A DNA stretch of 64,000 nt from NCBI GenBank assembly GCA_013152475.1, contig JAADGH010000108.1, positions 1 to 64,000 of the forward strand, given 5' to 3'. Below the pieces are notes generated by a model. The model saw only the letters and a program-made list of their open reading frames with translations. It did not search any database and was not told the DNA's origin. This DNA is from Planctomycetota bacterium. GTDB taxonomy: Bacteria > Planctomycetota > Brocadiia > JAADGH01. The translations under genes were made by a program, and so were the position numbers. Positions 1 through 64,000 of the stretch are shown in pieces (position 1 is the first letter of the stretch; each line of letters starts with the position of its first letter).

Positions 1-17
1 CGAGCAACAGCTTAGGC

Positions 18-94
18 TGGCGCGCCAGGGAGGACTCGAACCCCCGACAACCGGATTAGAAATCCGATGCTCTATCCACCTGAGCTACTGGCGC
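18..94 (-). tRNA. tRNA-Arg (anticodon TCT), CCA encoded
   Basis: Read on the minus strand, the acceptor stem GCGCCAG pairs with CTGGCGC. The D-arm (GCTC...GAGC) and the T-loop TTCGAGT are present. The anticodon stem encloses the loop TTTCTAA, giving anticodon TCT, which reads AGA. A G discriminator at 21 is followed by a genomically encoded CCA (18-20). Confidence 0.95.
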
Positions 95-124
95 GCGTGA
101 GAGGAAAGGGCTTTATACTATTCT

Positions 125-153
125 ACAATAGCGAATTCGATCAGCATTGTCAA
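125..153 (-). promoter_or_regulatory. sigma-70-like promoter of the tRNA-Arg
   Basis: On the minus strand TTGACA (153-148) is followed after 17 bp by TATTGT (130-125). Transcription would start near 118, about 24 bases before the mature tRNA end at 94. Confidence 0.5.
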
Positions 154-209
154 GCACATATACTGCCCTCTTGAAGTAGCGAAACATCTCATAGGGTAGT
201 GGGTATGGT

Positions 210-262
210 GGGTTTCGGCTGAGGGAAGGAAGTCGTAGACCTGCTGGGGTTGGCCGAAACCC
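210..262. repeat. inverted repeat GGGTTTCGGC / GCCGAAACCC
   Basis: Perfect 10-bp arms at 210-219 and 253-262 enclose 33 bases. It sits between the tRNA and a transposase fragment, so it may be part of a decayed insertion sequence. No U-tract follows. Confidence 0.5.
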
Positions 263-293
263 GTGCGCACGAAAGAGGTGTTTCTTGGGAAAG

Positions 294-356
294 GTGTCGA
301 AGTTCACGGACGAGCAGAAGTTCGCGGTGGCGCTGGACTTGATCGCAGGAAAGCTG
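294..356 (+). pseudogene. N-terminal fragment of a transposase (IS3 OrfA-like)
   Basis: A GTG preceded by GGGAAAG opens a frame reading VSKFTDEQKFAVALDLIAGK-LSQA. This is the usual beginning of small helix-turn-helix transposase proteins (K-F-T-x-E-Q-K...G-K-x-S-x-A). Similarity ends after about 21 codons and the frame runs into the 3' end of the convergent kinase. It looks like insertion-sequence debris. The family assignment rests on a short stretch. Confidence 0.4.
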
Positions 357-388
357 TCCCAGGCCTTCGAGCGTGTTCCGGCAGATTC

Positions 389-2629
389 TCAAGATGAAGT
401 CCTCGGCATCGACAATGGGCGCTGAAGCACTCGGCGGGCTCCCTCTGCCTCTGCGGGTGGATGGGAAGGCGCCTCTGAAACGTTCGCTCTCGGCAATGTG
501 ACGGTGAAGACGGCGCCCGTGTCACTATTCCGGGCTTCAATCTGCCCTCCGTGCTCCTCAACAATGCCGTAGCTGATGCTGAGGCCCAGGCCGGTTCCCT
601 TGCCCACCTCCTTGGTGGTGTAGAAGGGATCAAAGACCTTGTCGATCTCCTTGATCCCCCCGCCGTCATCGGCGAACTCCACCGAGACAGTCTCCCGGGC
701 ATGCCAGGTCCGTATCCGCAAGCGGCCCTTGGCGTTCCGCTCGACTATGGCATCGAAGGCGTTGGAAATGATGTTGATGAAGACCTGTTGAATCTGAGAG
801 CGGTCCGCGAGCACGGCAGGCAGGTGGGCGTCGTACTCCTCCACAATTTCGATATTTCGGATGGAGAACTCGCGACGCCTCAGGTCGATGGATTCGCGGA
901 GGACTTGGTTTACGTCTGTCGGTTCTTTGGCGGCTTCTTCCTGTCGGGCAAACCGGAGCAGGCCGTTCACGATGTTGACGCACCGCGAGGCCTGCTGAAG
1001 GATGAGATCAAGTTCGCCATTTACGAGCTTCCGGACATCCTCACGCTCCTTTAGTATCTCCGCGAACCCGATCACTCCCACCAGCGGATTGTTGATCTCG
1101 TGTGCAATGCCTGAGACCATGGTCCCTATGGTGGCCAACTTTGCGGAGCGAGCAAGGCGCTTTTGCAACATGATGTAGTCCGTAATGTCTTCGGCGACGC
1201 CGAGCAGAAAACACTTATCGGCAACCGTGTCGACCAAGGGGGAAAAGGATGCCGCATGCTGCCGCCACTCGCCGTTCTGCGAAGCCACCCGGTACTCCAC
1301 ACGCGCGATGTCCTTGCACTGCACCGTCACCTCCTGGAGGTACGTCCTGAATCTCTGCACGTCGTCGGGATGGATGAGGTCGAGGATGGACTTCCCTTCG
1401 AGTTCAGAGAGACCTCGGGCAAGCATTTCGCAGCCGTGCTTGTTGACGAACGTCAGCCTGCCGGAGGAGTCGGTGGTGAAGATCATCGCGTGGGCGGTGT
1501 CGACCAGTGTGTGGTAACGCCGTTTCGAGGCGTCGTAGGCCTGCTCCAGGCGCTCGTGCAGTTTCACCTTCTCCAGGACGATCGCCGCATGGTTCGCCAG
1601 CGCGGTGAGCAGGTCCAGGTCCTCCTCGGCGAAGGCCCTCCGGTTCTCGGACCGGTTTATGTTCAGGACGCCGAGGGTCCTGCTCCCGATCTTGAGCGGC
1701 GCACAGACCGACGAAGAAATGCCCCTGCCTTTCACGATGGGCCGGCGGCGGGGATCGTCCTGTATGCTCCCCTTCAGCAGGAGGGCCTTTCCCTCCTGGA
1801 CCACCTCCCCGGCAATCCCTTCGCCCAGCTCGACGGCTTGGTTCCTGGCCTCGGGGTTCAGTCCGGTGCACTCCTTGATACGCAGCACGTCTTGCTCTTC
1901 ATCCAGCAGCATCAGCGATCCACTGTCCGCATCGAGCACCTGGACGGCGCTGTTGAAGACGTGTCGGGTCAGTTCATCCAAGTCCTCCGTAGAGACCATT
2001 TTCTGGCTGATGTCGAACAGAGTGGCGAGACGCTGGCTCAAATGGAGCATGCGCTGGGCCGCTTCGCGGGCCTCTCGCTCCTTCTTCACCTGCTCGGCGA
2101 AGTAGCCCACCACCATAGCGGTGATAAAGAAAAAGATCACGCGCATAACAAAGGAAACAGAATAGAGGGCTACCCCGGTCTTGCCATATTTGGTGAGCAC
2201 ACCATAGATGATGGCGGTGACCAGGCTCGTGCCGGCCGCCGCCGCCGAGCTCCTGGAGGACGCGGCGATGAAGATGGTCAGGAAGTAGACGAGGTAGAAC
2301 TCCGTTGTCCGCGCTTGCAGATAATAGACAAACACACTCACGAAAAAGGTATCGAAACCGAAGATCCACCCCGTAATTCGCTCGGATTCAAACCGTTCGA
2401 AGGGCTGAAAGAGCAGGACGATATTCGACAGGAGGAAGATCCCAAGGACCGAGTACACGATGGACAGATGTTCCGCCGCCGCCTCCCGGCCCGCAAGAAC
2501 GGTAACCACGGCGAAGATGAGGAACCGTGTGATGACGATGAACCGCTTTCGGTTGGTGACGAATCGGCTGCCGCTTTCCTGGGCTGCAGGCGATGCGGCG
2601 AAGTCCAAGACTTTTTTGCCGGAATCCAT
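389..2629 (-). CDS. membrane histidine kinase, GAF-PAS-HisKA-HATPase
   Basis: 746-residue sensor kinase. Residues 30-175 hold about six hydrophobic segments, so the input module is membrane-embedded. A GAF domain follows (about 205-355), then PAS (about 375-485), then HisKA with the phospho-accepting His near 510 in GIAHEINNP. The ATPase carries N box NIISNAFDA, G1 DDGGGI and G2 GKGTGLGL. The ATG at 2629 with AAAGGA nine bases upstream is preferred over an in-frame TTG at 2638. It is the last gene of a minus-strand signalling run, six bases after the receiver-PP2C gene. It has no attached receiver, so the partner is probably one of the neighbouring response regulators (inference). Confidence 0.9.
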   Translation of the reverse strand: MDSGKKVLDFAASPAAQESGSRFVTNRKRFIVITRFLIFAVVTVLAGREAAAEHLSIVYSVLGIFLLSNIVLLFQPFERFESERITGWIFGFDTFFVSVFVYYLQARTTEFYLVYFLTIFIAASSRSSAAAAGTSLVTAIIYGVLTKYGKTGVALYSVSFVMRVIFFFITAMVVGYFAEQVKKEREAREAAQRMLHLSQRLATLFDISQKMVSTEDLDELTRHVFNSAVQVLDADSGSLMLLDEEQDVLRIKECTGLNPEARNQAVELGEGIAGEVVQEGKALLLKGSIQDDPRRRPIVKGRGISSSVCAPLKIGSRTLGVLNINRSENRRAFAEEDLDLLTALANHAAIVLEKVKLHERLEQAYDASKRRYHTLVDTAHAMIFTTDSSGRLTFVNKHGCEMLARGLSELEGKSILDLIHPDDVQRFRTYLQEVTVQCKDIARVEYRVASQNGEWRQHAASFSPLVDTVADKCFLLGVAEDITDYIMLQKRLARSAKLATIGTMVSGIAHEINNPLVGVIGFAEILKEREDVRKLVNGELDLILQQASRCVNIVNGLLRFARQEEAAKEPTDVNQVLRESIDLRRREFSIRNIEIVEEYDAHLPAVLADRSQIQQVFINIISNAFDAIVERNAKGRLRIRTWHARETVSVEFADDGGGIKEIDKVFDPFYTTKEVGKGTGLGLSISYGIVEEHGGQIEARNSDTGAVFTVTLPRANVSEAPSHPPAEAEGARRVLQRPLSMPRTSS

Positions 2630-2634
2630 CCCCT

Positions 2635-3837
2635 TCAATCCTTTCTCCGTGCAACGAGTACGGCCACATCGTCGTGAGGCTGAACGCCTTGAGCAAATTC
2701 TCTCAAACTCGCGCGGATGTCCTCAACAAGGGCCTCGGCGGTGGGCGCCTGGGACGCTCCCGCCACCTCCGATAGCTGCTGCGAACCATACTGCCGGGCG
2801 TCCGGGTCATGGGCCTCCAGGAGGCCGTCGGTGCACAGCAGCAGGGTGTCGCCAGGGCCAAAGCGTATGCAATCGCCCTGGTAGTCCAGCCCAAGGTCTT
2901 TGGCCAGGGTCAAGGCGATGCCCCTGCCGTTGTCCAGGGACACGGTCCCGGGCTCGCCGGCCCGTAAGACCAGTGGGAAGCAATGCCCGGCATTGCAGTA
3001 GGCCAGTTCGTTTTGCTCCATGTCGAGCACGGCATAGATCATGGTCACAAACATGCCGGTTTCCACAAGTTTGAAGAGCATGCGATCCAGCTCCGTGAGC
3101 AGACGCGGCGGATCCGCGATGAGATCCTGCGAATCAGAGCGGTCCGCAAGGCTCTCGATGTTCATCTTGACCATCGCGGTGATAAGCGCGGCCGAGGGAC
3201 CGTGTCCGGAGACATCGGCCATATAGAAGGCGTACTTTGTCTTTCCGATAGGGAATGCGCCGTAGAGATCGCCCCCCACGTTGAAGCAGGGCTCGTACAG
3301 ACCCGCCAGGTCCAACCTCTGATCGGGGATGAGGGAACCCGCTGCATAGCACTCCTGCACGCGCCGGGCGAGCTGGAGCTCGCGGGTGAGCCGCGTATTG
3401 ATCTCTTCGAGTTGCCGGTGGTATGTCTCGTTTTCGAGCCGGGTGCGGCGCAGCTCGATGGCGCGCTCCACCGTGGTCCAGAGCTCGGCGCCGGCCCCAA
3501 AGGGCTTGTGCACGAAATCATAAGCTCCCAGTTGGACGGCCTTTACGGCATTCTTCACGTCTCCCACGGCGGTCACGATGATGACGGGAATTTCCGGGTC
3601 GAGTGTCCTCAGGTTCTCCATAAACTCGAACCCGTCCATCTTGGGCATCTTGATGTCGGTGATAACAACATCGTATGGCTTCTCCTCGACCTTCGCCAGC
3701 CCATCCGCACCGTTGGTTGCCTGCTCCACGGAGCATCCTTTCGTGCGCAACATGCGGGACAGCACCTCGCGGACAACGATTTCGTCATCGACTACAAGAA
3801 CGTTTCCGGTGTCATATTGGCTTGCGCTGGTGATCAT
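2635..3837 (-). CDS. response regulator with PP2C-type (RsbU/SpoIIE) phosphatase output
   Basis: 400 residues. The N-terminal receiver (about 10-130) has the acidic pair DDE, the phospho-accepting Asp in VITDIKMPKMDG and the Lys in HKPF. A short helical linker leads to a PP2C-like phosphatase (about 185-398) with the metal-binding signatures GGDLYG, ADVSGHG and CTDGLLEA plus the C-terminal HDDVAVLV. Such proteins normally dephosphorylate a STAS anti-sigma antagonist when the receiver is phosphorylated. A STAS protein is encoded at 22387-22734, but the pairing is inference. The gene sits between the HD-GYP regulator and the terminal kinase in the same run. Confidence 0.93.
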   Translation of the reverse strand: MITSASQYDTGNVLVVDDEIVVREVLSRMLRTKGCSVEQATNGADGLAKVEEKPYDVVITDIKMPKMDGFEFMENLRTLDPEIPVIIVTAVGDVKNAVKAVQLGAYDFVHKPFGAGAELWTTVERAIELRRTRLENETYHRQLEEINTRLTRELQLARRVQECYAAGSLIPDQRLDLAGLYEPCFNVGGDLYGAFPIGKTKYAFYMADVSGHGPSAALITAMVKMNIESLADRSDSQDLIADPPRLLTELDRMLFKLVETGMFVTMIYAVLDMEQNELAYCNAGHCFPLVLRAGEPGTVSLDNGRGIALTLAKDLGLDYQGDCIRFGPGDTLLLCTDGLLEAHDPDARQYGSQQLSEVAGASQAPTAEALVEDIRASLREFAQGVQPHDDVAVLVARRKD

Positions 3838-3926
3838 ATCGTTTGCTCATTTTCTGTCGCCTATTTCTTACCTGGCACTCCTCACTCCTCCGGAGTTCGT
3901 TCGATGTCCCGTTTTCCATCTCCTAA

Positions 3927-4988
3927 TCACACGGCCACTCCCTGAAAGATCTCTATGAAGGCGTCCACCATTTTCGGATCCAGACACGTCCCCCGCTCCG
4001 CCATGAGCCGTTCCACTGCAAACTCTTCGTTGACGGAGTCACCGTAGATATCATCGACATTGAGGCCCGTGAACACATCCGCGACGGCGATCATCCGGGC
4101 GCCCATAGGGATCCGCCCCCCGGAAAGTCCATCGGGGTACCCCGCCCCGTCGAAGCGCTCGTGGTGATGACGCACCGCGCCAAGAATCGGCTGAAACTCC
4201 CGAATCGGCTGAAGGATCCGGAAGGAAGTCACCGGATGCTCCTGGTATGCGGCCAACTCATCGAAGGTCATCTGCCCAACTGGTTTTCTCAGAATTCCGT
4301 CCGGGATGCCGATCGTCCCAATGTCGTGCAGCAATCCTGCCAGTTGCAGTTTGCGGACTTCTTCCTCGGAGAAGGAAAGGGCCTCGGCCATCTTGGCCAC
4401 GTAGGCGCCCACCCGCTTCGAGTGATCCTTCGCGGTAGCGTTCTTTGCTCCTATGGCCATGGCCAGACTCTCCACGGTGTCGAGCATAGCGCCTCTGGCG
4501 TGCTCTTCTGCATCGAACAGCCCCCGCACGGTCTTGAGGAACTGTGCCTGATCGTGTCTGTCGCATCCCACGAGCTGGCGTTCCAACTCCGCCACGTACT
4601 TCCGGTTCTGAAGCGTGAGGAACCGTTTGTCCAGGGCGGATTGAATGCTCGCAACGGCTTGGTTCCAGTTGATCGGTTTCTGGATGTAGTCGTCCACACC
4701 GAGCTTGAGCGACTGGATCGCGGTCTCCACGCAGGCATGGGCCGTCATCATAATGACCGGCGTGTCGGGGTGGCCCTGCTTGATCGCTCGCGCAAACTCC
4801 ACTCCGTCCATTTCGGGCATTTTGATGTCGGTCAGGACCAAGTCCGGCTTGATCCGCTCGGCAACGGCGAGGCCCTCGCGTGGGCCATTGGCTGTTGATG
4901 TCTCAAATCCCTTGGACTGTAAGATGCGCGAGATGGTTTCGCGCACGCTTTCGTCGTCGTCAACCACCAGTATCCCACCCGGAGTCAT
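3927..4988 (-). CDS. response regulator with HD-GYP cyclic-di-GMP phosphodiesterase
   Basis: About 353 residues. The receiver contains DDDE, VLTDIKMPEMDG and QKPI. The HD-GYP domain carries HDIG and the diagnostic HHERFDGAGYPDGL, with the GYP triad intact, and catalytic-site residues such as KDHSKRV upstream. The family hydrolyses cyclic-di-GMP, so phosphorylation would probably change the second-messenger level. The ATG at 4988 has GAGGA five bases upstream; an alternative ATG at 5009 overlaps the previous stop. Translationally close to the receiver gene upstream. Confidence 0.93.
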   Translation of the reverse strand: MTPGGILVVDDDESVRETISRILQSKGFETSTANGPREGLAVAERIKPDLVLTDIKMPEMDGVEFARAIKQGHPDTPVIMMTAHACVETAIQSLKLGVDDYIQKPINWNQAVASIQSALDKRFLTLQNRKYVAELERQLVGCDRHDQAQFLKTVRGLFDAEEHARGAMLDTVESLAMAIGAKNATAKDHSKRVGAYVAKMAEALSFSEEEVRKLQLAGLLHDIGTIGIPDGILRKPVGQMTFDELAAYQEHPVTSFRILQPIREFQPILGAVRHHHERFDGAGYPDGLSGGRIPMGARMIAVADVFTGLNVDDIYGDSVNEEFAVERLMAERGTCLDPKMVDAFIEIFQGVAV

Positions 4989-5001
4989 CTTCTTCCTCTT
5001 C

Positions 5002-5379
5002 TCAGGCATGGGCCATCACACCGGCGACAGTGTTTCGCAGCTCCTCGACGCTGAACGGCTTCCAGATCACAGGAAGCTCGATGCCGGACAGCAGCTTCTC
5101 GGCCCTATCCCCTGCCGTTGCGCCGGTCATCAGGATCACTCTTCGCGCCAGTTTGGGTACGTGCGCCTTGATCCATTCGTAGATGTCCCGGGCCGATATA
5201 CCCCCCGGCATGATCAGGTCACTGATGACCACATCGAAATGCTCCCGTTCCAATCGCTCCAGGGCATCTTCGGAGGAATAACTTGTCTCAACATGATAGC
5301 CAAGCTTGCTGAGAATGCGGCGGACGGCCTCGGCAACGTCTTGCTCGTCGTCAATGACCAAGATAACTTCAGCGCTCAT
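5002..5379 (-). CDS. stand-alone response regulator receiver
   Basis: 125 residues, a single receiver domain: DDEQ acidic pocket, Asp in VISDLIMPGG, Thr in LMTGAT and Lys in WKPF. There is no output domain, so it works as a CheY-like shuttle or phosphate sink. A perfect AAGGAGG lies five bases before the ATG, which overlaps the stop of the upstream kinase by four bases (ATGA). It is probably translationally coupled to that kinase. Confidence 0.92.
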   Translation of the reverse strand: MSAEVILVIDDEQDVAEAVRRILSKLGYHVETSYSSEDALERLEREHFDVVISDLIMPGGISARDIYEWIKAHVPKLARRVILMTGATAGDRAEKLLSGIELPVIWKPFSVEELRNTVAGVMAHA

Positions 5380-7004
5380 CGGGTCCTCCTTGTTAGTCGA
5401 GCGCAGCCACTTCGTTCACCACCTGCCGGAGCTGCTCTATGGCAAATGGTCTCGCACACGCCTTCCTCGTCGTCGATCACCAGCACCTTCTTGCCCATGG
5501 AAGATTCCTTCTCCAGCCCTTCTTTGAGCTGCGCCCCGCCCTCGGCCCCAGGAATTGGCAGGCGGATGGTGAACTGTGCCCCTTCTTGGGTGTTTTCGAC
5601 ATGGATCGAGCCGCCGTGCGCCTCGACAATCCCGTAGGCGACGCTCAGGCCCAGGCCGGTCCCCTTGCCCACGTCTTTGGTGGTGAAAAACGGCTCAAAG
5701 ATACGATCCATGTTTTCGATACCGCCGCCGTCGTCCTCGATCTCCACCAGCACGGCGGCGTCTTCTCGCCGCGTTCGCACGAGGATCTTCCCCTCGCCTT
5801 TCCGCTCCGTGATGGCGTCGAAGGCGTTGTTGATAATGTTGAGGAAAACTTGCTGAAGCTGGTGGGCGTTCACGCAGGGCCTTGGGAGGTCCGGTTCATA
5901 CTCCTCGATCACGTCCACGTCATTCACATGCATCTCATAGCGCCGGAGATCGACCGTATTCTGCAGCACTTCGTTCAGGTCGGTGGCCGCCTTTTCCGCC
6001 TTTTCCCGCCGGGCAAAACGCAGCAGGTTCTCGACAATCGCGGCGCACCGGGCCGTCTGGACGGTGATGCGCTCCACGTCCTGCCGGCTCTGGCCGGCCA
6101 GCTCGCCGCTCTCCGACAGCAGGTGCGCATACCCGGATATGGCCGCGAGGGGGTTGTTCAGCTCGTGTGCGATGCCGGAGATCATGGTCCCCACCGCGGC
6201 CATCTTGGCCGATTGAATCAACTCCTTCTGAAGGTCCTTTCTCTCGCTGATGTCGCGAACGGTGGTCAGGATGGCATATTTCCCATTAAGTCGGATTCGA
6301 CTGGAATAGACCTCCACATGTATGGCGCTGCCATCCTTGTGAAGGTCGCGGATTTCGTATCCCTTCTCCAGTTGATCGGGGGGCGTCCTGCGGCGTCGGT
6401 CCAGGATACATCGGTCGTCGGGGTGGATAAAATCGGTGATCGGCTTCCCAACGACCTCGGCCTTCCGATCGAACCCGTGCAGTTGGAGCCAGGCGGGGTT
6501 TACATCAACCAGCCCCCCCGCTTGAGTGACGCTAATCGCCTCCGGGGAGTTGTTGAACAAAATCCGGTACTTCTCCTCCGACTCTCGGCGTCTCATTTCC
6601 GCCTCGATGCGCTCGGTTACATCCCGCAGTGTTATCAGGGCCGCCGTGCCGCTGTTCCAGGGGATCATGGCAACCGTCAGGTCCATGGGGCATATGCTGC
6701 CATCGGCGCGCGCAAACTCCTGCGCCTCAAAAACGTACCCGTGCACCCGGAGGTTCTCCTGCCACAAGTCGGTCCCCTGGGCGGCATCGGGGGAAAACAG
6801 GCAGGAGAAGGGTTTTCCCTGAAGGTCCTCCTTCTTATGACCAAGGACCCGTTCCAGAGCGCGGTTGGTTTCGAGGATCCTACCGCTGGCGCACTCCACG
6901 ATAATGATGACATCCAGGGAATTGTCGATCATCAGGCGGAACTGGTCGATTCGCTCGCAACGGGTATCTTCGGTGTGCTCTCGAATGGTGCTTCCAGCCG
7001 CCAT
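5376..7004 (-). CDS. cytoplasmic PAS-PAS histidine kinase with collapsed receiver tail
   Basis: 542 residues. Two PAS domains (about 17-130 and 145-255), HisKA with His near 280 (GIAHELNNP), then HATPase with NIINNAFDA, DDGGGI and GKGTGLGL. No membrane segment. After the ATPase the frame continues into MGKKVLVIDDEEGVCETI, the start of a receiver, and then loses sense. The end of a receiver is readable in the next frame (see 5393-5498). The ATG at 7004 is preceded by AAGGAAG. A TTG at 7130 in the same frame is rejected because the sigma-54 promoter at 7115-7129 overlaps it. Confidence 0.88.
   Translation of the reverse strand: MAAGSTIREHTEDTRCERIDQFRLMIDNSLDVIIIVECASGRILETNRALERVLGHKKEDLQGKPFSCLFSPDAAQGTDLWQENLRVHGYVFEAQEFARADGSICPMDLTVAMIPWNSGTAALITLRDVTERIEAEMRRRESEEKYRILFNNSPEAISVTQAGGLVDVNPAWLQLHGFDRKAEVVGKPITDFIHPDDRCILDRRRRTPPDQLEKGYEIRDLHKDGSAIHVEVYSSRIRLNGKYAILTTVRDISERKDLQKELIQSAKMAAVGTMISGIAHELNNPLAAISGYAHLLSESGELAGQSRQDVERITVQTARCAAIVENLLRFARREKAEKAATDLNEVLQNTVDLRRYEMHVNDVDVIEEYEPDLPRPCVNAHQLQQVFLNIINNAFDAITERKGEGKILVRTRREDAAVLVEIEDDGGGIENMDRIFEPFFTTKDVGKGTGLGLSVAYGIVEAHGGSIHVENTQEGAQFTIRLPIPGAEGGAQLKEGLEKESSMGKKVLVIDDEEGVCETICHRAAPAGGERSGCARLTRRTR
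5393..5498 (-). pseudogene. receiver domain reduced by an internal deletion
   Basis: On the minus strand, 5498 onward encodes MGKKVLVIDDEEGVCETI, the first strand and acidic pocket of a receiver. From about 5449 the shifted frame encodes PFAIEQLRQVVNEVAALD and a stop at 5393-5395, the typical last helix after the KPF motif. The middle (about 85-90 codons, including the phospho-accepting Asp) is absent and the two ends are out of frame. Originally this was a hybrid-kinase receiver or a separate regulator. An assembly collapse between similar receiver sequences cannot be excluded. Confidence 0.7.
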
Positions 7005-7114
7005 TTTCTCTTGCTTCCTTAGCTCTTTACCTGTGGTGCACGGTCCCCTGCACGCGATGCATGGAACCCAAGATGCGTCTCCGTCCTTGGCCAGAATAGC
7101 CACACAGCGGAACA

Positions 7115-7129
7115 GCAAGGAATGTGCCA
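7115..7129 (-). promoter_or_regulatory. sigma-54 promoter upstream of the PAS-PAS kinase
   Basis: Minus-strand TGGCAC-ATTCC-TTGC matches the -24/-12 consensus with the GG (7128-7127) and GC (7116-7115) separated by exactly 10 bases. Transcription would begin near 7104, about 100 bases before the ATG at 7004. The sigma-54 activator gene at 7368-8801 lies directly upstream. Confidence 0.75.
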
Positions 7130-7266
7130 AAAGCGGGGAACACCCAAAAACTTGCGCGATGGCCTTGTTTACGCGCCTCCCAGGGGCGTAGAGACTGTCA
7201 ACGGGTGTGAGGTTGCTCCAGTCGGCGGGTGCGACTGGGGTAAGAATGCTTCATTCGGCGTGGGCT

Positions 7267-7372
7267 TAGAACCTATCTGAAAACCTGCAGCCGCAGGCCC
7301 TATGCCTGGGGGAAGACCGCACCCGTAAAAGGGTGCGGCTATAACTGGCCGAATTCCGGACAGGAACCTATG
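7267..7372. repeat. dispersed palindromic repeat (MITE/REP-like), copy 1
   Basis: The ends are inverted versions of one motif: AGAACCTATCTGAAAACC on the left and, on the right, ATTCCGGACAGGAACCTA. Inside are two stem pairs, GCAGCCGCAGG with CCTATGCC, and CCGCACCC with GGGTGCGG. A second copy is at 28983-29065. The right end supplies the TAG stop of the sigma-54 activator gene. Confidence 0.6.
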
Positions 7373-8801
7373 CCCCCTTGGCCTGCTCCCGGAACTCATC
7401 GGCATCGAGTCCATGCCGATTCAGCTTCTCGCGCAGGTTTGCGCGGTGCATGCCGGCGGCCTCGGACGCCCTGCTTACATTTCCCCCAAAGGCCGCCAGC
7501 AGGCCCCTGAAGTAGTCCGCCTCCACTCTGGCGAGCTCGCTGTCCTTGAACTCCTTGTAGGTGAGTATGCCCTCGTTCTCCGGCCCGGCATCCCTGACGC
7601 CGAGGAGCTTCATGACCTCCTGCGCCCGGACGTCATCGCCCGTCGCAGCGGCATAAAGCGCGGCGGCGAGGTTCTGCAGCTCGCGCACGTTCCCCGGCCA
7701 GGGGTGGGCCATAAGCACGTTTCTCGCCTCCGGGGTCAGCTTCAGCGGCTTGCGCCCGGCAGGGCAGTAGCGCTTCAGGAAATGCTCGGCCAGGCCGATC
7801 ACATCCGCCCCGCGCTGGTGAAGCGGAGGGAGAGTAATCCCAAACCCGCGAATCCGATAAAATAAATCGCTGCGAAACTCGCTGGCATCCACCTGCTCCT
7901 GGAGCGACCGGTTCGTCGCGGCGATCACGCGGACGTCCGCGTAGCGCGGCTTGGTGTCGCCGACGCGGAGTATCTCGCCGCTGTCGAGGACCCGGAGGAG
8001 CTTGGGCTGCAGCTCCAAAGGCATCTCGCCGATCTCATCCAGGAAGAGCGTCCCGTTGTCGGCGGCTTCGATCAGGCCCGTCTTGTCGGTCCGCGCATCG
8101 GTGAAGGCCCCCTTGGCATGCCCGAAGAGCTCCGACTCGATCAGCATGGGCGACACGGCCGCACAGTTCACCGCGATGAAGGGGCCCTTCTCCCGTCGGC
8201 TGCACGCATGAATCCCCCGCGCCACAAGCTCCTTGCCCGTCCCCGATTCCCCCTCGATCAGGACAGGCACGTCAAGCGGCCCCACTCGGCGCATCTCGTC
8301 GGTCACCTGACGAATCTTCTCCGAGTTGCCCACGATGCCGAAGGGATTTTCCGCCATGACCCGGTGCAGCGATTCATTCTCGCGACGGAGCTCGGCCATC
8401 TTCCATGCGCCCATGATGGTATAGAAGAGCTGGGGAATCGAGATCGGCTTGACCAACATGTACGAGATGCCCAGGTTCAGCAGGCGGTCCACCACACCCT
8501 CCCCGGGGAAGGCCGTCATGACGATGATCTCGACGCTGGCCCAGCGCGACCGGATCTGCTCGACCACGCTATACCCGTCCATCTCGGGCATCTGCAGGTC
8601 GGTAACGACAATATCAAAGGAGTTTTTCGATAACTGCATCATCCCCGCAGATGCGCTTTCCACGACCTCGACCGAGGTGACGAGGGGGTGGAGGGCCTGT
8701 CGGCAGAAGGCCCGAACGCCCTCGTCGTCGTCGATGATGAGGACCTTCGCGTCAAGTTTTCGGGATTTCAGAGTCTTCGGCTTGGATTTGTCCTCTGCCA
8801 T
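7368..8801 (-). CDS. NtrC-family sigma-54 response regulator
   Basis: 477 residues: receiver (DDDEG, VVTDLQMPEMDG, VKPI), AAA+ sigma-54 activation domain with Walker A GESGTGKE and Walker B GTLFLDEIGEM, and a C-terminal Fis-type helix-turn-helix (VSRASEAAGMHRANLREKL). The sigma-54 contact loop reads GAFTDA instead of the usual GAFTGA. The ATG at 8801 follows GAGGG. It is the first gene of the minus-strand run and likely drives the sigma-54 promoters at 7115-7129 and 12380-12395 (inference). Confidence 0.93.
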   Translation of the reverse strand: MAEDKSKPKTLKSRKLDAKVLIIDDDEGVRAFCRQALHPLVTSVEVVESASAGMMQLSKNSFDIVVTDLQMPEMDGYSVVEQIRSRWASVEIIVMTAFPGEGVVDRLLNLGISYMLVKPISIPQLFYTIMGAWKMAELRRENESLHRVMAENPFGIVGNSEKIRQVTDEMRRVGPLDVPVLIEGESGTGKELVARGIHACSRREKGPFIAVNCAAVSPMLIESELFGHAKGAFTDARTDKTGLIEAADNGTLFLDEIGEMPLELQPKLLRVLDSGEILRVGDTKPRYADVRVIAATNRSLQEQVDASEFRSDLFYRIRGFGITLPPLHQRGADVIGLAEHFLKRYCPAGRKPLKLTPEARNVLMAHPWPGNVRELQNLAAALYAAATGDDVRAQEVMKLLGVRDAGPENEGILTYKEFKDSELARVEADYFRGLLAAFGGNVSRASEAAGMHRANLREKLNRHGLDADEFREQAKGA

Positions 8802-9381
8802 TTGTCCCTCACACACTAAACCTTCGGGAATGAAGTCGATGGATCGAGCAAGGTCCCCTTTGCTGCCCCCATCAATATACCGCAGTTCAAGATGCTTGTG
8901 CCAGAAAATATTTCGTTTTTTGTTGTTGACACAACCCAGGCCACCCCGTAGACTTATTCTACAAGTGCTTTTGTGAGGCAGCCGTGCACGCGATAGTCGT
9001 TCGGGGGGCTTCCAACGTTGGGGAGGAAGTCATGTGATGGCGGGGGCCATTCTGCGACAGAAGTCGTGCTTTTCAAAACGAGGGACGTATGGGGGTGCGT
9101 TCAGTCTCTACCCACAGCGCCAGCGCAGGCATCTTTTCCTCCCTGGACATGCATTCGTCCATACACTCATCTCAACCGTGGCGGCGCATTGCATCCTGGA
9201 CGCTCGCCGGCATAGGGATGGGTCCGTCGCAAGCCCGTTAGTGAACCGAAACTGAACCCTGACTCTCTCCTGGAGGGCGAGTTGTGACGGGATACAACTT
9301 CCCGGGAGAATGGGCGAAACTGCCACGATTGTCTGAGGCGTTTTCGGAGGCCCGTGGCGTCATAACGGGAGGACGTGAGCC
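8802..9381. other. divergent intergenic region with a long leader before kaiB
   Basis: About 580 bases between the sigma-54 activator (minus) and the KaiB-like gene (plus). A plus-strand sigma-70-like promoter is at 8926-8954. The following ~420 bases before the KaiB start contain no convincing coding sequence, RNA fold or terminator that I could support. Confidence 0.6.
8926..8954 (+). promoter_or_regulatory. sigma-70-like promoter toward kaiB and the hybrid kinase
   Basis: TTGACA (8926-8931), 17-bp spacer, TAGACT (8949-8954). The predicted start near 8961 leaves a leader of about 420 bases before the KaiB ATG. Confidence 0.6.
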
Positions 9382-9690
9382 ATGTATCATTTCAGGCTGT
9401 ATGTGGTTGGACAGCACCCGCGTTCGGTCGAAGCCTCAGCGCAGATCAGGAGGCTGTTGGATAAACGTCTCAAGAACAACTATGCCCTCGAGGTCGTAGA
9501 CCTTCTCAAACGGCCCCAGATGGGGCGGGATGACCGCATTCTGGCGACACCCACGTTGATCAAGCTGTCGCCGCCGCCCGTCCGCCGAGTGGTCGGGGAC
9601 TTCAGGAACACCGAGAACCTGCCGCATCTGTTGGGGTTGACGAGTGAAGACGGGAATAGCGGCAAAACACAGCAGCACACGTCTTGGTAG
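9382..9690 (+). CDS. kaiB: KaiB-like protein
   Basis: 102 residues aligning along its length with the clock protein KaiB: LYVVGQHPRSVEA, then YALEVVDLLKRPQ, then ILATPTLIKLSPPPVRRVVGD. The last is the near-invariant KaiB core with the PPP turn. KaiB is a thioredoxin-like fold-switching protein that binds KaiC in cyanobacteria; homologues outside cyanobacteria often accompany histidine kinases. No kaiC or kaiA is in this window. GGAGG lies nine bases upstream of the ATG. The hybrid kinase gene starts 77 bases downstream, so the two are probably co-transcribed. The cellular role here is unknown. Confidence 0.92.
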   Translation: MYHFRLYVVGQHPRSVEASAQIRRLLDKRLKNNYALEVVDLLKRPQMGRDDRILATPTLIKLSPPPVRRVVGDFRNTENLPHLLGLTSEDGNSGKTQQHTSW

Positions 9691-9767
9691 GCGCATCGTG
9701 GCTGGATGACCGCCTCCTATAAGGCGCAGGGTCCCGGAGGGAAAACCCGGGAAGAACCGGAAACAAG

Positions 9768-12179
9768 ATGGCGCAGAGCTCAAAAAAGACAACCAGCGAC
9801 CCTGTTACTGAGGTGGAACGCCAACTCCAGAATCAGCTCCGGGGACTGCTCGACCTGACAGATCACCTTACGCAAGCCCAGTCCTTCGACGGCCTCTGCC
9901 GCCAAGCCGTGGAGCTCGGCCGGGAGCGATTGGGCTTCGACCGCATGGGGATATGGTTCTTTGACCGGACGGACCCTGACTACATCCGCGGCTCGTTCGG
10001 AACGGACAAGGAGGGCCGCACTCGAGATGAAAGGGACTGGCGCCGCCATCTGCCGGGGATATTCGAATCGCTGAAGAAAACCGGCGGGAACGAAGCCGTC
10101 CTGCAAGAAGGCCCCTTCTGTGATGCGGGGATCGAGATGGCAGACAAAGGAGAACGGGTCATAGCGCCGATTGCAGACGGAGAGAATATCATCGGGCTGC
10201 TGAGCGCGGACAATCTGATGTCCCGGCGCCGGATGACACAGCAGGACAGGGAAGCGCTGACGCTCTTTGCCTCGATCCTGGGCCACCTGTTCTCTCGCCA
10301 GGAAGCAGAGGACGCGCGGCAGACCAGCGAGGCCAATCTGCGCTACATCATCGAGCAGAATGCGGATGCGATGGTCATTCTGGACAGAGAGGGTGTGGTG
10401 CGCTTCGCAAACCCGGCGGCCGAAGCGATCACGGGAACCCCGGCCGACAAGCTCATAGGCGGGACGTTCGGCCTGCCGGGAAGACCCGAGGAACGCGTCG
10501 AGATAGACATCTTCCGTCCAGGCGGCAAGCCGGTCGTCGCAGAGATGCGGATGGTCGAGGTGGAGTGGGAAGGCGAACCGGCCTACCTCGCTTCCCTCCG
10601 CGATGTCACCGACCGAAAGGAGGCCGAAAAACAACTTTCCGAATCCGAAAACAGATACCGCACCCTCTTCGAGGACTCCCCCGAGGCGATCAGCCTGACC
10701 CGGCAGGGAAAAATCATCGACGTGAACCCGGCATGGCTGCGACTGCACGGCTACCAGCGCAAGAACGAAGTCATCGGCATGGACGTGCTCGATGTCATTC
10801 ACCCCGATGACCGCCACATCCTGGAAAAACGCCGCACCATGCCACGCGAGGAACTGGACAAGGGCTACGAGATCCGGGACGTCCGAACCGGCGGCCAAGT
10901 CGTAAACGTCCAGGTCTATTCCAGGACCGTGGCGCTCGGCGGCGAGTCGGTCATTGTCACCACGCTGCACGACGTGACCGAACGGAAACAAGCGGAGGAG
11001 CAGCGACGCCAGCTCCAGGCCCAGCTTCTGCAGGCGCAGAAAATGGAGGCAGTCGGACGGTTGGCGGGCGGCGTCGCGCACGACTTCAACAACCTGCTCA
11101 CCACCATCCAGGGATTCGCCGAGTTGGGCCTGTGGGACGCCGATGAGTCCAACCCCCTCTATGACAACATCAAACACATTCACGGCGCCACGCTCCGCGC
11201 CGCGAATCTCGTACGGCAGCTCCTCCTCTTCAGTCGCAAACAGCCCACGGACTTCGCCCCCCTCAACGTGAACGCCACGATCAGTGACCTGCTGAAGATG
11301 CTCAACCGCATCATCGGGGAGGATGTGACCGTCCTCACGGAGTTTGACGATGGCCCCTTGATCATCGAAGGAGACGCAGGCAATATCGAGCAGGTCGTCA
11401 TGAACCTGGCCCTGAACGCCCGAGACGCCATGCCCAACGGGGGTACGTTGACCATACAAACGTGCCCGGCCACAGTAACGGAGCAGGACGTTGCGCAAAC
11501 CCCCGAGGCCCAGGCAGGGCGATTCGTCTGCATCCGTGTAGGCGACACCGGTGCGGGGATGGACGAGGAGGTCATGGCGCGAATCTTCGAGCCCTTCTTC
11601 ACCACGAAGGGCGTCGGCAAAGGAACGGGGTTGGGCCTCTCGGTGGTCTACGGCATCGTGAAGGACCATGGTGGGTGGACACGCGTTCAGAGTCAACCCG
11701 GCCGCGGCTCCACGTTCGAGATCTATCTGCCCATCGCAGAGGATACCTCCGGCGCGGGGAATTCCGAAACGGAACACTCCGAGATGCCCAAGGGCAAAGG
11801 AGAGCGGATTCTGGTGGTCGAAGACGAGGAGAACGTGCGACTCGTGGCGGCGCAGGCGCTCTCGCAATACGGCTACGACGTAGTCCCCGTGTCCAGCGCG
11901 CGGCAGGCGTTGCAAGTCTTTCAAAAACTGGATGGGGAGATCGATTTGCTGTTCAGCGATGTGGTCCTGCCCGATGAGGACGGGATATGGCTGATCGACG
12001 AACTGCGCTCCAGGAAGCCCGATCTGGGCGTACTCCTGGCCAGCGGCTATAGCGATGACAAGTCGCAGTGGCCCGTCATCCGTCGCCGGGGGTTCCACTT
12101 TATCAACAAGCCCTACAAGGTCTCGGACCTGCTCAACGCGGCGCAAGAGGCCATCCGGACGCCTCGCAAAGAGACCTGA
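9768..12179 (+). CDS. hybrid histidine kinase GAF-PAS-PAS-HisKA-HATPase-REC
   Basis: 803 residues, no membrane segment. GAF about 25-180, PAS 190-285, PAS 295-405, HisKA with His438 in GGVAHDFNNLL, HATPase with NLALNARDAMP, GDTGAGM and GKGTGLGL, and a C-terminal receiver (about 678-800) with VVEDEE, Asp in LLFSDVVLPDEDG and Lys in NKPY. The second PAS is closely similar to the second PAS of the kinase at 5376-7004 (both with SPEAIS, DVNPAWL, HPDDR, KGYEIRD). Downstream of kaiB, probably the same transcript. Confidence 0.93.
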   Translation: MAQSSKKTTSDPVTEVERQLQNQLRGLLDLTDHLTQAQSFDGLCRQAVELGRERLGFDRMGIWFFDRTDPDYIRGSFGTDKEGRTRDERDWRRHLPGIFESLKKTGGNEAVLQEGPFCDAGIEMADKGERVIAPIADGENIIGLLSADNLMSRRRMTQQDREALTLFASILGHLFSRQEAEDARQTSEANLRYIIEQNADAMVILDREGVVRFANPAAEAITGTPADKLIGGTFGLPGRPEERVEIDIFRPGGKPVVAEMRMVEVEWEGEPAYLASLRDVTDRKEAEKQLSESENRYRTLFEDSPEAISLTRQGKIIDVNPAWLRLHGYQRKNEVIGMDVLDVIHPDDRHILEKRRTMPREELDKGYEIRDVRTGGQVVNVQVYSRTVALGGESVIVTTLHDVTERKQAEEQRRQLQAQLLQAQKMEAVGRLAGGVAHDFNNLLTTIQGFAELGLWDADESNPLYDNIKHIHGATLRAANLVRQLLLFSRKQPTDFAPLNVNATISDLLKMLNRIIGEDVTVLTEFDDGPLIIEGDAGNIEQVVMNLALNARDAMPNGGTLTIQTCPATVTEQDVAQTPEAQAGRFVCIRVGDTGAGMDEEVMARIFEPFFTTKGVGKGTGLGLSVVYGIVKDHGGWTRVQSQPGRGSTFEIYLPIAEDTSGAGNSETEHSEMPKGKGERILVVEDEENVRLVAAQALSQYGYDVVPVSSARQALQVFQKLDGEIDLLFSDVVLPDEDGIWLIDELRSRKPDLGVLLASGYSDDKSQWPVIRRRGFHFINKPYKVSDLLNAAQEAIRTPRKET

Positions 12180-12379
12180 ACCCCAATCCCTAAGGGTCGC
12201 TCGCGCTGGAGCAAAAAAACCCCGCTTCCTGGGGCCCTCTGACTCCATACCATCCACCTGACAGACCTTCCCGGCTGCGGATCGCAGAATCCCATTTGCC
12301 GGTCTGGGGCATCTACAACGGCCTCAGGGCATCTCTCATCCGGCTCGGACCGCGCCCGAAAAAGACCCTCCGAACCCTC

Positions 12380-12395
12380 TGGCACGATGCTTGCG
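12380..12395 (+). promoter_or_regulatory. sigma-54 promoter of the transglutaminase-like lipoprotein gene
   Basis: TGGCAC-GATGC-TTGC gives GG and GC dinucleotides exactly 10 bases apart, close to consensus. The predicted start near 12406 is about 70 bases before the ATG at 12477. Confidence 0.8.
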
Positions 12396-12407
12396 AGATA
12401 GCCCCCC

Positions 12408-12437
12408 GTCATGGATGACCATCCCGTCATGGATGAC
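12408..12437 (+). promoter_or_regulatory. tandem palindromes, possible operator
   Basis: GTCATGGATGAC occurs at 12408-12419 and 12426-12437, an 18-bp period. Each copy is itself a palindrome (GTCAT/ATGAC). They lie just downstream of the predicted sigma-54 start site, where a dimeric repressor could bind. Function is inferred from position only. Confidence 0.4.
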
Positions 12438-12476
12438 CACTTAAGGATGAGGCCACGAAGCCCGGGAGGGTGTGGT

Positions 12477-12941
12477 ATGCAGCGCAAGATGCAAATTCTT
12501 TTTGCCATTTTCGTGGTGACGACAGGATGTCAAGAAGTCCGCTACCAAGCGGTACCTGCATACCACACCCCCTACGATTCCGAATGGAACCGAGTCAAGC
12601 GATGTTTAGCCGAAACCGCCAAACTCGACTACTACCGGGCGCCCCGGACCAGTGTGGTCTGGCAGTTGCCCACCACGACCGAGCAGACCGGCCGGGGCGA
12701 TTGCACGGCACTCGCGACGGTGCTGTATCATCGCCTGCTGAAGAGCAATGTAAAAGACGGCCGGATCGTCTTTGGATACTACGACGGTCTGTGGCACGCG
12801 TGGGTCAACTGGCGGGGGTATATCCTCGACCCAACCATGTCCCCATACCCAATCAAAAAAGACTGGGGCGGCTATCAACCGTGCTGGGGCTACGACATGG
12901 CGGGGAAATACCGCTATGTGGCAACGGAGGTACCCAGCTGA
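12477..12941 (+). CDS. transglutaminase-like putative lipoprotein
   Basis: 154 residues. The N-terminus MQRKMQILFAIFVVTTGCQ resembles a lipoprotein signal with Cys near residue 18, although the -3 residue is atypical. The body shows a transglutaminase/papain-like triad: Cys in GRGDCTALA, His in LWHAWVNW and Asp in YILDPTM, in the usual order and spacing. Such domains act as cysteine proteases, peptidases or crosslinking enzymes in the envelope; the substrate is unknown. GGGAGG precedes the ATG. Expression probably depends on sigma-54. Confidence 0.75.
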   Translation: MQRKMQILFAIFVVTTGCQEVRYQAVPAYHTPYDSEWNRVKRCLAETAKLDYYRAPRTSVVWQLPTTTEQTGRGDCTALATVLYHRLLKSNVKDGRIVFGYYDGLWHAWVNWRGYILDPTMSPYPIKKDWGGYQPCWGYDMAGKYRYVATEVPS

Positions 12942-13048
12942 TCCAAACCGCATGAGGGACATACAGTATCCGCCCGAAGCACGCAAGGGAAACGTAACCA
13001 TCTCGCCACGTGTAGCGATGGGAATTTGATCCCTCAAAAGCGGACGAC

Positions 13049-13068
13049 ATTCCCGCGTACGCGGGAAT
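13049..13068. repeat. palindrome ATTCCCGCGTACGCGGGAAT (REP-like)
   Basis: Perfect 20-bp palindrome. A longer copy (26 bp) is at 41780-41805 and a diverged one at 15629-15654. Similar ATTCCCGC...GCGGGAAT elements are common extragenic repeats in many bacteria. Confidence 0.75.
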
Positions 13069-13375
13069 CGCAAGGGAACAAATCACCGGCCATTACACTT
13101 GGCGAAAGGGTTGCCAAAAATTTTGGGCGGTTCCCTATGAAAGCGTGCCCCCACCCTCGCCTTTCAGGACGCTGAAGGGGAGAGGCAACCGCCCATTCCT
13201 TATTGATCCACCTCCCATCCCGCCGGCGAAGAATCTACCGAGGTATCCCAAGCAGCAGGGCGACGACGCCTGGCCCCTTCCGGACGCGAAGCCCGATGGG
13301 AGGCGGCGCGGATCGAATGCGTGAAGCAGGGACGGGATTGGAAGATCGCCACGATCGAGTAGGCCGTCGCGGCCC

Positions 13376-13404
13376 TTGAATCGAAGGCATGATGTCGATA
13401 GACT
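13376..13404 (+). promoter_or_regulatory. sigma-70-like promoter of the oxidoreductase at 13451
   Basis: TTGAAT, 17 bp, TAGACT. The predicted start near 13411 leaves about 40 bases before the ATG. Confidence 0.55.
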
Positions 13405-13450
13405 GTTCCGAACCACCGGAAGGGATGTCCAACTCAGAAAGGAAGAAGAA

Positions 13451-14449
13451 ATGGTTCGTGTCGCAATCGTCGGCTGTTCCAACCTGGGTCGCATGCACGC
13501 CAAGAACTACCTGCAACTCCCTGATGCCGAGGTCGTCGCCTACTGCGATCTCCTCGATGAACCCCGGGCGATCATGAAAAAAGAGGTCTTCGATCCGGCG
13601 GGCGTCGAGCCACAGGCCTTCGATGACTTCGACAGGATGGTCAAGGACGTGCAGCCCGATGCCGTCAGCCTCGTCCTGCCCCACTCGCTCCACTACCCCT
13701 TCTGCATGAAGTGCCTCAACGCCGGATTGCATGTCCTCTGCGAGAAACCACTCGTAACGGAAACCGGCCACGCCGTCGATCTCCTGGCCAAGGCGAAGGA
13801 GACGAAACGCATTCTCGAAATTTCGTTCCAGAGCGTTTACACGGCCAACTTCCAGTACATGCGCGACGCGATCCGGAAGGGCGACGCGGGCGACATCGTT
13901 TATGTCCACGGCCATCAATACCAAGGCTGGCTGACGAACCTGGCCAAGAAGCCGGAGAAAAAGTGGCGTCTCAAGAAAGACATCTCCGGCGGCGGGCAGC
14001 TCTACGACAGCGGCAGTCACCTCCTTAACGGGATGCTCTGGGCCACGGGCCTGAAGCCGGCGCGCGTCTATGCCGAGATCGACAACCGCACGGAGGAGGT
14101 GGACGTCTGCTCATCACTGAGCATCCGCTTCGACAACGGCGCGGTGGGCAGCATTGCCATCAGCGGCGAGACGTGGCAGCCCGGCATGGTGAGCCGGCTC
14201 ATCATCACGGGCACAAAGCTGGAGTTCACCCTACATCACAGCGGCCAGGACCTGAAGGTCTACGGCCCGACGGGCGAGGTGACACCGGAGGTCCCCGAGA
14301 ACCGGACCCCGCAGGCGAATTTCGTGAATGCGATCCTCGGCAAGGAGGAGCCGCTCTGTCCCGTGGAGTACGGCCTCACCCTCGCCAAGTTCATGGACGC
14401 GGTCTACGAATCGGCGGACCAGCAGAAGCCGGTCGATATTCCCGTATGA
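13451..14449 (+). CDS. Gfo/Idh/MocA family oxidoreductase
   Basis: 332 residues. The N-terminal Rossmann fold begins VRVAIVGCSNLGRMHAKNY, a GxxxxG NAD(P)-binding motif. The family signature LHVLCEKPLV (Lys of the EKP motif) follows, and the C-terminal sheet domain contains GGGQLYDSGSHLLN with the usual D-x-G-x-H. The family oxidises or reduces sugars and inositols; the substrate cannot be told. The ATG at 13451 has GGAAGAAG upstream. The next gene starts 31 bases downstream, so they are likely one operon. No signal peptide, so cytoplasmic. Confidence 0.9.
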   Translation: MVRVAIVGCSNLGRMHAKNYLQLPDAEVVAYCDLLDEPRAIMKKEVFDPAGVEPQAFDDFDRMVKDVQPDAVSLVLPHSLHYPFCMKCLNAGLHVLCEKPLVTETGHAVDLLAKAKETKRILEISFQSVYTANFQYMRDAIRKGDAGDIVYVHGHQYQGWLTNLAKKPEKKWRLKKDISGGGQLYDSGSHLLNGMLWATGLKPARVYAEIDNRTEEVDVCSSLSIRFDNGAVGSIAISGETWQPGMVSRLIITGTKLEFTLHHSGQDLKVYGPTGEVTPEVPENRTPQANFVNAILGKEEPLCPVEYGLTLAKFMDAVYESADQQKPVDIPV

Positions 14450-14480
14450 TTTGTCACCCTGAGGCCATTGGAAGTTTGCC

Positions 14481-15539
14481 ATGGAAAAAAACGAACGTGT
14501 GACGAACCTTCTCAAGGCAATGCTCTTTGACAAGCCGGACTGGATCCCCTGTACCGTCTCCTGTCTGCCGGCGGCGCGGGCGAAGCACAAGGACGCCCTC
14601 GACGAAATCTTCCTCCAGCACCCCAAGCTCTTCCCCCACTTCAAGCCGGGAACCTGGAAGGAACAGAAGCTCGACCGCCACTACCAGGCCGGCCGCTGGA
14701 CCGACGCCTGGGGCATCGTGTGGGACAACTGCGAGGAAGGCATGGCGGCGATCCCCGTCGAGGCCGAGGCCCCGCTGCAGGATTGGACGGCCTTCGACAG
14801 CTACACCCCGCCCGACCCCCGGCAAGTGGACGATCGCGGCGACCCCGTGGACTGGGAGGCGCGCGCCGCAAGCTGCACCCGGGCGACGGAGAACGGCGGC
14901 CTGGCCACCGGCGGATTCATCCACGGTTTCATGTTCATGCGCCTCTTCTACCTGCGCGGGTTCAGCAACTTCATGATCGACGTGGCCACGCACGACCCCC
15001 GCCTCGACCAACTCGTCAAGATGGTCCTGGACCACAACCTCGCCCTCGTGGACAAGTGGCTCGAGTGCGGCATCGAGATGCTGTCGGGCGGCGATGACAT
15101 GGGCATGCAGGACGCCCTGCCCATCAGCCCGGCCGACTGGCGCCGCTATCTGAAGCCCTGCTTTGCGGCCATCTACGGCCGCTGCCGAGAGCGAGGGGTG
15201 CACGTCTACCTCCACTCCGACGGACATATTGTGGAGATCATCCCGGACCTGGTCGAGTGCGGCGTCACGGTCATCAACCCGCAGATACGCGCCAACACGC
15301 TGGAGGGTCTCGTGAACGTGGCCAAGGGGAACGTCTGCATCAATCTCGACCTGGACCGCCAGTTCTTCCCCTTTGCAACGCCGGGCGAGATCAAGGCGCA
15401 CGTCCGCGAGTGTCGCGATGCGCTCTACTCCCCCGACGGCGGGCTGATGCTGAATGCCGAGTGCGCACCCGACGTGCCTCTGGAAAATATCAAGGCCATC
15501 TGTGAGGCGCTGGAGGAGGTCGGCGGCGGCCCGAGGTAA
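14481..15539 (+). CDS. uroporphyrinogen decarboxylase-like (URO-D superfamily) protein
   Basis: 352 residues with a URO-D-like TIM barrel. The late barrel motif HVYLHSDGHIVEIIPDLVECGVTVINPQI corresponds to the HSDG...IPDLIE.G.D.LNP block of the family. The N-terminal arginines typical of haem-pathway HemE are not seen, so a role in haem synthesis is unlikely. In this branch, relatives are probable methyltransferases or catabolic enzymes. It follows a sugar-type oxidoreductase. Another family member is at 18647 and a fragment at 15692. Confidence 0.85.
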   Translation: MEKNERVTNLLKAMLFDKPDWIPCTVSCLPAARAKHKDALDEIFLQHPKLFPHFKPGTWKEQKLDRHYQAGRWTDAWGIVWDNCEEGMAAIPVEAEAPLQDWTAFDSYTPPDPRQVDDRGDPVDWEARAASCTRATENGGLATGGFIHGFMFMRLFYLRGFSNFMIDVATHDPRLDQLVKMVLDHNLALVDKWLECGIEMLSGGDDMGMQDALPISPADWRRYLKPCFAAIYGRCRERGVHVYLHSDGHIVEIIPDLVECGVTVINPQIRANTLEGLVNVAKGNVCINLDLDRQFFPFATPGEIKAHVRECRDALYSPDGGLMLNAECAPDVPLENIKAICEALEEVGGGPR

Positions 15540-15628
15540 GGAAGAGAATATCTCACGCAAAGAGTCAAGGGCGCAGTGGCGCAGAATACAGGAGACAGAA
15601 GTCAGGAGAAGTCAAAGACCAGGGCATT

Positions 15629-15654
15629 GTCATCCCTGCGCAAGCGGGAATCCA
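15629..15654. repeat. diverged REP-like palindrome
   Basis: GTCATCCCTGCGCAAGCGGG followed by AATCCA is a variant of the palindrome at 13049 and 41780. Confidence 0.55.
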
Positions 15655-15691
15655 CTCCTCGACATTTTGACCTTTCGCCCTTTCGCCCCTT

Positions 15692-15865
15692 CGACTCTCC
15701 TGCGGTGCGGTGTCGGAGTTCATCCCTTTTCTTATCGAGATGGGTGTGGACGCGCTGAATCCCGTGCAGGTGAGCGCCAGCGGCATGCCCCCCCGCGACC
15801 GGGTGCGCGAGTCTTTCGATGGGGCGATCTGTGCCAGAACCTACGACGCCTTCTTCTCTTCCTGA
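15692..15865 (+). pseudogene. fragment of a URO-D family gene
   Basis: The frame reads LSCGAVSEFIPFLIEMGVDA then LNPVQVSASGM. This matches the conserved HSCG...IPDLIE.GVD.LNPVQ.SA.GM block of URO-D-like proteins and starts and ends abruptly. There is no start codon or upstream domain; the upstream 150 bases are repeat sequence. The frame closes at 15865, overlapping the convergent tatB-like gene. It is a remnant of a third family member. Confidence 0.65.
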
Positions 15866-16332
15866 TCCGGCTGGGTGGCGGGCGCGTCGTCCTGGGGTTC
15901 GGGTTGGGATGAATCGGGTGGGGTCTCTTCGAGCTTGCCCGATTCCTCTTTAGGGGGGGCCTCGGTGTTCTCTTGCTCCTTGTCTGGGTCTTGTTCGGCT
16001 TCGGCCTCGGCGGCGCGGTCCTCGTCGGTGATCTCGGTGAAGCCCTCGTCATCAACGTCATCGCCGAACATCGCCGTGTCGTCAGCCTCGTAGGGATCTT
16101 CGTCCTCGGGCTTGGCCAAGTCGGTCTTGGGGGGGGCGAGCTTTTTGGGGTGCTCGCGTTCGCTTTCGTAGACGGCGCTCTCGACGTCGCTCTTGATGTC
16201 CTCCATGCCGCGGCGCAGCTCGGTGAGGGCCTTGCCGATGGAGCGGGCTACATCGGGCAGGTTCTTGCCAAAGATGAGCAGCGCCGCCACAAGGATGACG
16301 ATCCATTCCCATCCGCCGGGCATGCCAAACAC
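15841..16332 (-). CDS. twin-arginine translocase TatA/TatB-family protein
   Basis: 163 residues. One N-terminal membrane helix (WEWIVILVAALLIFGKNLP), the FG-x-x-LP hinge and an amphipathic helix (VARSIGKALTELRRGMEDI) are typical of TatA/TatB. A long acidic, Pro/Glu-rich tail (from about residue 70) is longer than in TatA, so TatB is more likely. GTG start with GGGAGG six bases upstream. It lies 17 bases after the tatA-like gene on the same strand. tatC is not in the window. Confidence 0.88.
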   Translation of the reverse strand: MFGMPGGWEWIVILVAALLIFGKNLPDVARSIGKALTELRRGMEDIKSDVESAVYESEREHPKKLAPPKTDLAKPEDEDPYEADDTAMFGDDVDDEGFTEITDEDRAAEAEAEQDPDKEQENTEAPPKEESGKLEETPPDSSQPEPQDDAPATQPDQEEKKAS

Positions 16333-16349
16333 CGCGAACCTCCCGCCGC

Positions 16350-16544
16350 CTACTGGTCTTTCTCTTCGGGTTTCTCGGCCGGCTTGGCTTCGCCCTCTTC
16401 GAGCTCGCCTTTGTCCTTCATGCCGGCCTTGAACTCAACAATGCTCTTGCCCACCGATCGGGCCAACTCGGGCAGCTTCCGCCCCCCGAAGAGCAGCAGG
16501 ACGATCACGATGACGATAATCCACTCCCATCCGCCAGGAAGCAT
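16350..16544 (-). CDS. tatA: twin-arginine translocase subunit TatA
   Basis: 64 residues: [20 protein letters not shown] (membrane helix), hinge [14 protein letters not shown], amphipathic helix and a short charged tail. The size and motif fit TatA, which forms the export pore for folded proteins. GGAAGG lies about nine bases before the ATG at 16544. An in-frame ATG 33 bases upstream would place the helix too far from the start. First gene of a tatA-tatB unit read from the promoter at 16605-16632. Confidence 0.92.
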
Positions 16545-16604
16545 GCTATGGTTTCCTTCCTCTAAGCGATTAACCAAAAAGAGCTTGCGGTTCCATCCTC
16601 TTTT

Positions 16605-16632
16605 ATTATACCCCCGCGCCGAACGGTGTCAA
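16605..16632 (-). promoter_or_regulatory. near-perfect sigma-70 promoter of tatA-tatB
   Basis: On the minus strand TTGACA (16632-16627), 16-bp spacer, TATAAT (16610-16605). Both hexamers are consensus. Confidence 0.75.
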
Positions 16633-16713
16633 TCATATTCTGATGAGGCGTGACCGGGCCGTGCGGCCGCGGCGGTGACTTGGACAGGTCGTGCACGGTC
16701 TGGCATTTTTGCA

Positions 16714-16742
16714 TTGGACAAACTGCCGCGGCAGGGTATACT
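16714..16742 (+). promoter_or_regulatory. sigma-70-like promoter of the HAMP kinase
   Basis: TTGGAC, 17 bp, TATACT. The predicted start near 16749 is about 70 bases before the proposed ATA start and over 200 before the first GTG. Confidence 0.6.
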
Positions 16743-16817
16743 TTGAAGATGGAGAGCAGCCGGGCCAAGTGACTCCCGGACCTACGGAACCAAACTCGTC
16801 GAACGAAGGAACACGCC

Positions 16818-18224
16818 ATAACTCGCGGTCTCAGCATTCGAGCGTATATCGCCATCTGGGTCACCAGTCTGTTTCTGTCGTGCCTGGTTACCGCCGGGGC
16901 CTGGTGCGGCGTAAAGATCAAACTCCGTGAGGCACGCAACCACATTCTCGCGGACGTCAGCGCTGTGGACAAGGGGCAATTGCTGGAGAAGGCGATCCTG
17001 ACCCAGCGGCGGGAGGACCTTCTCTGGCGCGCCACAGGTGATGATCGCCACCGGGACATGAAAATGGAGGCGCTGCGTGAAGCACGCAAGATCGCCGGGG
17101 GGCTGAGCGCCCATCTGGCGGCAGCGGCCGAAGCGCACACCGTGGCAGAGATCAACAAAAGACTGTCCGCCCTCCAATCGGCGGAGACGGCGAAGACAGT
17201 GGTTCCCGTCGAGAACCTGCATACCATGGTGGATGACCTGATCAAATCCGTCCACGATTACCTGGAACAGAACAAATCGCAGCTCGAATCCACCGTCCAG
17301 TCGGCGTGGCGGATGCATCACGTGGTTGATCTCTGGGGTGCGGGTGTGCTCCTGCTCGTTATGGTGATTCTCGTCGGAGGATCATGGGGGTTGGTGGTGA
17401 GGGTCGTGCGCCCGACGATGGACCTGACCCAGGCGGCCTCGCGCTTTGGCCGGGGTGACGTCTCCACACGGGTACCGGTGCGGCGCGACGACGAGCTCGG
17501 AACCCTCTGTCGCACATTCAACACGATGGCCGACGACGTGGAAAACGCAGAGAAAATGCGGCTCCAATTCGTGGCCAGTGTCGCCCATGACCTCAAAAAC
17601 CCGCTGGTCACGATAGGCGGCGCCGCGCGCGTGCTGAAAAAACGCACGCTCGATCCGGACCAGGCAAAGGAGTGGCTGAATCGGATCATTGCGCAGGTCC
17701 TGCGCCTTGAGAACCTCACCCTCGATCTCATGGACACCGTGCAGGTCTCCACCGGGCAGCTCTCATTGAACAAAACGGAACTGGATCTTACGGAGTTGAT
17801 TCGCGGCGTGCACCAAGAGCAAGTGGATCTCGGCACGACGCATTCCCTTGTCTTTGAGGGCGAGAAAGCCTGCAAAGTCGTCGGCGACAGGAATCGGCTC
17901 GAACGGGTCGCCTTCAATCTTATATCGAACGCACTCAAATACAGCCCCGAAAACAGCTCCGTGCGGCTGAGGGTGGAGCAGCGGGGTGCGGAGGCCGTGT
18001 TCGTGGTGAGGGATGAAGGGGCCGGCATGTCCGCAGAGGAGATCGAGGTGGCGTTCCAGCCCTTCGGACGCGGCAGCAGGACACAGAACATGGCCAAGGG
18101 CACCGGCATGGGGCTGTGCATCGTGAAGTCCATCGTCGAGGCGCATGGGGGGCGCATCACACTGGAAAGCGAGATGGAAAAGGGAACCACGGTCGAAGTG
18201 TCCCTGCCACTGGCGCAGGGATGA
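16818..18224 (+). CDS. membrane sensor histidine kinase (TM-extracytoplasmic-TM-HAMP-HisKA-HATPase)
   Basis: About 468 residues. The first membrane helix (YIAIWVTSLFLSCLVTAGAW) lies upstream of the first GTG (16965) and is in frame with it. No ATG, GTG or TTG occurs between the upstream in-frame stop and this helix. The best start is ATA at 16818 with GAAGGA ending seven bases before it. A coiled extracytoplasmic region (about 40-165), a second helix (LLLVMVILVGGSWGLVV), HAMP, HisKA (His257 in VAHDLKNPL) and HATPase (NLISNALKYSP, DEGAGM, GTGMGLCIV) follow. No regulator gene is adjacent. If the ATA is a sequence error, the true codon is probably ATG. Confidence 0.82.
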   Translation: MTRGLSIRAYIAIWVTSLFLSCLVTAGAWCGVKIKLREARNHILADVSAVDKGQLLEKAILTQRREDLLWRATGDDRHRDMKMEALREARKIAGGLSAHLAAAAEAHTVAEINKRLSALQSAETAKTVVPVENLHTMVDDLIKSVHDYLEQNKSQLESTVQSAWRMHHVVDLWGAGVLLLVMVILVGGSWGLVVRVVRPTMDLTQAASRFGRGDVSTRVPVRRDDELGTLCRTFNTMADDVENAEKMRLQFVASVAHDLKNPLVTIGGAARVLKKRTLDPDQAKEWLNRIIAQVLRLENLTLDLMDTVQVSTGQLSLNKTELDLTELIRGVHQEQVDLGTTHSLVFEGEKACKVVGDRNRLERVAFNLISNALKYSPENSSVRLRVEQRGAEAVFVVRDEGAGMSAEEIEVAFQPFGRGSRTQNMAKGTGMGLCIVKSIVEAHGGRITLESEMEKGTTVEVSLPLAQG

Positions 18225-18646
18225 AGAAGTCCCCTTACCCTCGACCAGCCGCCGCGTCTGCTGCAGCACCGCATGCAGCCTGCTGCCTGCCGCGCGTCGA
18301 TCCGATGCGCCACTTGCCGGGGGCGATGCGGACGTTGGCCGCGCCGATGATCGCCGCGTGCTTGGTGCCGTCGAAAATGTAGAAGCGGTACCTTGCCGCT
18401 TCTGGAAGAGGCGGAACGCCCCTTCTACCTTCTCTCGTCCCAAGCTCTGCCTGGGGACGAACGCTCTACCAGGCTCCGCCTGACCCCTTCTCCTCCGTCA
18501 GCTTCTTGAAGTCCTCATCGTTGCGGGCCTGGCTTATCGGGCAGGGCGTGCGGGGCGCGTATCGAATGACTGCACCTTGACATTCCCCGAGGCCTGCGAT
18601 ACCGTATCCTCCTTGAACCGAAACGCGCGAGTGAGGAGAGTTAGAC
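18225..18646. other. intergenic debris with hairpin repeats
   Basis: About 420 bases. 18370-18430 holds a GTAGAAGCGG...CCGCTTC-type repeat like that at 32345. On the minus strand 18375-18287 reads IFDGTKHAAIIGAANVRIAP and 18560-18490 reads ISQARNDEDFKKLTEEKG. Both look like true protein pieces with no start or continuity, probably gene remnants. The promoter of the next gene is at 18577. Confidence 0.45.
18577..18605 (+). promoter_or_regulatory. sigma-70-like promoter of the URO-D family gene
   Basis: TTGACA, 17 bp, TACCGT. The -10 is weak but the -35 is perfect. It is about 40 bases upstream of the ATG at 18647. Confidence 0.45.
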
Positions 18647-19714
18647 ATGACCATGACACCGAGAAAGCGAGTTGAAACCGTCCTGCACGGCGATGTGCCG
18701 GACAAGGTGCCCTTCACGATCTACGAAGCCAAACTCCCCCAGTGCACCGCCGAGCGGCAGTTGCGCGACGAGGGGATCTGCATTGTGAACCGGAAGTTCC
18801 CCGTCTTCCGCACGCGCTCGCCACACAACATCCGGAGCGAGTCGCACAACGAAATCATCGACGGCGTGCCGCACGTCCGGCGCATCATCCATACACCTGC
18901 GGGCGACCTCTCCACCCTCGACCGGCCGGCGGGCTTCACCTCGTGGCACGTGGAGAAGCTCTTCAAGGAACCCGAAGACTACGCGAAGCTGATGTGGACG
19001 GTGAAGGACCAAGAGGTCGAGCCATATTACGACGCCTTCATCCAGGCGGAGAAGGATTTTGGCGAGGACGCGATTTTCCGCGCGGGGATCGGGTCGAACC
19101 CTCTCCATCAGATCATGATCACGTGGATGGGGGTCGAGACCTTCGCTATCGAATGGGCCGAACGCCGCGACGAGATCGACAAGCTCTACAATACCATGAA
19201 GGAAAACCTGCGCAAGGTCTATCCGATTGTCGCCCAGTCGCCCGCACAGCACGCCAACTTCGGCGGGAACGAGACGGCGGACGTCATGGGCCGGGAGCGT
19301 TTCGAGCAGTACGTCGTGCCGCTCTACAACGAGGCGGCCGACGCGATGCACAAACACGGCAAGCTGGTCGGCACACACTTAGACGGCAACAACAAGCCGT
19401 GGGCCGACCTCGTCGCCGATTCCGGCCTCGACTATATCGAGGCCTTCACCCCCGCACCGGACACGGACATGAGCCTGGCCGAGGCCTTCGATGCGTGGCC
19501 GGACAAAATTATGTGGATCAACTTCCCTTCTTCAATCCATCTGGCCAGCGACGAGGACGTGGAGGAGACGACGCGCGAGCTCATCCAGGCGTCAGCCCCG
19601 GACAAGCCGCTGCTCATCGGAATCACGGAGGACATCCCCGAGTACCGCTGGCGCGACAGCCTCCGGGCCATCTCCCGGGCAATCCACAGCGACGGGGTGT
19701 ATCCGTTGAAATAG
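18647..19714 (+). CDS. URO-D superfamily protein
   Basis: 355 residues. The beginning MTPRKRVETVLHGDVPDKVPF is the usual opening of URO-D-like proteins (R-x-R-x...G-x-x-P-D-R-x-P). A barrel with a late HLDGNNKPWADLVADSGLDY block corresponds to H-x-D-G...ADSGLD in the family. It is distinct from the protein at 14481. Probably an enzyme for methylated or carboxylated substrates rather than haem synthesis. GAGGAG precedes the ATG. The stop lies three bases from that of the convergent adhE. Confidence 0.83.
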   Translation: MTMTPRKRVETVLHGDVPDKVPFTIYEAKLPQCTAERQLRDEGICIVNRKFPVFRTRSPHNIRSESHNEIIDGVPHVRRIIHTPAGDLSTLDRPAGFTSWHVEKLFKEPEDYAKLMWTVKDQEVEPYYDAFIQAEKDFGEDAIFRAGIGSNPLHQIMITWMGVETFAIEWAERRDEIDKLYNTMKENLRKVYPIVAQSPAQHANFGGNETADVMGRERFEQYVVPLYNEAADAMHKHGKLVGTHLDGNNKPWADLVADSGLDYIEAFTPAPDTDMSLAEAFDAWPDKIMWINFPSSIHLASDEDVEETTRELIQASAPDKPLLIGITEDIPEYRWRDSLRAISRAIHSDGVYPLK

Positions 19715-19717
19715 TCT

Positions 19718-22333
19718 CTATTTCCCTGGCTTCTCCCCGTAGGCCTCCCAGAAAACGCGGACGAGGTCGTCCACGTGGGGGTAGGAGGGGTTCGCGCCGA
19801 CGCACTGGTCGTCGAAGGCGATCTCGGCCATGTACTGCACCTTGGCCGCAAAGTCGTCACGGGGAACGCCTGCCCCGGCGATCGTCGCCGGCACATCCAC
19901 TTTCTTTCTCAGATCGGCGATGGCCTTCGTCAGGTTCTCCACGCTCTTGTCGAGGGTCGCGCCGCCGAGATGAAGGGCCTCCGCGATCTCGGCATACCGC
20001 TGCTTGGCGCGATGAGACCGGTACTTGGGATAGGCAACGGTCTGCCTCGGCCGGGAGGCGTTGTAGCGGATGACGGGGTTCATCACCAGGGCATTGGCGC
20101 GGCCGTGGGGGATGTGAAAGGTGGCCCCAAGGATGTGCGCCATGCAGTGGTTGACACCGAGGAAGGCGTTGGTGAAGGCCATACCCGCGATGGTGGAGGC
20201 GTTGTGCATCTTCTCCCGGGCCAGTTGGTGGGTCCCGTCCTTGTAGGCGATGGGCAGATACTCGAACACGATCTGCGCAGCGCGCAGCGCCAGGGGGTCG
20301 GTATAGTCGGAGGCGACCACGGAAACGTAGGCCTCGATGGCATGGGCCAGGACGTCCAGGCCCGTGTCGGCGGTGACATGGGCCGGCACGGTCAGGGTAA
20401 GATTGGGGTCGATGATGGCGACATGCGGCGTCATCTGGTAGTCGGCCAGGGGGTACTTCGCTCCGGTCTTTTCGTCGGTAACCACGGAAAAGGCCGTCAC
20501 CTCGGAGCCGGTGCCGCTGGTGGTGGGGATGGCGATAAACTTGGCCTTCTGCCCCAGTTTCGGGAACGGGACGACGCGCTTGCGGATGTCCATGAACCGG
20601 AGCCGGAGCTCCTCGAAGCGGATGTCCGGGTGCTCGTAGAAGAGCCACATGGACTTGGCGGCGTCCATGGGCGACCCGCCGCCGAGGGCGATGATGAGGT
20701 CGGGCTCGAATTTTTTCATCGCCTCCGCGCCCTTGATTACGATCTCGACCGTCGGGTCGGACTTGATGTCGGAGAATACCGTTGCCAGGATGCCGGCGTC
20801 ACGGAGGTAGGCCTCCAGCCGGGCGGTGGTTCCCCCGCGTATGGCGGAGCCCGAGCAGACGATGAACGCGCGATGCACCCCCATTTCCCGGATTTCCTTC
20901 GTGAAGAACGTGTCCAGCGAGCCCGGCTCAAAATAGATCTCCGGCGGGACGCGGAACCATCTCATGTCAACCATTCTCTTTGTCACCCTCTTCAAATTGA
21001 TGAGGTGGGAAACCGTAACGTTGTCCGTGGTGATATTCCGCCCGCCTGCGCCACAACCCAGCGTGAGCGAGGGGTGGATGCGGTTGTACAGCCCGCCGAT
21101 GGCGCCGTGGGTGGACGGCGAGTTCACGATAATCCGCCCGGCGTTCAGCGTTTTGCTGAACTGTTCGATGGCGTTGGGGTCCTGGGAGCAGATCGCCGCG
21201 GTGTGGCCGAGGCCGCCGAAGTACATAATATCAGAGCAGAGGTTCACGCCCTCTTCCAGATTGCGCACGGCATAGAAGCCGAGAATCGGGCAGAGCTTCT
21301 CCCGCGAGAGAGGATACGCCTCGCCGACGCCCTTGAGGCGGGCGATGAGCGCGCGCGTGCCGGCCGGAATCTTGATGCCCGCCAGCTCGGCAATGCGCTG
21401 GGGACCCTGGCCCACGACCTTCGGCGACATGCTCTGCTTCTCCCGATCGATGGCCACGGCCTCCACCTTCTTGATCTCCCGGGCGGTCAGGAAATAGGCG
21501 CCTTGCTCCCTGAACTGCTTTTCCACCTCCTTCCGGACGTCCCGATGCACCACTGCGGCCTGCTCGGAGGCGCAGATCGTGCCGTTGTCGAAGGTCTTGC
21601 TCATGAGGACGTCGTTGACCGCTGCGGCGATGTCGGCGCTCTTGTCGATATACACGGGCACATTGCCCGGTCCGACGCCGATCGCCGGGGTGCCGGAGGT
21701 ATAGGCCGCATGCACCAGACCCATGCCCCCGGTCGCCAGGATCAGCGACACCTCAGGGTGCGTCATAAGCGCGTGGGTCATGTCGCGCGAGGGATTCTCC
21801 ACCCACTGGATCACATAGTCCGGCGCGCCCGCGGCCAGCGCGGCCTCGTAGATGGTCTTCGCGGCTTCGATACTGCACCGCAGGGCGTTGTGTGAGGCGC
21901 TGAGGATGATGGCGTTGCGTGTCTTGAGGCAGATCAGGGACTTGAACAGCGCGGTGGAGGTCGGGTTCGTGACCGGTGAGATGCCAAGGATAACGCCGAG
22001 CGGTTCGGCGAACTCCATGATCCCCATCTCCGGGCAGTCATTGACGAGACCCACGGTTTTGGCATCGCGGATGTTGTCATAGATGTATTCCGTGGCGAAC
22101 ATGTTCTTGATGACCTTGTCCTCGAACACACCCATGCCGGTCTCGGCGGCGGCCATCCGGGCCAGATCAATCCGCCGCGCTGCGCCGGCCTTGGCGGCGG
22201 CCCCCACAATGCGGTCGACCTCGGCCTGATCGTATTGGCTGAACACGGCGGCGGCCTCGCGGGCCCGCGCCACCAGTTCATCCGCTGTCTTCTGTACATT
22301 CCCGGCGGATGTCGCGGTTCCTTGCTTTGCCAT
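19718..22333 (-). CDS. adhE: bifunctional acetaldehyde-CoA/alcohol dehydrogenase
   Basis: 871 residues with both halves of AdhE. The N-terminal CoA-acylating aldehyde dehydrogenase (about 1-440) has the catalytic Cys in DNGTICASEQ and a GVGPGNVPVY nucleotide site. The C-terminal iron alcohol dehydrogenase (about 455-871) has GGGSPMDAAK, TSGTGSEVT and the metal ligands in LAHAIEAY and NHCMAHILGATFHIPHGRAN. It converts acetyl-CoA to ethanol via acetaldehyde in fermentation, usually as spirosomes. The length is full and no damage is seen. It is followed on the transcript by no recognised partner. Confidence 0.96.
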   Translation of the reverse strand: MAKQGTATSAGNVQKTADELVARAREAAAVFSQYDQAEVDRIVGAAAKAGAARRIDLARMAAAETGMGVFEDKVIKNMFATEYIYDNIRDAKTVGLVNDCPEMGIMEFAEPLGVILGISPVTNPTSTALFKSLICLKTRNAIILSASHNALRCSIEAAKTIYEAALAAGAPDYVIQWVENPSRDMTHALMTHPEVSLILATGGMGLVHAAYTSGTPAIGVGPGNVPVYIDKSADIAAAVNDVLMSKTFDNGTICASEQAAVVHRDVRKEVEKQFREQGAYFLTAREIKKVEAVAIDREKQSMSPKVVGQGPQRIAELAGIKIPAGTRALIARLKGVGEAYPLSREKLCPILGFYAVRNLEEGVNLCSDIMYFGGLGHTAAICSQDPNAIEQFSKTLNAGRIIVNSPSTHGAIGGLYNRIHPSLTLGCGAGGRNITTDNVTVSHLINLKRVTKRMVDMRWFRVPPEIYFEPGSLDTFFTKEIREMGVHRAFIVCSGSAIRGGTTARLEAYLRDAGILATVFSDIKSDPTVEIVIKGAEAMKKFEPDLIIALGGGSPMDAAKSMWLFYEHPDIRFEELRLRFMDIRKRVVPFPKLGQKAKFIAIPTTSGTGSEVTAFSVVTDEKTGAKYPLADYQMTPHVAIIDPNLTLTVPAHVTADTGLDVLAHAIEAYVSVVASDYTDPLALRAAQIVFEYLPIAYKDGTHQLAREKMHNASTIAGMAFTNAFLGVNHCMAHILGATFHIPHGRANALVMNPVIRYNASRPRQTVAYPKYRSHRAKQRYAEIAEALHLGGATLDKSVENLTKAIADLRKKVDVPATIAGAGVPRDDFAAKVQYMAEIAFDDQCVGANPSYPHVDDLVRVFWEAYGEKPGK

Positions 22334-22386
22334 GCTACGGTTCTCCTCTTCCGATGACTGACGCGTCCGGTCGAGCGCCGAACGAC

Positions 22387-22734
22387 CTACGACGAGAGGG
22401 ATTGAATCGCCTCATCCTCGACCTCGAAAAACTGAAACACCTTGTCCAGCGCGGCGATCTTGAAGATTTTGTAAACCAGCGGCCGGACATGCACGAGGGC
22501 CAACGGCTTCCCGGCGGCGTCGGCCTCCTTGCGCACGGCGAGGATGATGCGCAACCCCGCGCTGCTGACGAACTCCACCCCCTCCATGTTCACCACAAGC
22601 CCCGCCTCACACTTTGCCGCGGCGTCCAGGATCTGAGGTTCAAGCTCCTGCGCCCCTATGACGTCCAGCCGGCCGGAAAGCCGTATGACTCTCACGTCCG
22701 GGTTCGCCTCAGCGTTGAGTATCTCGATGTCCAT
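22387..22734 (-). CDS. STAS-domain anti-anti-sigma factor
   Basis: 115 residues. The whole protein is a STAS domain: VRVIRLSGRLDVIGAQELEP, then VVNMEGVEFVSSAGLRIIL with the phosphorylatable Ser of the SSAGLR loop. Family members bind an anti-sigma kinase unless phosphorylated. The ATG at 22734 has AAGGAG upstream. The receiver-PP2C phosphatase at 2635-3837 is a plausible activator (inference; no adjacent anti-sigma kinase is seen). The leader contains a palindromic repeat. Confidence 0.9.
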   Translation of the reverse strand: MDIEILNAEANPDVRVIRLSGRLDVIGAQELEPQILDAAAKCEAGLVVNMEGVEFVSSAGLRIILAVRKEADAAGKPLALVHVRPLVYKIFKIAALDKVFQFFEVEDEAIQSLSS

Positions 22735-22799
22735 TGGGTGCTCTCCTTCCTGAGTTACTGACATCCCCCTCCCATACTCCACCCCCGCCTGCGTGTGTG

Positions 22800-22882
22800 A
22801 TAGGACTGTAGGCACACCCTTCACGGGTGCGCAACCTATCAGGCATAGGCGAAGGCCTGCCGCTACAATCCGCAACAAGAAC
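22800..22882. repeat. palindromic repeat in the STAS leader
   Basis: GGCACACCC/GGGTGCGC and CAGGCATAGGC/GCCTGCC stems, then TCCGCAACAAGAAC, resembling the right arm of the element at 60107-60234. It lies between the STAS promoter and its start. Confidence 0.45.
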
Positions 22883-22884
22883 TG

Positions 22885-22914
22885 AGTATAGTATTCGTCG
22901 GGGCGGGAAGTCAA
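22885..22914 (-). promoter_or_regulatory. sigma-70-like promoter of the STAS gene
   Basis: Minus strand TTGACT (22914-22909), 18-bp spacer, TATACT (22890-22885). Transcription would start at the edge of the repeat at 22800-22882. Confidence 0.55.
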
Positions 22915-22926
22915 TGAACGACTTGG

Positions 22927-23010
22927 CTATTCCGCAAAATCCTTCCGATACCGCTCCCACAGATCGTCCAGGTCCCCCTTGAGCAGATAGATCTTCCCCC
23001 GCGCCGCGTG
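22927..23010 (-). pseudogene. 3' remnant of an unidentified gene
   Basis: The minus frame reads GKIYLLKGDLDDLWERYRKD then FAE and stop, a well-formed helical protein tail. Upstream the sequence loses coding character. Family not recognised. Confidence 0.35.
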
Positions 23011-23067
23011 ACCTCCGCACTGGGCTTGAGATTGGGCCAGGCAGAATTGGAGTGCATGCAGGAGGCG

Positions 23068-23087
23068 CGCTCAAAGCCGTTTGAGCG
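23068..23087. repeat. palindrome CGCTCAAA / TTTGAGCG
   Basis: Eight-bp arms with a GCCG loop, placed just after the stop of the large hydrolase gene. Related copies are at 50904-50925 and 55892-55916, all directly downstream of genes. No U-tract. Confidence 0.6.
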
Positions 23088-23094
23088 TGTCTTC

Positions 23095-26000
23095 TCACGG
23101 CTTCACATCGAACACAATCTCGCTCTCGATCGGGTCGCCGTTCGGAACGCCCACACCCTCGGCGTAAAGCCAGTTTGGCGGCTGGGTGAAGACCGTCGTG
23201 GCGATCCGCGACGAGCACTTCCGCCCGTCGGCCAGTTCCAGTTCCACCCAAAAGCCGCGGATTTTGAAACAGTCCTTGCCAGGGTTCAGGATTTTCAATG
23301 CGTTGCGCGGTTTGAGCGACCGGATGACCTCCGCGGGTAGCTCCACGGTCGCGATCTTGCTCCAGACGTTTTTCGTCTCACTGGCGCCTTCGCCGCTCGG
23401 CAGGTTGCCGATCACCACGCCGTTGATCTCGGCCTTGGAGATGTACGATCCGCTGCATTGGAGTCCCTGTTCCTCGTAGTGGAACCACCCCCGCTTCGCC
23501 TTGCAGACTTGGTCGAGGGTCAGCCCGGGAACGGGGTGCGGCCCCGGCTCGTAGGCCAGGCGGACCGGATGATCGTGAAGCGTGGTCACTAAGACCGGCG
23601 TCTTCGTCTCGATCTTGAATGCCGCCCAGCAGGCCCAGTCGCCGGACGAGTTGTCGGCGGGGCCCACGTCGGTGATGAGCTTGATGCGGACCGTCTTTCC
23701 CGCCCAGGGAGACAGGTCGCCCATCAGCGGCGTCCAGGCATGTTTGATCCACTGTTTCTCGGCAATGATCGTCTCCTTAGCCTTTTCATCCACAACAGCC
23801 ACCCGAAAGAGAATGCCATCGCCGGGGTCGCTGCCATCGCCCTTGCCGATGAAACATCGAAACACGCCTTTCGGCTCAAGGGGCAGTGGGATCGGCTTGA
23901 ACAATGCAAAGCTATAACCGACACCGCCCATATAGGGCGGATGCATGAAGATGCCGTTCTTGGTTTGGTTACCGCAAGTCATGCCCCGGCGTTCGTGCAC
24001 ATTGCTGCGGTTCGCAGGGATCAGGCACGTTTCTTTGCCCTTGCGGAGGCATTGGCCAGACTCAAACTCCTCGGAGAGCGCGGCGATCTCGCGCACAGCC
24101 TCTTCGGACCTCAGCCACCAGCTTTTCTCAACGGCAAATTCGCCAAGCGTGAGCTTCAGCTTGATCTCCCTCACACACTCTTTGTCCGGGGCAGTGAAGG
24201 GGAGCGTTACGGCCTTCGTCTCGCCGGGAGCGAGATCGACTGCGCGCTCCTTCCCGTCCAGGACCGCCGTGCCCCTCGCCTGGACGGGCAGATTGCTCGT
24301 AAGCGTCAGGTGGTAGGCATCGTCCAACGTGAGCGTGGCATCGACCACAGGCAGGACGGTGAAGTCGATCCATGCGCCCTCGAACTGCTGCCAGAGCTGC
24401 TGGCCGCGCTTCGCGTCCGGGGGGATACGGAAGTCATGTGCTTGCTTGCCGGTCACCTTGACCGCCTCGCCGGGCACGACCCGAACGCGGTTACATTTCA
24501 GTGTGACAGCCGGCGGAGCGACGGGTGTAAGGAGATAGCTGAAAGCCCCTTCCTTCGGCATCACGTAAACAAGCCCTCGGCTGAGCCGCGTCTCGACCGG
24601 ACCGAGCTCCTTGTATTCTTTGTCGAGGGCGATGGCCGTCGCGCCCTTTCCCTCGAGCGATACGCCGAACGATCTGGGGGTTCCTACCGGGATCACTTCG
24701 ACCTTGCCATCGGTCCGCTTTAGGGCAATGACCGCTGCATCACTGGCCGCTTTGGGGAATCGGGTGAAGACACCCCGACCATCGCAGTAATCGTAAGCGG
24801 GTGATTGACAATAATCCGCGCGGTGGCCATCCTTAATCGCGCTGAAGACGACCAGCTTTCCATCGGCGCTCTTCGCGAAATATCCGTTCGGGGGCAGTTC
24901 GGCATCAGGGATCTTCCACGTGTCTTTTGTATGGCCGTTTACCCACACTCTCAATCCATTGGAGTAGGTGGTGGCGATCTGTGAGCGTTTGTATGCGCCC
25001 GTCGCCACGGCGCTGCTTGTGTCGAGCAGATCGCCCTTTTTATTCGCATACCGTATGTCCGTCGCCGTCTCCTCGGCGTAGTTCTTGTGCAGTTGTTGGA
25101 GCAGATAGTAGCTTCGGACGGTGTTCCGGATGCCCCCGGCTCGAACAAGGAATCCCGTGTGGCCGAAGGCGATCGTAGCGGCCAGAAAGCGGTCCAGCTT
25201 TCGCTCCTGCTCCGCTCGGCCCGATCCCATTCCCTCGTGTCGGCCATAGAACATGCCCGGGTTGCCCATGCCGAAGTTGCAGCACAGGGGATGCATCTTT
25301 CGCAGGTCGAAATCGACGAGCCAGGGATTTTTCGCAGGTCTGTATTTTTGATCCTGGCCGTAATTGCCGTCGGTCAGACCGCAATAGTAGTAGTGATTGT
25401 TCCCTTCGCTGTAAACCGGCCCGTTCCACACCCGCTTCTGGTGAAGCATGATCTCGCCATAGGGATAGAATTGCGCGATAAACGTTCCGGCCCCGGGCAC
25501 GCGGGCGTCGTAGTCCTCCCTGCCCCAGGGCGTGACGGCGGTGTGGACGTCGCAGTAGGCCGTGCTGAGCTTGAACTTCTCCTGGATGATCGGCGTAAGC
25601 TTGGCCTCGTACTCCACCGCACGGGTCGGCTTCGGCGCGTAGCAGCGCGCCCAGGCCGTCTGCCAGTCGCCGTTGGAGCGCCGGTTGACCATGTCCTCGT
25701 CCCAGTGCCCGTTCACGGGGGCAAAGTCGGTGTAATTGTTGTAGATGCCGTAGCGAAAGCCGAGGGCGTGGAGCTTGCGCGAGTATTCCTTCTGGCTTGC
25801 ATCGCCGCCCTTCTTCGGCGCGGTTTTTGTCCGAAAGGTGAAGCTCTCGCCGCCGTCGCGCCAGCCGGTTTCGTGATCGGTGATGACGACCTTGGTCATG
25901 CCATATCGGGCAACGCCCTTCCAGTAGTCATAATCCCGCTCCCGGTTGCTCGCCCCGTGGGCGCGCCAGAGCCGTTCGCCGGCGACATGCATCCACGGCG

Positions 26001-27444
26001 ACTTCGGATTAGGGATGTTGGGGAGAATTTCCTCGAAGCACGGCGAGACCGTCAGGAAGAGCCGCTCGAAACAGTCGTTTCGCTTGCCGTCGGTCTTCGG
26101 GGTATACACCGCGCCGCCGTTGTAGGTCACGCCGTCTTTCGCCGTGCGATTCACGAACGTCAAGGCCGAGGCGTTCGAGCGATAGTAGTCCATCAACGCC
26201 GTGACGAACAGCGGCTTGTCCGGCTTGCCGGTGACCAGCACGGCAGGCCGGTCCTTGGCTCCCACGAGATAGGGAATCGTGACGAGGCGAGGATTGTCCA
26301 CGCCGACAGCGCGTCCGATGACGAACTCGCCGACCTGCCCACCGGGGCACTTGACATCGACCACCAGCGACTTCTGCCACAGGCGGAAGGTGTAGGTCAC
26401 GTCCATTGTCCGCTGGCCCAGGCCGACGCGCCACAAGGCAATGACCGTGTCGCCGACCCGCTCGCAGCCCAAGAGGTCGAAGCGGTCGGGCGGGACGGCC
26501 TTGTCGTCCTCGGCGAAGTAGACCCCTCCGTCCGCCATGGGCTGGAACCGTCGGGCGAGCCACCCGCCCCACTTCGCCGTCACGTCACTGAGGGTCCCCG
26601 TCTTCGGCTCGTAGCGGTACTCCAGTTCGCCGTCGTTCCCTTTGTAGCGAAAGACGTAGGCATTCCCTTCCTTCGTCAGGCTTGTCCTGAACTTCTGCGT
26701 CAGGTTGTCGGGCAGAATGGTTTGCTCGCGCGTCGGAAAGGGCAACCGGCCCTTGCCGGTATACACGCCCGGGTCCTGGCCGGGGAAGAGGTCGATGCCG
26801 CGCTTCGGACGGGGGACGAAGGTGAGCGGCTTGAGTGCCTCCCGATAGAAGGCAAGGTTATCGAAGTAGAGGACGCGGTCCTTTTCGTTGTGGCAGTTGG
26901 TGACGCGGATGCCCGCGAAGGACGCGCCGTCCTTGAGCACGGCAAGCTGCTCCGGCTGGAGCTTCTTGTGCATCACCCACCACTCCTTCCAACGGACGCT
27001 GCCGAGAGAGATCTGCAATTCCTTCCCGTCCTTGGCCTGGAGGAGGATGTGGATGCCGACGCGCGGCGTGGTCAGGTCCTGGCGCCACGCCCAGTTGTTT
27101 CCGTAAACCCAAAAGTTTACGCAGTCGAAGGGTGCTGGGATGGGAATCGGCTTGGGCGGGCGGACGGTGAGCTCCGCCCTGCGCGACGTGCCGCGATAGA
27201 CCAGTTTGCCCACATACTTCCCCCAGAGCTGCTGCTCGCGCGAGCGGGTAATCGTGGCGACGGCGTCCTTCGTCTCGACCCTCCAGCCGCCGAGGTTCTC
27301 GAAGTCTACGAGTGGGGGATGATCGGGCTTCGTGCGATTGGCCCAGACCATCTCGTATGGTCGCTCGCCCACCTTTTCGTCGGCAGTAATCTGGGCAACG
27401 ATAAAAAGGCAAGACAGGACAGCAAGACAGAACACGATTCTCAT
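23095..27444 (-). CDS. large secreted multidomain protein, probable glycoside hydrolase
   Basis: 1449 residues with a signal peptide (MRIVFCLAVLSCLFIVAQIT, then ADEK). The N-terminal ~210 residues look like a carbohydrate-binding beta-sandwich (VDFENLGGW...YFDNLAFY). The centre (about 490-900) looks like a TIM-barrel glycosidase: GMTKVVITDHETGW, LGFRYGIYNNYTDFAP, STAYCDVHTA and MLHQKRVWNGPVYSEG, with many acidic residues on strand ends. The C-terminal ~450 residues are beta-rich, with Ig-like parts and another sandwich. No CAZy family could be assigned by eye. The ATG follows GGAAGT. Confidence 0.7.
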   Translation of the reverse strand: MRIVFCLAVLSCLFIVAQITADEKVGERPYEMVWANRTKPDHPPLVDFENLGGWRVETKDAVATITRSREQQLWGKYVGKLVYRGTSRRAELTVRPPKPIPIPAPFDCVNFWVYGNNWAWRQDLTTPRVGIHILLQAKDGKELQISLGSVRWKEWWVMHKKLQPEQLAVLKDGASFAGIRVTNCHNEKDRVLYFDNLAFYREALKPLTFVPRPKRGIDLFPGQDPGVYTGKGRLPFPTREQTILPDNLTQKFRTSLTKEGNAYVFRYKGNDGELEYRYEPKTGTLSDVTAKWGGWLARRFQPMADGGVYFAEDDKAVPPDRFDLLGCERVGDTVIALWRVGLGQRTMDVTYTFRLWQKSLVVDVKCPGGQVGEFVIGRAVGVDNPRLVTIPYLVGAKDRPAVLVTGKPDKPLFVTALMDYYRSNASALTFVNRTAKDGVTYNGGAVYTPKTDGKRNDCFERLFLTVSPCFEEILPNIPNPKSPWMHVAGERLWRAHGASNRERDYDYWKGVARYGMTKVVITDHETGWRDGGESFTFRTKTAPKKGGDASQKEYSRKLHALGFRYGIYNNYTDFAPVNGHWDEDMVNRRSNGDWQTAWARCYAPKPTRAVEYEAKLTPIIQEKFKLSTAYCDVHTAVTPWGREDYDARVPGAGTFIAQFYPYGEIMLHQKRVWNGPVYSEGNNHYYYCGLTDGNYGQDQKYRPAKNPWLVDFDLRKMHPLCCNFGMGNPGMFYGRHEGMGSGRAEQERKLDRFLAATIAFGHTGFLVRAGGIRNTVRSYYLLQQLHKNYAEETATDIRYANKKGDLLDTSSAVATGAYKRSQIATTYSNGLRVWVNGHTKDTWKIPDAELPPNGYFAKSADGKLVVFSAIKDGHRADYCQSPAYDYCDGRGVFTRFPKAASDAAVIALKRTDGKVEVIPVGTPRSFGVSLEGKGATAIALDKEYKELGPVETRLSRGLVYVMPKEGAFSYLLTPVAPPAVTLKCNRVRVVPGEAVKVTGKQAHDFRIPPDAKRGQQLWQQFEGAWIDFTVLPVVDATLTLDDAYHLTLTSNLPVQARGTAVLDGKERAVDLAPGETKAVTLPFTAPDKECVREIKLKLTLGEFAVEKSWWLRSEEAVREIAALSEEFESGQCLRKGKETCLIPANRSNVHERRGMTCGNQTKNGIFMHPPYMGGVGYSFALFKPIPLPLEPKGVFRCFIGKGDGSDPGDGILFRVAVVDEKAKETIIAEKQWIKHAWTPLMGDLSPWAGKTVRIKLITDVGPADNSSGDWACWAAFKIETKTPVLVTTLHDHPVRLAYEPGPHPVPGLTLDQVCKAKRGWFHYEEQGLQCSGSYISKAEINGVVIGNLPSGEGASETKNVWSKIATVELPAEVIRSLKPRNALKILNPGKDCFKIRGFWVELELADGRKCSSRIATTVFTQPPNWLYAEGVGVPNGDPIESEIVFDVKP

Positions 27445-27481
27445 GCGACTTCCTCCCAGTGATGGATTGGATCGTAGGGCT

Positions 27482-27509
27482 ATTCTACAGGTTTGGTGCG
27501 GCGAGTCAA
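27482..27509 (-). promoter_or_regulatory. sigma-70-like promoter of the large hydrolase
   Basis: Minus strand TTGACT (27509-27504), 16 bp, TAGAAT (27487-27482), about 30 bases before the ATG. Confidence 0.6.
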
Positions 27510-27674
27510 GGAGTCGTCCTGGTCATTTCGATCTGGACCGCAACGGCATACGTCGAGGTGAACACACATCACCCGCACGACAACATCCGTAAAGCGCAGG
27601 TCGAGGTCGCACCGCAACGGCACGAGCCGATGGGAGCCGTAGAGATAACCGCCCACCCAAGGCGGCTATCTTTC

Positions 27675-27702
27675 TTGACAAGCACTGCACGTGTGCTATA
27701 CT
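27675..27702 (+). promoter_or_regulatory. sigma-70-like promoter of the retron
   Basis: TTGACA (27675-27680), 16-bp spacer, TATACT (27697-27702). The expected start, about seven bases on, falls at 27709, the first base of the a1 arm of the retron RNA. Confidence 0.75.
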
Positions 27703-27708
27703 TTCCTC

Positions 27709-27841
27709 AGGTGGCGGGCCGAGAGAGTTTTAGATTTGTGCGGCGATTCGCCGTGCGTGCGCTTTGCGCCATCAACCAGCCTTTGTTCCTGCTGAGAGCA
27801 GGAACGCAGAATGGATGCATAGTAAAACCGGTCCGCCACCT
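27709..27841 (+). ncRNA. retron msr-msd RNA
   Basis: 133 bases. The ends form the a1/a2 pair: AGGTGGCGGGCCG (27709-27721) with CGGTCCGCCACCT (27829-27841), 13 bp with one G-U. Inside are two short hairpins with three-base loops (27741-27753, loop ATT; 27759-27769, loop TTT), as in msr. A 9-bp hairpin follows, GTTCCTGCT/AGCAGGAAC with loop GAG (27785-27805), as in msd. The reverse transcriptase gene starts 23 bases later. The exact branching G and msDNA length cannot be read from sequence alone. Confidence 0.78.
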
Positions 27842-27864
27842 CTTTCTATCCGCAAAGGTTCGCC

Positions 27865-28977
27865 ATGGGATTTCTCGATTGGTTCCTGCGAAAGATCATC
27901 AAGCCGAAAGTCCTTGATGGCTGGGCGCGGGCCAGACGCCGTGGCCAGATCAACGCCCTGCGCAAGAAGCGCGAGCGCGCCCGGGCCATCTGCATGCTCC
28001 CGCAGGACGGCCGGCTCCCCACACGCAAGGCCCGCAACCCCATGACGGGCCGGACCATCGAGGTCGAATACGACGACGGTCTGAAGGGCATCGCCAAGGC
28101 CCTGGGCCTTAAGCCCAGCCGTGTGGCGAAGCTGTCCTTCTCGCCGAAGAAGCTCTACACCACCTTCACCCGCCCCAAGCCCGCCGGCGGCGAGCGCACC
28201 ATCCACGCGCCGGTGCGGTCGCTGAAATACGTGCAGCGCCGTATCCTCGACCGCATCCTCAACTGGGTCGATCTGCCCGACTGCGTCCACGGCTTCCGCC
28301 GCTACCGCTCCCTGGCCACGGGCGCGGCCGAACACGTGGGCAAGGAGATGGTCCTCCGGATGGACATCGAGGACTTCTTCCCCTCCATCCACTTCGGCCG
28401 GGTGCTGGGGCTCTTCCGGTCGCTCCAGTTCTCGACCAAACATGCCTTCATTCTTGCGAGATTGACCACCGCCGACGGCGTTCTGCCCCAGGGCGCGCCG
28501 ACGTCGCCGGCCATCGCCAACGCCGTGTGTCGCCGCCTCGACCGCAGGCTCATGGGCGCTGCGCAGAAGCAGGGAATTTCTTACACGCGATATGCCGACG
28601 ACATGACCTTCTCCGGCCCGGCGGAGGAGGTGAAGCGTCTGGTCCCCTTCGTCCGGAAGGTGGTCGGAGAGGAAGGGTTCACAGTGGCCGACAAGAAGGT
28701 CCGCCTCATGCGCCGGGGCCGCCGCCAGATCGTGACGGGTGTGGTGGTGAACGACAAGCTGAGCGTGCCCCGCTACTACCGCCGCTGGCTGCGCGCGACC
28801 ATCCATCACCTGCGCACCAGGGGCGCCACCCCCGACGGCCTCACCGCCGCCCAGCTCCGCTCCTCCCTCCTCAGCCACGCCCACTACATCAAGATGGTCA
28901 ACGCCGACCAGGGCAATCGCCTCCTGGCGGACCTGCGGGAGGTGCTTGGGCAGCAGGGCGGAAAGGGTAATAGGTGA
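27865..28977 (+). CDS. retron-type reverse transcriptase
   Basis: 370 residues. RT motifs in order: R-T-I-H-A-P near 111, HGFRRYRS near 142, catalytic Asp in RMDIEDFFPSIHF (167), LPQGAPTSPAIANAV (207-221), YTRYADDMTFSG with the YADD box (243-246) and the retron hallmark VTGVVVN (290-296). The fingers-palm order matches bacterial retrons rather than group II introns: there is no maturase or endonuclease. Residues 1-85 form a basic extension of unknown role. No toxin-like effector is fused or adjacent, so the immune output is not evident. Confidence 0.92.
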   Translation: MGFLDWFLRKIIKPKVLDGWARARRRGQINALRKKRERARAICMLPQDGRLPTRKARNPMTGRTIEVEYDDGLKGIAKALGLKPSRVAKLSFSPKKLYTTFTRPKPAGGERTIHAPVRSLKYVQRRILDRILNWVDLPDCVHGFRRYRSLATGAAEHVGKEMVLRMDIEDFFPSIHFGRVLGLFRSLQFSTKHAFILARLTTADGVLPQGAPTSPAIANAVCRRLDRRLMGAAQKQGISYTRYADDMTFSGPAEEVKRLVPFVRKVVGEEGFTVADKKVRLMRRGRRQIVTGVVVNDKLSVPRYYRRWLRATIHHLRTRGATPDGLTAAQLRSSLLSHAHYIKMVNADQGNRLLADLREVLGQQGGKGNR

Positions 28978-28982
28978 CACGA

Positions 28983-29065
28983 TGCAGCCGCAGGCTTTAC
29001 GCCTGCGGGAAGATCGCGCCCATAAAGGGCGCGGCTACAAATGCCCGGTTTCGGATAGGTCCTTA
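28983..29065. repeat. dispersed palindromic repeat, copy 2
   Basis: Starts six bases after the reverse transcriptase stop. Stems CCGCAGGC/GCCTGCGG and CGCGCCC/GGGCGCG, then GGTTTCGGATAGGTCCTTA, the same end motif as the element at 7267-7372. Confidence 0.6.
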
Positions 29066-29162
29066 GAGTCCCCATGGATGAGTTGCTGATGCCGACTGAT
29101 ATGGTTATCTTCTCCCGCTTCCTCGCGTTTGCACTGGAAGCAGAGGCCGAAAGGTGCCCGTA

Positions 29163-30770
29163 ATGGCTGAGATCAGGCTGGTCGAGGGAGGGCAGAGCAA
29201 GTATTCGATCCTCGTTGCTGAGGATGCACCGAGGCCGATCCGTTTCGCGGCCCAGGAACTTCAGCGGTATGTACAGGAGATCAGCGGGGCGGCATTGCCG
29301 ATCACGTCGGAAGGCGACGGCAACCCGGCTATCCTCGTTTGTACAAACGACGACTCGGCCCCGGCGCTCCACGATCGTGGTGAGGATGCCTATGCCATGC
29401 GAACGGACGGCGATCAGATCGTCCTCGCCGGCAACTCACCCCACGCGTGCGTCTATGTCGTTTATCACTTTCTCGAAAAACATCTGGGCTGTGGCTGGTG
29501 TGCACCGGGGGAGGATACCGTGCCGAAGCAGGCGACAATCCGCCTATCCCCTTTCCACGATGTGATCGGCCCCCCAGCCTTCGCCATGCGCCAGATCATC
29601 CTTTTCCCCTACGGCGGGGAATGGCTGGTCATGAACAACATGCTCCACACCGACTGGATGGCAAAGAACCGTCTGAACTGGGCCCACCCCGCGCCGAACG
29701 CCCCGCGCGTGTGGGAACACAACCGGTCGGACCTGATCTTCACACCCGAGGTGACAAAGCGGGGGTTGCGCCTCGAAGTGGGCGGGCACGCCTTCAACAT
29801 CTGGGTCCCGAACGACCGCTATGCGGACCATCCGGAATACTTCGCGCAGATCGAGGACGGATCACGGACCACCGACGGCTCCCACGAGGCGGGTTTATGT
29901 ATCTCGAATCCGGACGTGGCGGAGGTGGTGGCGGAGAACATGACCCAATGGCTCGACGCCAACCCCGAGGTCGATGCCGTCGATCTCTGGCACAACGACT
30001 CGCACACCTACTGCCTCTGTCCCGACTGCACGCCGCCGGGCCTGCCCGAGGACGAGGCGAAGATGGCCTACACGCGCACCTACATCCGCTTCGTCAACGA
30101 GGTCACTGAGCGGGTGGTGCGGAAGCACCCGGATGTGCTCGTCAATCTCCTCGCCTACTTCCACACGATGGTTCTCCCCGACAACGCCGAGCCGCTGCAC
30201 GACAACGTCCTCGTCGGCCTGTGCCTCTTTCCGCGTCCGGGGCAGCGGACGATGCGGCCCATCGAGACATCCGATCAGCACCGCGACGTGGCGTTCCGCA
30301 AACAGCTTGTCCGGTGGCCGGAAGTTGCGAAGAACTTTTATGTTTACGAGTACTATACCGTGGGGGAACGATACAAGCTGTGGTCAATGGTGTCGATGAT
30401 CTGCGAAGACATGCGTTACTTCCACCGGCTTGGCATCACGGGCATCTCGTCCGACCAATGGGGCCCCGGCTGGTATCCGCTGAACATGTATGCCTATGGA
30501 AAGCTTGCCTGGAACCCCAACCTGACGCCCGAGGAGATCATCGCCGATTTCTGTACGCGCACCTACGACGGCGCGGCGGACGCGATGATGGACTACTGGA
30601 ATCTCCTGGAGGAAGGTCTGCGCGAGTCCTGGACCACCCAAGACCCCATCAACTGGCGCGACGACCAGCGCCGCGAGGTCATCAGGAAAGCCCTGTCACA
30701 AGCCGGCGATGACCAGGTCGATAAGCGCATCCGCGACGCGGCGGCGCTGCATCAGTTGGCCGGCCTTTGA
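29163..30770 (+). CDS. DUF4838 family protein
   Basis: 535 residues, no signal peptide seen. The N-terminal ~110 residues (EDAPRPIRFAAQELQRYVQEISG...YFLEKHLGCGWCAPGEDTVP) match the alpha-glucuronidase-like N-domain that precedes DUF4838. The rest (WLDANPEVDAVDLWHNDSHTYCLCPDCT; GISSDQWGPGWYPLNMYAYGKL) is DUF4838-like, a TIM-barrel-related domain with a Cys pair. Members occur with polysaccharide-degrading genes. The function is probably glycan processing. The ATG at 29163 has GAAAGG upstream; an in-frame GTG is nine bases earlier. Confidence 0.8.
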   Translation: MAEIRLVEGGQSKYSILVAEDAPRPIRFAAQELQRYVQEISGAALPITSEGDGNPAILVCTNDDSAPALHDRGEDAYAMRTDGDQIVLAGNSPHACVYVVYHFLEKHLGCGWCAPGEDTVPKQATIRLSPFHDVIGPPAFAMRQIILFPYGGEWLVMNNMLHTDWMAKNRLNWAHPAPNAPRVWEHNRSDLIFTPEVTKRGLRLEVGGHAFNIWVPNDRYADHPEYFAQIEDGSRTTDGSHEAGLCISNPDVAEVVAENMTQWLDANPEVDAVDLWHNDSHTYCLCPDCTPPGLPEDEAKMAYTRTYIRFVNEVTERVVRKHPDVLVNLLAYFHTMVLPDNAEPLHDNVLVGLCLFPRPGQRTMRPIETSDQHRDVAFRKQLVRWPEVAKNFYVYEYYTVGERYKLWSMVSMICEDMRYFHRLGITGISSDQWGPGWYPLNMYAYGKLAWNPNLTPEEIIADFCTRTYDGAADAMMDYWNLLEEGLRESWTTQDPINWRDDQRREVIRKALSQAGDDQVDKRIRDAAALHQLAGL

Positions 30771-30779
30771 GTGGTTCTG

Positions 30780-32327
30780 CTAACTCGATGTCGTCAGGAA
30801 ATCTGCAATCGCCGTCACGTTCACATCCACCACGGCGAGGTCCGGCGCATGGACGACCTCGTCCGCCGCCCAGACGATGACGCCGCGGGGCGCGTCTCCG
30901 ACGCCGATGATGTGGTTCAGGACCTTGGAAATATTGTCGTTAATGCGAATTACGTTCGGCTGCAGCGGTGCGCCGAGCTGGCCCCCCTCGATCAGGTAGC
31001 TGTCGGCGATGCACGTCGTGGTAAAGTCGCCCGCCGTCAGACCGTTCACGGGATAGGTGTACCAGATGCGGCCGACGTAGATGCCGTCGCCGACCTCCCT
31101 CAACAGATCCTCGCGGGGTCTGGGCCGGTTGGATTCAAAAAAGACATTCGTGCACGCCGTGCCCGGAGGCATGGCAAACCCGCGACCGCCGCCGGACTGG
31201 AACCGAAAGCCGTTGCGCGGGACAAAGGCCGCCGCGTGTGCCTTCGGATCGACGCCGAGTTTCTCCTTCGCCTGCGGGTCGGCCATGATCCGCCGCGACT
31301 CGTAGTCGTTCGCCAGCGTCCCGATGACCACGCCGTCCTTGATCAGATCGGTCCGCCCCGTGGGCAGGCCCTCGCAGGTGATGCGTTTGCTGCCCATGTG
31401 CCCCGGCAGCGCGCCGTCGTCGTAGAGCGAGATCTGCGCATCGGCCACCTGCGTCATCAGCTTGCCGAGAAAGTACGAGCTGGAGGCATAGAGATTGCCC
31501 AGCTTCAGCGAGGGCAGGATGATGTGCGTGAGCAGGTCCGTCACCGCCTGTGGGCCGAAGACGACCTTGTATTTCCCCGATTTTACCCGGCGGCCGTCAA
31601 CGGACGCGATGGCATTGCGCGCGGCCTCGGCGCCGACGTCCTTCGTGAAATCGGGGCGCTTCGCACCAGTCAACCAGCCCGTGCCCTTGGCATGGCGCGC
31701 CTCGACCATGGCGGTGAAGGAGGCCATGATCAGCGTTGTCTCGTCGGTCTGGACGTCGGGCATATGCGTCGAGGCGATGGCCATGCGCTCCTGGAGGACG
31801 GTGACGTCCCCGCCGAGGAGGAAGCCCAGGGCCTTCGGGTCCTCGCCCAGCTTCTCCGCGCCCTTCTCGAATTCCTCCATGGCCCCCTGCATGGCCTCCC
31901 AGCCAAGGGCAACGAGTCCCTCGTCGGGCAGGTCCATCAGCGCGGGATCGTGGTAGGCCGACAGTATCGGTTCCTCGCCTGTGGGTTTGGGCAGGCACTC
32001 GAATGTCGGGTCGGCCACGGCGCCGTCTTTCGCTTTTGCGAATGCTGAACGGACGGCGGCTTCGCCCACGTCGCCCGTCTCCTGCCCGAAGCCCAGGAGC
32101 GCCTGGTCGCCGTCCTCGAAGACGACCCGCAGACCGATGCCGAACGACTCGCACGACTTCGGTTCGAGCACCCCCTCGCACGGGATGTGGGAGGTGTAGT
32201 CGAGCCGGGTGAGGAGGTTGTCGTTCGCCGCAACGAAGGCCTCGGCCTCCCGCACACCGTCCTGTGATTGCGCCCATTTCAACGCGGCCGCCGCCGCTTC
32301 CTGGAGTTTATTGAGTTCTTGCATCAT
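30780..32327 (-). CDS. TldE/PmbA-like subunit of a TldD/TldE metalloprotease
   Basis: 515 residues of the PmbA/TldD family lacking the HExxxH zinc motif, so this is the E-type partner. Conserved parts include FGPQAVTDLLTHIILPSL, the SSYFLGK stretch, GRTDLIKDGVVIGTLANDYESRR and the C-terminal GEVVHAP-like region. TldD/TldE heterodimers cut unfolded peptides or mature ribosomal peptide products. It lies 66 bases after the tldD stop on the same strand; a hairpin repeat occupies the gap. No precursor-peptide gene is recognisable nearby. Confidence 0.87.
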   Translation of the reverse strand: MMQELNKLQEAAAAALKWAQSQDGVREAEAFVAANDNLLTRLDYTSHIPCEGVLEPKSCESFGIGLRVVFEDGDQALLGFGQETGDVGEAAVRSAFAKAKDGAVADPTFECLPKPTGEEPILSAYHDPALMDLPDEGLVALGWEAMQGAMEEFEKGAEKLGEDPKALGFLLGGDVTVLQERMAIASTHMPDVQTDETTLIMASFTAMVEARHAKGTGWLTGAKRPDFTKDVGAEAARNAIASVDGRRVKSGKYKVVFGPQAVTDLLTHIILPSLKLGNLYASSSYFLGKLMTQVADAQISLYDDGALPGHMGSKRITCEGLPTGRTDLIKDGVVIGTLANDYESRRIMADPQAKEKLGVDPKAHAAAFVPRNGFRFQSGGGRGFAMPPGTACTNVFFESNRPRPREDLLREVGDGIYVGRIWYTYPVNGLTAGDFTTTCIADSYLIEGGQLGAPLQPNVIRINDNISKVLNHIIGVGDAPRGVIVWAADEVVHAPDLAVVDVNVTAIADFLTTSS

Positions 32328-32344
32328 CTATCTCCGGTTGAACG

Positions 32345-32393
32345 TAGAAGCGGCGTCCCGCCGCTTCCGAAGAGGCTGGAAGCCTTTTCTACC
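32345..32393. repeat. hairpin repeat between tldD and tldE
   Basis: GTAGAAGCGGCGTCCCGCCGCTTC forms a stem (AAGCGGCG with CCGCCGCTT-like arms), followed by a CTTTTCTACC tail. A related copy lies at 18370-18430 and a shorter one near 41812-41840. Confidence 0.5.
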
Positions 32394-33968
32394 TTATTTT
32401 CCCGTCACGCGGGCGCGGCTGCGCAGCGTCGGCCCGCCGTTGCCCAGTTTCTTGGTCTGCATCGGTTGCCCCTTGCCGCAGTTGGCAATGGGATACAGTC
32501 GGAAGTCGTTGCCCACGCCATCCACGTTCATCAAGAAGTCCCTCGTGTCGGAGGTGATCCCGCCGTCTCGATAGATCTGGCCGAGCTCGCCGTTCTTGAT
32601 CTCCTGTACCTTCCGCGCGGTGATACGGAAGTTCTCGCGGCTCTCGGCAATGGACGGGATACGCATACTCGTGAAATAGTAGCCGTGCTCCACCTCGCCG
32701 GTCAACTGCTCCGGGGGCGTCTCGCCGTTGGCGAAGACCGTATTCGACATGCGGATGAGCGGCACGAGCGAGGCGTCGGTCGCCTTGTAGTGCCCGTTCG
32801 GCTCGGCGCCGATAATCGCCGCGGTCTGCCGACTGTTCATGAAGCCTTTGAACTCGCCCTTCTCGATGTGATACACGCGCTTCGCCGGCGTGCCCTCGTC
32901 GTCATACTCGTAGTGGCCATAGCCCGGCAGCGATGGATCGGAGTAGGCCGAGACAAGCGGAGACGCGATCTGCTCGCCGACGCGGTTGTGGTCGAGGTCG
33001 TGGAAGAGCCATGTCCGCCCGGCGTAGGCTGTCTCCCACTTGAGCGCCCGGTCGAGCTCGGTCGGGTGACCGATGATCTCGTGCACGAGCAAGGTGTTGT
33101 AGTGGGGGTCGGTGACGACAACGACCTCCTTCTCGCTCTGGGGCAGCGGCGGCGCGTCGCAGAGCTCGACGGTCTCCCTGCCCAGGTTCACGCTGAAGTC
33201 GTGCAGGTTGGGCATGGTTAGCAGCGGCTCGTCGGTGATGCCCTTTTCGAGGACCTCCCACCCGCGCTGGTGGCCGAGGTGGTCGTAGTGCTCCTGCTGG
33301 CCCTTTTCGGTGGCCGCGACGATGTAGGCCAGGCCCTCCGTCATGGCATAGCTCCGGTCGATCAGCGCTCCCTCACTTGACGCGAACAAGAGCCGGCCGA
33401 GACAGGTCACCGCCTCGATGACATTGTATCGCACCGCCTCGCCCACACCGGCAACGGCCTTCGACACCTCGACCGCCAACTGTGCGGCGCGGTGCGGATC
33501 AATGGACCGGGGGTCGATCTCGTAGACGGCGGCGATGTCGTCCTGCTTCACGTCGATGGGGGCCAGCTCGAACGATGCCAGGCTCCCCCCGGCCCTGCCG
33601 AACTTCTCTGCAGCCGCCTTCTTGCGATCGGCGTTTGCGCGGGCCCGGGCGTGGGCGTGGCCGAGGGCGTCTCGGAGGGTCGCCGGCAGATTCGGAACAT
33701 CGGCCGGGCCGAGAACCATGCCGACGTGCCCCGATGCCGCCATGCCGCTCCCCGCGATGACGCGCACGCCGAGGGAAAGGCCGAAGTCGCGGCCGCTCGC
33801 CTTCGGATCGCCGTTCTCCGCCCAGGCGTAGGAACCTTCGGCGACTTCCAGTCGGATGTCGCCGTAGCGGAAACCCGAGAGCGACTTCTGCGCCTCCTCA
33901 AGTATACCAAGGACCTCCGCCTTGACCGCGTCGAGGTCCTCGCATTGGATGCTCACGTTCTGAGACAT
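32394..33968 (-). CDS. tldD: TldD-like zinc metalloprotease
   Basis: 524 residues. The active-site HExxxH is present as LLVHEIIGHPTELDRA, and the C-terminal metal-site Cys is in NCGKGQP. The N-terminal alpha/beta domain and the C-terminal barrel are both of normal length. The protein is catalytic within a TldD/TldE heterodimer. The ATG at 33968 has GAGGAAG upstream. First gene of a two-gene unit with tldE, from the promoter at 34014-34043. Confidence 0.9.
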   Translation of the reverse strand: MSQNVSIQCEDLDAVKAEVLGILEEAQKSLSGFRYGDIRLEVAEGSYAWAENGDPKASGRDFGLSLGVRVIAGSGMAASGHVGMVLGPADVPNLPATLRDALGHAHARARANADRKKAAAEKFGRAGGSLASFELAPIDVKQDDIAAVYEIDPRSIDPHRAAQLAVEVSKAVAGVGEAVRYNVIEAVTCLGRLLFASSEGALIDRSYAMTEGLAYIVAATEKGQQEHYDHLGHQRGWEVLEKGITDEPLLTMPNLHDFSVNLGRETVELCDAPPLPQSEKEVVVVTDPHYNTLLVHEIIGHPTELDRALKWETAYAGRTWLFHDLDHNRVGEQIASPLVSAYSDPSLPGYGHYEYDDEGTPAKRVYHIEKGEFKGFMNSRQTAAIIGAEPNGHYKATDASLVPLIRMSNTVFANGETPPEQLTGEVEHGYYFTSMRIPSIAESRENFRITARKVQEIKNGELGQIYRDGGITSDTRDFLMNVDGVGNDFRLYPIANCGKGQPMQTKKLGNGGPTLRSRARVTGK

Positions 33969-34013
33969 GCGTGCTTCCTCACCTTCGATGGTTTGGGACT
34001 GCCATTCGGGATA

Positions 34014-34043
34014 ATTATAGCAACATGGTGCTTGAGCAGGCAA
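34014..34043 (-). promoter_or_regulatory. sigma-70-like promoter of tldD-tldE
   Basis: Minus strand TTGCCT (34043-34038), 18 bp, TATAAT (34019-34014). Confidence 0.55.
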
Positions 34044-34064
34044 GGCGGAACCGGAACTCGTGCC

Positions 34065-35633
34065 TCAAGGATCAAACGGGCCGGCGTCGGGGCCGACGTC
34101 CCTCGGCGTGAGGGGGCGGTAGCGAACGGGGAGGGTGGAGTATTCGTCCGCGCCGAGGTCGGGGGGGGCGCCGCGGAGTTGGCCGTCCATGTCCTCAGTG
34201 GGATGGAGATACTTTCCCGTTGCGGCGTTGGCCGCAGGGCCGTTGTCAGTCTCGAGTCTCCAGACGCCTTCGGTTTGCGCGAGACCCGGATCGACGATTC
34301 TGAATGGGGGGGCATCCGCGTCCGAGACCTCAATCTTGGCCGCGCCCCTTGGAAAGAGGATGTTCCCGGAGCACGCAATGCCTTCGGCCTCGAAGAACCT
34401 CACCAGCGCTTCGCCGTCCCTGCCGCCGTAGAGGATGTTGTTGGCAAAGACACAACCCCGCGGCGGGAGCGGCCGCGCCGAGGAGTCGTAACCCAGGCGC
34501 AGTGTATTGCAGTTGACCCATGTGTTGAACACGACTTGGCAGTTCTTCGCCGGCGTGCAGACGACGCCCCTCTCCGGCTGCGGCTGCCCCTGCTCGTAAC
34601 TGCCGGGCATGATGTTCAGCGGCGCGCACATGCCGTAGCCGTTCAGGTTCTCGAAATAGTTGTTGTAGACCTTGTGGCCGCTCCCGTAGAAACGCACGCC
34701 GCCGTAGCGCAGCTTCGGGTCGGCCTTGTCGGTCTGTATGAAGAAATTCCCCGCCACGACGCTCCGGTTGCTCAACCGGAGGGAGACGCTGCCGTGGCAG
34801 TCCAGAATCGTGTTGCGGAGCACACGATTGTCACTGCACTTCAGCGAGATCATCTCGACCTCGCCGTTGCAACGCTCGAAGAGGTTGTCCTCGATGGTGA
34901 GGAACGCGCTCACGTCATTCGCGCCGTCGTCGTTGCTGCCGGCGCGGATCGTCTCGAGCATGTTCTGTCCGCCGCCGTGCTGGTAGTCGCGGAAGTGGTT
35001 GTGGTCGATGCGATCATGCTGTGAGCAGCACTCGCCGCCGTAGTCGTCGCCCGTGATGGCGATGAAATCACCGCGCATGGTTTTTCTGTCGAACAGGTTG
35101 TGGTCGATGCGGTTGTGATGGCTCCTTCGGCCGGTGATGCAGACCCACTGCTGGAGCCCCTTCTTGTCGGCCATGCTGCGATCTTCGCAAAGGTGAAGGG
35201 TGTTGCGTGTGAAGCGCACGTGGTGGCAGTCCTGCAGCGTGACATTTCCCCACGGCCATCCCCGGTAGCGGGCGCAGTGGGTGAAGGTGAAGCCCTCCAT
35301 GACGACATGGGCGACTTCTTTGAACAACACCTCGCCCCGCCCCGTGATCTCGGCGCGGCCGCGGTGCTTCGCCCGGATGAAGATGGGCTTCGCCTCCGTG
35401 CCGGAGCGGGTGATGGTCAAGTCGCCGGAGAGGGAGTAGAGACCATCGGCTACCTCAATGACGTCGCCCGGCTCGGCGGCGTCGAGGGCCTGCTGCAGGG
35501 CCGTCGGGACCGACACGGCAACGACCCGCGTGTTCGGCCCCGCCGCGGAGATGTGACCGCATACGGCCAGGCCGATGCCCAGCACAAGGCAATGGGCGCA
35601 GAGCAATCGGGATGGGTTCAACACTCCACCCAT
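34065..35633 (-). CDS. secreted polysaccharide lyase family 6-like beta-helix protein
   Basis: 522 residues with an N-terminal signal peptide (LLCAHCLVLGIGLAVCGHIS). A right-handed beta-helix with repeated N-x-F turns follows the plan of PL6 (chondroitinase B/alginate lyase): DVIEVADGLYSLSGDLTITR, GGGQNMLETIRAGSNDDG, CNGEVEMISLKCSDNRVLRN and YGGVRFYGSGHKVYNNYFEN. The Lys of the catalytic pair is kept in SLKC, but the usual RHGN is RLSN here. It should cleave uronic-acid polymers, if active. The ATG at 35633 has GGAGG seven bases upstream and overlaps the end of the upstream oxidoreductase gene by 16 bases. Last gene of a four-gene operon. Confidence 0.83.
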   Translation of the reverse strand: MGGVLNPSRLLCAHCLVLGIGLAVCGHISAAGPNTRVVAVSVPTALQQALDAAEPGDVIEVADGLYSLSGDLTITRSGTEAKPIFIRAKHRGRAEITGRGEVLFKEVAHVVMEGFTFTHCARYRGWPWGNVTLQDCHHVRFTRNTLHLCEDRSMADKKGLQQWVCITGRRSHHNRIDHNLFDRKTMRGDFIAITGDDYGGECCSQHDRIDHNHFRDYQHGGGQNMLETIRAGSNDDGANDVSAFLTIEDNLFERCNGEVEMISLKCSDNRVLRNTILDCHGSVSLRLSNRSVVAGNFFIQTDKADPKLRYGGVRFYGSGHKVYNNYFENLNGYGMCAPLNIMPGSYEQGQPQPERGVVCTPAKNCQVVFNTWVNCNTLRLGYDSSARPLPPRGCVFANNILYGGRDGEALVRFFEAEGIACSGNILFPRGAAKIEVSDADAPPFRIVDPGLAQTEGVWRLETDNGPAANAATGKYLHPTEDMDGQLRGAPPDLGADEYSTLPVRYRPLTPRDVGPDAGPFDP

Positions 35634-36751
35634 CGTCCCGCCTCCGACGACCGGCAGGCCGCGTCCATCACCTCGTGGATGCGCGCGCCGTCGGAGAAGT
35701 CGGGGCAGGTGGGTGTATCCTCGGCGACATGGGTCAGGAAGTCGTGCAGGCAGGCCACGTGGCCGCGAATCCATCCGACCGACACCTTTGGTGCAGGCAG
35801 CACCGCGGGCTTGGGATAGCGCTGGACGCACTCGATCTGCTTGAAGCCGCGGCGGCCTCCGTAGTCCCCTTCCGGATCGCGAACGTCGAAGGCATAGAGC
35901 CAGTTCGGCTCCATCAGGTTGAACCGCAGCGCACCCATCTCGCCGTGAATCTCAAAGCGCATCTCGTCGTTCGTGCCGGTCGCCAGCCGCCACGATTCGA
36001 CCGTGCCGACGGCGCCGCTCTTCATGCGAACGGTCATGAGGGTGATGTCATCCACCTCGACGGGTTCCATCGTGGCCGGGTCGCCCTTCAGGGGTCGCTC
36101 CTTGATCATCGTCTCGCAGAGGGCCGAGACGCTCTCATAGTCTCCCAGCAGGTGGTAAATCAGGTCGAGGATATGCGAGCCGAGGTCGAAGAGCGCGCCG
36201 CCGCCGGACTCCGCCTTCTTGAGCCGCCAGCTCATCGGCCGGGCGGGGTCGATGTAGCCGGCGTGGAGGTACTGGGCGCGGAAGCCGAACACGCGGCCGA
36301 GGAAGCCCTCTTCGATCATCTGCTTGGCCCGGAGGGTCGCGGGGAGGAAGCGGTACTGGAGCGTGACTTGGTATTTGCCGGGGCCCTTCTCGGCGGCCGC
36401 AGCAATCTCGCGGGCCTCGTCCGCATCGAAGGCGAGGGGCTTGTCGCAGTAGATATGCTTCCCGGCATCGATCGCGGCGAGGAGGAGGTCCTTGTGGAGG
36501 CGATTGGGCGTGCAGCAGTTGATGATCTGAATGTCCTCGCGCTGGAGGAGCTCGTTGGGGTCGGTGGTGCAGAAGTCGAAGCCGCCGACCTTCCGGGCCT
36601 TCTCGGCCGTCTCTTCATGGGCCGTGCAAACGCCGACGAGCTTCGTCTCGCAGGGCGGGGGATCGTAGAACAGGGGGATGTTGCGATAGCCGTAGGTATG
36701 CACCTTGCCCATGAAGCCGAAGCCGACGATGCCGACGCCGAGGGTATCCAC
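35618..36751 (-). CDS. Gfo/Idh/MocA family oxidoreductase
   Basis: 377 residues. Rossmann motif VGIVGFGFMGKVHTYGYRN, the family signature KHIYCDKPLAF with the catalytic Lys, and a C-terminal domain with ESGGGALFDLGSHILDL. GTG start with AAGGAG six bases upstream; the ribosome site lies within the last codons of the M42 peptidase gene, three bases away. Its substrate is unknown; the link to a PL6 lyase suggests processing of released unsaturated sugars (inference). Confidence 0.9.
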   Translation of the reverse strand: MDTLGVGIVGFGFMGKVHTYGYRNIPLFYDPPPCETKLVGVCTAHEETAEKARKVGGFDFCTTDPNELLQREDIQIINCCTPNRLHKDLLLAAIDAGKHIYCDKPLAFDADEAREIAAAAEKGPGKYQVTLQYRFLPATLRAKQMIEEGFLGRVFGFRAQYLHAGYIDPARPMSWRLKKAESGGGALFDLGSHILDLIYHLLGDYESVSALCETMIKERPLKGDPATMEPVEVDDITLMTVRMKSGAVGTVESWRLATGTNDEMRFEIHGEMGALRFNLMEPNWLYAFDVRDPEGDYGGRRGFKQIECVQRYPKPAVLPAPKVSVGWIRGHVACLHDFLTHVAEDTPTCPDFSDGARIHEVMDAACRSSEAGRWVEC

Positions 36752-36754
36752 GAT

Positions 36755-37831
36755 TCACTCCTTCAGTTTTTTGACGGTCTTGGCGTCAAGCTTTTTGATG
36801 ACGGCGACGAGGAGCTTGATCGTATTGTCATAGTCATCGGTGTGGATGATGCCGACATGGGTGTGGATGTATCGGGCCGGGACGCCGATGAAGATGGTCG
36901 GCACGCCGCGGCCGTGGAGGTGCACCTCGCGCCCGTCGGTGGCCCCGCCGAGCAGGACGCCGACCTGAAAGGGGATCCGTGACTTCTTCGCCGTGTCCAT
37001 CACCAGGTCGCGGAGCTTGGTATGGCCGATCATGCCGCTGTCCAGGAGGTAGATGACCGGGCCCTTACCCAGCTTGCACGTGGCGTCCTCGGGTTTGAAG
37101 CCGGGCGTGTCGGTGGCGATGCCGGACTCGGCGACAATGCAGACGTCGGGGTTCACGATGTTCTTCGTGGTCCTGGCGCCGCGAATGCCGACCTCCTCCT
37201 GCACCGTGCCCACGCCGCAGACGATGTTCGGGTGCCTCGCGCGGCGGAGCTTCTGGATGGCGCTCATGAACATGGCGCAGCCGACGCGGTCGTCCCAGGC
37301 CTTGGACATGAGGAGTTTCGGGTTCTTCATCTCGGTGAATTTTGCATCGGGGAAGATGGGGTCGCCCACGCGCACGCCGTATTTTCTCTCGGCCTCCTTG
37401 TCGCTCGATGCGCCGACGTCGATGAACATGTTGTCCTTGCTGATGACCTTGCTGCGCTCCCCGGGGGCGAGCATATGGGGCGGTTTCGATCCGATGATGC
37501 CGATCACGTCGCCTTTTTTCCCCTTGACCACGACGCGCTGGGAGAGGAGGACCTGATCGAACCAGCCGCCAAGTGGGGCGAACTTGATGAAGCCTTCCTT
37601 GGTGATGTGTCGGACCATGAATCCAATCTCGTCCATGTGGCCGGGGATCATGATGACGGGGCCGTCGGCATCGCCGACCTTCCGGCAGATGATGCTGCCG
37701 ATGTTGTCGGTCTCGATCGCGGTTATGGGGGCGAGGTACTTCTTGATGAGGGTGCGGATCTCGCCCTCGAAGCCCGGCACGCCGTGGGCCTCGGTCAGCT
37801 CCTTGAGCATCTTGCGCGTTCCGTTGTCCAT
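36755..37831 (-). CDS. M42-family aminopeptidase (FrvX/cellulase-M type)
   Basis: 358 residues. Metal and catalytic residues of M42: GHMDEIGFMV, KAWDDRVGC, VQEEVGIRGA (catalytic Glu) and the final His in ARYIHTHVG. The usual Asp ligand near VDVT is replaced by Glu in AESGIATDTPG, which can still bind metal. Tetrahedral aminopeptidases of this family trim peptides in the cytoplasm. GGAGG precedes the ATG. Eighteen bases separate it from the upstream gamma-glutamyltransferase gene. Confidence 0.9.
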   Translation of the reverse strand: MDNGTRKMLKELTEAHGVPGFEGEIRTLIKKYLAPITAIETDNIGSIICRKVGDADGPVIMIPGHMDEIGFMVRHITKEGFIKFAPLGGWFDQVLLSQRVVVKGKKGDVIGIIGSKPPHMLAPGERSKVISKDNMFIDVGASSDKEAERKYGVRVGDPIFPDAKFTEMKNPKLLMSKAWDDRVGCAMFMSAIQKLRRARHPNIVCGVGTVQEEVGIRGARTTKNIVNPDVCIVAESGIATDTPGFKPEDATCKLGKGPVIYLLDSGMIGHTKLRDLVMDTAKKSRIPFQVGVLLGGATDGREVHLHGRGVPTIFIGVPARYIHTHVGIIHTDDYDNTIKLLVAVIKKLDAKTVKKLKE

Positions 37832-37849
37832 TTCACGCCCTCCTGTATC

Positions 37850-39544
37850 TCAATAGCCAGCGGCCGCGCAAAAGCCGCGCGGGTCGTGGCCGCTGAGCAG
37901 CTCTCCTGATGCCTCGTCCACCTGAATCACGTGCGCCGTTCTGCCGACCGCCCCGGAGAACTCGACGCTGTGCCCCATCGCGCTCAACTCTCGAAAGAGC
38001 GAGTCGCGTTCCTTCCAGTTGATCCGAAATCCGATCCGGTCGCGCTCCTCGTCATAGGGGGACTGCTCGTCCCTGCGCGCGCGGATGTGGCGCTGTTCGA
38101 GGACGAGTGGCTCGGCCTCCTCGCAGTAGCACCGGGGGACATCCAGCGCCGCGCCGGGAGACATGCCGAAGTCGAAGAGGTTGATGAGCAACTGTGCAAC
38201 GGCAGCGGTGATGTAACGCCCCCCGATGGCGCCAGCGAGCAGGACGGGCCTGCCGTCCTTCTGCACGATCACGGGGCACATGTTGTTCAGCAGGCGCTTG
38301 CCGGGGGCGATGGAGTTCGGTCGGCCGGGGCGCGGATCGAATCGGCACATGCCGTGGTTCATGACGATGCTCAGGCCGGGGATGGTCACGAGCGAACCGT
38401 AGGCCATGCCGTGGCTCGTGGTAAGCGAGACGGCGTTGCCCACGCTGTCCTGGACACAGACATGGGCGGTACAGGTGGCCGGTCCGCCTGCCTGTCTGGG
38501 TGCGCCATAGGCCAGGCCGCTTTGGATTTGCTCTTGCAGGACGGCGGCGTGATCGGGCGAGAGGAGCTTCTCGACGTCCACATCGACAAAGTCGGGGTCG
38601 CCGACGTGATCGATGCGGTCGCGCCACACGAACTTGAAGGTTTCTATCAGCCGGTGGATCACGTCGGGAGACTCTCGGTCCCACTGGGACAGGTCGAAGC
38701 CGGAGAGGATGTTGAGCATCTGCAGCATAGAGGCCCCACCGTTGGGAAGGGGCGGGGTGCTGACCTGGCGGCCGTGGTAGGCGGCGGTGTATGGTTCGCA
38801 GATTTGGGCCTCGTAGTTTTTCAGGTCATCGGCCGTCAGGATCCCGCCTTTGGATTGGATGTATTCGGCGATCCGTTTGGCCATGTCGCCCTCGTAGAAC
38901 ACCCTCCAGCCCTCATCGGCAATTCGCTGGAGCGTTTTGGCCAGTCCCGGCAGGCGCATGGTTGCGCCGGGTCGAGGCGGGCGGCCCTGGGGCATGAACA
39001 TCTCTATGGTCACGGGGTAGTCTCGGCCCGAATGGGCGAGACCGGCCACGCCGTTGGCCAGCGATGCGCTGATCAGGAATCCCTGTCCGGCGAACTGGAT
39101 GGCGGGTGCGACCAACTCGGCCCAAGGGCGGGCGCCGAACTTGTCATGGAGAACGCCCAGGCCGGCGAGAGCGCCCGGCACGGCAATGGCCTTGTGACCG
39201 CGGGTCATCTCATCGTTCTTGACATTTACTCCCAGCTCGCGGGAGACGACCGTAGAGCGGAGCGTTGCGGGTTCGAGATCGAAGATGTCGTCTGCCGCCG
39301 CTGCAGGCGCGCGGCCGTTGAAGTCCACGGCAAGAGTCCGGCCAGAGGAGGCGTCATAGAGCAGCATGCACCCGCCGTAGCCGCCCAGGCCGCAGTCGGC
39401 GGGATTGATGACAAACTGAGTCAGGGTGGCGGCGACCGCGGCGTCAACGGCGCTGCCGCCGGTCTGGAGAATGTTCAGGCCCACCTGGGTCGAGAGGGGG
39501 TGATCGGAAGAGACAAGGCCGTTCTTTGCGCGAACTTCTTTCAT
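37850..39544 (-). CDS. gamma-glutamyltranspeptidase-like Ntn hydrolase
   Basis: 564 residues with the GGT fold: GGSAVDAAVAATLTQFVINP, GLGGYGGCMLLYD, and the self-cleavage region ATCTAHVCVQDSVGNAVSLT. The nucleophile is most likely the Thr of CTAH. C-terminal GAIGGRYITAAVAQLLINL matches the small subunit. No signal peptide is seen, unlike periplasmic GGT, so it may be cytoplasmic. First gene of the operon GGT - M42 - oxidoreductase - PL6. Confidence 0.88.
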   Translation of the reverse strand: MKEVRAKNGLVSSDHPLSTQVGLNILQTGGSAVDAAVAATLTQFVINPADCGLGGYGGCMLLYDASSGRTLAVDFNGRAPAAAADDIFDLEPATLRSTVVSRELGVNVKNDEMTRGHKAIAVPGALAGLGVLHDKFGARPWAELVAPAIQFAGQGFLISASLANGVAGLAHSGRDYPVTIEMFMPQGRPPRPGATMRLPGLAKTLQRIADEGWRVFYEGDMAKRIAEYIQSKGGILTADDLKNYEAQICEPYTAAYHGRQVSTPPLPNGGASMLQMLNILSGFDLSQWDRESPDVIHRLIETFKFVWRDRIDHVGDPDFVDVDVEKLLSPDHAAVLQEQIQSGLAYGAPRQAGGPATCTAHVCVQDSVGNAVSLTTSHGMAYGSLVTIPGLSIVMNHGMCRFDPRPGRPNSIAPGKRLLNNMCPVIVQKDGRPVLLAGAIGGRYITAAVAQLLINLFDFGMSPGAALDVPRCYCEEAEPLVLEQRHIRARRDEQSPYDEERDRIGFRINWKERDSLFRELSAMGHSVEFSGAVGRTAHVIQVDEASGELLSGHDPRGFCAAAGY

Positions 39545-39586
39545 GTCTCGGATTCATGGGTCCGGTATCAGAACATTAGGGGAAGT

Positions 39587-39615
39587 AGTGTAGCAAAAGA
39601 GAAGCGGCCCGTCAA
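39587..39615 (-). promoter_or_regulatory. sigma-70-like promoter of the GGT operon
   Basis: Minus strand TTGACG (39615-39610), 17 bp, TACACT (39592-39587). Confidence 0.6.
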
Positions 39616-39627
39616 CGGAAATGGTTC

Positions 39628-40254
39628 TCAGTGTTTCCTGAACGCCTGGCGGCGCATGCGCAGATCGCCCCGGGCCTCCTCGGCGATCTTTTTTAGTTGA
39701 TCCAACTTGCGCTCATACTCGTCCCATTTACGGCCGTACTGCCCGGCGAGGCGGTGGCAGTTCTTGCGCAGGCTCCTGATGCTGCCCCGGAGTGTCTTGA
39801 TGATCCTGAGGCAGCTTTCCCACTGCTTGTCCATGGTTTTCAGTTCTTCTTCAGTGAAGGGCCTCTTGCTGGCCTCCTGGGCCTGCTCCATGGACTTCAC
39901 CTTTTCCTGGCAGGCCAGGGCCTTCTCGTATCCATCGTTGAACTTCTGTTCGCTCTTTTCCACCTGCAGGATCATCTTGTTCAGCCTGAGCGCGTTGCGC
40001 AGCTTGCGCGCTTCCTTGTCGATGATCCTGGCGTACGGTGGGCTCTTGGCCTTGGCCTCCTTCACCAGGGCATTGACCTCACCGAGGAGCTTGTTCCCCT
40101 GCTCGAAGGTCCCCTTGAACTCCCCCTCCTTCCCATATTTGATCTGCCGTTTCAGCCTGGACCATTTCGACTTGACCGTTGCGGCCGAGCAAAGACAAGC
40201 GTGGAGGCAGATCGCCGTTGTGGCGATTGCCAGGACTCTTTGAAGCTGTCTCAT
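39628..40254 (-). CDS. exported coiled-coil protein, function unknown
   Basis: 208 residues. Signal peptide MRQLQRVLAIATTAICLHAC, possibly a lipoprotein or signal peptidase I substrate (LCSAAT). The remainder is almost wholly helical and charged (KEARKLRNALRLNKM, KSEQKFNDGYEKAL, WDEYERKLDQLKKI), consistent with a periplasmic coiled coil. No family recognised. GGGAG precedes the ATG. Divergent from the ABC permease operon. Confidence 0.8.
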   Translation of the reverse strand: MRQLQRVLAIATTAICLHACLCSAATVKSKWSRLKRQIKYGKEGEFKGTFEQGNKLLGEVNALVKEAKAKSPPYARIIDKEARKLRNALRLNKMILQVEKSEQKFNDGYEKALACQEKVKSMEQAQEASKRPFTEEELKTMDKQWESCLRIIKTLRGSIRSLRKNCHRLAGQYGRKWDEYERKLDQLKKIAEEARGDLRMRRQAFRKH

Positions 40255-40292
40255 TGGGTCTCCCTTCAGGACGTTATACGGTTTCCTTCCTC

Positions 40293-40321
40293 AGTATATC
40301 CCCGTCAGTTGGTCACCGCAA
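40293..40321 (-). promoter_or_regulatory. sigma-70-like promoter of the coiled-coil gene
   Basis: Minus strand TTGCGG (40321-40316), 17 bp, TATACT (40298-40293). It lies back to back with the promoter at 40333. Confidence 0.55.
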
Positions 40322-40332
40322 GCGGTTTTCCC

Positions 40333-40361
40333 TTGAGATGACGGGGCGGCTTCGATATATA
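40333..40361 (+). promoter_or_regulatory. sigma-70-like promoter of the ABC permease operon
   Basis: TTGAGA, 17 bp, TATATA. The start near 40368 is about 26 bases before the GTG. Confidence 0.6.
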
Positions 40362-40393
40362 TAGTTCCGATTCCCTTTCGCAAAGGCTCCACG

Positions 40394-41731
40394 GTGTCCG
40401 ACCTGAAGAGAAAAACACGAGAAGCGCTGACGGGATATGGGTTTCTCATGCCCAACTTCCTCGGGTTCCTTCTCTTCACCTCTCTGCCCGTGGCGGCCTC
40501 ACTGGCCCTCAGTTTCTGCCAATGGGACCTCATCGGCCCCATCAAGTTCGCCGGGCTGAAGAACTTCACCGAGCTGGTCGGCTGTCACATCGGCAATGAG
40601 ACCATCCTGATCGCCAAACGGGGGCAGGCCTTTGCTGTTCTCAAAAAAAGTAAGGACGGCAAGCGACTCCGTGTAAAAGGGGTCGCGGAGAGCGGCGCCG
40701 AATACAACCCGACGTATGAGCGCGTGGAGGGATGGGTAGCCCGGGACAAGCTCCAATCGGTTGAGAGGGCCGTCGTCGTTACCAAGCAGACCCCGCTGCG
40801 CCAGGACGGCAAGGAGATCGGCATACTCCATGAGGGCCAGATCATAGTCGTCAAGAGGCCGGGGGCGGACCGTTGCGTGATCGAGACGTTTTTTCACGGC
40901 AAGGTCGTAACGGGGACGGTGGACACCGCGGCCGTGGATGAATCTCGTTTTCCTGCCGTGGCAATTACGTCGCGGGTCGCGCCGGTGACGCAGCGGCGCA
41001 TCGTGCCGAACGACCCGGACTTCTGGAAGTATCTCGGTAACACTCTCTTCCTGATGATGGGTGTGCCCATCGGCATGGCGCTGTCGCTGATGCTGGCCCT
41101 GCTGATGAACCAGAAGCTGCGGGGCATTCTGGTCTTCCGGACGGTCTACTTCCTCCCCTCTGTCACGACGGGGGTGGCGCTGTACATGCTCTGGCGGTGG
41201 ATTTACAACCCCGACTTCGGGCTGTTGAACACGGCGATTCTCACCATCACCAAGTTCCTCGGCATCCACATCAAGGAGATGCCCCAGTGGCTGGCCTCGG
41301 TGAAGCTGGCGAAGCCGGCGATTATGCTCATGTCCATCTGGACGAGCATGGGCGGACCGACGATGATTATTTATCTTGCCGGGCTCCAGAACATCCCCCC
41401 GCAGCTCTACGAGGCCGCCGACATCGACGGGGCGAGCCGGTGGCAGAAGTTCTGGAACATCACGTGGCCCATGCTCTCGCCGACGACGTTCTTCCTCTTC
41501 GTGCTGGGCATGATCGGGGGCTTCCAAGGCGGCTTCGAGGCGGCGTACGTGATGACCCGCGGCGGGCCGGCAGGGTCCACAACCACAATTAGTTACTATA
41601 TTTACAACAACGCATTTGTCTGGTTCCACATGGGCTACGCGGCGGCGGTCGCGTGGGTGCTGTTCGTGTTGGTGTTCATTGTCACAATGTTCAACTGGAA
41701 CTTCGGCGGCAAGGTGGTTCACTACACCTAA
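40394..41731 (+). CDS. sugar ABC transporter permease (MalF-type) with SH3-like insertion
   Basis: 445 residues, about 140 more than usual for this family. The first helix (FLGFLLFTSLPVAASLALSF) is followed by an extracytoplasmic segment of about residues 62-207. This segment contains two SH3b-like stretches (AKRGQAFAVLKKSKD...RVEGWVARDKL and VTKQTPLRQDGKEIGILHEG...). The permease core with five more helices then resumes. The cytoplasmic EAA loop is intact: EAADIDGASRWQKFWNITWP. GTG start after AAAGG. No substrate-binding protein or ATPase gene is adjacent. Confidence 0.9.
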   Translation: MSDLKRKTREALTGYGFLMPNFLGFLLFTSLPVAASLALSFCQWDLIGPIKFAGLKNFTELVGCHIGNETILIAKRGQAFAVLKKSKDGKRLRVKGVAESGAEYNPTYERVEGWVARDKLQSVERAVVVTKQTPLRQDGKEIGILHEGQIIVVKRPGADRCVIETFFHGKVVTGTVDTAAVDESRFPAVAITSRVAPVTQRRIVPNDPDFWKYLGNTLFLMMGVPIGMALSLMLALLMNQKLRGILVFRTVYFLPSVTTGVALYMLWRWIYNPDFGLLNTAILTITKFLGIHIKEMPQWLASVKLAKPAIMLMSIWTSMGGPTMIIYLAGLQNIPPQLYEAADIDGASRWQKFWNITWPMLSPTTFFLFVLGMIGGFQGGFEAAYVMTRGGPAGSTTTISYYIYNNAFVWFHMGYAAAVAWVLFVLVFIVTMFNWNFGGKVVHYT

Positions 41732-41779
41732 GAGCACCTTTTCACTGGTGCATATAGGGTTCGTTGCGAGCCGAATGTG

Positions 41780-41805
41780 GTCATTCCCGCGTACGCGGGA
41801 ATGAC
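41780..41805. repeat. 26-bp REP-like palindrome
   Basis: Perfect palindrome containing ATTCCCGCGTACGCGGGAAT flanked by GTC and GAC. It lies between the two permease genes and before the TTG start of the second. Confidence 0.75.
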
Positions 41806-41863
41806 GTGCGGAAGATCGGAAGTCTGGCGACTTCCGCTACGGTGTGAGGAAAGGGAAACGGCT

Positions 41864-42991
41864 TTGGCCAGGACGCACAGTCGAGCGGTTCGGATCAGAC
41901 GCCTCATTGCGCGGGCCGTCATGTACGTTGTGATGGCAGCGATCGGGGTGTCGATGATCGTACCGTTCCTGTGGATGGTGTCCACGTCGTTCAAGGACCT
42001 GGGCGATGTGTTCCAGGCGCCGCCGAGGACCCTGCGGGGAATCCTGAAGACATTCATCCCCACCAGGATCGTGGCGAGAGTCGATGGGAAAGATGTGGAC
42101 GTTGACACCATCCTCGGCGAGTCCGGGGGGAAAACGAGGGTCCGGCTAACCGCCGAGGAAGGAGAGCAGAGCAGGGAAGTGATCGTGCCGTCGGACTGCG
42201 TCCGACGGGCGACATCGTTCCGATGGCGGAACTATGCCGATGTTCTGGACGTCAAGAAGACCGGCATCTCCTTCGCGCGGGCCTACCTGAACAGCCTGAT
42301 CGTCGCTGTCATGGTGACGCTGGGACAGGTGGCGACCAGCTCCATGGCGGCCTATGCCTTTGCGCGGCTGAAGTTCCCCCTGCGCGACAAGCTGTTCCTC
42401 GGGTATCTGGCCACGATGATGATCCCCGGCGCGGTGACGATGATCCCGGTGTTCATCATCCTCCGGTTCATGCCGGAGATACTGAACTTCGCCTTCAGCC
42501 CGGAGGCCCGGTGGTGGTCGAGCGATCTGTACCTGTTCGGCCGGTGGTTCGTCGGCCGGCCGGTGGGGGTGGATTCCTACTTCGCCCTGATTGTGCCCGG
42601 CTTCTTCAGCGCCTACGGCACGTTCCTGCTCCGGCAGTTTTTCATGGGCCTGCCGGAGGAGTTGGAAGACGCGGCGAAGATCGACGGGTGCAGCCTGTTC
42701 GGAATCTACTGGCGCATCACGCTGCCCCTCTCCCGCCCCGCGCTGGCGACGCTGGCGATCCTGACGTTCATGGGCAACTGGCGGGCGCTCATGTGGCCCA
42801 TGGTGGTGACGCACACGAAGGACCTCTTCACCTTGCCCGTGGCGCTGACGTCGTTCCAGGGGCTCTATGACACCGAATGGACGCTCCTCATGGCCGCGGC
42901 GGTGATGGCCCTGCTGCCGGTGATCCTCGTGTATATCATCATGCAGAAGCAATTCGTCGAGGGCATTCGCTTGGGCGCCGTGAAGGGATGA
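41864..42991 (+). CDS. sugar ABC transporter permease (MalG-type) with extracytoplasmic insertion
   Basis: 375 residues; family norm about 280. After the first helix (VVMAAIGVSMIVPFLWMVST) there is an insertion of about residues 60-125 (TRIVARVDGKDVDVDTILGE...EVIVPSDC), a small beta-rich module. A second extra stretch lies near FSPEARWWSSDLYLFGRW. The EAA loop is present: EDAAKIDGCSLFGIYWRITLP. TTG start with GAGGAAAGGG upstream; earlier in-frame codons lie within the REP palindrome and are not used. Confidence 0.87.
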   Translation: MARTHSRAVRIRRLIARAVMYVVMAAIGVSMIVPFLWMVSTSFKDLGDVFQAPPRTLRGILKTFIPTRIVARVDGKDVDVDTILGESGGKTRVRLTAEEGEQSREVIVPSDCVRRATSFRWRNYADVLDVKKTGISFARAYLNSLIVAVMVTLGQVATSSMAAYAFARLKFPLRDKLFLGYLATMMIPGAVTMIPVFIILRFMPEILNFAFSPEARWWSSDLYLFGRWFVGRPVGVDSYFALIVPGFFSAYGTFLLRQFFMGLPEELEDAAKIDGCSLFGIYWRITLPLSRPALATLAILTFMGNWRALMWPMVVTHTKDLFTLPVALTSFQGLYDTEWTLLMAAAVMALLPVILVYIIMQKQFVEGIRLGAVKG

Positions 42992-42995
42992 GCTC

Positions 42996-43676
42996 GTGGG
43001 TGACATCATCCGACGCACACTCAAGCATACGTTCTGGGACATCTACGATCACGTGGGGACGCTGATCGTCGTCAATCTGCTGGCGATCCTGTTTCTCCTG
43101 CCTATCGTGACGATCCCACTTGCCTTGTCGGGGCTGTTCCACGTGACACATCTCATCGTGACGGAGCAGGAGTCAGGCGTTCGGGACTTCTTCAGAGGTA
43201 TGGCGCCGCTGCGGTGGCGATACACCCTGGTCGCCGGCCTCAATCTGGTGGTGTGCCTGATCTGCACCGTCAACATCTGGTTCTATCTTTCGATCCGAAA
43301 GGACCTCGCATTCCTCGGTATGCTGGCGGCGGGGACGTGTTTCTGGTTTGCGGTGGTCTTTCTGCTCGGTCAGTTGTACGTGGGGCCGCTGATGTGCCGC
43401 ACGGGTCTGCGAGTGCGCGATGTGTACAAGCTGGGGCTCTGGCTGCTCGTCCGCCACATTGGTGCAACGGTCGTGGTGTGTTTCTACTTAATCTTTTTCC
43501 TCGGTCTTCTGCTGATCTCCGGCGTCGGGGCCATCCTGCTGGGGGTTGTCTTCCCCGCGATTCTGGCCCACAACCTGACCGCCCAGGCGGCTGGTGCGTG
43601 CGGCGTGGCCGAGCATGAGCGTGCGGAAGAGATACGGGGCTTCCGGGACCTGATTCGGCCGTGGGGGACGGATTGA
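42996..43676 (+). CDS. YesL-like (DUF624) membrane protein
   Basis: 226 residues with about six membrane segments. The beginning (WDIYDHVGTLIVVNLLAILFLLPIVTIP) matches the DUF624/YesL opening N-x-x-W...LP-x-x-T-x-x-A. In Firmicutes and others it is linked to sugar ABC transporters, as here, five bases after the permease gene. Role unknown. GTG start, with GAAGGG in the end of the previous gene. Confidence 0.82.
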   Translation: MGDIIRRTLKHTFWDIYDHVGTLIVVNLLAILFLLPIVTIPLALSGLFHVTHLIVTEQESGVRDFFRGMAPLRWRYTLVAGLNLVVCLICTVNIWFYLSIRKDLAFLGMLAAGTCFWFAVVFLLGQLYVGPLMCRTGLRVRDVYKLGLWLLVRHIGATVVVCFYLIFFLGLLLISGVGAILLGVVFPAILAHNLTAQAAGACGVAEHERAEEIRGFRDLIRPWGTD

Positions 43677-43681
43677 TCGGC

Positions 43682-43802
43682 CAGCGGTTCCGCAACAGAG
43701 ACGTTTTTGAGTTGTAAGTGAGGCCGCTGGTTGCAGATAGGGGGGCAATATACCCGTACCCCACAAAACCCTATCCGGATACTACAAACTGCGGAACCGC
43801 TG
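43682..43802. repeat. inverted-repeat element, 13-bp arms
   Basis: CAGCGGTTCCGCA (43682-43694) and TGCGGAACCGCTG (43790-43802) bracket about 95 bases. It begins six bases after the DUF624 stop. It shares TTCCGCAACAG with the element at 60107-60234. Confidence 0.55.
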
Positions 43803-43819
43803 CCCACCGAACGCCCTCC

Positions 43820-43848
43820 TTGAATTTACTTATTTCTTGGTGTACATT
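43820..43848 (+). promoter_or_regulatory. sigma-70-like promoter before the truncated TIM-barrel and DUF4855 genes
   Basis: TTGAAT, 17 bp, TACATT. Confidence 0.45.
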
Positions 43849-43928
43849 GCCCGCACGGAGAACGCGCCATGATCCGTTGCGCATGTTTCCTGTCTGTGGG
43901 CGTGGTCGCTGAAAAAGTGAGGAAGGCG

Positions 43929-44120
43929 TTGAAAGTCTCGATCATGGGTATCTGCATGGAGAACGCGCTTCGCGAGGGCATGCCCATCGAGGACTTCCTC
44001 GCCGCCTGCAAGCAACTGGGCGCTGATGGGGTCGAGCTCGCCTCCCGTCACCTGCCCACGGGGAACATGGCGGATACCGCCGCCGCCCTGCGGAAGGTGG
44101 CCGACACCTACCGCAAGTAG
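43929..44120 (+). pseudogene. truncated sugar-phosphate isomerase/epimerase
   Basis: 63 codons from TTG after GAGGAAG: LKVSIMGICMENALREGMPI followed by EDFLAACKQLGADGVELASRHL. This is the first beta-alpha unit of a xylose-isomerase-like TIM barrel (normal length about 260-290). The frame then stops at TAG. The remaining ~200 codons are missing; DUF4855 begins 24 bases later. A deletion remnant is the simplest reading. Confidence 0.65.
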
Positions 44121-44143
44121 AAGACGGAAGGAGAAAAGAGGGA

Positions 44144-45898
44144 ATGGTCAGGCCGTTCAACATCTTGCTTCTATTTGTCTTGGTTTTCTCTGCCGGGCCT
44201 GCTCTTTCACAGGACCCGGATTCCCGCGCCGCTACGAACTCCCCTCTGTGGTGCAGGCACATCATGCTGGTCTATGTCAGCCCGAGTGGCGCGCATCTGG
44301 ACTTCTGGACCCGGGAAAACCTGAAATGGCTGGCGGCGTATTGCGACGCGAAGGGGAAGCCGCAGGATCTCTTCTTCGACGGCTTTCAGCTCATCGGCTT
44401 CGGGTGCAAGGGCGGCCGGCATCTGCTGCCGCTCAAGAATCGAAAGCCTGCGATCAAGTCGGACTGGGAAGACGCCATACGGAACTTTCTCACCGTGGCG
44501 GAGAAGATCAGCGGAGCCTTCGAAGACGTTGGCGATGCGCTGAACAGACCGGACGCGAAGGGGAAGGTCATTCTCGCCATGCCGTACCCCGATACCCGGC
44601 AGAAGAGCTTCGGTCTGGTGAACGGGCGAACCCTCGACCTGTCGAAAAACCCCGACCGGGTCGAGGCCATGAAGTGGTACATTGATGAGGCCGTCCGTCA
44701 ATGGCAGGAGCGCGAGAAGCAAGGCTCTCTCAAGCGCGTAAAGCTCGTGGCCTTTTATTGGGGAAACGAGGGCATTGGCAATGCTGATGTCGAGGTCTTC
44801 AAGAAGACGGCGTCCCATGTGCACGAGAAGGGCTACCTGATGCACTGGATACCGTGCTTCGGCTGCGCGCGGCGCGACTGGCGGGAGCTGGGCCTGGACT
44901 GCGTGACGCAGCAGATCAACTACCAGAACCCCCAGAAGCCGGGCCGACCGCTGACGATCTTCGACGACAAGACGAAAGTCGTCCGAGAGTATGGCCTGCA
45001 TGGTGTCGAGATGACCCCAATGGCTCGTACAACACACCTCAACCCGCGCATCTGGTCCTGGCAGCAGGTGCACCTGGCCAACTTAGAGGCAGCACTGCGC
45101 CTCAGGTGGGACGAGTTCCCGGCGATGACGTACTTCCACGGCGGCGATCTTCCCAAACTTGCTGCCGACCCCAAGACGCGCATCTTTTACGACAAGCTCT
45201 ACAAGTGGGTCAAGGGCGATCTGACCTGGGAGGACGTCGAGCAGCTTTCAACCGCTGTCCTCGATGATCTGCGAGCCCAGGGGCACATCGACGAAGAGAC
45301 GTTCAATCGGATCGCCGGCGCGAAGACGGTCCTGGAGAAGCTGCAGATCATGGAGGAGCCGAAACTCGAGGCCAATCGCAAGGTCCTTGAGACCCTCCTG
45401 GCCGCATACACCCAATCATCCGGCAATCATTTGAAGGATGGCTCCTTCGAGAGCGGGATGGAGGATTGGCCGATGATTTCCCGCGGGGTGGCGCGCAAGG
45501 AAGCGAAGGCACGCGACGGTCGCTGGTCATTGCAGTTGGCTCTCGATCCCTCCGGCGGAACGGACTTTGTGCGTGCATATGCCAAGTCGAAGAACATCCC
45601 TGTCCAGCCCGGTCAAGTGGTGCGACTGAGCGCGTGGGTCAACATCCCGAGAGACCTTCAGCACACCAATCGCGGCCTGCTCATCGGCCTTGCCCGCTTC
45701 TACAAGGGGAAGATGGTTGCTACGTGGACGGAATGCGAAGTCAGGCAGACGAGAGCCACCGATGGCTGGAAGCAGCTCACCGCGCATCTTATCTTGGACA
45801 ACAAGCCCTGTGATGAGGTCCAGGCGATCATCGGCATGTGCGGCGCGGGTGTGGCCTATGTGGATTCGGTCGAGTTGGTGACCCTCTCGAAACCATAG
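44144..45898 (+). CDS. secreted DUF4855 protein with C-terminal carbohydrate-binding-like domain
   Basis: 584 residues, signal peptide (ILLLFVLVFSAGPALS). The DUF4855 core (about 30-340) shows LVYVSPSGAHLDFW, DLFFDGFQLIGFG, AMPYPDTRQKSFG, LVAFYWGNEGIGNADV and LMHWIPCFGCARRDW. C-terminal residues 425-584 (LKDGSFESGMEDWPMISRGV...) form a CBM4/9-like beta-sandwich. The enzymatic role is unknown but the architecture suggests glycan binding at the cell surface. AAGGAG lies upstream of the ATG. Confidence 0.85.
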   Translation: MVRPFNILLLFVLVFSAGPALSQDPDSRAATNSPLWCRHIMLVYVSPSGAHLDFWTRENLKWLAAYCDAKGKPQDLFFDGFQLIGFGCKGGRHLLPLKNRKPAIKSDWEDAIRNFLTVAEKISGAFEDVGDALNRPDAKGKVILAMPYPDTRQKSFGLVNGRTLDLSKNPDRVEAMKWYIDEAVRQWQEREKQGSLKRVKLVAFYWGNEGIGNADVEVFKKTASHVHEKGYLMHWIPCFGCARRDWRELGLDCVTQQINYQNPQKPGRPLTIFDDKTKVVREYGLHGVEMTPMARTTHLNPRIWSWQQVHLANLEAALRLRWDEFPAMTYFHGGDLPKLAADPKTRIFYDKLYKWVKGDLTWEDVEQLSTAVLDDLRAQGHIDEETFNRIAGAKTVLEKLQIMEEPKLEANRKVLETLLAAYTQSSGNHLKDGSFESGMEDWPMISRGVARKEAKARDGRWSLQLALDPSGGTDFVRAYAKSKNIPVQPGQVVRLSAWVNIPRDLQHTNRGLLIGLARFYKGKMVATWTECEVRQTRATDGWKQLTAHLILDNKPCDEVQAIIGMCGAGVAYVDSVELVTLSKP

Positions 45899-46068
45899 GG
45901 CCCGAACAGGGCGCATTTGGATTCCGGCGTCTCGATGAGCCACCGTTTTTTGCTTGACTTTTCGTCGCAATCGCATAATGTCCCGTGGACAGGAGTTCGC
46001 GCCGGTGGATGCGCACCGGCCCGTGTACGCAGTCGCACCGTTAGTGCCCACTGCCAGAGGAGAGACCC

Positions 46069-46836
46069 ATGACACAAATCCCCGTAGGACTGCAACTCCA
46101 CACCGTCCGTCAGGAACTCATGGCAGACATGGCCGGAACCCTCGCCAAGGTGGCCGAAATGGGATACAAGGGCGTAGAGCTTGTGCCCCTGAAGGACGGC
46201 CCGCCCCCCGCTGAGATCCGGAGCATGATCGAATCGAAAAAACTGACGCTGATCAGCTCCCATGTCGGCTTCGCCGACCTGCGCGATGACTTCGACAACA
46301 CCATCGCAACCCACAAGGAGCTCGGCCACAGCGACTTGGTCGTCGGTGCCGTGCCCGCCGACATGCGCAAGAGCGACGACGGCTGGAAGGAGGCCGTGGC
46401 GCAGCTCGACGAAATGGCGCGCAAGGCCAAGGTCGCCGGCTTCCGCGTGTCCATGCACAACCACGCCTTTGAACTCGAAAAAACCGTGGACGGCGTGGAG
46501 GCGCACCACTACGTCTTCTCGCAGATACCGCCTGACGTGCTCAACGCCCAGCTCGATACCTACTTCATCCAGGACGTGGGCAAGGACCCCGTCGAGTACA
46601 TCCGTAAATTCGCAGCGCGCGTCCCGCTCCTCCACATCAAGGACAAGGCGAAAGACTCTGATCCAGACGATCAAACCCACATCGGCAACGGCGTCATCGA
46701 CTGGGACGCCGTCTTCGCTGCGGCCGAGGAGTCGGGCGTCGAGTGGTATATCGTCGAGCAGAAGCGCGAAAGCATCCCCGGCATCGAAAGCGCCCGGTTG
46801 AGCGCAGAGTACATGAAGTCGCGTGGGATGGTGTGA
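46069..46836 (+). CDS. sugar phosphate isomerase/epimerase (xylose isomerase-like TIM barrel)
   Basis: 255 residues. IPVGLQLHTVRQE opens the barrel. Metal-site residues are visible: Glu in GVELVPL, His in SSHVGF, His in SMHNHAFEL, Asp in QLDTYFIQD, His in LLHIKDK and the final Glu in YIVEQ. The family isomerises or epimerises sugars and inositols. GAGGAGA precedes the ATG. This is the intact version of the kind of protein truncated at 43929. Confidence 0.9.
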   Translation: MTQIPVGLQLHTVRQELMADMAGTLAKVAEMGYKGVELVPLKDGPPPAEIRSMIESKKLTLISSHVGFADLRDDFDNTIATHKELGHSDLVVGAVPADMRKSDDGWKEAVAQLDEMARKAKVAGFRVSMHNHAFELEKTVDGVEAHHYVFSQIPPDVLNAQLDTYFIQDVGKDPVEYIRKFAARVPLLHIKDKAKDSDPDDQTHIGNGVIDWDAVFAAAEESGVEWYIVEQKRESIPGIESARLSAEYMKSRGMV

Positions 46837-46884
46837 CGGAGGCCCTTTTTCCTGTTCGGGAATCTCGGATCGGAGGTAGGCAGG

Positions 46885-47199
46885 CTAATTGCTCGCCACG
46901 CTCGGTCCGGGATGGTCACATTCTGTCGGCAGGTCGTCTGCGGCTTTGTTCCACGCCTCCCAGAGATCCGAGGACGCGCCCTTTTTCCTTCGCGCGAGCC
47001 CCCGGGTCCTCACAAAGAACTCCTCAATCACCTGTTTCATGTTCAGGAAAGCGGCTTCCTGGCTGGCGTAGCTCCTCCCTCGCAGGTCGAACTCCAGACA
47101 GTGGCAGACCCAGATCTTGTTCTGCATGTAACTGAGGACATGAAGCGGCGTGTCCCCCCCATTCGGCATGTAGACCCCGCGCCTGAATTTTGGTCCCAT
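46885..47199 (-). CDS. HicB-like small protein
   Basis: 104 residues. The middle (NKIWVCHCLEFDLRGRSYASQEAAFLNMKQVI) resembles the HicB-type partial RNase H fold, W-x-A-x-C-x-E-F-D...G-x-T-x-E-E-A. No HicA toxin gene is next to it and no C-terminal DNA-binding domain is seen, so it is a solitary HicB-like protein. The start at 47199 lacks a strong ribosome site; ATG at 47169 or 47121 are alternatives. Confidence 0.5.
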   Translation of the reverse strand: MGPKFRRGVYMPNGGDTPLHVLSYMQNKIWVCHCLEFDLRGRSYASQEAAFLNMKQVIEEFFVRTRGLARRKKGASSDLWEAWNKAADDLPTECDHPGPSVASN

Positions 47200-47453
47200 G
47201 TGCTTGTACCCCGGTAGATGCCCCCCTCTGAGGCGCCGCCGACCCCGACTGGCTCTCTGCTGTATTACCTAAGTATATCCCACATTTGCCGTCTGTCAAA
47301 TCCGCACATCGGACATGAATTCCGATCATTTTGTATAACCCATCCGCCAGTAAAGGCATACACCCGGCGAGGACTGGACGTAAAATATTTTTTTTGTGCA
47401 CAGGTGAATAGTCGCCTAACATGTGCACAATCAATGGGTTGCGATACGGCTGG
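47200..47453. other. intergenic region, nothing recognised
   Basis: About 250 bases between the HicB-like gene and the sulfatase-like gene. It is AT-richer than its surroundings near 47330-47400 (TATTTTTTTTGTGC). No gene or repeat is supported. Confidence 0.4.
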
Positions 47454-48761
47454 TCAGGACCGCTTCAGGCGCGAATCAGGCTTCAGATCGTTGCCGACAT
47501 AGCACGTCCATGGCACGTCGCTGTCAGGCATGGGGTCTTCGCGGCCGTTGAGCTTCTCCTCCACCCAGTCGAGGAGGCGCTTCTCCAGCTCCTTCGCCTT
47601 GGCCTCGTTGTCCTGGGACAAATCGTCGATCTCGGCGGGGTCGTCGTGGAGATTGTAGAGCTCCAGCTCACCGCCGCGGCCGCGGATCAGCTTCCAGTCG
47701 CCCATGTTGATCGACCGATGGTATCCGGTCTCGGCGATGACAAACTCCGGACCATGATCCTTGCCCTCGATCATGGGGAGCAGACTGCGGCCATCCATCG
47801 GCGGCAGGTCGCTGGAAATCCCCGCCATGTCGAGCATCGTGGGGACGATGTCGGTTTGCTGGGCATACCCCTCGACCACTTTGCCCTGCGGCAGGGCCTT
47901 CGGGTAGCGCATGACGAGTGGCAGGTAGATCGTCGCCTCGTCAAGGACGGCATGGCCCCAGATTTCGTGCTGGCCGAGGCTCTCGCCGTGATCGGAGGTG
48001 ACGATGATGCACGTGTCGTCCAGGATGCCCTTCTCGTCCAGGACCTCGATCAACTGCCCAATGGCATTGTCCACGTATCGCACCTCCTCGTCGTAGAGGT
48101 CGATGGAGCGGTTCTCGTCGCCCTCGTAGACTAGGTCGAGCATGCCCCAGCCGGGGACGAACTCGTAGCCGCCGGGCGTCTCGACGACCTTGAGGTCGTC
48201 CACGTTGCCGATCTCGTGCTTGAACAGGCCGCGGAACTCGTCCGGGTGATTGTAGGGCAGGTGGGGGTCCCAGTAGTGGACGAACATGAAGAACTGCTCG
48301 TCGGCGTGCTGGCGGATCCAGGGCAGCATGCGTTCGTTCACATGGTCGGCCAGGATGAGGTGGTGTTCCCACTTCGAGGTGCGGGTGACGTTGATGTGAT
48401 ATTCGTATCCGCGAACGAACTGCTTCATGTGCGAGCGAAAGTTGATGAGGTTGTCGAAGGCGACGGTCGTGTACTTCTTCGTGTCCCAGAACATCTCAGC
48501 CACGACGGGGATGTCGTCATCGAAGTTGATCGCGTTCGCCACGTTCCACGGCGTGAGGTAGAACTTGTGGTTGATGGGGAAGAGGCCCGTCACGAGCGAC
48601 GTGAAGGCCGGGCCGGTGGCGATGGCCGAGGCGTAGAAATTCTTGAACCGCACGCCTTCTGCGGCCAGGCGGTCGATGTTCGGACTCACGTCCCGCCAGT
48701 AGTCATAGCACCCCAGGTGGTCGCCGCGCTGCGTATCGAGCACGATGTAGACAAAATTCAT
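47454..48761 (-). CDS. sulfatase-like alkaline-phosphatase-superfamily hydrolase
   Basis: 435 residues. The opening MNFVYIVLDTQRGDHLGCYD and the metal site IVTSDHGESLGQH place it in the sulfatase branch of the alkaline phosphatase superfamily. The nucleophile position, normally C/S-x-P-x-R, reads TGPAF (in ASAIATGPAFTSLVTG). Formylglycine is therefore impossible, and Thr would be the nucleophile as in phosphodiesterases. Phosphoester or phosphonate hydrolysis is more likely than sulfate-ester cleavage. No signal peptide. GGAGG lies upstream of the ATG. Confidence 0.85.
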   Translation of the reverse strand: MNFVYIVLDTQRGDHLGCYDYWRDVSPNIDRLAAEGVRFKNFYASAIATGPAFTSLVTGLFPINHKFYLTPWNVANAINFDDDIPVVAEMFWDTKKYTTVAFDNLINFRSHMKQFVRGYEYHINVTRTSKWEHHLILADHVNERMLPWIRQHADEQFFMFVHYWDPHLPYNHPDEFRGLFKHEIGNVDDLKVVETPGGYEFVPGWGMLDLVYEGDENRSIDLYDEEVRYVDNAIGQLIEVLDEKGILDDTCIIVTSDHGESLGQHEIWGHAVLDEATIYLPLVMRYPKALPQGKVVEGYAQQTDIVPTMLDMAGISSDLPPMDGRSLLPMIEGKDHGPEFVIAETGYHRSINMGDWKLIRGRGGELELYNLHDDPAEIDDLSQDNEAKAKELEKRLLDWVEEKLNGREDPMPDSDVPWTCYVGNDLKPDSRLKRS

Positions 48762-48904
48762 GGTATCCTCCAGCAGAATGACGATGCGGTTTCCGTGCCT
48801 GCAGCGCCAATTAACCCACGAACGCCTCTTCCGGTCAAGCCAAAAACAGGCAAGGAGTTATCCCATGACCGATCCCGCGTTCTGTCCTTGCAAGGAGCGA
48901 TGCC

Positions 48905-48963
48905 CGCGTAAGCGAAAGATGCTCCTCGCGATGACACAGCGGAGGCGATGGGGAAACTCCTCC
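48905..48963 (+). repeat. left copy of an inverted repeat flanking the WD40-CsgG gene
   Basis: Contains GCGAAAGATGCTCC, CGCGATGACACAGC and ATGGGGAAACTCCTC. The reverse complement of 50967-51024 carries the same blocks (GCGAAAGATACTCC, CAATGACACAGG, ATGGGGAAACTCCTC). Confidence 0.6.
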
Positions 48964-48974
48964 ACTATTTTGAA

Positions 48975-49003
48975 TTGACCCGACCCGAAACGCGGGGTAG
49001 AAT
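48975..49003 (+). promoter_or_regulatory. sigma-70-like promoter of the WD40-CsgG gene
   Basis: TTGACC, 17 bp, TAGAAT. The start near 49010 is about 60 bases before the ATG. Confidence 0.6.
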
Positions 49004-49071
49004 GACTAATGGACTATGGAATGGGAGCACATGTGCCTCGTGGCACACGGATTGGGAGCAAGGAAACAACG

Positions 49072-50871
49072 ATGAAGCACGGCAGAAACCGATTCCTGGC
49101 GTTTCTCGTTGTACTGTGCATAGTCTGGCCCATCGCGAGGACGACAACCGCGCAGGGGCTCCGCATCTCCGCCCAGCCGGTTCGCATCCTGCAGGCAAAG
49201 AAAGAGAACCACGCCATCGCCTTCAGCCCCGACGGCAAATACATGGCCGTCGCCGGGGAGGGCGATTGGAAACACTCGATCACGATCTTCGAAATGCCCC
49301 TCGGCCGGCAGGTCCTCACGATGTACGGCCACACCAACCGCATCAACGGCTTGGTCTTTACTCTCGACAGCCAGCATCTGATCTCCGGCAGCAGCGACAA
49401 GACCCTCCGCGTCTGGGAGGTCGCCTCCGGCGCGCAGGTGCGGCAGGCGCAGGACATCCAGGAAATCCGCGGCATCGCCTATGTCCCCGGCGGCAAGTTT
49501 CTCGTGTCGGCCGGGACAGAATCCGCCGTCACGCTCTGGGAGGCGGACACCCTTGCCATGAAGGGCCAGATCCATCGCGCCACGCGCTGGATTCAGGGCG
49601 TGGCCATGAGCCCCGATGGCACGATCGCGGCAGCGGGGAGCGACGACAGCACCGTCGCCATCCTGAATCTTGCCGGCGGTGGGGTCATGCGAACACTCGA
49701 TGGGGGCGAGGACGAGACGCTCTGCGTCGCCATCAGTCCCGACGGGAAGTACATCGCCTGCGGGAACGAGGACGAATCGGTGAGGCAGTGGATCCTGCCC
49801 GGTTTCCTGGGGCCCAAGGTCTTGGCCGGACACGAGAACGACGTCATCAGTGTCGCCTACTCGGCTGACGGACGTTATCTTGCATCGGGTTCACGGGATC
49901 ACTCGGTAATCGTGTGGGACGCGGACGCGGGCATGAGGGTGCAACGGCTGGCCGTGGACGCCGATCCGTGGTCGCTGGCATTCAGCCCCGGTGGGGAGTT
50001 CCTGGCTGTGGGCACGAGCGACAAGGGCGTGCGCCTCTACGGGCTGGAGGGCATTGGGGCGGCGGTCGTCATCGCACGGAAATCCACGGGCTCGGACATT
50101 CGACTACTCAACCCCGACAAATTGCAGTTGGACACGAGCGGGCCAAAGATCATGGTGACCGGCCTGGTGAGCGATCCGGAGGGGATCACGCGGGTGTCCA
50201 TCAACGGCCTCGACGCGCGCCTGGCGGAGCCTACGCCGCAGGACATTGAGAAGTACGGAAAAGAGCACAAGCTCTATCGCTTCATCGGCGAGGCCCTTCT
50301 GGTGCAGGGCGAGAACCGCGTGCAAATCGCGGCCATCGATGCAAAGGGCAATGTGACCGAGAAGATGATCATCGTGAACCGCCTGATCGGCACGGTGGAC
50401 CCCGACGGCACGCAGCGCCTGACGCACACCTCGACCGTGACGCGAACGCAACCGCTCGGGAAAAAGATCAAGATCGCTGTGCTGGACCTCGATGCGCAGG
50501 GTGTGACCCCCGTGACGGCGCAGGTGCTCTCCGAGGCCCTGCGAACGTCGCTCTACAACTCGGGGCGTTTCCGCGTGATGAACCGGAAGGATGTGGACAA
50601 GGTGCTCCGCGAGAAGGCCTTCGAGCGCACGGAAACCTTCGCGAACACGACAAGCGACCAGATCGCGAAAATGGGGACCGCCCTCGGCGTGGAGAAGATG
50701 GTCACCGGCAGCATCGGCTTGTTGGGCCGGACCTACGCGGTTAATCTGCGCATGGTTGATGTCGCCTCCCACGAAAACGAGCGCATCGTCTCCGAGCGCT
50801 ACAGCGGCGCCGAAGACGGCCTATTCCAAACCATCGAAGCGGCCGCGCGGAGGCTGGTGGCGGGCTACTGA
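49072..50871 (+). CDS. exported WD40-repeat protein with CsgG/FlgO-like C-terminal domain
   Basis: 599 residues with signal peptide (FLAFLVVLCIVWPIARTTTA). Residues about 45-330 form seven WD40-type blades (repeats ending in ITIFE, LRVWEV, VTLWEA, IVWDAD). A linker domain (SDPEGITRVSINGLDARL...) follows. Residues about 462-599 match the CsgG/FlgO fold: KIKIAVLDLDAQGVTP, LSEALRTSLYNSGRFRVMNR and ALGVEKMVTGSIGLLG. The pair suggests an envelope-localised scaffold that senses or assembles surface structures. The ATG at 49072 follows AAGGAAAC. Confidence 0.87.
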   Translation: MKHGRNRFLAFLVVLCIVWPIARTTTAQGLRISAQPVRILQAKKENHAIAFSPDGKYMAVAGEGDWKHSITIFEMPLGRQVLTMYGHTNRINGLVFTLDSQHLISGSSDKTLRVWEVASGAQVRQAQDIQEIRGIAYVPGGKFLVSAGTESAVTLWEADTLAMKGQIHRATRWIQGVAMSPDGTIAAAGSDDSTVAILNLAGGGVMRTLDGGEDETLCVAISPDGKYIACGNEDESVRQWILPGFLGPKVLAGHENDVISVAYSADGRYLASGSRDHSVIVWDADAGMRVQRLAVDADPWSLAFSPGGEFLAVGTSDKGVRLYGLEGIGAAVVIARKSTGSDIRLLNPDKLQLDTSGPKIMVTGLVSDPEGITRVSINGLDARLAEPTPQDIEKYGKEHKLYRFIGEALLVQGENRVQIAAIDAKGNVTEKMIIVNRLIGTVDPDGTQRLTHTSTVTRTQPLGKKIKIAVLDLDAQGVTPVTAQVLSEALRTSLYNSGRFRVMNRKDVDKVLREKAFERTETFANTTSDQIAKMGTALGVEKMVTGSIGLLGRTYAVNLRMVDVASHENERIVSERYSGAEDGLFQTIEAAARRLVAGY

Positions 50872-50903
50872 GCCGGCTTCTTCACCACAGAGACGCGTGT
50901 GCC

Positions 50904-50925
50904 ACGCTCAAACTGGTTTGAGCGT
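50904..50925. repeat. palindrome ACGCTCAAAC / GTTTGAGCGT
   Basis: Ten-bp perfect arms with a 2-base centre, 33 bases after the WD40-CsgG stop. Same family as 23068-23087 and 55892-55916. Confidence 0.7.
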
Positions 50926-50966
50926 ATCTCGGGCCTTCGCCATTCTTCCGCCAATGGGTATCTCGT

Positions 50967-51024
50967 GAGGAGTTTCCCCATGACTCGCCCTGTGTCATTG
51001 CGGGGAGTATCTTTCGCGATAGCG
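50967..51024 (-). repeat. right copy of the inverted repeat flanking the WD40-CsgG gene
   Basis: Reverse-complement match to 48905-48963 over nearly all of its length, with a few mismatches. Its end forms the small palindrome CTTTCGCGATAGCGGAAG. Confidence 0.6.
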
Positions 51025-51323
51025 GAAGATGCGACGACGCAATCTCATCCATCCAGCATCATTTGATGAGATTGATACCATAAAGGACGGTCTCCTCCTG
51101 CCGGTATAATGACCAAGTAGCAAGAGAGGTCATTTTTCGGAAAGGAGGAGAACCGTTGAAGACAGTGTCGCTTCGTCGTCACGTTTCCCCCTCTGTGTCC
51201 TTTGCGAGATTCTTCTTGCCATTTTCCTTTCTCTGGCTTCAGCCCTCTTTGCGCCTCTGCGTGAGAATTTTCTTCGCATTCTGGACCCTGCGGCGAGAGG
51301 AAAGCCGGCCGGGGAAGGGCGCC

Positions 51324-53936
51324 TCACACCTTGACCAGACCCAGCGTCGCACTGAGGCGGTCTTCGATTTCCTTTCGCTGCTTCTTGGCGAGACCGCTGC
51401 ACTTGACAAGCATCTCGAGCGATTCCCTCGCGCCATCGCGGTGATCTCGCAGGCCGTCGAAGAGAATCTCGATCAGGCGGGCGCGCAGCTCCCGGGCGCG
51501 CTTCAGTCGCCGGTTGAGCGCGTTGCGCGCCGCGATCTTCGCGACCGAGGTGATGGCAATCGCCCACTCGTCGCTCTCGGACTCCGGAACGATCCAGTGC
51601 TCCAGGATATCCGATGCCCCATCGAGGGCGAGCTCGTCCAGCGCCTCCGACTCCGTCTCCTGAGAGCAGATCTCGCCCATGGCGCGGACAACGGACAAGC
51701 GCTCCGGAATCTGGTCCTTGATGATCTTGCCGATGTCCAGCTTGGTCTCGATGGGCAGCTTGTCGCTCGATGCGATCTGGCCGAGGGACCGCGCGAGCGT
51801 CTCCACGGCCATGGGGCTCCAGATGACCACCCAGCCCGACGCCTCGCGCCAGACCTTCATGAGCTGGATGGTGATCTGCCGGCGCAGCACGTCGGACGCG
51901 CCCTCGCACAGGCAGATTCGCATGAGCCCCTCGATGGCGGCGGGTACGACCACCGTCTCGTAGTCAGACGCCTCGCCGAACTCGTAGATGATCCCATCCT
52001 CTGTCTCCCTCTCTGTGGCGATGAGTTCCGGTTTTTTGGATGTGACAACCTTGAGGAAGATATGAGCCACGATGATCTTTCGCTCGACGGGCACGTGGTC
52101 GCTCGCGGCCATGTGGCCCAGGGCCGTCAGTATGTCTTCCGGGTAGGGGACCTTCCACGCCCGGACGAACATGTCCGTGACGAGCCGCTCGCAGATTTCC
52201 GCGCTGCCGAGCGGCGAGGCGCACATCACGCCCGTGGCGCAGGCATAGCCGCCGAACGTCACCCGCTCATCCTTGAGCCGACCGATGCAGAAATCGACCA
52301 TGGGCCTGCCCTTCTCCTCGGAGAGGGTCCGCTTCTCGGCGCACCGCGCCACGACCCGGCCCAGGATTCGCACGACGACATCCGTGAGCTCATCATAGAC
52401 ATGCTTCCGCACGTAGTCGAAGAGCGGATCGACCGCTGGGGCGCCGGTTACCTCGATGGCGTTTCGAATCTGCTCGTTGATGTCCGGGAAGGGAAAGCGC
52501 CTCAGGTTTTCGATAAATTCGGCTGCCAGTTCCCGGCGGAGCTTCTCGGCGATGTCCTCATCGGCGCAAATCCGCGTCTCCAGGATCGCCAGACGGACCC
52601 GCCGCTCCTGGATCTTCAATGCCTGGAGAAAAGCGGAAGCGATCTCGTTCTTCGGCGACTTCGAGATGCCCTTCTCCATCACCAGGGTATCGAGGAACGG
52701 CACGGCGAAGGCGCGGTAATCCGGCGGCCCGGTGTTGAGAATCTCCAGGAAGGGCCGTACGGCCGCTTCGCCCAGGTTGGTCAGGTTGTGTCCGAGCAAC
52801 AGGCGGCCTGATTCCGTTTCTCCTGGGGCGACGGCCTGTTTGGCCATGACCTTGGCGATTTCCTGCCGCTTCTCCTCGTCGGTTTCGAGATGGGCAATGA
52901 CCGTGAGGAGGAAGTTTTTCGCCCGCGTGCCCTGCACTTTGCTCAACTCCTCCCACAGTAACGGCATCACCGCGTCCAGGTTCGCCTGGGCGATGCCATG
53001 AAGGACCAGCCGAGCGGGGGCAGAGATTCGATGGCCATGGGTCTGGATGGCCTTCAGCGACTCGCGCATGAAGGTATGCAGGTAGTTATCGTTGCCGGCA
53101 AGGACCCCGGCCGTGTTCCGGAGCGTATAGAGGATGTTTTCCTGAAGGTCCGGTATGTCTGTTGTTCTGAGCGCCTCCAGCAACACACCGGCCACGATGA
53201 CCGCATGGGCCTCATCGAGGATATCTGTCAGTCCGGCCAGGCGATCGAGCGCGAACCGGGCATCGGCGGGCTTCCCCTGAAGCACGTCCCGGAGCGCGGC
53301 GCTGGCGTCGGCGTTGAAGCCCATTCCCTGGAAACCGGTCAGGGCCTCGGTGCGCCCGCGAGAGGCCGGGTCCACAAGCAACTCAAAGAAAACCGCCGCC
53401 TTTTCCTGATCGGGGATTCGGGCGTGAAGTAGGCGGCGGACCGAGGCCGCCCGCTCGCCCTCGTCGGAGCTGGTGAGGGCCTTGAGTTTCAGGTCGCGCA
53501 CCTCTTCCGGGCTTAGCGCCTCGCCAGCGGGTTCGCGGCGGGAAAGGACCGTCGATTGCAGCACGGGGAGCGTCAGGGCCTTGGCCTGTTCTTCCTCGTC
53601 GGCAGCCCGCCAGCCCTCCTCGGCGAGGAGCTCCTCTTCCAGGGCAATGGTCCGCCAGCCGTCATCGCCTTGGACCACGGTCAGGGGGAGATCGATCGCC
53701 CCCCCCGTTTCCTGGACGAGGTCATTGAGCAGATCGGTTGTCAGGCCGTCCGCGTTGGCAAGGACCTCGCGGCTGCAAAGCAACTTCTCCAGGTCCGATC
53801 CCGGCGTCGCCATCTCCAGCATCGCTGCGGTCAGATCCGTCTTCTTCGCCAGCAGCGCGCCGATGCGGATGGCGAGGCGATTGCTCAGCTTGAATTTCCG
53901 CAGAAGGTCTGCTTTGTCGAGTCGAATACCTTCCAT
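51324..53936 (-). CDS. HEAT-like helical repeat protein, function unknown
   Basis: 870 residues with no signal peptide, no membrane helix and no catalytic motif. From about residue 140 on, paired amphipathic helices recur (AASVRRLLHARIPDQEKAAVFF; ILYTLRNTAGVLAGNDNYL; FLLTVIAHLETDEEKRQEI), typical of a HEAT/ARM solenoid. The N-terminus resembles a helical adaptor (KADLLRKFKLSNRLAIRIG). Probably a cytoplasmic scaffold. The ATG at 53936 is 120 bases downstream of a good promoter. Confidence 0.8.
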   Translation of the reverse strand: MEGIRLDKADLLRKFKLSNRLAIRIGALLAKKTDLTAAMLEMATPGSDLEKLLCSREVLANADGLTTDLLNDLVQETGGAIDLPLTVVQGDDGWRTIALEEELLAEEGWRAADEEEQAKALTLPVLQSTVLSRREPAGEALSPEEVRDLKLKALTSSDEGERAASVRRLLHARIPDQEKAAVFFELLVDPASRGRTEALTGFQGMGFNADASAALRDVLQGKPADARFALDRLAGLTDILDEAHAVIVAGVLLEALRTTDIPDLQENILYTLRNTAGVLAGNDNYLHTFMRESLKAIQTHGHRISAPARLVLHGIAQANLDAVMPLLWEELSKVQGTRAKNFLLTVIAHLETDEEKRQEIAKVMAKQAVAPGETESGRLLLGHNLTNLGEAAVRPFLEILNTGPPDYRAFAVPFLDTLVMEKGISKSPKNEIASAFLQALKIQERRVRLAILETRICADEDIAEKLRRELAAEFIENLRRFPFPDINEQIRNAIEVTGAPAVDPLFDYVRKHVYDELTDVVVRILGRVVARCAEKRTLSEEKGRPMVDFCIGRLKDERVTFGGYACATGVMCASPLGSAEICERLVTDMFVRAWKVPYPEDILTALGHMAASDHVPVERKIIVAHIFLKVVTSKKPELIATERETEDGIIYEFGEASDYETVVVPAAIEGLMRICLCEGASDVLRRQITIQLMKVWREASGWVVIWSPMAVETLARSLGQIASSDKLPIETKLDIGKIIKDQIPERLSVVRAMGEICSQETESEALDELALDGASDILEHWIVPESESDEWAIAITSVAKIAARNALNRRLKRARELRARLIEILFDGLRDHRDGARESLEMLVKCSGLAKKQRKEIEDRLSATLGLVKV

Positions 53937-54065
53937 CGCTTAGAATCTCAAGGGGACTTTCATCGATGCCGGGCGCTCCACCATGAACGCCGCGCCGGCG
54001 GGAGACACGCGCAGGCCTCTTCGAGCGTCAGCTCCTGCGCCCCGCCGCACATACCCGTTGCATTG

Positions 54066-54094
54066 ATTATACACGGGCACAGAGGCTTTTGCAA
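54066..54094 (-). promoter_or_regulatory. sigma-70-like promoter of the HEAT-like gene
   Basis: Minus strand TTGCAA (54094-54089), 17 bp, TATAAT (54071-54066). Confidence 0.6.
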
Positions 54095-54150
54095 TTTGCA
54101 TTTTGCGCTGGGCGGAGCACAATTGTTCTACGCGGAAAACGCTCTTTCTC

Positions 54151-54179
54151 TGGACCATTTGTCCGAGATATGATATACT
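54151..54179 (+). promoter_or_regulatory. sigma-70-like promoter of the tiny lipopeptide gene
   Basis: TGGACC, 17 bp, TATACT; start near 54186, with AAGGAGG at 54187. Confidence 0.55.
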
Positions 54180-54203
54180 GAAGAGAAGGAGGTAACGAAT
54201 AGA

Positions 54204-54281
54204 TGAAATACAGACTCATCCGTCTCGCTCTCGCCGTAACGGGCATCGTGGGTATGTTCCTCGTATGCGGCTGCCAGTGAG
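54204..54281 (+). CDS. 25-residue lipopeptide
   Basis: AAGGAGG ten bases upstream of ATG. The peptide MKYRLIRLALAVTGIVGMFL followed by VCGCQ has positive residues, a 15-residue hydrophobic core and a lipobox-like VCGC. If processed as a lipoprotein only Cys-Gln would remain, anchored by lipid. It has its own promoter and ends before a GC-rich spacer. Resembles entericidin-type mini-lipoproteins in plan, but is shorter. Not a known family. Confidence 0.6.
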
Positions 54282-54464
54282 GCTGACCCTCTGAGCCTCG
54301 TGCAGGCTCATCCATCGCTCTCGCCCCTCGTCCCACGGGCCTATCGCTCATGGCCCCAGCGGCGCGAAGAAGCCCTTGCAATCCGGAAGCGGGTCCCGCA
54401 GAATAGATCGGCGGCCGCCGGCCGCCGAAGCGAACCGTAACCGTGTAATGTGGAGTCAGACAAC

Positions 54465-55853
54465 GTGCAAAGTGATATCCGTATCCTCGATCTTGATGTG
54501 ACGTTCACCTATAAAACCGGCCGGGCCAAGCTGAAGTTCGGCGGGTCGGTGAAGGGCCCCGGGCCGCGCGCTGGGGCCGACCTCAGCGTTTCGGCGCTCG
54601 TCGAGACCCGGAATGGAAGGCGGGGACGGGGCCATGCGTCGATGGTCCTGGGGTCGGCGTGGAGCTGGCCGTCCCAAGTCGTGCCCTCGGTGATCGTAAC
54701 CGACTGCATGAGAGGCCTGGCCGTCCGCTATGGCGGCGAGCTTCGCAAACGCGAAGAGACCGGCCATCCCATGGAACACGCCCTGGACACCGAAGAACGG
54801 CTGCTCGAACTGGCAAAGGAGATGACGGAGCAATACGGTCTGGAGGAGGAGATGCCCAAGATGTGCGCCCTTGTCGTCGGCGCCCCCTTCGACGCGGCGC
54901 TCCACGACGCCTTCGGCACGGCCAACGGCATCGGCGCTTATGACGGCCTGGGGCCGGAGCACATGGGCTGGGACCTGAGCCGCTACCTCGGCGCTGACTT
55001 TGCGGGCGCGTATCCGGCCGACTATATCAAGCCAGAGTACGACCCCGCGCTTCCGGTCTTCCATCTCGTCGGCGGGTATGATCCCCTCACGCCCGCGGAC
55101 ATTGGTCCGGACGATCCCGACGACGAATACCCCACCGACCTGGCCGCGTGGATCGAGCGCGACGGGGTGTTCTGCCTGAAGATCAAGCTGCGCGGAAATG
55201 ACATGGCATGGGACGTCGATCGCACGTTGTCCGTCGAACGCGTGGCGCGGGAGATGCTGTCAAAAACCGGGCAGAAGGAGCTCTACCTCACGTCCGACGC
55301 GAATGAGATGTGCGAGGACGTGGACTATGTAATCGAGTATTTGACAAAAGTCAAAGAGCGCTCGCCGTCGGCGTATGATGCGATCCTCTACGTAGAGCAG
55401 CCGACGACGCGCTACCTCTTCGACCACCCTCTGCCGGTCCATCGCGCCGCCGAGATGAAACCCATCCTCGCCGACGAGGCCCTGTCCGGGCTGGATGCCA
55501 TGGACGAGGCGATCCGCCAGGGCTACACGGGCGTCGCCCTGAAAACGTGCAAGGGACAGTCAAACTCTCTGCTCATGCTGGCCAAAGCGACGGAGGCGGG
55601 CATCCCCTATTCCGTGCAGGATTTGACGCTGACCGGCCTGGGGCTGATCCAGTCGGTCGGCTTCGCCGCGCGGATCAACACGATCAAGGGGGTGGAGGCC
55701 AACGCGCGGCAGTTCTGCCCCGCGGCCTCACGCCGCGCCGAGCAGATCCATCCCGGCATCTTCCGCGCACGCAACGGCATGCTCGACACAACAACCCTTC
55801 GCGGCCCCGGCTTCGGCTATCGTTACGACGAGTTCGATCCGTTGGTCGTGTAG
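54465..55853 (+). CDS. enolase-superfamily (mandelate racemase/muconate cycloisomerase-like) enzyme
   Basis: 462 residues. Capping domain first, then the barrel. The catalytic K-x-K is in FCLKIKLRG, metal ligands are Asp in LTSDANE, Glu in LYVEQPT and Glu/Asp in ILADEAL, and the second-half base is in ALKTCKGQS. The family abstracts a proton next to a carboxylate, so an acid-sugar dehydratase or racemase is likely. GTG at 54465 with GGAG upstream; GTG at 54450 is also in frame. Longer N-terminal part than typical members. Confidence 0.87.
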   Translation: MQSDIRILDLDVTFTYKTGRAKLKFGGSVKGPGPRAGADLSVSALVETRNGRRGRGHASMVLGSAWSWPSQVVPSVIVTDCMRGLAVRYGGELRKREETGHPMEHALDTEERLLELAKEMTEQYGLEEEMPKMCALVVGAPFDAALHDAFGTANGIGAYDGLGPEHMGWDLSRYLGADFAGAYPADYIKPEYDPALPVFHLVGGYDPLTPADIGPDDPDDEYPTDLAAWIERDGVFCLKIKLRGNDMAWDVDRTLSVERVAREMLSKTGQKELYLTSDANEMCEDVDYVIEYLTKVKERSPSAYDAILYVEQPTTRYLFDHPLPVHRAAEMKPILADEALSGLDAMDEAIRQGYTGVALKTCKGQSNSLLMLAKATEAGIPYSVQDLTLTGLGLIQSVGFAARINTIKGVEANARQFCPAASRRAEQIHPGIFRARNGMLDTTTLRGPGFGYRYDEFDPLVV

Positions 55854-55891
55854 TTTCCGGGGGACGGACCGGACCATGCCTTGCAAAAAGA

Positions 55892-55916
55892 CACGCTCAA
55901 GCCTCGCTTGGGCGTG
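55892..55916. repeat. CACGCTCAAGC palindrome with a half copy
   Basis: CACGCTCAAGC pairs with GCTTGGGCGTG around CTC. A half copy (CCACGCTCAAATGAG) follows at 55948-55962. Downstream of the enolase-superfamily gene. Confidence 0.6.
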
Positions 55917-55953
55917 GCGCCAATCCGCATGGTACGATGGGAGGGGGCCACGC

Positions 55954-56040
55954 TCAAATGAGTTCCGTGTCGTAATAGTTCACGCCGTAGTGGTCCTCGC
56001 AATATGTGAGCATGCAGTTGATGCGCGCAACCGTGTGGCT
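55954..56040 (-). pseudogene. 3' remnant of an unidentified gene
   Basis: The minus frame reads ARINCMLTYCEDHYGVNYYD then TELI and stop. This has clear protein character but no upstream gene, since the upstream frame overlaps the HEAT/TM gene region. Family not recognised. Confidence 0.35.
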
Positions 56041-56064
56041 CGCCCGGCATGAGGCAAACGAGGG

Positions 56065-56094
56065 TTGATTTTCCGCTCTCTGGGTTGCTATGCT
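56065..56094 (+). promoter_or_regulatory. sigma-70-like promoter of the HEAT/TM gene
   Basis: TTGATT, 18 bp, TATGCT; about 20 bases before the GTG. Confidence 0.45.
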
Positions 56095-56114
56095 ATGCCG
56101 GAAGAGGAGGAAGA

Positions 56115-56648
56115 GTGGAAAAGAAAGATGCAACCGAGGTCCCAACGCCGGCCCCACAATCGAACGACAAGACCGGCCGGTCCGCCAAGGACACGCAGTC
56201 TCTGTCTTGGAAGTTCGTCGGCGGCGTTGTGGTACTATCCATCTGGGTCATTGCGTTGGGGATCTATGGCGTGGATCGCGCGTTTCATCTGGGCTTCTTT
56301 CCCACCCGGCTGGAGCGCCACCTGACGGATTATCGGGAACAACTCACGGACCAGAACCCGGAGGTCCGGAAGAAGGCCGAACAGGGGCTTTTCAGCTACC
56401 ACGGCTTCTCCGTCCCCATTCTCATACAGGGCCTGCGCTCGGGCAGCGAAGAGCGCAAGGCGGCTTGCGCCCGATGTCTCAGGCGGATTGCCGAATACTA
56501 CTATGGCGCCAGACCGCACTACGGCATCGACGCCGATAAGTGGGAGCGGTGGTGGGAAAAGGTCGATCGCGCGATGGTCGAACAGATGGATCGCCAAGCC
56601 GACGAGCAACAGGCCAAGCGCCAGGAGTGGGCCTCGCGACAGCGATAG
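56115..56648 (+). CDS. membrane protein with HEAT-like soluble domain
   Basis: 177 residues. One membrane helix (FVGGVVVLSIWVIALGIYGV, about 33-52), then a helical domain (LERHLTDYREQLTDQNPEVRKKAEQGLFSYHGF...ERKAACARCLRRIAEYYYG) like two HEAT repeats, and a Gln/Glu-rich tail. No enzyme motif. The GTG at 56115 follows GAGGAAGA. Function unknown; HEAT-like proteins such as the one at 51324 suggest protein-protein contacts. Confidence 0.7.
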   Translation: MEKKDATEVPTPAPQSNDKTGRSAKDTQSLSWKFVGGVVVLSIWVIALGIYGVDRAFHLGFFPTRLERHLTDYREQLTDQNPEVRKKAEQGLFSYHGFSVPILIQGLRSGSEERKAACARCLRRIAEYYYGARPHYGIDADKWERWWEKVDRAMVEQMDRQADEQQAKRQEWASRQR

Positions 56649-56664
56649 CGCCCAGATAAATTGG

Positions 56665-56727
56665 CCCGGAGAATGCGGCGGAGTATGAAGCAACGCTTCC
56701 GCGTGATAACTGCCGCCATTCTCCGGG
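56665..56727. repeat. nested inverted repeat after the HEAT/TM gene
   Basis: Outer arms CCCGGAGAATG (56665-56675) and CATTCTCCGGG (56717-56727), with an inner GAAGC-AAC-GCTTC hairpin. 17 bases after the gene stop. Could be a REP element or an RNA 3' structure. Confidence 0.5.
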
Positions 56728-57031
56728 ACCGTATAATGCGCCCGGCGGCCCGTTCGGGCTGAGCCTCTCACCGCCCCGATAACCAGAGCAGAGATATGCA
56801 AGAATCATGCCGGCAAACCACGATAATTCGTCTACGAGTACAGCCCCTTGACTCACGGTGGGTTACGACGCGCAAAAGAATCCCGCCCGCACCGATGAGT
56901 GCCTTCGCTGTAAAATGATATTGCTCGGCTGCAAAGCATCTTTATGATTTTGGGACAAGAAAAGCCGTGGAGGTGGGATGGCCCCACTCCCGTTGCCGAA
57001 AGGAATCTTTACATGGAACCCAACTTTTCGT

Positions 57032-57060
57032 TTGACACCGTCCCCCCCGGCGGTCATAAT
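57032..57060 (+). promoter_or_regulatory. sigma-70-like promoter of the GAF-sigma-54 activator
   Basis: TTGACA, 17 bp, CATAAT; about 30 bases before the ATG. Confidence 0.7.
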
Positions 57061-57097
57061 GCTCCCCATGCTTTGCTCGTGACTTGGGGAGGGCAAC

Positions 57098-58612
57098 ATG
57101 GTCAAAGACAAACAACCTACATCCTCTCGGGCTTCCGCCGAACTACAGGCATTGATCGACGTCTTGGCCGAGATCAGTGGCAGCCTCAACCTTGAAGAGT
57201 CCATGCCGCGCATCATGCAGGCCGTGGCCGATGCCATGAACGCCGAGGCCGCGTCTCTGCTCATGCTGGATCGCTCCACGAGCAACCTGCACTTCAAGGC
57301 CGCCGTGGGCGATAAGGCGGAGGAGATTACGACCCTGTCCCTCGGACCGGGCGAAGGCATCGTGGGGTGGGTCGCACAGAACGGTCAGCCTCTGCTTGTC
57401 AAGGACGCATCGGACGACCCGCGACACCGGCGCGACGTCGCCGAGTCGCTCAACTTCCCCTGCAAATCCGTCGTCGCCGTCCCGATTTTCGACGGGGAGA
57501 AGGTCATCGGGGCCGTCGAGGTCATGAACCCCATCGGCAACCAGCCCTTCGACGAACAGAGCATCGAATACCTTACCGCCCTCAGCCGTCTCCTCTCCAT
57601 CGCCATCCTGAATGCGAAGGCCTATGCCGCCCTGCGCGATGAGGTGACCGAACTGCGCTCCGCGCTGGAAGTGCGCAGAACCATCATCGGGCAGCACCCG
57701 TCGATCCAGGAGGCCCTGGACCTCGTTCGCAAGACGTCGCCCTTCGATGTAACGGTCCTCATCACCGGTGAGAGCGGCACAGGGAAGGAACTGATCGCCC
57801 GGGCCCTGCATGAGCTCAGCCCGCGAGCGAAGGGGCCTTTCGTCGCCGTCAACTGCACCGCCATGCCCGACACTCTCCTCGAGTCGGAGCTCTTCGGTCA
57901 CGAGAAAGGCGCGTTCACTGACGCCGCCAAGTTGCGCAAGGGGAAGTTCGAGCTTGCCTCCGGCGGGACACTCTTCCTCGATGAAGTCGGCGACATGAGC
58001 GACGCCGCCCAGGCGAAGGTCCTCCGCGCCATTGAGGAGCGGAAGTTCGAGCGCGTCGGAGGCATGGAGCCGATCGAGGTGGACGTCCGAATCGTCGCGG
58101 CCACGAATAAAGATCTGGCCGAGATGATCAAGAACGGCAAGTTCCGGCAGGACCTGTTCTACCGGCTGAACGAGTTGCCCATCTCGCTGCCGCCGCTGCG
58201 CCAGCGCGGGGAGGATATCCCTCTCCTGGCCGAACACTTCATCCAGGAGTTTTCCGAACAGTTCGGTAAGAAGGTAAAGGAACTGGACGAGCGGGCGCGG
58301 CAACTGATGCTGCAGTACGACTGGCCGGGCAATATCCGGGAGCTGCGTAACGTCATCAAGGGCGCCATCATCCTGAGCGACAGCGACACCATCACCGCCC
58401 AGCATCTACCCATGCATATCCGCCAGGCCTCGGCCCTGGCGAAGGGCGCCGCCGAGCCGGAGGGGTCTCTGCAAGCCGCCGAGCACATCCAGATACTCAC
58501 CGTCCTGGAGGAAACCGGCTGGAACAAGAGCCAGGCGGCCAAGACGCTCGGTATCTCCCGCCCGACGCTCGACGCCAAGATCAAGAAATACAACATCCAG
58601 AAAGAAGAGTAA
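57098..58612 (+). CDS. GAF-domain sigma-54-dependent transcriptional activator
   Basis: 504 residues. N-terminal GAF (about 20-175), AAA+ activator domain (about 195-430) with GESGTGKE, GTLFLDEVGDM and the R-finger region, and a Fis-type helix-turn-helix (WNKSQAAKTLGISRPTLDAK). The sigma-54 contact loop again reads GAFTDA. No receiver, so it responds to a small ligand via GAF rather than phosphorylation. GAGG precedes the ATG. Next gene is an SDR. Confidence 0.94.
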   Translation: MVKDKQPTSSRASAELQALIDVLAEISGSLNLEESMPRIMQAVADAMNAEAASLLMLDRSTSNLHFKAAVGDKAEEITTLSLGPGEGIVGWVAQNGQPLLVKDASDDPRHRRDVAESLNFPCKSVVAVPIFDGEKVIGAVEVMNPIGNQPFDEQSIEYLTALSRLLSIAILNAKAYAALRDEVTELRSALEVRRTIIGQHPSIQEALDLVRKTSPFDVTVLITGESGTGKELIARALHELSPRAKGPFVAVNCTAMPDTLLESELFGHEKGAFTDAAKLRKGKFELASGGTLFLDEVGDMSDAAQAKVLRAIEERKFERVGGMEPIEVDVRIVAATNKDLAEMIKNGKFRQDLFYRLNELPISLPPLRQRGEDIPLLAEHFIQEFSEQFGKKVKELDERARQLMLQYDWPGNIRELRNVIKGAIILSDSDTITAQHLPMHIRQASALAKGAAEPEGSLQAAEHIQILTVLEETGWNKSQAAKTLGISRPTLDAKIKKYNIQKEE

Positions 58613-58658
58613 CCGGAAAAGAGCGCCCCGCCCCTTTTCCCCACCGGAACGGAACGCC

Positions 58659-59384
58659 ATGACACTCAAAGACAAAGTCGTCGTTGTAACCGGAGGCGGC
58701 CGCGGGATCGGCCGCGCGATCGTTGTCGCTTTTGCAGAACAAGGCGCAACGCTTGCCGTCTGCGCCCGGACCATGACCGAGATCGAGGAGGTCGCCGCCG
58801 AGGCGCGCAAACTCGGCGTCGAGGCCATCGCCGTCCCGCTCGATGTGACCGATGAGTCGAGCGCGAGCAACATGGTGCAGACGGTCGAGGACCAACTCGG
58901 CCCCATCGACATCCTCATCAACAACGCAGGCGTCGCCCTCTTCAAACCGTTCCTTGAGACCACTGCCGAGGAGTGGGACCGGATGATGGATATCAACGCG
59001 AAGGGCGTCTTCCTCTGCTGCCGCGCCGTCCTGCCGGGCATGATCCAGCGCAAATACGGACGGATCATCAACGTCTCCTCCAGCGCGGGCAAAAAGGGCT
59101 ACCCCGAGCAGTCGGCCTACTGTGCATCGAAGCACGCCATCCAGGGCCTGAGCAAGGTGCTGGCCCTGGAGACGCAGAAGCATGGCATCCGCATCCATGT
59201 CATCTGCCCCGGCGGCGTGGACACCGAGCTGGTCCGCCAGGGCCGGGACGACGTGGACCTCTCCAAATACATGCGGCCCGAAGAGATCGCTGACGTGGCC
59301 GTTTTCCTGGCCTCCCAGGACGCCACGGCCATGATCGACGAGATCACCGTCCGGCGCATTGAGGCCGGCCCGTGGAGTTGTTGA
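58659..59384 (+). CDS. short-chain dehydrogenase/reductase
   Basis: 241 residues. NAD(P) motif VTGGGRGIGRA, INNAGVALF, catalytic Ser in NVSSSAGKKG and Tyr-Lys in SAYCASKHA, all in classical order. Length and order are those of 3-ketoacyl-reductase-like SDRs. The substrate cannot be deduced. 46 bases after the sigma-54 activator, so possibly co-transcribed. Confidence 0.9.
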   Translation: MTLKDKVVVVTGGGRGIGRAIVVAFAEQGATLAVCARTMTEIEEVAAEARKLGVEAIAVPLDVTDESSASNMVQTVEDQLGPIDILINNAGVALFKPFLETTAEEWDRMMDINAKGVFLCCRAVLPGMIQRKYGRIINVSSSAGKKGYPEQSAYCASKHAIQGLSKVLALETQKHGIRIHVICPGGVDTELVRQGRDDVDLSKYMRPEEIADVAVFLASQDATAMIDEITVRRIEAGPWSC

Positions 59385-59524
59385 TTTCGACCGGCCAGAT
59401 ACAGGCGAGGCTTTCCGCGAAAAGAGTACTATGTGGGGTAGCCTACCGCCTATTACGCCACATATAGTAGTGAGTTCGTTCGGTATTTTTTAATGTTTCG
59501 CGCCGCGCCCCCCTGTACACAACA

Positions 59525-59547
59525 ACCCCGGCACATCCGACCGGGGT
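59525..59547 (-). terminator. possible terminator of the Cys-finger gene
   Basis: ACCCCGG and CCGGGGT form a 7-bp stem around nine bases. On the minus strand it is followed by TTGTTGTG, only weakly U-rich. It lies about 65 bases beyond the gene stop. Confidence 0.35.
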
Positions 59548-59613
59548 ATCTATGTGAGGTATATCCTATGAAACGGGAATGGTCAAATCGCAATCTCGCG
59601 GAAAAAGAGTTTT

Positions 59614-60039
59614 TCACCCGGCGCCGCTGCCCTCCGGCGTCTTCTTCCCCGACATGAGCGTGCCGTAGTGCTTCTCCACGCACTCCGGGCAATAGCCGTG
59701 GGAGAGCTTCGCCTCGGTGTGGGCGTCCAGGTAGTCCTCAAGGGGAATCCACTTCTCGCCCACGCGAATCTTCTTACAAAACGCGCAGACGGGAAGAAAG
59801 CCTTCCAGGTACTTGATCTGTTTGATCAGGCGCATCGTCAGCAAGACAACCACTGCCGCCAGCGCGCACATCAGCACCGTTTCGAACAGGCTCTCCCGGA
59901 TGTTGATCTTGGTCCGGAAAGCGCCGAAAAGGTGATACGGAAGATCGAGAATCTCGTTCATCCACACAAAGAAAATCACCCCACTGAACCCGGCGATCTC
60001 AAGGACCACCACACGTCTGGCGACGCTATGCTTCGTCAT
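59614..60039 (-). CDS. membrane protein with C-terminal CxxC-CxxC domain
   Basis: 141 residues. Two membrane segments (VVVLEIAGFSGVIFFVWM; TVLMCALAAVVVLLTMRL) precede a small domain VCAFCKKIRVGEKWIPLEDY...LSHGYCPECVEKH. This is the Cys4 module common at the ends of sensor proteins (C-x-x-C-K-K-I-R...S-H-G-x-C-x-x-C). Metal binding is likely. The ATG at 60039 has GGAGG five bases upstream. Here the sensor kinase part is absent, so it stands alone. Confidence 0.78.
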   Translation of the reverse strand: MTKHSVARRVVVLEIAGFSGVIFFVWMNEILDLPYHLFGAFRTKINIRESLFETVLMCALAAVVVLLTMRLIKQIKYLEGFLPVCAFCKKIRVGEKWIPLEDYLDAHTEAKLSHGYCPECVEKHYGTLMSGKKTPEGSGAG

Positions 60040-60106
60040 TTTTTCCTCCCGGTCCGTCTTTACCCCGTCTTTCATGCTGCAAAGCAAAACGCCTATACAG
60101 TCATTG

Positions 60107-60234
60107 GTTCCTGCTGCGGAAACGTAGTCGCGGGCTTTATGCCTGCGCGATTTGTCGTGGGACACCCGGAGAACACAGGCGAAAGCCTGCGCCTACAAAG
60201 CCCCGTACTCTCGATGGCTTTCCGCAACAGGAAC
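60107..60234. repeat. 128-bp element with 16-bp terminal inverted repeats
   Basis: GTTCCTGCTGCGGAAA (60107-60122) pairs with TTTCCGCAACAGGAAC (60219-60234), one mismatch. Inside are GCGGGCTTTATGCCTGCGC and AGGCGAAAGCCTGCGCC stems. MITE/REP-like; the sequence beyond it to 60401 holds nothing recognised. Confidence 0.65.
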
Positions 60235-60401
60235 TAATTATCCACCTAATATTAGAGAATGTCAAAGCCGAAATAATCCGACGCGGCCGTAGATATGGAC
60301 AAACGGATGGTGGACGTCTATCCCGAGCAATACAAGGCGGAGAATATCTTTTTTGTGAATAATTTTGGTGGCCGCACCGCCTTCCGGCCCATCGCCAAGC
60401 C

Positions 60402-61736
60402 TTACCGGGCAAAGAGTTCGAGCAGCCTTTCGTTCCCCGGCATGGAGAGGGCGGCGGCGAGAAACCCCTTGGCTTGGTCCAGAGAGCGGGTGCGGTGGTC
60501 GTCCAGGAGCAGCGTAAGAAGCAGCCGCCGGTCGCCGGTGAGGAATGCATCGAGCGTGCACTCCGCCCGCCACAGCCGCGGCTGCATCACCTGGAGCATC
60601 AGGTTGCGCGGGAGCTGCTGCGTCACGTAACCCTTGATACCACTTTTGTTTACGACCCCCGGAACCTCCACAACCACATCGTCGGGGACCCCATCGAGCA
60701 CGCCGTTGTTGGGGATGTTGACCTGGAAGTGTCCCTCGTTATCGTTGAAAAGGCCGTCGATGATCGGCACGATCTGCTCGCCGCTCTTTTGCGGCGGGAA
60801 GGCTTCGGTGACGCGACTGTCCGTGTCGTGGGCCGCACACTCGATCTTCGCCACGCGCTCGTCGAGGTTTTTCAGGTACTGCGCCCAGCCGATCTCCGAG
60901 TCGAAGCCGCCGAGGTGTCCGTACCAGTGCTTCTTTGTGTCGAGGTCCACGTGATACCACCACCCGCCGATGCGGGGCGTGTCGCCGATGGGCATGAGGC
61001 CGAAGAGCCGATACTGGTGCATCGCCGCGCGGGACATCTGGTTGTCGCCGTAGCCGGGCTTGTGCGTCCGCCAGAACTCCTCCGCCTTCGTCTCGATCCA
61101 CTCGTCGATCAGGGGGTAGGCGTCGCGGCCCTCGTGTTCGAACTTCGTCATCCAGATGCAGTGGTTGAAGCCGGGGGCCTCGAAGGTCACCTTCTCCACA
61201 TCGAGGCCGAGTTCCCGCGCGATGCGGCGGTAGCCGTAGTGACCATGGCAGAGGCCGAGCACCTTGATGTCCGACTGCCGCGTCATGAGCGTGCACCCCT
61301 CGAAGACGGGGTTGGCCGACTCGATGAGCCACGCGTCAGGGCACAAGCGCTCCATGTCGCGGACGATCTCCAGCATGAGACCGAGCTGGAGGAAGGTGGA
61401 GAGCGTGAACCCGCGATAGTAGCCGTGCTTCTCGGCGAGGTCGCGCTGGGCTTCCATATGGTCATGGCCGCCGACAAGGGCCGTGTTGATGACCACGTCG
61501 GCGCCGTCGAGGGCCTGGTCTCGGTCGAGGGTCTTCTCGAACTCGAACGGTACGTCGAGCTCCTCGACGTATCGCGTGGCGAGGAGGTGGACCCGGTCGA
61601 GGCGTTCCTGGTCCGTGTCCATGAGGACCACGCGGCTGCCGTGCAGGCCGTCGGTTAGGCAGAGGTCGCGGACAAGTCCAAGCGAGAAAACCGCGCTTCC
61701 CGCGCCGATGACGCCAATGTTCAGGGAGCTGGCCAT
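60402..61736 (-). CDS. glycoside hydrolase family 4 enzyme
   Basis: 444 residues. GH4 enzymes use NAD and a metal in a redox-assisted cleavage. NAD motif IGVIGAGSAVFSLGL, VINTALVGGH, ESANPV, the metal Cys in LCHGHYG and His in PGFNHCIWM are all present. Substrate could be an alpha-glucoside, galacturonide or glucuronide. The ATG at 61736 follows AAGGA and overlaps the preceding Clp-N gene stop region. Confidence 0.92.
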   Translation of the reverse strand: MASSLNIGVIGAGSAVFSLGLVRDLCLTDGLHGSRVVLMDTDQERLDRVHLLATRYVEELDVPFEFEKTLDRDQALDGADVVINTALVGGHDHMEAQRDLAEKHGYYRGFTLSTFLQLGLMLEIVRDMERLCPDAWLIESANPVFEGCTLMTRQSDIKVLGLCHGHYGYRRIARELGLDVEKVTFEAPGFNHCIWMTKFEHEGRDAYPLIDEWIETKAEEFWRTHKPGYGDNQMSRAAMHQYRLFGLMPIGDTPRIGGWWYHVDLDTKKHWYGHLGGFDSEIGWAQYLKNLDERVAKIECAAHDTDSRVTEAFPPQKSGEQIVPIIDGLFNDNEGHFQVNIPNNGVLDGVPDDVVVEVPGVVNKSGIKGYVTQQLPRNLMLQVMQPRLWRAECTLDAFLTGDRRLLLTLLLDDHRTRSLDQAKGFLAAALSMPGNERLLELFAR

Positions 61737-61744
61737 TGTCCTTC

Positions 61745-61981
61745 TCATTTCTCCCGGAGGATATTCTTGATCTCAGCCAGGTCGGCTCGGATCGCCTTGG
61801 GCTCGGCACGGACCTCGTCGAGCGCATCCGGTGGGATGGCCCGCCCGGCGAGCCCGCCCTCTTCCTTCACGAAGGCGAGGAGCATGTGTTCCGTGCCGAT
61901 GTAGTCGTGGTGGAATTTCCAGGCCCGCTCTTTGGACCGGGCCATGGTCTTCCTGGCGCGATCCGCGAATCGCTCAAACAT
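61745..61981 (-). CDS. orphan Clp N-terminal domain protein
   Basis: 78 residues. FERFADRARKTMARSKERAW then KFHHDYIGTEHMLLAFVKEE matches the first half of the ClpC/ClpA N-domain, down to the IGTEH(L)LL signature. No AAA+ domain follows: the protein ends in a short helical tail (RADLAEIKNILREK). GGAGG precedes the ATG. It may act as a ClpS-like adaptor or be a remnant. Confidence 0.75.
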   Translation of the reverse strand: MFERFADRARKTMARSKERAWKFHHDYIGTEHMLLAFVKEEGGLAGRAIPPDALDEVRAEPKAIRADLAEIKNILREK

Positions 61982-62101
61982 GCCCGTTGCACCTCCTCCC
62001 ATCGCTGCGGCATGACGGCCCTTCGCCCGGTGTGCTGTATGGTCTATCCGAAAGGTCGGGAAAAGAGCGATGTTCTTACGGAGAAGCCAACGGAGTGGAA
62101 G

Positions 62102-62611
62102 CTACTCCGACTCGTCCTCGTCGGCAAGCCCGGCGTCGTCCACCCCACCGTCGGGTGTCTGGCCCTGATCCTCGACCTCGGGCCCATCGATCTTGGGATC
62201 CTCGACAGTCCTTGTATCGGGCTCTCTGCGATCCGGCATCAACCGGTCGATGTCCGCGCGCAATTCTTTGATGGTGGTCTGCATCTCATGGGCATGGTCT
62301 GTGATGCCGGAGGAGATCATACCGACGGCCTGCTGGACGAGACGGCGTATCGCCTGGGCATGGCCGGAGATCTCCATGCACATGATACCGATCGCGCCGG
62401 AGAGCATCAGGACGAGGCCGATCGATACGAGAACAAACAGAGGGACAAAACTGTAGCGGAACTCCTCCGCCGGGCGCTCAATCGCATCGCGGCAGAAGCA
62501 TAGACCGTAGACGACAAACGCCAGCCCCACCGCGAGGAGAATCCAGCACGCCAAGGCGCCGACAGAGCTTCGCTTTGGCCGCCATTCCCATTTGACATCG
62601 CGCGAAGACAT
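62102..62611 (-). CDS. two-helix membrane protein with acidic tail
   Basis: 169 residues. Two hydrophobic helices (LACWILLAVGLAFVVYGL; FVPLFVLVSIGLVLMLSGAI), a helical region (AQAIRRLVQQAVGMISSGIT...IKELRADIDRL) and an Asp/Glu-rich C-terminus. No family recognised. GGAAGG lies upstream of the ATG at 62611. Positioned 120 bases before the Clp-N gene. Confidence 0.65.
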   Translation of the reverse strand: MSSRDVKWEWRPKRSSVGALACWILLAVGLAFVVYGLCFCRDAIERPAEEFRYSFVPLFVLVSIGLVLMLSGAIGIMCMEISGHAQAIRRLVQQAVGMISSGITDHAHEMQTTIKELRADIDRLMPDRREPDTRTVEDPKIDGPEVEDQGQTPDGGVDDAGLADEDESE

Positions 62612-62944
62612 ACTACTTCCTTCCGTTCTCACACAGATGCATTCTCCCAGCCGCACGCCTGCCTATTGTATAATCCAATCCACACGCCGAAGTCAAGGAA
62701 AACTATCCTGTAAGCCTCCATGCTCCCTCCCGCTCAACACCTTCTTCAGTCTTCTGTGTTCTGTATGTCGCACTCTGTGCGGCGCCATGTTTCATTTGAC
62801 TTTTTCGCAGACTCGTGATATGCTGAGCCCACTGTGCTCGGAAAGTCCGATTCCGCAACTGGTTATGTCATTTCACCCAAATGGAATATTTCGCGACCTA
62901 AAATGGACGACGCCGCAACTAACCCGCCGGAAGATGACCAACTG
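62612..62944. other. divergent intergenic region before the sigma factor
   Basis: About 330 bases. The ECF sigma promoter is at 62796-62824. 62690-62790 is pyrimidine-rich repeat-like sequence (CTTCTGTGTTCTGTATG...) of the kind also seen at 51180. Nothing else supported. Confidence 0.4.
62796..62824 (+). promoter_or_regulatory. sigma-70-like promoter of the ECF sigma gene
   Basis: TTGACT, 17 bp, TATGCT; start near 62831. Confidence 0.6.
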
Positions 62945-63538
62945 ATGTCAGCACCGACCACTCTGGACGATGCGCAGTTGGTCAATGCGATCCAGGATGG
63001 AAACAACGAGCTGATTTCCGTGCTCGCGGACCGGTATGTCCAACTTGTCTACAACATCGTGCGCAAGCGCGCTCCGGCATCGGATGTGGAGGACCTTACG
63101 CAGGACATCCTGCTGGCCGTCGTGCGGTCGATCCACACGTTCAACCAGGATTCGTCGCTGCGCACCTGGATTCATGCAATCATAAACAACAAACTGCGGT
63201 ACTATTACAGGCAGCGAAAAGTGCGCTCGCGAATCTCATCTTTCTCCTCGGTCGATGGCGGCGGCGACGACGAGACCAACGCCGTCGACGCCCGCGTCGA
63301 AGGCGGCGACGATCCGACCGAGGTGGTGGCCCAGGCCGACGAGAACGCCATCGTCCTGGAGGCATTGGAGGAACTCAAAGAGGACTACCGCGAGGTGCTG
63401 TATCTCCGGTTCACCGACGAACTCTCCTTCGCCGAGATCGCGGAGCACTTGAAACTATCTCTGGACGCGGTCAAGTCGCGCTATCGACGCGCCGTGGCGG
63501 CCGTGAGGAAAAAGCTGCGCCGGCTGAAAAAACAATGA
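62945..63538 (+). CDS. ECF-type RNA polymerase sigma factor
   Basis: 197 residues. Sigma region 2 (LADRYVQLVYNIVRKRAPASDVEDLTQDILLAVVRSIHTF...WIHAIINNKLRYYYRQRK) and region 4 (LEELKEDYREVLYLRFTDELSFAEIAEHLKLSLDAVKSRYRRAVAAVRKKL) are both clear. A long acidic linker rich in Gly/Asp lies between them. ATG at 62945 or at 62903; the former gives the usual spacing to region 2. A downstream gene starts 126 bases on. Confidence 0.92.
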   Translation: MSAPTTLDDAQLVNAIQDGNNELISVLADRYVQLVYNIVRKRAPASDVEDLTQDILLAVVRSIHTFNQDSSLRTWIHAIINNKLRYYYRQRKVRSRISSFSSVDGGGDDETNAVDARVEGGDDPTEVVAQADENAIVLEALEELKEDYREVLYLRFTDELSFAEIAEHLKLSLDAVKSRYRRAVAAVRKKLRRLKKQ

Positions 63539-63663
63539 AATTTCCGGCGACCCTCGTGCTGCACAACGGCAACTAATGAAGTGAAGAACGGGGACAGGAA
63601 CGGCGAGAGGAGCCGACCTCCGCAGCCCAGCGGACGGACCCAGAGAACGAGAGGACGACAACC

Positions 63664-64000
63664 ATGGCCCGAAAAAGAACCAAACAAATCGACGAGGAAC
63701 TGGCAAAGCTGACCGACGCACTCGCGGCGAACAAAGACGCCGCCATCAAACCCAAAGACGGCGAGATGGCCGGCCTCTTCCAGACGGTGAAGATGCTCAG
63801 GAACGCCCTGCAGCCGACGGAAATGCCCGCCTCCCTGCGGGACCGGATGCGGGAGGCCGTGGCGCAGGAGATCGCATCGCTCGATCCGGTGAAGCAGAAG
63901 AAGAGCGCCCTGCAGGCAGCGGTCGATCTGGCATCGACCGTATCGACCTCTATCCGCAAGAAGGCGCAGGAGGCGAAGGAACTGGTGCTGGATGTGGACC
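63664..64000 (+). CDS. partial gene downstream of the ECF sigma factor
   Basis: The first 112 codons are in the window and it continues past 64000. The start MARKRTKQIDEELAKLTDAL is followed by LFQTVKMLRNALQPTEMPAS and LRDRMREAVAQE. This resembles the helical N-terminal region of membrane anti-sigma or DUF5667-like proteins that follow ECF sigma genes. GAGAGG lies upstream. The missing 3' part would show whether a membrane helix exists. Confidence 0.55.
   Translation, partial: MARKRTKQIDEELAKLTDALAANKDAAIKPKDGEMAGLFQTVKMLRNALQPTEMPASLRDRMREAVAQEIASLDPVKQKKSALQAAVDLASTVSTSIRKKAQEAKELVLDVD

Follow-up and report, generated by a model that had tools for sequence, protein, structure and literature searches.

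The window, a stretch of 64,000 nucleotides from a planctomycete contig, contains a conserved pair of non-coding RNA and reverse transcriptase (RT), with no effector gene beside it. The retron identity of this locus is near certain. We suggest, with a probability of about 0.55, that it is an intact-looking solo retron whose RT N-terminus tethers the RT-msDNA complex to the membrane, and that phage would be sensed there. Direct reading of the contig confirmed, almost to the base, the order of promoter, msr-msd RNA and RT. The features are as follows, all on the + strand:

27675..27702, +, sigma-70-type promoter: TTGACA at 27675-27680, 16-nt spacer, TATACT at 27697-27702
27709..27841, +, msr-msd non-coding RNA, 133 nt (fold, covariance model, paired changes)
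27709..27721, +, a1 arm AGGTGGCGGGCCG, 13 pairs with a2
27728..27733, +, TTTTAG with the presumed priming (2'-5' branch) guanosine, G27733
27738..27756, +, msr hairpin GTGCGGCG-ATT-CGCCGTGC, eight pairs
27759..27769, +, small hairpin GCGC-TTT-GCGC (predicted fold)
27785..27805, +, msd hairpin GTTCCTGCT-GAG-AGCAGGAAC, presumed template of the msDNA stem (predicted fold)
27821..27828, +, AGTAAAAC ahead of a2; relatives have a GTAA-like block before a2
27829..27841, +, a2 arm CGGTCCGCCACCT, 13 pairs with a1
27865..28977, +, retron RT, 370 aa (PADLOC RT_XIII, Pfam RVT_1, Ec86, fold)
27865..27903, +, RT residues 1-13, MGFLDWFLRKIIK, putative membrane-targeting segment (motif, hydrophobic moment)
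27904..28083, +, RT residues 14-73, basic arm, modelled as a helix to about residue 41 and disordered beyond
28084..28956, +, RT core, residues 74-364, with QGAPTSP, YADD and VTG (PADLOC match range, alignment)

The promoter matches 11 of 12 consensus letters, and 6 nt separate its -10 box from a1, in agreement with the initial annotation, which had placed the transcript start at the first base of a1. The nearest relative (locus L001) has TTGACA and GATAAT, again 11 of 12 letters, at an identical distance from a1. Of 12 related loci, 8 have a -10-like box 6-8 nt ahead of a1, and several of these boxes match the consensus poorly. The 13-bp a1/a2 pair and the three hairpins within 133 bases were both found where they had been described. 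The RNA folds at -66.2 kcal/mol, whereas shuffled versions average -45.2 (z = -5.1; 0 of 200 shuffles), and when the upstream region was shuffled 200 times, an a1/a2 stem of equal strength around TTAG and GTA never arose. The genome holds a single copy of the RNA, for which an Rfam scan gave no match. In the Ec86 RNA, UUAG stands behind a1 and GUAA ahead of a2, as in the window RNA, and UUAG behind a1 was found again in relatives. By analogy with Ec86, G27733 would be the branch guanosine, and the msDNA would measure closer to 45-65 nt than to the 60-80 nt proposed earlier; DNA synthesis probably begins immediately 5' of AGTAAAAC.

The non-coding RNA is conserved as RNA. MAFFT alignments put the stems in the wrong place, and for this reason we aligned the RNAs with a covariance model (R1) that had the window RNA alone as its source. 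R1 located the corresponding element ahead of the RT in each of the four nearest relatives (L001, L002, L047 and L046), and these were the top four among its nine matches in 631 kb, the fourth with an E of only 0.026. In the R1-derived alignment, which leans towards structure because it was fitted to structure, 97.5% of cells pair, and changes on both sides occur in 16 of 30 pairs, a result equalled by 0 of 500 shuffles; when partners are shifted by 1-3 columns, pairing falls to 38-49%. Double changes affect 11 of the 13 a1/a2 pairs and 5 of the 9 pairs of the msd hairpin, where only two sequences align, and in five relatives all cells of the msr hairpin are paired (100%), with one-sided changes only. 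A test with swapped a1 and a2 arms was weak, since the stems had been picked for pairing, and the paired-change count is the cleaner test. The initial annotation had looked to homologues for a1/a2 pairing, and there it is kept via compensatory change. Of eight further candidates that a second model (R2) gave at E<1 over 876 kb, seven are weak; all eight sit on the strand of the RT, no more than about 0.8 kb upstream of its core.

The RT reading frame begins with the ATG at 27865, 23 nt past a2, and stops at 28977; this start, together with the YADD and VTG motifs, is as first described. The best PADLOC model is RT_XIII at 328 bits; models of other retron types come next, the group II intron model reaches 52 bits, and there is a match to Pfam RVT_1. 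Among PDB sequences, Ec86 matches best (2e-41). The AlphaFold2 model has a mean pLDDT of 84, and its 18 best PDB fold matches are all retron RTs (Ec86, Foldseek 2.4e-23). Sequence, profile, tree and fold thus agree in placing the RT inside the retron clade, a placement the initial annotation had left to phylogeny. QGAPTSP is present as well. The NAxxH position reads GAAEH, a departure that speaks against the solo retron reading; in L001 it reads NALPH. The genome has one such RT, and a search of viral contigs with it returned no relatives. Right behind the RT stop lies a GC-rich palindrome, gccgcaggctttacgcctgcgg (28983-29010, +), without a T run, which might mark the end of the retron unit.

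The most unusual part of the protein is its N-terminus. The basic extension noted at first is real (19 K+R versus 8 D+E in residues 1-70), although it runs to about 73 residues ahead of the core and not about 85, and the membrane-type motif at its start, the more unusual feature, had been overlooked. Secondary structure and pLDDT give a helix at residues 3-41 with modest confidence and low confidence over 38-69. Solo RTs begin either with a transmembrane helix or with a short hydrophobic/aromatic motif, MG[FLI][FL]D.., the latter in the window RT, L001 (MGIFDKLFGRKK), L017 (MGILDWLARLLRG), L048 (MGLFDFLKDLFNP) and L009 (MGLFDWLFGKKKK). In its strict form the motif is present at 18 of the 73 RT loci without SWIM, at 2 of the 19 with SWIM, and at 0 of 6,017 control start codons, taken in frame from neighbouring ORFs. 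These counts should be read knowing that the pattern was written after some of the sequences were known, that related loci are not independent, and that start codons are uncertain in GC-rich loci. Two of three SWIM-bearing RTs (L035, L039 and L089) have a membrane-type start, L039 with MGFFDFLRRLFGGG and L089 with MGLFRTLQRLFGFD; the motif is therefore not confined to solo retrons. In hydrophobic moment over residues 2-12, a span picked after an 18-residue test had given no support, the window lies in the top 6% of 258 control N-termini, and 16 selected solo N-termini average the top 7% of the same controls. The membrane tether has against it that over 18 residues the window N-terminus is unremarkable, and that those of L009 and L065 are so even over 11. 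Clear N-terminal transmembrane segments replace MG[FL]FD in one planctomycete sister lineage of short retron-like RTs (L038, L043, L062, L095, L099, L100, L101, L103, L104, L109, L112 and L115), whose non-coding RNAs were mostly not found by scan or model. An amphipathic helix that binds the membrane is already known from FtsY (Parlitz 2007, cited in PMC2780400). We infer from these sequence features, which lend it support, that the RT N-terminus probably targets the membrane; a partial literature search found no paper on membrane-tethered retron RTs.

We propose that the promoter at 27675-27702 would drive a transcript starting at a1, and that the 133-nt RNA would fold with a1 paired to a2 and be bound by the RT. 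The 2'-OH of guanosine 27733 in TTTTAG would then prime synthesis, and with the msd hairpin as template the RT would make a short branched msDNA, some 45-65 nt long. The N-terminal hydrophobic/aromatic segment and the flexible basic arm most likely hold RT and msDNA at the inner face of the cytoplasmic membrane. Sensing of phage there by the msDNA would be the likeliest function, and the only local output would be the tether segment or the membrane-placed RT complex.

In the usual model a retron comprises an RT, a non-coding RNA and a toxin, and a large toxin-less group raises the question of its function. This group has been kept over great distance, with the RNA covarying and the RT intact, and its recurrent membrane-type N-terminus offers a testable answer, namely that solo retrons act at the membrane. 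Through this group, Planctomycetota would also become a source of compact two-part msDNA producers.

The flanks of the retron supply no effector. The gene at 23095-27444 encodes 1,449 aa, to which no Pfam family matches at E<=0.01, that at 29154-30770 is a DUF4838 gene, as already annotated and now confirmed by Pfam, and neither matches a PADLOC family. PADLOC matches among the other ORFs of the window comprise RtcR-like regulators, a partial HEAT-ARM match about 20 kb off and a few weak ones, with no retron effector beside the RT. We considered the HEAT-ARM protein (49009-50868, +, 620 aa, about 20 kb away) as a HEAT-ARM_XIII partner at 1.9e-15, on 154 of 1,972 profile positions; many proteins of the same genome match this stretch, and the partner reading was hence dropped. 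WGR and HEAT-ARM matches elsewhere in the genome, examined as distal type XIII partners, are partial and were judged generic repeat matches. One of the regulators, at 57098-58609 (+), is a sigma-54-type activator that matches PADLOC RtcR_PspF2 CARF_AAA_HTH (E 1.6e-114) over profile positions 145-481, the AAA/HTH part only. A profile search found SWIM_XIII absent from the genome, and the case for a missing effector is strong, not final, because the assembly is incomplete (250 contigs; 95% complete, 6.9% contaminated). Clustering the neighbours of 92 surveyed RT loci returned SWIM in 17, WGR-like genes in 7 of that set and otherwise small groups only, and no gene that travels with the solo RTs. 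The flanks differ among relatives (glycosyl hydrolases in L001, metG in L046, dnaE in L055), so the solo state is common to them. The effector-free layout claimed for the window holds there and in most close relatives. The exception is L002, a Lentisphaerae member of the window's own clade, which has a gene for a 926-aa DEAD/ResIII helicase (L002:6809-9586) 32 nt downstream of the RT; this helicase, seen only in L002, is a possible partner and counts against the solo retron reading.

Alternatively, RT and msDNA might hold in check a toxin whose gene lies at another place in the genome, with the N-terminal segment as a docking surface, which we consider rather doubtful. Defence by known multi-gene retrons does depend on an accessory protein (PMC8989520), the modelled helix 3-41 could serve as a binding surface, and the incomplete assembly leaves room for a distant gene. 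Set against this are the lack of SWIM_XIII, the weak and partial nature of the WGR matches and the failure of any gene to accompany the solo RTs across the 92 loci; a transmembrane helix at the same position of the RT is likewise hard to reconcile with docking. It is also conceivable, though unlikely, that across a broad, mainly planctomycetal set of single-gene retrons the membrane-binding or membrane-spanning N-terminus acts as the effector in its own right, and that phage interference with the msDNA would free or rearrange it, harming the membrane. Sensor and killer would then be one RT polypeptide with its RNA.

Even less probable is a role outside defence, or no present role, with vertical inheritance as in myxobacterial retrons and an msDNA that is regulatory or does nothing selectable. 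A review reports evidence from codon usage for vertical inheritance of the myxobacterial retrons and suggests that effector-less retrons may do other jobs (PMC8867640). The same gene also stands beside the retron in some related genomes: L054 and L055, of one family, keep it beside dnaE, which suggests long vertical retention at one site, and L093, L102 and L116 have a common downstream gene. However, a match at E<=1e-40 occurs in only 5 of 75 genomes of the window's class and the nearest relatives, gathered by searches of genome contigs and whole genomes, are only about 50% identical, a sparse occurrence and divergence that suit gain and loss.

The membrane-tethered solo retron that we prefer resembles several known systems. 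Retron-Eco1 (Ec86, type II-A) is similar in RT sequence and fold, and its RNA is also bounded by a1 and a2. Its NDT-like accessory protein (PMC8989520) has no counterpart at the window locus. In Retron-Eco6 (Ec48, type IV) the membrane is likewise involved, through a two-transmembrane accessory protein encoded by a separate gene (PMC8989520), whereas the putative membrane segment of the window lies inside the RT. Retron-Bth1, a lone retron whose RT is interrupted by a group II intron (PMC12548924), and the myxobacterial retrons share with the window an RT and non-coding RNA without obvious effector; unlike the window RT, Retron-Bth1 has no reported membrane-type N-terminus (PMC12548924). Apart from the effector and the altered NAxxH motif, the locus is a retron by every tested feature, and what appears to be new is the N-terminal membrane-type feature.

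We conclude that the window retron is not a member of type XIII, retron types being named here by PADLOC models. In a 55-row tree the window RT groups with L001 (99/91; L080 and L001 are one and the same contig), and then with L017, L018 and L002 (94/86). An 80-row quick tree, built without myxobacterial or Ec107 reference RTs and weak at its deepest split, places this five-member clade (97) outside the 24-row clade (98) of all SWIM-bearing RTs. Type XIII has WGR_XIII/HEAT-ARM_XIII and SWIM_XIII, none of which stands beside the window RT, and the RT_XIII match covers profile positions 117-427 of 469, with the N-terminal part (1-116) unmatched and a different N-terminus in its place. That the locus is a decaying type XIII remnant after loss of the WGR/HEAT-ARM and SWIM genes is highly improbable: RT_XIII is the top profile, type XIII loci L003 and L073 have weakly matching RNAs upstream of the RT, and L088 and L094 lie inside the SWIM clade without SWIM, but the latter two are near contig ends, the window clade is separate, its RT lacks profile part 1-116, and RNA, promoter and RT motifs are intact, with the RNA covarying among solo members. 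The proposal of an unlisted retron type is borne out in part, by the missing type XIII partners and RT_XIII N-terminal part, and weakened by RT_XIII scoring best and by effector-less solo retrons already on record (PMC8867640, PMC12548924). An associated or fused effector is typical of retrons but not universal: PMC8867640 acknowledges retrons that lack effector neighbours, and lone ones still count as retrons (PMC12548924). Two further genomes, both of which also hold intact RTs, contain retron-like RT matches with an in-frame stop (G065:C161:18514-19392, TAA; G233:C305:16493-17404, TGA), which are probably pseudogenes or assembly errors.
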